The notes below the pieces were generated by a model that saw nothing but the letters and a program-made list of their open reading frames with translations, did not search any database and was not told the origin of the DNA. A program made the translations under genes and the position numbers. A stretch of DNA of 20,260 nucleotides, taken from IMG/VR virus record IMGVR_UViG_3300024344_000166, positions 1 to 20,260 of that record. One strand, written 5' to 3'. Numbering within the stretch: position 1 is the stretch's first letter; every line of letters begins with the position of its first letter. Of the stretch, positions 1 to 20,260 are shown piece after piece. The stretch comes from a virus.

Positions 1-1
1 T

Positions 2-625
2 GCAGACTTAATCAGTAGAATTACAGGATATTTTAGTGACGTTTGGAACACATCTAATGGACTTATGGAATTTTTTGGCAGAATTGTAGGGGATTTGTAT
101 GGCAAACTATATAAATTTCTTTTAGGCATGGCTTGGGAAGTTATAAAGTTTGCAATTAATCCATTAAGATGGGTAAAACTTCTTATAGACATAGCTACTT
201 TCTTAGCTGAATTAGCAGGAAAAATTATACGTGGTATATTTGACTTCTTTTGGGGGATGTATTCTGAAATTTTTAAGGAACTGTTAGAACCTATTATGCC
301 AATGTTTAATTGGATAGGGGAGATGATAACCACTGCGTGGGATTGGCTTACTTCATTTAGTTGGATAAGTAGTATTATAGATGCTATTAAGAGGATGTTT
401 AGTTCACTGGTAGAAGGAGGGGGAATTTTAGGAAGCTTCTTTAAAGGCTTAGGCTTTGGTGGGGATTCTGGTAATGGCGACTCTACTAAAGTAGAAGTAG
501 AGATCACAGCGGGAGCCGGAATAGACGTTGATCCTCAATCAGCCTATTCTAGTAGCCAAAAAGTTACCGTACAACAAGAAGCACGATTATTTGACACAGG
601 AGCTTCACTTGGCGGAGGTCCTTAA
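2..625 (+). CDS. Tail tape-measure-like protein, C-terminal part (partial)
   Basis: The reading frame is open from base 2 with no stop, so the gene almost certainly begins upstream of the window; the ATG at 65 is only an internal methionine. About 207 residues are visible. The first 120 or so are very hydrophobic and rich in Phe, Trp, Ile and Leu in helix-like stretches, followed by a glycine-rich patch and a polar, beta-prone tail that ends in Gly-Gly-Gly-Pro. Hydrophobic helices at the end of a long tail gene just before baseplate genes are typical of tape measure proteins, which set tail length and leave the tail during DNA injection. It overlaps the next gene by one base (TAATG), implying coupled translation. 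The tape-measure call rests on composition and position, not on a clear motif; another membrane-interacting tail protein is possible. Confidence 0.6.
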   Translation, partial: ADLISRITGYFSDVWNTSNGLMEFFGRIVGDLYGKLYKFLLGMAWEVIKFAINPLRWVKLLIDIATFLAELAGKIIRGIFDFFWGMYSEIFKELLEPIMPMFNWIGEMITTAWDWLTSFSWISSIIDAIKRMFSSLVEGGGILGSFFKGLGFGGDSGNGDSTKVEVEITAGAGIDVDPQSAYSSSQKVTVQQEARLFDTGASLGGGP

Positions 626-1143
626 TGGCAGAACAATTAGCGGTATTACTCAGAGATGGAAGTCACTCAGGAGCTACTAATAGATTTGCTTTAAAAGTAG
701 AACAACTTAGTGTAGCAATTTCTAGAACTCCTATGCAAATTCCTGTTCCATCGTTGTCTCCAGAAATATTTGATATCCGAATGTCGAGACCTACAATTAC
801 TATTTCAGGAATAGTTGATAACACCCCACAAGATGCATCTGGAAATGATGATACAAACTTTTGGGATATGGAATATATAACTATATCAGGACAAAAATAT
901 TACGTACCTTATAAAAACTTTTTTGAAGAAAAATTATTACTTTTAGATCCTAACAGCACTGACTTGCAAATTGAAGTCGGTAATGCTGCTACTCCTATAT
1001 CTACGTCAGGAACTGTATCAACAGGTGGAGGTATTTACCACGTTGCCATACAACAAATGCAGTTTACAGTAGCTCCGGCTATGGAAGATAGATGGCAGTA
1101 CAGTATCCAGTTAGTTTCTAAATGGAGGAGTGATATAAGCTAA
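625..1143 (+). CDS. Putative tail/baseplate protein
   Basis: A 172-residue protein with predicted beta-rich composition and no membrane segment or signal peptide. The middle has a pattern of short strands (around residues 30-65, with Ser-Arg-Pro-Thr-Ile-Thr-Ile-Ser-Gly) and the C-terminal third is again strand-like, ending in aromatic and charged residues. No catalytic motif is visible. It is locked between the tape-measure-like gene and the large hub-fibre gene, sharing one base with each neighbour (TAATG at both ends), so the three are probably translated together. In tailed phages this position normally holds distal-tail or baseplate components. The family was not recognised; the structural role is inferred from position. 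Confidence 0.55.
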   Translation: MAEQLAVLLRDGSHSGATNRFALKVEQLSVAISRTPMQIPVPSLSPEIFDIRMSRPTITISGIVDNTPQDASGNDDTNFWDMEYITISGQKYYVPYKNFFEEKLLLLDPNSTDLQIEVGNAATPISTSGTVSTGGGIYHVAIQQMQFTVAPAMEDRWQYSIQLVSKWRSDIS

Positions 1144-4100
1144 TGCCTTCCTCACGTGCCATAATATCATATTGGAATGGGAGTGCGTGGGTTGATATGA
1201 ATATATCAGGCACCACTACTACAGCCGTTCGTGGACTTACTATAAACGATCATTTACATGCCCCACAAACAGCTCACATAAAGATTTCTAACCAATCTAG
1301 TAATCCATTTTCTAACACTGGTTCAAACTCTAAAGGTCCCTTTACAGGAGTTTTAGGAGACTTTACGCCTATAAAAATAAGAGATGGTTCTTCATACAGA
1401 GTTATTTTTTCTGGCGTTGTAACAACAACAGCAGAAGAATTTGATCAAAATCAAGGAATGATTTTAAGAGTTGAAGCCACGGATTATTTACTGGAATTAA
1501 AAGATAACACTACAAAAGGAGCATACAACTATCGTGTAGCAGTAGGAGCAAATTTATATGATTCCGTACAAAACACCGATTCTAAAGATACTGAACATGA
1601 ATGGTGGAATGGTTTAGTAAGTTCTAGGGGTGGGCTTATAAAATCGTTTATAACTCAAAACTCTAAAAATATAGATCATCCGGGGGATGCAAATTCATCG
1701 GATTCAAGGTTTGTAGAATCTGTTCAAAAGTATAAACAATCTTTTGTATATAAACTTAACAGTAGGGGAGTTAAATCTGTTTTAACGCACATTCAAAACT
1801 TAGGTGCTGAAGATCCTCATAACGCAGTTTCTGCAGGGCAAGAGTTTGGGTATGATTATTATTTAGATGGGAACTATCAAGAAGCCCCATCGTCAGCTGA
1901 AAAGCCTCAAGCTTATTTTAATTATTTCAAAAGAGGTACAAGACCTGCAACTCAACCAGCAACATATGGTTTAAGTATAGATTTACCATCACCAGACACA
2001 AGCAGTTCAGGGGGTTTTTCTACCACGGGTCAGCGTCACTTAATGACTTCACATGACATTACTAGACCAAAAAGTGAAATATTTACAGGGGTAGTATTAA
2101 CTCATGTAGAAACTAATATAGCTCCTAATGGAGATACTATAGCTTCTTCTAAAGATTCAATGTTTGAATTAGTTGGAGTTCACACAGTTACAAATGGTTC
2201 TAGTTTTGTGTGTACTGGTAAAAATATTGGGGGAGATGTAGCGGGTACAGACAGTGCTGAATACCTAAAGGTAGCTTTAACAACGTTGACAGCAACTACT
2301 ACAGGTCTTACAGAAAAAACTTTTACTGTTGCAAGCACTGCCGGAATGTATGTAGGGCAGGTATTAGAAACTACCCAAAGCAGTGGTTCGGGGGCAACAG
2401 AATTTTTAACAGTCGACTCAATTACTAGCTCTACAGAAGTAGAACTAAATAGAGGACATGATATTGCTCCTCATGATGTAACCTCAGCAACTGTAGCTAC
2501 ACCACATTCATCAGGTCAAACACTTTATGCAAGAGATGTAGCAAGAATTCAATACCTCAGTGATACGGGTACAGTAGGAGCAAGTGATACAGCTTATATA
2601 TTATTATCTGATATAGATAAAAACATACTTGAAAATGATCATATTTGGCAAACAGGTACAGACAGTCTAGTTTGGGTTGGTCAAACAACCACAGGTTCTA
2701 ACTTTAAACTTAGAAGTAGGGTTAGAAACACTATGGGTGTTAATAGAAATTTAAATATGACTGTAGGTGCTGAATCAAGTGGGGACGCATTAAGAGAAAA
2801 AATAGTAGCTAAACTACAAAGACAAACTACAACCCAAGTAAGAGCAGATATAGGAACTTATGACTCACCTCATTTTTATATTGATAATAGTCCTAGTGGT
2901 GTATCAGGTACTAATGCTAATTTAGCTAATCCTTACGTAATGACTTTAAGTAGTAGTGTAAATCCACAATCCTATGGATTGCATGCAGGCATGGTTGTAA
3001 TGAAATTAGATTCTAATAGTCAGCCAACAAGTACTTATGGGTATATAAAAGAAGTAACTAGTACGACTGTAAGTTCTTATATGACAGGTAGTATATCCGC
3101 ATCAGACACATTACGTTATTATGTTCCAGTTAGAGCTGGAGATATAGTAAAAGTACGAAATGATTTATCTAATCTTAATATTAACATGTTAGTAACTAAA
3201 ATTAAGTACTCAGAAGACAATGGGGTTTCTAGTTCTAACTATTCATTAGTAGGGGCTGAGACAGCTAGAGAAGGTGGACACGAAAAGAAAAACTTTGCGG
3301 CAGCTATGGCGGATTCTATGTCGGAAGAAGTAAATCTTCCAATAGCATCACCATTAACACAAGATCCAAATATATCAACTGATTTAGAGTTTGCTACTAA
3401 TGGGGCAGGAAAAGTAAAATGGAATGGTTCTGCAGGTTCTACAGCCTCTGGTAAATTGTATATAGGGGATAAAAAGTATGATATAGCTGCAGATTCTACA
3501 GATGATGCTACGTATGGTCTTAATGGGGATATGAACGCCGATGGTAGACTTTACTATGTTTACTATATAAAGGGAGAAAGTAATCTACGAACTATACAAG
3601 CATCAAGTTATGCTTCTACAGTAACTACTGGAGATCCTGAAGACTATAAAATTATAGCTGAATGTAAATATTCATCAGGTGAAGCTCTATTTACTATGAG
3701 AGTTCAAGTAAAAAACTTTGTTCCTAATGTGTTAGAAGGGTTCGCAACCATCTCTAATAACACAATGACTGCGGCGTTATCTAAAAAAGGTATACAACCA
3801 TGGACATCTAATATTAGTTTTGAAGCTACTGGTACATCAGGGGAATATAATAAGATAAAATTTGGACAAACAGGTTCGATTGGTAGTAATGCTACCCTAT
3901 CTTTTTCAGATGATGACACAGAGGCAATTGCACATAGTGCTACAGGCACTTCAAGTTTAGGCAATAGTTCTTCAGTTGCTGCAGGTAAGGTAACTTTAGC
4001 CGCTGGAACTAACTATATATATAAATCTGTAGGGGATAGTGCTTCATCAACACTGGTAATTACTAATGATTATACTGATGTGTATAAAGATGATCGTGTT

Positions 4101-5372
4101 TTACTGTGTATGGTAAAGGTTGCAAGCTCAGATGATGGATCAGATTCACCATCTATGTTCCCATTTACAGGTAATGAAGCTACTATATCAGCTGGTGTAA
4201 TCTCTGCAGGGGCTATTACGGCTGATACTATACAAGCTAATGCAATAACAGCAGCAAAAATAGCATCTGGAACTATTACAACCTCAATAACTTCTGAAAT
4301 GACTGGAGTTACCATGAATGCTGCCGGACAAATAATGGCAGGAAAATCTTCTTATGGAAGCGGGACTGGATATATTTTAGAAAATAATTCAGGAACCCCT
4401 CGATTCGATATAGGATCTAGTTCTTCTTATTTACGTTGGACTGGAAGTGCTGTGGAAGTTGTCGGTTCTATAACGGGCTCGACAGGAACATTTGGTAACT
4501 GTAGTATGGGTTCTGATGGTTTTGTAGCAGATGGAGAATTATTAGGGTTTCAAATAATGAATGGTTCTACTCACTATGGGGCTATGGGATATAATAGTGG
4601 AGCAGTAATAATATCTACTACTGATAATGATGCATCTACTGTAACCCCACGTATGTATTTTAATGACACTGCTGATGCAGTAGTTCAAATCCCACCGGGT
4701 ACAACCGCAGAAATTAATGAACATCGGTTTGCTAAATATACAGTTGGTGGTAGTGAGTATGCAGTTATGTATCCCGAAGGAGACAGAGATGGAACTGCCG
4801 GTGACCCTTATGCTTTTATAGGAGTTAATGCTTCTAATGCTATAGCCCCTTATTCTCGTATATATTCTCTTTATCATAACCTCACAGCTGGAGCTGTTGG
4901 TGCTGCATCATTAACATTTGGTGACGCTGATACAGGAATTTATAGTGGGGCTGCTAATACTATATCAATAACTTGTAATGGTAATAAAGAGTTAGAAATT
5001 AGTTCAGGTGGTTTGTATGTTGATAGTTGGGCTTCAGGAAGTGGTACTAATGTACATGTTGCATCAGATTTGCTAATTAGAGAAACATCATCTATAAGAT
5101 TTAAAGATAATGTTGTAGATATGGAAACCGATACTTCTAATATTTATGACCTTAGACCAGTAACATTTGATTGGAATGATAAATCAGCTCATCCGGGTAA
5201 AAAAGATATTGGACTAATTGCAGAAGAAACTGAAAAAATATATCCTGAAATAGTAAATTATGATGAAAATGGATTGGCAGAAAGCATAAGTTATCAAAAA
5301 TTATCAGTATTATTGTTATCAGAGATGAAAAAATTAAAAGATGAAATAAAAGAACTAAAGGAGAATAAATAA
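1143..5372 (+). CDS. Tail hub-fibre fusion with C-terminal peptidase S74 chaperone domain
   Basis: A 1409-residue tail protein. Residues 1-130 look like a baseplate-hub or tail-tip beta domain, and strand-rich hub-like sequence continues to about residue 720. A Ser/Thr/Gly-rich shaft follows. Near residues 1015-1045 lies the repeat-like Ala-Ile-Thr-Ala-Asp-Thr-Ile / Ala-Ile-Thr-Ala-Ala-Lys-Ile signature common in host-specificity fibres of the lambda J type. The last 95 residues form an intramolecular chaperone of the peptidase S74 family: Ser-Ser-Ile-Arg-Phe-Lys-Asp-Asn starting at residue 1316, then Leu-Arg-Pro-Val-Thr-Phe-Asp-Trp, Gly-Leu-Ile-Ala-Glu-Glu and a charged Lys/Glu coiled coil. 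In characterised S74 proteins this domain drives trimer folding and then cuts itself off at the conserved serine. The likely role is receptor recognition at the tail tip. It shares one base with both neighbours. Confidence 0.88.
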   Translation: MPSSRAIISYWNGSAWVDMNISGTTTTAVRGLTINDHLHAPQTAHIKISNQSSNPFSNTGSNSKGPFTGVLGDFTPIKIRDGSSYRVIFSGVVTTTAEEFDQNQGMILRVEATDYLLELKDNTTKGAYNYRVAVGANLYDSVQNTDSKDTEHEWWNGLVSSRGGLIKSFITQNSKNIDHPGDANSSDSRFVESVQKYKQSFVYKLNSRGVKSVLTHIQNLGAEDPHNAVSAGQEFGYDYYLDGNYQEAPSSAEKPQAYFNYFKRGTRPATQPATYGLSIDLPSPDTSSSGGFSTTGQRHLMTSHDITRPKSEIFTGVVLTHVETNIAPNGDTIASSKDSMFELVGVHTVTNGSSFVCTGKNIGGDVAGTDSAEYLKVALTTLTATTTGLTEKTFTVASTAGMYVGQVLETTQSSGSGATEFLTVDSITSSTEVELNRGHDIAPHDVTSATVATPHSSGQTLYARDVARIQYLSDTGTVGASDTAYILLSDIDKNILENDHIWQTGTDSLVWVGQTTTGSNFKLRSRVRNTMGVNRNLNMTVGAESSGDALREKIVAKLQRQTTTQVRADIGTYDSPHFYIDNSPSGVSGTNANLANPYVMTLSSSVNPQSYGLHAGMVVMKLDSNSQPTSTYGYIKEVTSTTVSSYMTGSISASDTLRYYVPVRAGDIVKVRNDLSNLNINMLVTKIKYSEDNGVSSSNYSLVGAETAREGGHEKKNFAAAMADSMSEEVNLPIASPLTQDPNISTDLEFATNGAGKVKWNGSAGSTASGKLYIGDKKYDIAADSTDDATYGLNGDMNADGRLYYVYYIKGESNLRTIQASSYASTVTTGDPEDYKIIAECKYSSGEALFTMRVQVKNFVPNVLEGFATISNNTMTAALSKKGIQPWTSNISFEATGTSGEYNKIKFGQTGSIGSNATLSFSDDDTEAIAHSATGTSSLGNSSSVAAGKVTLAAGTNYIYKSVGDSASSTLVITNDYTDVYKDDRVLLCMVKVASSDDGSDSPSMFPFTGNEATISAGVISAGAITADTIQANAITAAKIASGTITTSITSEMTGVTMNAAGQIMAGKSSYGSGTGYILENNSGTPRFDIGSSSSYLRWTGSAVEVVGSITGSTGTFGNCSMGSDGFVADGELLGFQIMNGSTHYGAMGYNSGAVIISTTDNDASTVTPRMYFNDTADAVVQIPPGTTAEINEHRFAKYTVGGSEYAVMYPEGDRDGTAGDPYAFIGVNASNAIAPYSRIYSLYHNLTAGAVGAASLTFGDADTGIYSGAANTISITCNGNKELEISSGGLYVDSWASGSGTNVHVASDLLIRETSSIRFKDNVVDMETDTSNIYDLRPVTFDWNDKSAHPGKKDIGLIAEETEKIYPEIVNYDENGLAESISYQKLSVLLLSEMKKLKDEIKELKENK

Positions 5373-5557
5373 TGCCAGATGTAACAGTATCATTTACAGA
5401 TGCACAATGGACTAGAATAGTAGCAGCTTCGCCAACAATAAAAGCCTTAGATGAAACTGGGGATATTGATGCAACTTATTTGTCTAATAAACTCAAAACT
5501 CTAGTAGCCAATTGGGTTAAAGCACATGAAGAAAAAGCGTCAGTCTCAGACTTCTAA
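5372..5557 (+). CDS. Small conserved-type phage protein downstream of tail fibre
   Basis: A 61-residue protein that starts on the last base of the fibre stop codon (TAATG) behind an AAAGGAG ribosome-binding site. It opens with a short beta-like stretch and a Phe-Thr-Asp-Ala-Gln-Trp motif, followed by two probable helices, the second ending in Ala-Asn-Trp-Val-Lys-Ala-His. It has no cysteines, membrane segment or known motif. Coupling to the fibre gene suggests a small tail or assembly factor, but no function can be assigned. Its 3' end overlaps the next gene by 32 nt. Confidence 0.6.
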   Translation: MPDVTVSFTDAQWTRIVAASPTIKALDETGDIDATYLSNKLKTLVANWVKAHEEKASVSDF

Positions 5558-5921
5558 AATCATACAGTATAGATACGACAATCCTCACGACACTCTTCAA
5601 CAAATAGGAAATGCGTTTAAAGTATCTAGACAGTATATATATAAAGTACTGAAACAGAACAATGTTCCTAGTTTAAGAGCCAAAAGAATGAAAGATGCTC
5701 GTCATTGTAAAATATGTGGCGAGTTAAGTACAAAATTAGTACATGATGGCTCATGCCATTTCCAATATTATAACATCAAAGTAAATTGCCATTATTGTAG
5801 AGTCCCATTCTACAGAAAACGATCTCAAATAGTACAGAAATATAATCGTGGATATGATAGAATGTATTGTAGTGGAGAATGCTATCATACTGAACGCAGA
5901 TTGTATGGATATAAACGATGA
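5526..5921 (+). CDS. Helix-turn-helix plus zinc-finger protein
   Basis: A 131-residue basic protein. Residues 20-50 form a clear helix-turn-helix (Thr-Leu-Gln-Gln-Ile-Gly ... Val-Ser-Arg-Gln-Tyr-Ile-Tyr-Lys-Val-Leu), similar to region 4 of sigma factors and resolvase C-terminal domains. The second half carries paired cysteines: Cys-Lys-Ile-Cys, then Cys-His-Tyr-Cys, and finally Tyr-Cys-Ser-Gly-Glu-Cys, suggesting one or two zinc-binding knuckles of the kind seen in phage HNH-associated and DNA-binding proteins. No complete HNH catalytic core is visible. It overlaps the preceding gene by 32 nt; no later start keeps the HTH intact, so the start at 5526 is preferred. It lies immediately before the sigma-like gene and could be a transcription regulator acting with it, or a degenerate homing endonuclease. 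Confidence 0.7.
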   Translation: MKKKRQSQTSKIIQYRYDNPHDTLQQIGNAFKVSRQYIYKVLKQNNVPSLRAKRMKDARHCKICGELSTKLVHDGSCHFQYYNIKVNCHYCRVPFYRKRSQIVQKYNRGYDRMYCSGECYHTERRLYGYKR

Positions 5922-6417
5922 TTTAATAACCCAATGGGAACCTAAAATACAAAAAATGGTGTCTACTTCTTATATTGCGGGGCTTGATAAGGAAGATATA
6001 GCACAAGAACTTAGAATTTCACTTGTAAAAGCAGCTAAAGCATTTAATCCAGATAAGGGAGCAATTTTTCATACTTATCTACACACATCTTTAGTTAACA
6101 CCATTAGAACTTTAATAAATAAAGCACAGCGTCAACTTAATTCTAGAAGTATTGATATGACCGATATTTATGAAACTACTCCAGCTGAAATTATTAGAGC
6201 ACTTACAGATCCAAATCACTATCAAGAAGAGGTAGATATTAGTCTGTGGGTAGATTCACAGAATTTAGCAAATAAAGAAAAGTTATTTCTTCAATTAAAA
6301 TTAGAAGGTTTAACTATGGAAGAGATCACTGAGGATTTAGGTGAATCAGCATACAAAGTTAGACAAGGACTTAGAGACAAACTGCAACAAGAAAGTGATA
6401 CGGACGAAGATGCCTAG
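5905..6417 (+). CDS. Sigma-70-like RNA polymerase sigma factor
   Basis: A 170-residue phage sigma factor predicted to redirect host RNA polymerase to phage promoters. Residues 27-73 match sigma region 2: a Leu-Asp-Lys-Glu-Asp-Ile-Ala-Gln-Glu-Leu core that binds the polymerase clamp, then Ala-Phe-Asn-Pro-Asp-Lys-Gly and Phe-His-Thr-Tyr, the usual (F/Y)DPxKGxxFxTY promoter-melting segment. Residues 123-162 form the region 4 helix-turn-helix (Leu-Glu-Gly-Leu-Thr-Met-Glu-Glu-Ile-Thr-Glu-Asp-Leu-Gly), expected to read the -35 element. Region 1 and most of region 3 are missing, as in compact ECF-like and phage late sigma factors. The frame is open upstream to an ATG at 5848, but those 19 residues do not resemble a sigma factor and would overlap the HTH gene by 74 nt, so 5905 (17 nt overlap) is preferred. 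Confidence 0.85.
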   Translation: MDINDDLITQWEPKIQKMVSTSYIAGLDKEDIAQELRISLVKAAKAFNPDKGAIFHTYLHTSLVNTIRTLINKAQRQLNSRSIDMTDIYETTPAEIIRALTDPNHYQEEVDISLWVDSQNLANKEKLFLQLKLEGLTMEEITEDLGESAYKVRQGLRDKLQQESDTDEDA

Positions 6418-6652
6418 AAGAATGAGAAGGTCAGGACGTTTGATTCAAAAACCTAAGAACAAAAAGGTTGATAATAAGTTTAGAGTTATTGCTCATGGAC
6501 ATAATGGAGATTTTTGGACTCATGGGGAATACCCTACTTTTGAAGATGCTAAACAAGAAGTTGACATGCTCCCCATTTCTAACGTAGACTATTTAGTATA
6601 TTCTGATAAAAATAGGGTGCTTTACACAAAGGAGAACGATAAAGATGGCTAG
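6410..6652 (+). CDS. Small basic protein of unknown function
   Basis: An 80-residue protein with a strongly basic N-terminus (Met-Pro-Arg-Arg-Met-Arg-Arg) followed by a compact alpha/beta region around Phe-Arg-Val-Ile-Ala-His-Gly and Tyr-Leu-Val-Tyr-Ser. The frame extends upstream to an ATG at 6341, but that would overlap the sigma gene by 77 nt. The ATG at 6410 gives an 8-nt overlap (ATGCCTAG) that mirrors the overlap at the other end of this gene. No known domain was recognised. The layout, between a sigma factor and the helicase, is consistent with a nucleic-acid-associated role, but that is only inference. Confidence 0.6.
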   Translation: MPRRMRRSGRLIQKPKNKKVDNKFRVIAHGHNGDFWTHGEYPTFEDAKQEVDMLPISNVDYLVYSDKNRVLYTKENDKDG

Positions 6653-7895
6653 TTTTGAATATATTGAGTCCGCAATTATTCTAAATTTGGACAACAAAAC
6701 TAACTTACGTACATTTAAACACACCGAAAAAGACTTTGCAAGGCACGGGGGTGCTTATAATTTCGTTGTTAATCATTTTGATAAGTATGGAGAGTTTGCT
6801 TCTGAAGAAGTTTTACTAGAAAACTATCCCGAACTTGACCCCACAGCTAATTCTGTTAATTTTGAGTATGCTATTGAGCAGTTCAAAGATCAAGTATTAC
6901 AACGCACTATCATAAAAACAGTTCAAGAACAGAGAGAATTGGTCAAAGACAATCCTAAGAAAGCTTTAGCTAATCTTATGGTAGGTCTAACAGACATTGA
7001 AGTGGTTTATGATGAAGATGTTTTTTCATACGATAGCGGTAAGCTTACTAGATTAGATGAGTGGAGAGAACGTACGGATAAAAGAAAGCTTGGGGATGGA
7101 TTAATGGGGATTCCAACTAGCTTTCAAACCATTAATCAAACTGGTGTTGGGTGGATGCCCGGCGAGTTAATATCTGCTTTTGCACGTCCTACTATTGGTA
7201 AGACATGGTTATGTGTGCACGCAGCAGCTGTATCTGTGTTTAATAATCACAGAACTTTATTTATTTCTACAGAAATGCCTAGTACGGCTATTAGTATGAG
7301 GCTAGATGTAGTGTTAGCAAAATTGATGGGTTATAATCTTTCCCACAGATCATTAAGATATGGGGATCCGATAGACGAGGAAGAGTATACTAAGTTTTTA
7401 GAAGAATCAAATGCAGGTTCTTTATTAGTATGTGACCATATTTCAGGTCAAATGGGTATATCTATGAATGCAATTGCAGGGTTAGTAAGGAAACATAGCC
7501 CTGAGTTCGTAGTAATTGATGGTGTTTATTTGGTGGGCACCAGCGATCCTAAGAAAGCTGCATGGGAGCAATCCCACCAGTTATTTTATGGGCTAAAAAA
7601 TTTAGCTACATCGACAAACACACCAATTTTTGTCACTACCCAAGCTACACGAGATGCAGCAACGGACATGTTTACTCCTCCGAAAGCAAATCAAGTAGCC
7701 TTTGGAGATGCTTTGATAAGAGCAGCTGACGTAGCCTTAGCCATGTGTGGTATCGAACAAGATGATCAGAAGAGACTGGTTCAATTTCAGAAATATAGAG
7801 ATGGTGAATTAGCTAAAGACACAACGGTTATGCAATGGGCAGTAGACAATGGTAATATAGAAGAAGTTCCTGACTATAGATGGGACGAATACTAA
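6645..7895 (+). CDS. Replicative DNA helicase, DnaB-type
   Basis: A 416-residue RecA-fold ATPase of the DnaB family, expected to form a hexamer that unwinds DNA at the phage fork. The N-terminal 130 residues are a helical domain like the DnaB N-terminal domain, and a linker leads into the motor. Walker A is Ala-Arg-Pro-Thr-Ile-Gly-Lys-Thr at residues 180-187 (Lys186), close to the GRPxxGKT of DnaB with Ala for the first Gly. The Walker B region is Phe-Val-Val-Ile-Asp-Gly, with Asp292. A later Gln-Lys-Tyr-Arg-Asp-Gly-Glu segment matches the DnaB KNRxG arginine-finger/loop region. There is no fused primase; the primase is a separate gene one small ORF downstream. It begins 8 nt inside the previous gene (ATGGCTAG) behind an AAAGGAG site at 6628-6634. 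Confidence 0.92.
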   Translation: MASFEYIESAIILNLDNKTNLRTFKHTEKDFARHGGAYNFVVNHFDKYGEFASEEVLLENYPELDPTANSVNFEYAIEQFKDQVLQRTIIKTVQEQRELVKDNPKKALANLMVGLTDIEVVYDEDVFSYDSGKLTRLDEWRERTDKRKLGDGLMGIPTSFQTINQTGVGWMPGELISAFARPTIGKTWLCVHAAAVSVFNNHRTLFISTEMPSTAISMRLDVVLAKLMGYNLSHRSLRYGDPIDEEEYTKFLEESNAGSLLVCDHISGQMGISMNAIAGLVRKHSPEFVVIDGVYLVGTSDPKKAAWEQSHQLFYGLKNLATSTNTPIFVTTQATRDAATDMFTPPKANQVAFGDALIRAADVALAMCGIEQDDQKRLVQFQKYRDGELAKDTTVMQWAVDNGNIEEVPDYRWDEY

Positions 7896-7910
7896 GCTAG
7901 GAGGCTTATA

Positions 7911-8111
7911 ATGGGAATATTTGATTGGTTTAATTCAACTGACGATAATTCTGATAACAACATAATCGTAAAATCTACTCGAAGTAAGGGAGATGGGCGA
8001 CCAATGATTGACATTACTGTAGGTGATATTAGAAAAGGAATTGCCACAGACGAGAATGGTTATCGAAACGAAGTAGTTTTATTTCTAAGAAAAAACAAAA
8101 GGGATAGATAG
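7911..8111 (+). CDS. Small acidic-to-basic protein between helicase and primase
   Basis: A 66-residue protein preceded by a perfect AGGAGG Shine-Dalgarno at 7899-7904, six bases before the ATG, one of the strongest in the window. The N-terminus is Met-Gly-Ile-Phe-Asp-Trp-Phe followed by an Asp/Asn/Ser-rich stretch; the middle (Met-Ile-Asp-Ile-Thr-Val-Gly-Asp-Ile) is strand-like; the C-terminus is basic. No known family was recognised. Its stop shares a base with the GTG start of the primase gene (TAGTG), so it is probably coupled to primase translation. A helicase-primase accessory role is possible from position only. Confidence 0.6.
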   Translation: MGIFDWFNSTDDNSDNNIIVKSTRSKGDGRPMIDITVGDIRKGIATDENGYRNEVVLFLRKNKRDR

Positions 8112-8971
8112 TGGTAGATTGGTACTCTATACTTATAAAATATGGAGTTGCCATACCAAACGAAGAGCAAATAATTATTCATTGCCCTTTTCATGAAGAC
8201 AGACGAGAGTCTTGTTCTATAAACCTTGATAAAGGAGTGTGGATTTGCTTTGCTGGTTGTGGTCAAGGGGGACTAAAATACTTTATAAAGAAATATACTG
8301 GTAAATCTTGGGAAGAACTCAACGAAGACTTCCAAGTTCAGACCTATGATTTAGATTTTAATTGGTTTGATGAGGTATCAGATAACGAACAAGCAGATAC
8401 CGTGAGTGTTCCAGAGGTTACTTTAGACATAGAGGACAATCATTGGATCTATAATAGGGGATTTTCTTATGAATCGATATTAAAGTGGGGGTGTAAAACC
8501 AATAAGTATGGGGATTTTATGATTCCTGTAGAAGATATGGATTCTAATGTAAAGGGATGGATAACACGTAGAAGATCTGCCATACCTAAGTATTTGTTTA
8601 CTAAAGGGTTCTCAAAATCTAAGGTCTTATTTGGAATAAACCAATTGTATAACACAGATATGCTTTATATAGTTGAGGGGGCTCTAGACTGCATGTGGCT
8701 AAATCAACATGGTTATTCTAGTGTGGCTGTTTTGGGAGCAAGTATTTCAAAAAATCAGATCAATTTGCTCAGTAAACTAAACCCCTCCGAGGTGGTATTA
8801 GCCCTTGATAATGATGAAGCGGGAGCACGAGGTATAGAGAAAGCTACAGTTGACATGAAAGACAGATTTCTGTTATCATATCTTACGTTACCTGATAATT
8901 ATAAAGATGTTCAAGAAATTTATAATCCTCAGACATTACGTAACGTTATGTTAAATAAAACGATATTTTAA
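8111..8971 (+). CDS. DNA primase, DnaG-type (zinc finger plus Toprim)
   Basis: A 286-residue primase that should make RNA primers for phage replication. A CHC2-type zinc-binding domain occupies residues 20-55, with probable ligands Cys25, His28, Cys46 and Cys50 and the typical aromatic strand between them. The Toprim domain follows: the Glu-Gly motif at Glu189 (Leu-Tyr-Ile-Val-Glu-Gly-Ala-Leu-Asp) and the metal-binding Asp-Asn-Asp at residues 233-235 (Ala-Leu-Asp-Asn-Asp-Glu-Ala-Gly). It is much shorter than bacterial DnaG (about 600 residues) and has no C-terminal helicase-binding domain, as is usual in phages with a separate DnaB. The start is GTG, overlapping the previous stop by one base; no ATG lies close enough to keep the zinc finger complete. 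Confidence 0.9.
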   Translation: MVDWYSILIKYGVAIPNEEQIIIHCPFHEDRRESCSINLDKGVWICFAGCGQGGLKYFIKKYTGKSWEELNEDFQVQTYDLDFNWFDEVSDNEQADTVSVPEVTLDIEDNHWIYNRGFSYESILKWGCKTNKYGDFMIPVEDMDSNVKGWITRRRSAIPKYLFTKGFSKSKVLFGINQLYNTDMLYIVEGALDCMWLNQHGYSSVAVLGASISKNQINLLSKLNPSEVVLALDNDEAGARGIEKATVDMKDRFLLSYLTLPDNYKDVQEIYNPQTLRNVMLNKTIF

Positions 8972-8981
8972 GGAGTTTTAC

Positions 8982-9683
8982 ATGGGTGGTATAGCAAAAA
9001 TAAATAAAGGAAGAGAAGACCTAAGACAACCGCAGGTCGAACGACCTAGTGCAAGAGAAGTGTGGATGAAAGATGGAGATCAAATCTTTGCAACAGCGAT
9101 AGCTACAGGTGCTGAGAATGATCCAAATTTAGATGATGTATATCTTTACACTTTTAGGATTGGTAATAACTGGACAAATTTAATAAAAGATCCTAGTGTA
9201 GATGCTAGTTCGGTCCCTGAAGATACTTATGCTTCACACAAATTTGCTTTTTGGGCATATGTGCATAATATAATTCACACAAGAAAAGACAGTAACGGTA
9301 GAATTATACCGGGTTCTGAAGATTGGGTAGAGATAGAAGGACCATCAGGGAAAAAGATATTTAGAGAAGATGTTAATGATTTTAAAGTAGTATCTCTTGG
9401 GTTTGGTAGAGGAGACGCTAACTGGAATCAACTAGTAGATGTTTATAATGATTGGGGTTCTTTAGACAAAGGTGTTATGCGACTAAAAAGAACGGGTACA
9501 GGAATGTTAGATACATCATATCAAATAGTCGCTACTGCTAAAACTGAAGAAGTACCAGCAGATAAAAAAGTTGAAATAGCTGAATTACCAAAAATTAAAG
9601 ATTATTACATGGAAAGGTATGGGAATAGTATTCCAACATCAGATGCTCCAACAGCAAATGATGCTGAGACAACACTTTTCTAA
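8982..9683 (+). CDS. Probable single-stranded DNA-binding protein
   Basis: A 233-residue protein directly between primase and DNA polymerase. It starts after an AAGGAG site about 8 nt upstream. Residues 25-150 look like an OB-fold: alternating strands with many aromatic residues (Phe-Trp-Ala-Tyr-Val-His, Tyr-Leu-Tyr-Thr-Phe, Asn-Trp-Thr-Asn-Leu) suited to stacking on single-stranded bases. The C-terminal 30 residues are low-complexity and acidic and end in Asp-Ala-Glu-Thr-Thr-Leu-Phe, resembling the acidic tip with a terminal Phe that SSB, T7 gp2.5 and similar proteins use to contact polymerase and helicase. The call combines composition, tail and neighbourhood; no diagnostic motif makes it certain. 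It shares one base with the polymerase start (TAATG). Confidence 0.65.
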   Translation: MGGIAKINKGREDLRQPQVERPSAREVWMKDGDQIFATAIATGAENDPNLDDVYLYTFRIGNNWTNLIKDPSVDASSVPEDTYASHKFAFWAYVHNIIHTRKDSNGRIIPGSEDWVEIEGPSGKKIFREDVNDFKVVSLGFGRGDANWNQLVDVYNDWGSLDKGVMRLKRTGTGMLDTSYQIVATAKTEEVPADKKVEIAELPKIKDYYMERYGNSIPTSDAPTANDAETTLF

Positions 9684-11653
9684 TGACCGTTGTTACAAAC
9701 TCGGTCTTTACTCAAGAAATCAATAAGCTAGAGTCGGCATTAGAGGTAGAGCCTACTTTAGTTGTTGACGTAGAAACGAATGGTTTGGATCCCTTTGGGG
9801 TTAATCAAATCTGTGGTGTTGGTGTAGGTCAGACCTCCGAGTCAGGCTTATATCAATACTACCCGTTTCGACATCATCTAGGGGAAAACTTACCCTTAGA
9901 CAACCTTGTTTCATTAATAGATCTACTTAACCACTCAGTAAAACAGTATATAGGTTATAATCTTAAGTTTGATCTACACTTTTTAGAAAAAGATGGTTTA
10001 ATACCAATTGATAAAAAATTAATAGACGTAATAGTAATGGTGCGTCTTGTAGAACATTCTGATATAAAAGATTTGGGGCTTACCCCAACTGCAAAGCGTA
10101 ATTATGGTGATAGTGCTGTGCAGTATGACATAGATACGAAAAAACAACTTAGATCTAATAAATGGAATAAGGATTTTTCAATGGCTCCTCCTTCTTTTTT
10201 AGGGGAGTATTGCAAGAAAGATGTTGCACTTACCGCAAGAATATACAACGATTACCTCCGTAAAATAAAAAAGACTGATCAAATGAACGTTTTTGACTTT
10301 GAAAACGATTTGACATCTGTGTTGTATACAATGGAAAAGCGGGGGGTAGCCATTGATAGAGATTATGCTAGGCAATCTGAGGTTTTAATACTTGAAAGAC
10401 AAAATGAAGTCAGAGAAGAAGTTTATAAACTTGCGGGCAGAGAATTTAATATTTCTTCCCCAGCACAGATTGGGGAAATTTTTACAGAGTTTGGGATTGA
10501 ATCGCCTGTAAAAACTCCTAAAGGGCAAGACTCTTGGAGTGAAGCAGCTTTAGTGAATATAAATCATAGAATGGCTGGCTTAGTAAGACAGTATAGGACT
10601 CTAGATAAGCTAAGGTCTACTTATATCGAACCATATAAAGACATTCAAGTCATGCATACCTCTTTTTGTAATTGGGGTACTGCCACAGGCAGGTTATCAA
10701 GTAGAGAGCCTAACCTACAAAACATACCTAGGAACCATTTTAAGTTACAGGAACGCACTTTAAATGCTGATGAAAAGGCAGAAGTGTTGGGTAAAATTGC
10801 GGCAACTGTAAGTGCTAAGGGTGTTACGCTAAATGCCGACCTTTCTGATGATGTCCTAAATACATGGTCTTTTGTTGGCGATGAATCATTCAATTCACAG
10901 GACAACTCGCAAATATCTATTAGGAGACTATTCATTCCACGTCCAAAGTACTCCTTAGTTGGATTTGATTACAGTCAAATGGAAGTTAGAGTGTTCATGT
11001 CTTATTTTAGAAACGAAACAATCGATGAAATTTTAAATAAAGATGATGTAGATTTTCATAGTGAGGCGGCAAAGTTAGCCTTTCAAGTAGACGAATCTTC
11101 AGATAAGTTCAAAGAGTATCGTCAAGCAGCCAAAGCAATTACTTTTGGTACTATATATGGAATAGGGAACAAAAAACTAGCTCAACAACTAAGCACTACA
11201 CCAAAAGAGGCGGGGAAATATAAGAAACAATACTTTGCAGGCATGAAAGGATCTAAAGAGTTCTTTGATAAGGTAGTTGCTACTGTAACTGCTAGAGGTT
11301 GGATAAAGAATAAGTATGGTAGACACTATAGAATTGATCCAAAGTTTGCTTATAAAGGTGTAAATTATCTCGTACAGGGTACAAGTGCTGATCTTTTAAG
11401 TGAGAGAATGCTAAAAGTAGATGAATATTTACAAGATAAGGAAAGTAACCTGTTATTACAAGTACACGATGAGATTATTTGTGAAATACATGACTCAGAA
11501 CTTGAAACAGTACCTTATAAGATTAGAGATATACTTGAGATAAACACATTGGACATCCCATTAAAAGTAGATATGGAAATCTTTCAAGGTTCGTGGGCAG
11601 TAAAAAAAGATTTGAAACCCCTTACATTTGATGATCTTATAGATTGGGACTAA
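9683..11653 (+). CDS. polA: DNA polymerase, family A (PolA) with 3'-5' exonuclease
   Basis: A 656-residue replicative polymerase. There is no 5'-3' exonuclease domain; the protein starts in the proofreading exonuclease, with Asp29-x-Glu31 (Asp-Val-Glu-Thr-Asn-Gly), Asp97 (Asn-Leu-Lys-Phe-Asp) and a later Tyr-Cys-Lys-Lys-Asp-Val. The polymerase domain has Thr-Gly-Arg-Leu-Ser-Ser, Asn-Leu-Gln-Asn-Ile-Pro (344-349), motif A with Asp429 (Phe-Asp-Tyr-Ser-Gln-Met-Glu), motif B with Lys484 and Phe488 (Lys-Ala-Ile-Thr-Phe-Gly-Thr-Ile-Tyr-Gly) and motif C His595-Asp596-Glu597. Phe488 matches Phe762 of E. coli Pol I. All catalytic residues are present. An unusual stretch of about 63 residues (350-412) separates Asn-Ile-Pro from Ile-Arg-Arg-Leu-Phe, where E. 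coli Pol I has about 8. It overlaps the SSB-like gene by one base. Confidence 0.95.
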   Translation: MTVVTNSVFTQEINKLESALEVEPTLVVDVETNGLDPFGVNQICGVGVGQTSESGLYQYYPFRHHLGENLPLDNLVSLIDLLNHSVKQYIGYNLKFDLHFLEKDGLIPIDKKLIDVIVMVRLVEHSDIKDLGLTPTAKRNYGDSAVQYDIDTKKQLRSNKWNKDFSMAPPSFLGEYCKKDVALTARIYNDYLRKIKKTDQMNVFDFENDLTSVLYTMEKRGVAIDRDYARQSEVLILERQNEVREEVYKLAGREFNISSPAQIGEIFTEFGIESPVKTPKGQDSWSEAALVNINHRMAGLVRQYRTLDKLRSTYIEPYKDIQVMHTSFCNWGTATGRLSSREPNLQNIPRNHFKLQERTLNADEKAEVLGKIAATVSAKGVTLNADLSDDVLNTWSFVGDESFNSQDNSQISIRRLFIPRPKYSLVGFDYSQMEVRVFMSYFRNETIDEILNKDDVDFHSEAAKLAFQVDESSDKFKEYRQAAKAITFGTIYGIGNKKLAQQLSTTPKEAGKYKKQYFAGMKGSKEFFDKVVATVTARGWIKNKYGRHYRIDPKFAYKGVNYLVQGTSADLLSERMLKVDEYLQDKESNLLLQVHDEIICEIHDSELETVPYKIRDILEINTLDIPLKVDMEIFQGSWAVKKDLKPLTFDDLIDWD

Positions 11654-11654
11654 G

Positions 11655-11912
11655 ATGAAATATAACGAAGAAGAAATAATAAAAGAAATTGCTGAGTATG
11701 TACAAAATACTTATGGAGAGCATTATAGTGAAGGAGATGTTCAGACTTTAGACTTTATAGAAGCGTGTGGCGATGCCGAAGCGTTCTGTAGGAGCAATAT
11801 TTTAAAGTATGCATCTCGTTATGATAAAAAGGGAACACCTCGTAAAGACATTTTCAAGATTATTCATTACGCTATGCTGTTACTCCACTTTAGCGACAAG
11901 AATAGTAAATGA
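11655..11912 (+). CDS. DUF3310-like protein (possible nucleotide-kinase-related)
   Basis: An 85-residue helical protein starting one base after the polymerase stop. The stretch from Thr-Leu-Asp-Phe-Ile-Glu-Ala through Phe-Cys-Arg-Ser-Asn-Ile-Leu-Lys-Tyr-Ala-Ser-Arg-Tyr and Lys-Lys-Gly to a final hydrophobic helix follows the DUF3310 layout (FIE-x-n-F-x-GN-x-IKY-x-x-R-y-x-KKG-x-x-DL-x-K). That family includes small phage proteins related to the T7 gp1.7 nucleotide kinase region. The usual Gly-Asn is Ser-Asn here. It probably acts in nucleotide metabolism during replication, but the biochemical role of this short form is uncertain. It overlaps the next gene by 4 nt (ATGA). Confidence 0.6.
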   Translation: MKYNEEEIIKEIAEYVQNTYGEHYSEGDVQTLDFIEACGDAEAFCRSNILKYASRYDKKGTPRKDIFKIIHYAMLLLHFSDKNSK

Positions 11913-12430
11913 TAATAATACCTCACACACAAGAAATGATTGATAGAGCTAAGGTTCGAGCTGATCAAATGGGTGAAATACGCAATTCGATCACTCGTGG
12001 GGCAGGTAACCTAGCTGGTTTCTTAGGAGAAGAAGCTATAAAAGAATATCTTGGGGCTGAAATAGTAGAATCTGACGAGAAGTTTGATTACGACATATTC
12101 CTTAACGGAGAATGTATAGAAGTAAAAACTAAAAGAAGAACAGTAGCTCCCAAAGATTATTATGATGTATCCGTTGCATCTACAAGTACCCACCAACGCC
12201 CTGATACTTATATCTTTATTAGCCTAGAATTTAATGAATCGATAAAAAACAATGGGGCAAAAGCTTACAGGGGGCTAAAGAACATTTGGTTGTTAGGTAA
12301 GAAAGACGCTAAACAGTACTTTGAAGAGGCTACTCTCTGGAAGAAGGGCGATGTAGATACTTCTAATGAATTTACTACCTTGGTAGATATGTGGAACCTA
12401 CCGATATCAAAGCTGATTTGCAAATTTTAA
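11909..12430 (+). CDS. PD-(D/E)xK family nuclease
   Basis: A 173-residue predicted endonuclease. The N-terminal helix ends in a Phe-Leu-Gly-Glu-Glu-Ala motif (Glu41), typical of the first acidic residue in this fold. The core motif follows as Asp60/Asp62, then Cys-Ile-Glu71-Val-Lys73, the D-(x)n-E-x-K catalytic triad on adjacent strands. A later aromatic segment (Thr-Tyr-Ile-Phe-Ile-Ser-Leu-Glu) and Asn-Ile-Trp-Leu-Leu-Gly are the expected core strands. Phage proteins of this type include Holliday-junction resolvase-like and restriction-like enzymes; substrate cannot be predicted here. It overlaps the DUF3310-like gene by 4 nt and is the last gene of the replication block. The -35 hexamer of the AIPR promoter lies inside its final codons. 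Confidence 0.75.
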   Translation: MIIIPHTQEMIDRAKVRADQMGEIRNSITRGAGNLAGFLGEEAIKEYLGAEIVESDEKFDYDIFLNGECIEVKTKRRTVAPKDYYDVSVASTSTHQRPDTYIFISLEFNESIKNNGAKAYRGLKNIWLLGKKDAKQYFEEATLWKKGDVDTSNEFTTLVDMWNLPISKLICKF

Positions 12431-12446
12431 TTTCTTTGGGTATAAT
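12418..12446 (+). promoter_or_regulatory. Strong sigma-70-type promoter for the AIPR gene
   Basis: TTGCAA at 12418-12423 (4 of 6 to TTGACA), a 17-bp spacer, and a perfect TATAAT at 12441-12446. Transcription would begin near 12453. This is the best -35/-10 pair in the window and drives only the gene at 12541, after a 110-nt gap. The bases just before the -10 (TTTGGG) resemble those before the TATAAT at 16709 (TTTGAG). Confidence 0.75.
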
Positions 12447-12452
12447 AAAAAA

Positions 12453-12497
12453 ATAGCATTTGCTATAACTTCATTGTTATACTCACCAATATGGGAG
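12453..12497 (+). promoter_or_regulatory. Palindrome and stem-loops in the AIPR leader (possible operator or RNA switch)
   Basis: Three inverted repeats follow the predicted start site. ATAGCA-TT-TGCTAT (12453-12466) is a perfect 6-bp-arm palindrome at +1. TATAAC-TTCATT-GTTATA (12464-12481) is a hairpin sharing three bases with the first, so in RNA the two could not form together. CTC-A-CC ... GG-GAG (12482-12497) is a small hairpin with one bulged base. The first is well placed as a repressor operator; the second and third could act in the mRNA leader. Confidence 0.5.
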
Positions 12498-12526
12498 TTG
12501 AAGCAGGAAGTAAACATAAATTGCAC

Positions 12527-12533
12527 AAGGAGG
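12527..12533 (+). promoter_or_regulatory. Consensus ribosome-binding site of the AIPR gene
   Basis: AAGGAGG ends seven bases before the ATG at 12541. It fixes the start codon and predicts efficient translation once the leader upstream is transcribed. Confidence 0.85.
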
Positions 12534-12540
12534 CTTACTC

Positions 12541-13728
12541 ATGGCAATTAAAAAACACAAGCTTCTAGTAGAAGATATTAGAAGAATTAGACCAAGGCGA
12601 GAAGGGTCAGAAAATATTCATTTCGCACTAGTGCCCTTTTCTGGGCTACCGCAAGGACTACCCGATAAACCAAACGTCAGATCACGAGACGATTTAGGCT
12701 TAGGGATAACACCATCGCATCCAGTATATAAAAATTTGGACAAGACGATTAAAGGTGAAGTGGGCACGCCAAGCAAATTCCATTTAAAAAATGGTGGGAT
12801 TAATTTGGCGGTATCATCAGTTTCAAAGATCAGTGATACTGAATATGAAATATTCGTTGATGAAGAATCTGAAGGTATTACAAACGGGGGGCACACATAT
12901 GAGCTTATTACTCGAAATGTTGATGCCGGCACAGCTGCTGAAGAAAGTGTCTTCGTACAAATCATTGAAGGCATGGATACCGATGTAAAGCAAGAAGTTG
13001 CTATTTCTAAAAATTCTCAAGTAAATGTAGATAAGGTTTCTATGTTTAATACTTTGGGACTATTTGATTCTTTGAAAGACTACTTAAATTCAATTCATCA
13101 CCCATATGCCCCTTTGATAGCATATGAAATGAATTCGCAGGCTCCTATAGATGTAGGAGATGTGATATCTAAAATGATGATTTTAGACTCAGAAAAGTAT
13201 CCATTATACTTTGGGGATGACAGAGCACAGACTAGACACCCTGTAGGAGTGTATACAGGAAAGACCGCAGCATTACAGAGGTACGAGGATAGGATAGAAG
13301 TTTATGAGAAAATGTTTAAAATCTTACCTAATATTTTAGAGTTGTCTGAAATACTTCAAGTAGGTGTTGCTAAAACTAATACTAAACTATTTGGAAATGG
13401 TGCTAATAATAGGAAGTGGGTTAAATCTACCCCAGTTAAAGAATTTCCAATCATTGGTAGTTCTGCTCCTTATATAATAGCTGGGCTAGTAAAAGGTCTA
13501 TTATCTGGATTTAGAGTTTTAGTAGATCCTGATAGCCTTGATTGGAAGATTAAGTTTTCTGATGTAAAGAAGATTGCTGATAACTGTATAGCAGACATGA
13601 CTGACCTTCTAAGAAACGTTGGTAATGACTTTGATAATGAAGTTAACCCAATGGCTAGAAGCATTACGTTATGGAGTGGGGCGGCTAAGATTGTAAAGAC
13701 TAAGGCAGATCAATACTTACTTAGCTAA
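12541..13728 (+). CDS. AIPR-family (abortive infection phage resistance-like) protein
   Basis: A 395-residue protein that matches the layout of the AIPR family (PF10592). Residues 80-87 read Phe-His-Leu-Lys-Asn-Gly-Gly-Ile, the counterpart of the family's F-x-x-R-N-x-G-I motif. Asn115-Gly-Gly-His-Thr119 stands where most members have Asn-Gly-Cys-Gln-Thr, and Asn158-Ser-Gln160 matches the conserved Ala-x-Asn-Ser-Gln motif. The family is named after a lactococcal abortive-infection protein and is related to ParB-like/DGQHR (DndB-type) proteins; its biochemistry is poorly known. Members are often longer (about 500-700 residues). It is isolated from its neighbours by a dedicated promoter upstream and a terminator downstream, unlike the overlapping genes on either side. 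In a phage it could exclude other phages or counter host defence; this is inference. The His replacing Gln in the NGGHT motif may alter activity. Confidence 0.75.
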   Translation: MAIKKHKLLVEDIRRIRPRREGSENIHFALVPFSGLPQGLPDKPNVRSRDDLGLGITPSHPVYKNLDKTIKGEVGTPSKFHLKNGGINLAVSSVSKISDTEYEIFVDEESEGITNGGHTYELITRNVDAGTAAEESVFVQIIEGMDTDVKQEVAISKNSQVNVDKVSMFNTLGLFDSLKDYLNSIHHPYAPLIAYEMNSQAPIDVGDVISKMMILDSEKYPLYFGDDRAQTRHPVGVYTGKTAALQRYEDRIEVYEKMFKILPNILELSEILQVGVAKTNTKLFGNGANNRKWVKSTPVKEFPIIGSSAPYIIAGLVKGLLSGFRVLVDPDSLDWKIKFSDVKKIADNCIADMTDLLRNVGNDFDNEVNPMARSITLWSGAAKIVKTKADQYLLS

Positions 13729-13734
13729 AGCAGA

Positions 13735-13769
13735 CTTAGATAATAACTAGACTTTAGTTACTTTCTAAG
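13735..13769 (+). repeat. Nested inverted repeat after the AIPR stop codon
   Basis: Starting six bases after the stop codon, CTTAGA (13735-13740) pairs with TCTAAG (13764-13769), and inside it AACTA (13745-13749) pairs with TAGTT (13755-13759). The two stems are separated by internal loops of exactly four bases on each side and closed by a five-base loop. The symmetry suggests a real folded element, for example an RNA stability or processing structure, rather than chance. Confidence 0.5.
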
Positions 13770-13776
13770 CTATACT
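13748..13776 (+). promoter_or_regulatory. Weak candidate promoter upstream of the terminator
   Basis: TAGACT (13748-13753, 4 of 6 to TTGACA), 17-bp spacer, TATACT (13771-13776, 5 of 6 to TATAAT). A transcript would start near 13783, just ahead of the terminator hairpin at 13799, so it would either be a roughly 50-nt RNA or reach the next genes only by readthrough. In AT-rich DNA such a match can occur by chance. Confidence 0.3.
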
Positions 13777-13796
13777 TATAGTACATTAATTTGTAC
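13770..13796 (+). repeat. Two short palindromes between AIPR gene and terminator
   Basis: CTATA-CT-TATAG (13770-13781) and GTACA-TTAATT-TGTAC (13781-13796) are perfect inverted repeats placed end to end. They lie between the nested repeat and the terminator, so nearly every base of this intergenic stretch is in some dyad. They could be protein-binding sites or RNA hairpins. Confidence 0.4.
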
Positions 13797-13798
13797 AG

Positions 13799-13834
13799 AC
13801 CCCCCGTTACACGCTTGAGACGGGGGGTTTATTA
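13799..13834 (+). terminator. Rho-independent terminator
   Basis: ACCCCCCGT (13799-13807) pairs over nine bases with ACGGGGGGT (13820-13828) across a 12-base loop, followed by a short T-rich tail (TTTATTATAA). The G:C-rich stem stands out sharply from the AT-rich surroundings. It ends transcription of the AIPR cassette. The tail is weaker than a classic T-run, so some readthrough into the next genes is possible. Confidence 0.85.
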
Positions 13835-13849
13835 TAAGGAGAATCAACA

Positions 13850-14068
13850 ATGGCAAAAGTAAGTGCCCACATTGGATATACTTTTAGAGTAGGTCCATTA
13901 GACCAAAATCAATACGGAAGGGTTGACTTAACAGTTGACCAAATAGATACTGAACTACCTACCGAACCACAGCTAGAAGATGCTGAAAAAGCAGCTGATA
14001 TTATCTGGACGTTTATAAAAGGCAAGGTAGACACACAGATCGAGGCTATGTTAAATGAAGAAGAATAA
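13850..14068 (+). CDS. Small acidic protein at the head of the recombination block
   Basis: A 72-residue protein behind an AAGGAGA ribosome-binding site, starting 16 bases after the terminator. The first half is strand-like (Ile-Gly-Tyr-Thr-Phe-Arg-Val, Tyr-Gly-Arg-Val-Asp-Leu-Thr-Val), the second half a probable amphipathic helix rich in Glu and Asp. No known family was recognised. It overlaps the following MazG-like gene by 14 nt and heads a run of six overlapping genes that includes recA, so it is probably co-expressed with them. Confidence 0.6.
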   Translation: MAKVSAHIGYTFRVGPLDQNQYGRVDLTVDQIDTELPTEPQLEDAEKAADIIWTFIKGKVDTQIEAMLNEEE

Positions 14069-14309
14069 AATATCTTCTAGAGCCGTAGTATTAGAATCGA
14101 TTCTAGGAGAACGAGAACGACAAGATAAACTGTTTGGGGAACAAAATCATGATGATGCTTGGTGGAATATTCTAACCACTGAGAAGAATGGAGATATCGC
14201 AGAAGAAGTCTTTGGTCAAAATGATACAAAATTATTTATAGAACTAGTTCAAACAGCTGCTACCTACTTCGCGTGGGCAGAAGCAGTAAAGAGGAGAATC
14301 GATGGATAA
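14055..14309 (+). CDS. MazG-like nucleotide pyrophosphohydrolase-related protein
   Basis: An 84-residue helical protein. The N-terminal motif Glu-Arg-Glu-Arg-Gln-Asp-Lys-Leu-Phe-Gly-Glu-Gln-Asn-His (residues 19-32) is characteristic of a phage/bacterial family related to MazG/dUTPase-type all-alpha NTP pyrophosphohydrolases, and the later Glu-Leu-Val-Gln-x-Ala-Ala (63-69) matches the helix that usually follows the metal-binding region. The expected Glu-Glu-x-Gly-Glu metal motif is weak here: Thr-Glu-Lys-Asn-Gly-Asp-Ile-Ala-Glu-Glu, which may mean altered or lost activity. A role in sanitising or balancing nucleotide pools is plausible next to recA and replication genes. It starts within the preceding gene (14-nt overlap) and overlaps recA by 8 nt (ATGGATAA). 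Confidence 0.6.
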   Translation: MKKNKISSRAVVLESILGERERQDKLFGEQNHDDAWWNILTTEKNGDIAEEVFGQNDTKLFIELVQTAATYFAWAEAVKRRIDG

Positions 14310-15243
14310 CACAGCAGAAGAAGCTATACAAAAACTACTGAAGAAAAAGAATTTAAATTTTCAATTAGGGGATAGTGACGATTTTGTAACAAACAGGATC
14401 CCTTTTAATATTCCAGCACTGGACAAATTGACTGGTGGGGGTATTCCGTTAAAGAAAATGACACTTATATATGGTCCTACTAACGTAGGAAAGTCTTATT
14501 TAGCATCTCAAATAGTAGTAAATGCTCAACAAATGGGTGGATCGGCTATTTGGATAGACACTGAATTATCTTATGATAAGGATTGGATGGCTACCTGTGG
14601 AGTAGATCCTAAAAAGATTTTAATTTCACAACCAACTACAGGTGAAGAAGCCATGGAGCATGTTAGAGAAGCCATGATTGAAGGAGTGAAAGTTATTGTG
14701 TTAGATAGTATTGCAGGTTTAGTACCAGCAAATGTGTCTGCAGAAGACTTTGGATTCAGTCCTATGGCGTGGCAAGCAAGATTTGTTAACAGTTCTTTCC
14801 CAAAACTTTTCCCACACCTACAAAACGGATCAGCCTTTGTAGCAATCAATCAAGTACGTGCTAGCATGGGACCCGTAGCATTAGACAATATGCCGGCAGG
14901 GCAGGGACAAGTGTTCTTTGCTCACTCTATTATGCAAGTACAGCGTAAAGGTTGGATAACAGAAGGAGACCAAAAGGTAGGGTTTGATATGAATATTAGA
15001 TTACGAAAGACCAAGACAGGTGGAGAAAATTGGGATTCTGCTGTTGTACCTTTTAGAGTTGAGGGTGGGATAGATGTGTTAGAGAGTTATATTAGAGATG
15101 GTATAGATCAAGGACTAATATCTAAGGCAGGAGCGTGGTACACTTATGGTGACATTAAAGCCATGGGACTAAATGGTATCAAAGAAAAGTTTGTAGAAGA
15201 TAGTAAACTGTTTGATAAACTTCAAAATGAACTTACCACCTAG
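14302..15243 (+). CDS. recA: RecA/UvsX-type recombinase
   Basis: A 313-residue strand-exchange ATPase. Walker A is Gly-Pro-Thr-Asn-Val-Gly-Lys-Ser at residues 58-65 (Lys64), the start of the RecA core; Walker B is Val-Ile-Val-Leu-Asp-Ser with Asp135. The L1/L2 DNA-binding region is represented by Ala-Ile-Asn-Gln-Val-Arg-Ala-Ser and the following Met-Pro-Ala-Gly-Gln, and the core continues through Arg-Leu-Arg-Lys-Thr-Lys-Thr-Gly. It is shorter than bacterial RecA (about 350 residues) and lacks the acidic C-terminal tail. The likely role is recombination-dependent replication and repair of phage DNA, with the nuclease genes that follow it. It starts behind a GAGGAG site and overlaps its neighbours at both ends. 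Confidence 0.9.
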   Translation: MDNTAEEAIQKLLKKKNLNFQLGDSDDFVTNRIPFNIPALDKLTGGGIPLKKMTLIYGPTNVGKSYLASQIVVNAQQMGGSAIWIDTELSYDKDWMATCGVDPKKILISQPTTGEEAMEHVREAMIEGVKVIVLDSIAGLVPANVSAEDFGFSPMAWQARFVNSSFPKLFPHLQNGSAFVAINQVRASMGPVALDNMPAGQGQVFFAHSIMQVQRKGWITEGDQKVGFDMNIRLRKTKTGGENWDSAVVPFRVEGGIDVLESYIRDGIDQGLISKAGAWYTYGDIKAMGLNGIKEKFVEDSKLFDKLQNELTT

Positions 15244-15532
15244 AGATTTTACCGAGCAAGAACTTATAATTGCTCGTTGTCTAGATGAGTTTGGGCTGAG
15301 GTATGAACAACAAGCTTATTTTCATCCATATATCGCAGACTTCTATATAGAAGAAATACAAATGATTGTTGAAGCAGATGGGGTATACGGGCATTTAGGT
15401 AAGAGAGATAGAAAAAGAGACTCTGATCTGCTAGAATTAGATGAAATAGAACATGTAGTCCATATAAAAGGAACTACTTTGGAGAACATAAGGGAGACAC
15501 TATGGCAGGAATTAATCAAATTAAGCCCGTAA
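15227..15532 (+). CDS. DUF559/Vsr-like endonuclease
   Basis: A 101-residue protein with the compact PD-(D/E)xK core of the DUF559/very-short-patch-repair group: Ala-Asp38-Phe-Tyr, then Ile-Val-Glu49-Ala-Asp51-Gly with His56 shortly after, followed by an Arg/Lys-rich helix containing Arg-Asp and a final strand and helix. These match the family pattern vDF...iE-x-DG-x-x-H...RD. The predicted activity is DNA nicking or cleavage; no partner is fused. A TTG at 15212 in the same frame is possible but would lengthen the recA overlap to 32 nt; the ATG at 15227 (17 nt overlap) is preferred. It overlaps the Cas4-like gene by 31 nt. Confidence 0.75.
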   Translation: MNLPPRDFTEQELIIARCLDEFGLRYEQQAYFHPYIADFYIEEIQMIVEADGVYGHLGKRDRKRDSDLLELDEIEHVVHIKGTTLENIRETLWQELIKLSP

Positions 15533-16185
15533 AAAAGAGAAAGGCACGCAAGAAAAATACTGAACCTATGGCGTTAGAAGACGCTTGGTTGAGCAGCATA
15601 ATAGACGAACACTTAGAAGAGCTTGTACCCCCTAAAGACGGGGGTGTTTTTCATCCTTCAGCGTTGGGTAACACTTGCGACAGATATCTCTGGCTTTATT
15701 ATAACGGGAGATTACCCGAAGAATTTTTAGAAGCTAGGGTTATCAGAATATTTCAAAATGGTAACTTTTTAGAGGAACGAGTAGATAAATGGTTTACCGA
15801 ACTAAACATTTTAATTGATAGAGAGATTTCACTAAAGCAACTTATTCCTCCTATCTCAGGAAGAATGGACTTTTTAATTAAGCATTATAAATACGGAGCA
15901 CTTCCCGTAGAATTAAAATCGATCAATAAAAAAGGATTTCAAGCATTACGTAAACCAAAACCAGAACATACGGTGCAATTACAGATGTATTTAAATATGG
16001 GGGGTTATGACAAGGGAACAGTTTTGTATGAGTGTAAAGACGACCAAACTATAAAAACCTTTCTATTAGATCGAGACGAAGTACTTTGGGACAAACTGCT
16101 CAAACGAATGTTTGCTATTCAAGATATGTTAGCAATGCCTGAGAAGTGTACAGGTAATATATGGTGTAAATGTAAGGGGGTATGA
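15502..16185 (+). CDS. Cas4/RecB-like PD-(D/E)xK nuclease with probable iron-sulfur cluster
   Basis: A 227-residue nuclease of the Cas4/AddB/RecB-like group. The first 30 residues are basic and Lys-rich. His-Pro-Ser-Ala-Leu-Gly-Asn-Thr-Cys59 is followed by the catalytic Asp123 (Gly-Arg-Met-Asp-Phe-Leu), Glu137-Leu-Lys139, and a Gln-Leu-Gln-Met-Tyr-Leu helix matching the QxxxY motif. Three cysteines at the C-terminus (216, 222 and 224) with Cys59 give the one-plus-three arrangement that holds a 4Fe-4S cluster in Cas4-like enzymes, although the CX5CXC spacing is unusual. The likely role is exonucleolytic end processing for RecA-mediated recombination. No CRISPR array or other cas gene is present. 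A GGGAGA site lies just upstream; it overlaps both neighbours (31 nt and 4 nt). Confidence 0.8.
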   Translation: MAGINQIKPVKKRKARKKNTEPMALEDAWLSSIIDEHLEELVPPKDGGVFHPSALGNTCDRYLWLYYNGRLPEEFLEARVIRIFQNGNFLEERVDKWFTELNILIDREISLKQLIPPISGRMDFLIKHYKYGALPVELKSINKKGFQALRKPKPEHTVQLQMYLNMGGYDKGTVLYECKDDQTIKTFLLDRDEVLWDKLLKRMFAIQDMLAMPEKCTGNIWCKCKGV

Positions 16186-16691
16186 TGCAACAAAGAGAAA
16201 CTAAATGGACTCCAATGAAAGCATTGGGATCGGCTAATAAAAAAGTTGAGTCTTTAGGGATTCCTATATTTGATCCTAAACTACTACAAAACGAAAACCT
16301 AAATTTTGGAGACTTAGCTACATATAATGATGAACAAATAACCAGTCTCTTGGTTATATATGGTGGGTATAAAGCTTCATTAGAAACTAAAGTAGCTGAT
16401 GTTGAAGCATCGTATGGTGCTCTAGATGCTGCTTTCAATGAAGGATATAGTACAGCACTGTTTAGAACAACTAAAGAATATGAAGAGGCTGAAAAGAAAA
16501 AACCTACTAGAGATGAGCTTAGGGGTGAAATTATGTCTAAGTACGATGCTCTACGAGATCTTAAAAGAGAAATTATCGAACAAGAAATTGAATTAAAAAG
16601 ATTACAGGGATTACTAAATACCTATACGTCAGCTTATAACGCTGTAAGTAGAGTTGTAACTTTACGAACAAAGGGGGCAGATAAATTATAA
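16182..16691 (+). CDS. Coiled-coil protein of unknown function after the Cas4-like nuclease
   Basis: A 169-residue protein with no catalytic motif. The N-terminal 60 residues are mixed (Gly-Ile-Pro-Ile-Phe-Asp-Pro, then Tyr-Asn-Asp-Glu-Gln-Ile). From about residue 60 to 150 it is a long charged alpha-helical region with heptad-like spacing (Glu-Lys-Lys-Lys, Leu-Lys-Arg-Glu-Ile-Ile-Glu-Gln-Glu-Ile-Glu-Leu-Lys), consistent with a dimeric coiled coil. The start overlaps the nuclease stop (ATGA), and a second ATG three bases later is equally possible. Tight coupling to a Cas4-like nuclease suggests an accessory or structural partner, but the family was not recognised. Confidence 0.65.
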   Translation: MMQQRETKWTPMKALGSANKKVESLGIPIFDPKLLQNENLNFGDLATYNDEQITSLLVIYGGYKASLETKVADVEASYGALDAAFNEGYSTALFRTTKEYEEAEKKKPTRDELRGEIMSKYDALRDLKREIIEQEIELKRLQGLLNTYTSAYNAVSRVVTLRTKGADKL

Positions 16692-16708
16692 TATAATTAA
16701 TTTTTGAG

Positions 16709-16714
16709 TATAAT
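16709..16714 (+). promoter_or_regulatory. Promoter -10 element abutting the resolvase start codon (leaderless mRNA?)
   Basis: A perfect TATAAT sits five bases before the ATG at 16720, and its usual transcription start (about 7 bases downstream) falls on the first base of that ATG. No Shine-Dalgarno sequence is visible between them. The 28-nt gap is the only break in this gene run. No good -35 hexamer is seen at 16-18 bp; the preceding TTTGAG resembles the TTTGGG before the TATAAT at 12441. A leaderless transcript is the simplest reading. Confidence 0.5.
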
Positions 16715-16719
16715 GAATT

Positions 16720-17175
16720 ATGACGCATTACATAGGGTTTGACACATCAAGTTTTGCTATACATGCAGCTGTTATTGATGAAAAGGAAAGATTAGTAGCA
16801 CTCCATAAGTGGGACTGTAATAGAAAAGTATCGTTTGAGGAAAGATTTCCCGAACTAATTAATAATTTCTATAAAGATGTGGACACTCTAAAAGAGTATG
16901 AAGCTTCTTTAGAGAATGCTATACCAGTTAGAAACAGTAGAGCATACACTATAACTGCAAGAGTTGTGGGAGCTGTATGGGCATTGTTGGCAACGGTTGA
17001 TATGCAAACTGAATTTGTGCATCAAGCAACTTGGAAGAAGATCTGTTTAGGTAATGGTCAAGCAAAGAAAGAAGATATTATGGCGTTTGCTATAGAAAAG
17101 TGGGGTGACAAATTCCCCGAACAAGACTATGCTGATGCAGTATGTATCGCATTATGGAATAAAAGGAGAAGCTAG
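16720..17175 (+). CDS. RuvC-type Holliday junction resolvase
   Basis: A 151-residue RNase H-fold nuclease. The four acidic residues of the RuvC active site are all in place: Asp8 (Ile-Gly-Phe-Asp-Thr-Ser), Glu65 (Leu-Glu-Asn-Ala-Ile), and Asp136 and Asp139 (Gln-Asp-Tyr-Ala-Asp-Ala-Val). The Gly-Asn-Gly-Gln-Ala-Lys-Lys-Glu segment before the final helix is also typical. Length is slightly below cellular RuvC (about 170). The expected role is resolving branched intermediates before headful packaging, in keeping with its position just before the terminase genes. Translation appears to begin at or next to the transcription start; no ribosome-binding site precedes it. Confidence 0.9.
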   Translation: MTHYIGFDTSSFAIHAAVIDEKERLVALHKWDCNRKVSFEERFPELINNFYKDVDTLKEYEASLENAIPVRNSRAYTITARVVGAVWALLATVDMQTEFVHQATWKKICLGNGQAKKEDIMAFAIEKWGDKFPEQDYADAVCIALWNKRRS

Positions 17176-17176
17176 T

Positions 17177-17680
17177 ATGAGTTTAGCAGGTGGATTAACC
17201 AAGGTAGTTAGAGGGTTTCAAATGTTCTTTCCGGGTAAAACGGAAGGACCTAAAAGAGAGTATAAGGATAAGTTTCCTAAAGATTTACCTACACTTGAAG
17301 ATGTAAAAAAGAAATATGGCACAGTTGTGTGGTGTAAGTTTGCTAAATGTGGAAGTAACCAAGAAGTAAAAAACTTACAAACAACTACAGGAAGCCTACT
17401 AAAAAGAGTAGGGTATACTCCAATTGTCGAACAAGATCACATTTGGGCTGGAATATGCACCAGAGGTGAGATAGGAATGCAATATAATGAAGTTAAGTTG
17501 CCTCATGGAGCTAAGGTAAAAATTCCTAGCTGTTATACAGCACATACAGACAAGACTGGATATTGGGACTTTTCTCAATTCCTAAACTCAGATGGAAGTC
17601 CGCTAGGTGGTAACATTGACTCACAACATGTTTCTGATGACGGATACGGAGCACTAGATAGCAACAGTATATATGATTAA
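17177..17680 (+). CDS. Unknown protein between resolvase and terminase
   Basis: A 167-residue protein. An AAGGAG site at 17163-17168 points to the ATG at 17177; the frame extends to a GTG at 17105, but that would overlap the resolvase by 71 nt. After a basic N-terminus it has Val-Val-Trp-Cys-Lys-Phe-Ala-Lys-Cys-Gly, a helix, a strand-rich middle (His-Ile-Trp-Ala-Gly-Ile-Cys-Thr-Arg-Gly-Glu-Ile) and a Ser-Cys-Tyr-Thr motif; the last 30 residues are low-complexity and acidic. The cysteines could bind a metal but do not make a standard finger. No family was recognised. Position before small terminase suggests a packaging, capsid or DNA-processing accessory role. Confidence 0.6.
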   Translation: MSLAGGLTKVVRGFQMFFPGKTEGPKREYKDKFPKDLPTLEDVKKKYGTVVWCKFAKCGSNQEVKNLQTTTGSLLKRVGYTPIVEQDHIWAGICTRGEIGMQYNEVKLPHGAKVKIPSCYTAHTDKTGYWDFSQFLNSDGSPLGGNIDSQHVSDDGYGALDSNSIYD

Positions 17681-17682
17681 TT

Positions 17683-18183
17683 ATGCCTAAATACATACCA
17701 CAAGAAATAAAATTAAAAGCAATGGAGCTTTTTTTACGGGGCGATAAAACAGCCAAACAGATAGCTGAAGAAATTTCTACTCCAGAGCACCCAGTTAGCC
17801 CTCCTACTATATATGCGTGGGCAAAGAAAGATGGCTGGGGGGATCAGAAAGCCGTAGCTGTAGCGGATAAGCAACAAGAGCTTGCCGAAACAGAAGGGCA
17901 AAGATTTGCTAGGTTGCAATCAGAACAGTTAGATGGTTATACCGTTATGGCAAATAAAGCAATGAATGAGTTGAATGCTCTTCATTTTGATAGAGCCTTA
18001 GATGCTACTAGAGCAGCTGATATTGGTATTAAAGGGCAGAGAGAAGTGTTGCAGGGTATGATTAACCTTCAATTTGTTCAAGACATTATGAGCGTTCTTG
18101 TTGAAGAGGTTAGTGATACAGATCAGCTGCAGAAAATAGCAGTGAAACTTAAAACACTAGTACAACAACAAGAGGACATATAA
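17683..18183 (+). CDS. terS: Terminase small subunit
   Basis: A 166-residue protein. The first 60 residues are a helix-turn-helix of the type found in terminase small subunits: Lys-Ala-Met-Glu-Leu-Phe-Leu-Arg-Gly-Asp-Lys-Thr-Ala-Lys-Gln-Ile-Ala-Glu-Glu-Ile, then Pro-Pro-Thr-Ile-Tyr-Ala-Trp-Ala-Lys-Lys-Asp-Gly-Trp. The rest is helical, with Gln/Glu-rich segments suited to ring oligomerisation. It begins three bases after the previous gene and ends one base before the large subunit, the standard order. In packaging it recognises phage DNA and loads the large subunit. Confidence 0.82.
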   Translation: MPKYIPQEIKLKAMELFLRGDKTAKQIAEEISTPEHPVSPPTIYAWAKKDGWGDQKAVAVADKQQELAETEGQRFARLQSEQLDGYTVMANKAMNELNALHFDRALDATRAADIGIKGQREVLQGMINLQFVQDIMSVLVEEVSDTDQLQKIAVKLKTLVQQQEDI

Positions 18184-18184
18184 T

Positions 18185-19858
18185 ATGGCTAAAGATATTA
18201 TTAGTGTTAATAATGCTTTTAATATGCTTTCAGACCAACTTTCAGAACAGAAACGGTATGAAGTAGGAAGCTTTAGAGAGTTTATTGAAAATATATGGGC
18301 TCTTTCATATGATAACCCAGAGTATTTTAAAGCTTGGCATGTAAGTTTACTTGCAGAAGATATTGAAGAATGTTTAGAAACAGGACTGAATTATGTAGGA
18401 GTTCTTCCCAGAGGACATTTTAAGTCAACTATTTTAGGACATGCCTTTAGTGTGTGGAGATTATTAAAAGCACCTAGAGATATGGCTATACTTTATTTAT
18501 CTTATAGTGATGGTATGGCTAAATATCACATTGCAGAGATAAACAAAATCATTACAAGGAATCCTATTATTCCAGAACTCCTTCTCAACAGAAACCCTAA
18601 AGCTGATTACTCGGCTAGATTTTATAAGAACAATCAACCTATGGAAATAATGCATGGTGGTTTGTTTTCTTTCAAACGAGGCATGCACGTAAATGGTGCT
18701 TTGATAGCTGATGACGTTTTGAGAGACCCAGAAAACCCTTTGAACATGGGACAAATAACTAAAGTAGAAGACCACTTTATGACAGAATCAATGTTCATAC
18801 CATTGAAAGAAGCCCCTGTTATTGTGGTAGGTACTCCTATGATGCCAAATGATATACTGGCTAAGTTACAAAGTGATGAACGATTCAAAGCTAGAGTATT
18901 ACCTGCACTAGACCCAGTGCCGGGAAGAAGAGTGTTGGCTCCAGAAATAATGAGTGAGAAGTATTTGCTAGCACAACAAAAAGCTAGACCTAAATCTTTT
19001 GCTTCAGAGTTTATGTTGATTCCTCATTTTGCTACGGAATCTTATTTTGAAGGCGAAGACATTGAAAAATGTCAAGACGAAACTTTAAGGTCTTCCCCAG
19101 CAACAAAAAAGTTTACTGACTGGGAAACAGGAGATCAAATTTTTGGTGGCTTTGATGTAGGGAAAAAAAGACACCCATCTCACTTAGTATTATTTAGAAA
19201 GAGGGGAGAACATATTGAACAAGTCCATCATTCCTTTTTAGATGGTTGGAGTTACTCTGATCAAATAGAATATTTGAATGAAGTGGCAGACAATTTTGAT
19301 ATGACTTCTGGGTATATAGATAACACAAGGGGGGAACTAGAAGACCGTGGGTTAGACGCTAGATGGAGAGCTATGAATTTCACAAGAAAAAGTAAAAATA
19401 CTATGGCACAAGTCTTTGAAAAATTTGTTCATTCGGGTATATTAAAACTAATAAAGGATGAACGGCAGACACATCAGATCTTGTCTGTAAGCAACGACTT
19501 AAAAGCACCTGATACCCCAATGGGTCATGGGGATGCCTTTTTCTCTATTGCTATGGCTTTACAAGCGGTTCATGATACAGCATATAAATTTGTAGATTTA
19601 GGAAGTGCTACGGACTGGTTGAACGCAATAAATCCGGGGGAGACTCCAGAGAGTAGGCGACAACAACAGGACGAGCTAAGTGGCTTGATAAAAGAAGGCG
19701 ACGACAAAAAAGCATCGAATCCTCTACAAATGGAACCTGTTAATGAACTTCAGAGAGCCGAATCTGCTCCTAATCCTCAGTGCAAAGAGGCAGTTTGCAC
19801 ACCCTCTTTCTGGGTTCCAGAGAGAGGTTTATGTATTTATTGTGGATATCGAAAATAA
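18185..19858 (+). CDS. terL: Terminase large subunit with C-terminal zinc-ribbon-like extension
   Basis: A 557-residue packaging motor. The ATPase has a Walker A variant Leu-Pro-Arg-Gly-His-Phe-Lys-Ser-Thr at 74-82 (Lys80) and Walker B Leu-Ile-Ala-Asp-Asp with Asp176/Asp177, followed by the coupling motif region (Val-Val-Gly-Thr-Pro). The RNase H-like nuclease has Asp324 (Gly-Phe-Asp-Val-Gly), Asp379 (Tyr-Ile-Asp-Asn-Thr) and Asp450 (Gly-His-Gly-Asp-Ala-Phe), a complete triad. After a low-complexity linker from about residue 480, the last 25 residues contain Cys533-x4-Cys538-x11-Cys550-x2-Cys553, a likely zinc-binding ribbon not usual in terminases. It starts one base after the small subunit. 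Confidence 0.93.
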   Translation: MAKDIISVNNAFNMLSDQLSEQKRYEVGSFREFIENIWALSYDNPEYFKAWHVSLLAEDIEECLETGLNYVGVLPRGHFKSTILGHAFSVWRLLKAPRDMAILYLSYSDGMAKYHIAEINKIITRNPIIPELLLNRNPKADYSARFYKNNQPMEIMHGGLFSFKRGMHVNGALIADDVLRDPENPLNMGQITKVEDHFMTESMFIPLKEAPVIVVGTPMMPNDILAKLQSDERFKARVLPALDPVPGRRVLAPEIMSEKYLLAQQKARPKSFASEFMLIPHFATESYFEGEDIEKCQDETLRSSPATKKFTDWETGDQIFGGFDVGKKRHPSHLVLFRKRGEHIEQVHHSFLDGWSYSDQIEYLNEVADNFDMTSGYIDNTRGELEDRGLDARWRAMNFTRKSKNTMAQVFEKFVHSGILKLIKDERQTHQILSVSNDLKAPDTPMGHGDAFFSIAMALQAVHDTAYKFVDLGSATDWLNAINPGETPESRRQQQDELSGLIKEGDDKKASNPLQMEPVNELQRAESAPNPQCKEAVCTPSFWVPERGLCIYCGYRK

Positions 19859-19872
19859 TAGAGGAGAACATT

Positions 19873-20260
19873 ATGACAACAGTGGAACAAAAACTTTTAA
19901 ATTTAAACAACTCATCAATTACTGAACAAGCTAAAGTTATTTTAGAACATAGGTATTTATTAAAGGATGATGATAATCAAGTAATTGAAGCTCCTGAAGA
20001 AATGTTCCGAAGAGTTGCTGATGCAGTTGCAGCTGTTGACTCCGACTATATGAAACTACCTGTAGAGGTAGATCTTACTGCACAATCTTTTTATGACATT
20101 ATGTCAAGTTTAGAGTTTGTTCCAAACTCACCAACACTTATGAATGCTGGTACTGAGCAGGGTACTTTATCTGCTTGTTTTGTTTTACCTCTTGAGGATT
20201 CTATGGAAGGTATTATGAAAGCCGCTCATGACACAGCTATGGTTCAGAAGTTTGGGGGTG
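19873..20260 (+). CDS. nrdJ: Class II ribonucleotide reductase (partial, N-terminal)
   Basis: The first 129 residues are visible; the gene runs off the window end. An AGAGGAG site (19860-19866) lies six bases before the ATG. There is no ATP-cone domain. Asn-Ser-Pro-Thr-Leu-Met-Asn-Ala-Gly, then Leu-Ser-Ala-Cys-Phe-Val-Leu-Pro and Asp-Ser-Met-Glu-Gly-Ile, then Lys-Phe-Gly-Gly match class II (adenosylcobalamin-dependent) enzymes better than NrdA, which usually has Gln-Leu-Ser-Ser-Cys at this point; the cysteine is the first active-site thiol. The enzyme would reduce ribonucleotides to deoxynucleotides for phage DNA synthesis and would need vitamin B12 from the host. Gene order (after terminase) separates it from the replication block. 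The class assignment is from short motifs in the N-terminal part only. Confidence 0.85.
   Translation, partial: MTTVEQKLLNLNNSSITEQAKVILEHRYLLKDDDNQVIEAPEEMFRRVADAVAAVDSDYMKLPVEVDLTAQSFYDIMSSLEFVPNSPTLMNAGTEQGTLSACFVLPLEDSMEGIMKAAHDTAMVQKFGG

What the first reader, a model, noticed from the sequence alone, without database searches (positions are those of the whole stretch)
12418..13834. Stand-alone AIPR cassette inside a phage replication region
The AIPR-like gene is the only gene here with both a near-consensus promoter (TTGCAA-17-TATAAT) and a strong terminator, while all its neighbours overlap. That is the signature of a moron-like, independently expressed gene. The family is linked to abortive infection, so a phage copy could block rival phages, neutralise a host system or act in some unrelated role. 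Its motif Asn-Gly-Gly-His-Thr departs from the usual Asn-Gly-Cys-Gln-Thr. The family match and promoter are seen directly; function is inferred.
Basis: partly seen in the sequence, partly recalled or inferred. Interest (0 to 1): 0.7.

Follow-up and report, generated by a model that had tools for sequence, protein, structure and literature searches.

The report
Swappable AIPR gene cassette in phages
These phages carry, inside their DNA-replication operon, a self-contained gene with its own start and stop signals; nearly identical phages hold very different versions of it, which suggests a tool used in conflicts with hosts or rival viruses, although what it does is untested.

Summary
ORF 12541-13728 (395 aa) matches AIPR (PF10592) at 58.7 bits, cutoff 25. 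The only two intergenic gaps over 28 nt in the window flank it; they hold a promoter and a terminator-like hairpin that persist in relatives although the sequence around them changes. The cassette is accessory: 8 of 59 distinct relative intervals (11 of 49 contigs) have it, and precise empty sites exist. It is also exchanged as alleles: a sister phage 99-100% identical in polymerase, nuclease and recA carries an AIPR only 57-59% identical (dS 1.28 against 0.03-0.07 in flanks). In the window, only the tail fibre region differs comparably between those two phages. Two of eight complete copies are frameshifted. The protein belongs to a compact subfamily (about 400 aa, [ND]GGHT motif), also found in 49 bacterial loci; canonical AIPR are 556-816 aa with NGxQT. 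The predicted structure (pLDDT 93) resembles ParB/DndB/GmrSD-type proteins. Cyanobacterial members sit in dnd phosphorothioation loci beside dndB and dndC. No integrase was found in 40 relatives' contigs, so 'prophage moron' is not supported. Best reading: an early-expressed conflict gene, more likely counter-defence than abortive infection. Function is inferred. New variant of a known kind.

The parts
12418..12446 (+). Promoter P1 (TTGCAA-17-TATAAT). The -35 lies in the 3' end of the upstream nuclease gene, the -10 at the left edge of the cassette.
   Evidence: -10 kept in all 12 aligned leaders; TTGACA-18-TATAAT in L009/L084, where the upstream gene is DUF3310
12453..12466 (+). Inverted repeat 1 just after the -10 (ATAGCA-TT-TGCTAT): candidate operator or 5' hairpin
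   Evidence: symmetric changes in other alleles (TGTAGC..GCTACA in L005, TGTAAC..GTTACA in L007/L008)
12468..12511 (+). Second stem-loop of the leader
   Evidence: whole-leader z -2.2 to -3.1 in six alleles; arms swapped between L005/L007 (GGTC..GACC) and L008 (GACC..GGTC)
12541..13728 (+). Compact AIPR protein, 395 aa, predicted ParB/Srx-like fold
   Evidence: PF10592 58.7 bits; AlphaFold2 pLDDT 92.9; Foldseek
12883..12897 (+). NGGHT motif (aa 115-119), counterpart of NGxQT in canonical AIPR and probably of DGQHR in DndB
   Evidence: G116 G117 H118 T119 invariant in 47 aligned homologs; canonical motif; register with DndB DGQHR (weak score)
13748..13776 (+). Second promoter-like element P2 (TAGACT-17-TATACT) between AIPR and the hairpin
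   Evidence: 9 of 12; -35 kept in all alleles, -10 in all but L009 (TATCCT)
13797..13835 (+). Terminator-like hairpin plus short U-tract, right end of the cassette, directly before the RBS of the next gene
   Evidence: z -5.8; hairpins with different paired sequence in L005, L008, L009, L020
11909..12430 (+). Upstream flank: putative PD-(D/E)XK-type nuclease gene, often but not always next to AIPR
   Evidence: motif by eye (YDIF..IEVKTK), no Pfam match; absent in L009/L084, present without AIPR in L029, L033, L093 and others
13850..14068 (+). Downstream flank: small conserved gene whose RBS marks the right boundary of the cassette
   Evidence: syntenic in most relatives; empty sites in L010, L012, L015, L040, L102, L107

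Best explanation
Shown: a modular single-gene cassette (promoter -10, structured leader, compact AIPR gene, terminator-like hairpin) sits between the stop codon of one replication-operon gene and the RBS of the next. It is present or absent among close relatives and is exchanged between phage backbones as alternative alleles. Inferred from structure prediction: the protein has a ParB/Srx-like (DndB/GmrSD-like) nucleotide-binding fold without the N-terminal region of canonical AIPR. Most likely mechanism (inference): it is made early by host RNA polymerase, independently of the phage operons, and its helical, variable C-terminal part lets it engage a variable host target, probably a defence system of the AIPR/DndB or DNA-modification type, and block or mis-regulate it. 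A phage then needs the allele that fits its current host. The leader dyads may be operators through which it limits its own expression, as DndB does.
For: Cassette and accessory status. Allele exchange: window against L005 dS 0.03-0.07 in pol, nuclease and recA but 1.28 in AIPR; L009 against L020 dS 2.5 in pol, 2.05 in recA but 0.20 in AIPR. Only AIPR and the tail-fibre region diverge between window and L005, which fits host-directed functions. AIPR dN/dS of 0.15-0.33 is higher than 0.02-0.05 for pol/recA, with the C-terminus most variable. Two natural frameshifts in otherwise near-identical genes suggest conditional value. Fold. Cyanobacterial relatives lie in dndC/dndB loci. The same region elsewhere holds a cytosine methyltransferase. 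A virulent lifestyle is suggested by no integrase in 40 contigs; a virulent phage gains little from aborting its own infection. DndB binds two palindromes at its own promoter (PMC4507180).
Against: No experiment. No host is known and no matching host defence was found. The cyanobacterial dnd-linked clade is not the phage's nearest clade, and the neighbours tested in the nearer bacterial clade gave no defence match. Bacterial compact AIPRs may themselves be defence genes, which would favour a rival-exclusion role. Best PDB match is only E=0.03. The allele pattern fits any antagonistic role.
Confidence: 0.42

Rival explanations
1. Rival exclusion: the phage expresses AIPR early to block competing phages in the same cell, and alleles differ because each spares its own carrier.
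For: AIPR and AbiU are named for phage resistance and the window protein has a weak PADLOC AbiU match, stronger in allele L020; an own promoter suits expression independent of the phage programme; allele turnover fits phage-phage arms races.
Against: No partner immunity gene travels with it: the nuclease is missing in L009/L084. No integrase was found. The putative toxic N-terminal region is lacking.
Confidence: 0.22
2. Regulator or nucleotide-hydrolysing housekeeper of phage replication or transcription, like DndB acting as an NTP-dependent DNA-binding repressor, under its own autoregulated promoter.
For: DndB-like fold; leader dyads at the promoter; a distant homolog, L146, overlaps dnaE in a phage replication operon.
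Against: Absent from most close relatives, broken in two, and swapped as divergent alleles, unlike a housekeeping replication gene.
Confidence: 0.18
3. Modification or restriction-related enzyme: works with the adjacent nuclease or other slot genes as a DNA processing or restriction module.
For: The nuclease is next to AIPR in most carriers and is also mobile (window against L020 nuclease dS 0.43 while pol is saturated); region occupants include a cytosine methyltransferase.
Against: L009 and L084 have AIPR without the nuclease, and many phages have the nuclease without AIPR.
Confidence: 0.08
4. Neutral passenger or assembly artefact: a random insert with no function.
For: Two of eight complete copies are frameshifted.
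Against: The ORF, motif, promoter and hairpin are kept across alleles with near-saturated dS; dN/dS is below 0.35; the same allele types appear in several independent assemblies.
Confidence: 0.05

Closest known systems
AIPR family PF10592 (AbiU1-type abortive-infection proteins; MzaE)
   Same: Profile match at 58.7 bits; same core with an NG-x-x-T motif; weak PADLOC AbiU match in the window protein and a stronger one in allele L020
   Different: 395 aa instead of 556-816 aa, motif at residue 115 instead of about 300, NGGHT instead of NGxQT, no N-terminal extension
DndB (PF14072), ParB-superfamily regulator of DNA phosphorothioation
   Same: Similar predicted fold (viral DNA-sulfur modification proteins among Foldseek hits); G-x-H motif register; promoter dyads; cyanobacterial relatives beside dndB/dndC
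   Different: No DndB profile match; motif NGGHT, not DGQHR; no dnd genes recognised in the window
GmrSD/SspE N-terminal (DUF262) and ParB-N nucleotide-binding domains
   Same: Foldseek: GmrSD N-terminal proteins E 1.8e-4 to 8.6e-4; ParB-N top PDB hit at E 0.03, SspE and PadC in the top 15
   Different: No nuclease half; low sequence identity; nucleotide binding not shown
Antiviral hotspots of P2/P4 phages (PMC9122126)
   Same: Variable slot between conserved genes, with defence-type cargo including AIPR
   Different: Here in apparently virulent phages inside the replication operon, single gene, with alleles of one gene exchanged

Membership tests
AIPR (PF10592) | Profile score above Pfam's gathering score | tested here: met
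   58.7 bits against 25; all carriers above the cutoff
AIPR (PF10592) | NGxQT motif of canonical members | tested here: not met
   NGGHT; canonical NG[GCALS]QT in the sampled alphaproteobacterial AIPRs, compact ones [ND]GGHT
AIPR (PF10592) | N-terminal region (reported HEPN domain, PMC3506569) | tested here: not met
   Length 395 aa, motif at 115 instead of about 300; model starts with beta strands
AIPR (PF10592) | Abortive-infection or phage-resistance activity | not testable with these tools
   Needs expression and plaque assays
DndB (PF14072) | DndB profile match and DGQHR motif | tested here: not met
   No PF14072 match; NGGHT motif; hhalign to one DndB gives probability 1.7%
ParB/Srx superfamily | ParB-type fold | tested here: met
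   pLDDT 92.9 model; GmrSD-N, DNA-sulfur modification and ParB-like hits in BFVD; PDB ParB-N only E 0.03
ParB/Srx superfamily | NTP binding or hydrolysis | not testable with these tools
   Needs purified protein
Moron | Own promoter and terminator, absent from close relatives | tested here: met
   By sequence; expression itself not tested
Moron | Carried and expressed by a prophage | tested here: inconclusive
   No PF00589 integrase in 40 contigs, but most contigs are fragments

The most novel reading that the evidence does not exclude
A virulent-phage locus at which alleles of one compact ParB/DndB-fold AIPR protein are exchanged, as tail fibres are, to match host defences: a new class of counter-defence proteins aimed at AIPR/DndB or DNA-modification systems, with self-regulation through leader palindromes.
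Probability: 0.22. Interest if true: 0.8.

Novelty: new variant of a known kind. Interest (0 to 1): 0.56.

Why it matters
AIPR proteins are listed as phage-resistance factors, yet I found little mechanistic work on them in the papers searched. A compact form that phages themselves swap as alleles, with flanks nearly identical, gives a natural experiment: the conserved core and the variable C-terminus point to where specificity may lie, and two natural frameshift copies and many empty sites serve as controls. The [ND]GGHT motif links stand-alone bacterial genes, dnd-locus genes and phage genes in one testable subfamily.

Tried and rejected
AlphaFold2 with the 7 phage sequences alone gave pLDDT 39.5 and was discarded; a 47-sequence alignment worked. 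Sequence searches of the PDB found nothing credible. DndB profile-profile comparison was not significant with single DndB sequences. No PHROG above chance and no NCBIfam match for AIPR. No Rfam family in the window. No direct repeats at the cassette ends, so no sign of a transposon-like insertion. Nearest cultured phages could not be identified: TerL matches only Bacteroides phages at 25%, so the host is unknown. Neighbours tested in the nearer bacterial clade gave no defence match. 'Sequencing error' for both frameshifts was considered: the 1-nt insertion in L003 could be one, the 8-nt deletion in L061 hardly. The gut record MT838632 (L148) with a broken compact AIPR looks like a bacterial restriction island, not a phage.

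Full report
What is there. The window is a 20,260-base IMG/VR viral record. ORF 12541-13728 encodes 395 aa and matches AIPR (PF10592) well above the curated cutoff (58.7 bits against 25). PHROGs and NCBIfam give nothing significant, and PADLOC a weak AbiU match. Among the 25 genes, all on the + strand, 22 of 24 junctions overlap or are at most 28 nt; the two exceptions, 110 and 121 nt, flank AIPR.

Promoter and terminator. Promoter-like strings are as common as in shuffles, so P1 alone would prove nothing. But the -10 TATAATA is kept in all relatives that carry AIPR. In L009 and L084, where the gene upstream is DUF3310 and not the nuclease, the -35 is perfect TTGACA. The -35 lies in the coding end of whichever gene is upstream, the -10 at the cassette edge. 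The right end is a strong hairpin (13797-13830, z -5.8), with hairpins of different sequence at the same place in other alleles; the U-tract is weak. A second promoter-like element (13748-13776) lies between AIPR and the hairpin and is largely conserved; its role is unclear.

Accessory status. Relatives were collected through recA and polymerase. Of 59 distinct polymerase/DUF3310-to-13850 intervals, 8 hold AIPR. A profile search found AIPR in 11 of 49 related contigs, always in this slot. In empty sites (L010, L012, L015 and others) the DUF3310 stop overlaps or adjoins the RBS of the 13850 gene. Other phages hold a cytosine methyltransferase, DUF7004 proteins or unassigned ORFs in the region. 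These counts come from sequence similarity searches and are not population frequencies.

Allele exchange. Window and L005 are 99-100% identical in polymerase, DUF3310, nuclease and recA, but 57-59% in AIPR, with dS 0.03-0.07 in flanks and 1.28 in AIPR. DNA identity drops at the -10 and recovers across the downstream gene. Conversely L009 and L020 are far apart in polymerase and recA (dS 2.5 and 2.05) but close in AIPR (dS 0.20). Over the shared part of the window, only the tail fibre (28%) and its neighbour (63%) diverge like AIPR between window and L005; against L008, however, the fibre is 94% over a partial match while AIPR is 58%, so the two do not always change together. dN/dS of AIPR is 0.15-0.33 against 0.02-0.05 for polymerase and recA. 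The C-terminus and residues 276-300 vary most. L003 carries a 1-nt insertion and L061 an 8-nt deletion in AIPR genes otherwise near-identical (0 and 1 substitutions) to intact copies.

Subfamily. A scan of 84,980 genomes found 49 loci with [ND]GGHT; full ORFs are mostly about 390-425 aa, mostly with a gap above 85 nt or a divergent gene upstream. Canonical AIPRs in alphaproteobacteria are 556-816 aa with NGxQT near residue 300. So NGGHT marks a compact subfamily that lacks the N-terminal region, where a HEPN toxin has been reported (PMC3506569). The phage alleles form one clade on a long stem. Cyanobacterial members lie beside a DndB-family gene, with a DndC/PAPS-reductase-type gene divergently upstream in L175, L183 and L188; this clade is not the phage's nearest.

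Structure. With 47 sequences AlphaFold2 gives pLDDT 92.9, pTM 0.85. Foldseek against viral models finds an AIPR protein, GmrSD N-terminal domains, DNA-sulfur modification proteins and ParB-like proteins. In the PDB the top hit is a ParB-N domain at E 0.03, with SspE and PadC in the top 15. DndB binds two palindromes at its own promoter (PMC4507180), and PMC12704722 reports ATP/GTP binding by a DndB-like protein. The AIPR leader also has a dyad just after the -10 and a second stem-loop, with symmetric changes between alleles. This is compatible with an operator or with an RNA hairpin.

Interpretation. Cassette anatomy, presence/absence and allele exchange are shown by the sequences; the fold is a confident prediction. 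Function is inferred. No integrase in 40 contigs, no N-terminal effector region, no travelling immunity partner and allele replacement alongside tail-fibre change in one pair favour a host-directed counter-defence role over abortive infection or rival exclusion, but do not prove it.

Noticed in passing
5848-6417 (and 5526-5921): Phage-encoded sigma-70-like protein (Sigma70_r2 41.5 bits), preceded by a small protein with a weak Sigma70_r4 match; might read P2-type promoters.
   Followed up: no
1143-5372: 1,409-aa tail fibre with an S74 chaperone; only 28% identical in the near-identical sister phage L005.
   Followed up: partly
11909-12430: Putative PD-(D/E)XK nuclease gene exchanged on its own between backbones (dS 0.43 to L020 while pol is saturated).
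   Followed up: partly
L093:10001-11122: C5 cytosine methyltransferase (PF00145, 288 bits) between polymerase and DUF3310 in a related phage.
   Followed up: no
L146:7899-9083: Distant compact AIPR (24%) overlapping a phage DnaE gene, with a MazG-like gene upstream (by eye).
   Followed up: partly
L147:4902-5930: Bacillus phage Goe8 AIPR beside tRNA-His guanylyltransferase, a sigma factor and RtcB; it groups with a Bacillus gene.
   Followed up: partly
L175, L183, L188: Compact AIPR beside dndB with divergent dndC-type gene in cyanobacteria: a possible unrecognised dnd accessory gene.
   Followed up: partly
13748-13776: Conserved promoter-like element placed before, not after, the terminator-like hairpin; the arrangement is unexplained.
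   Followed up: no
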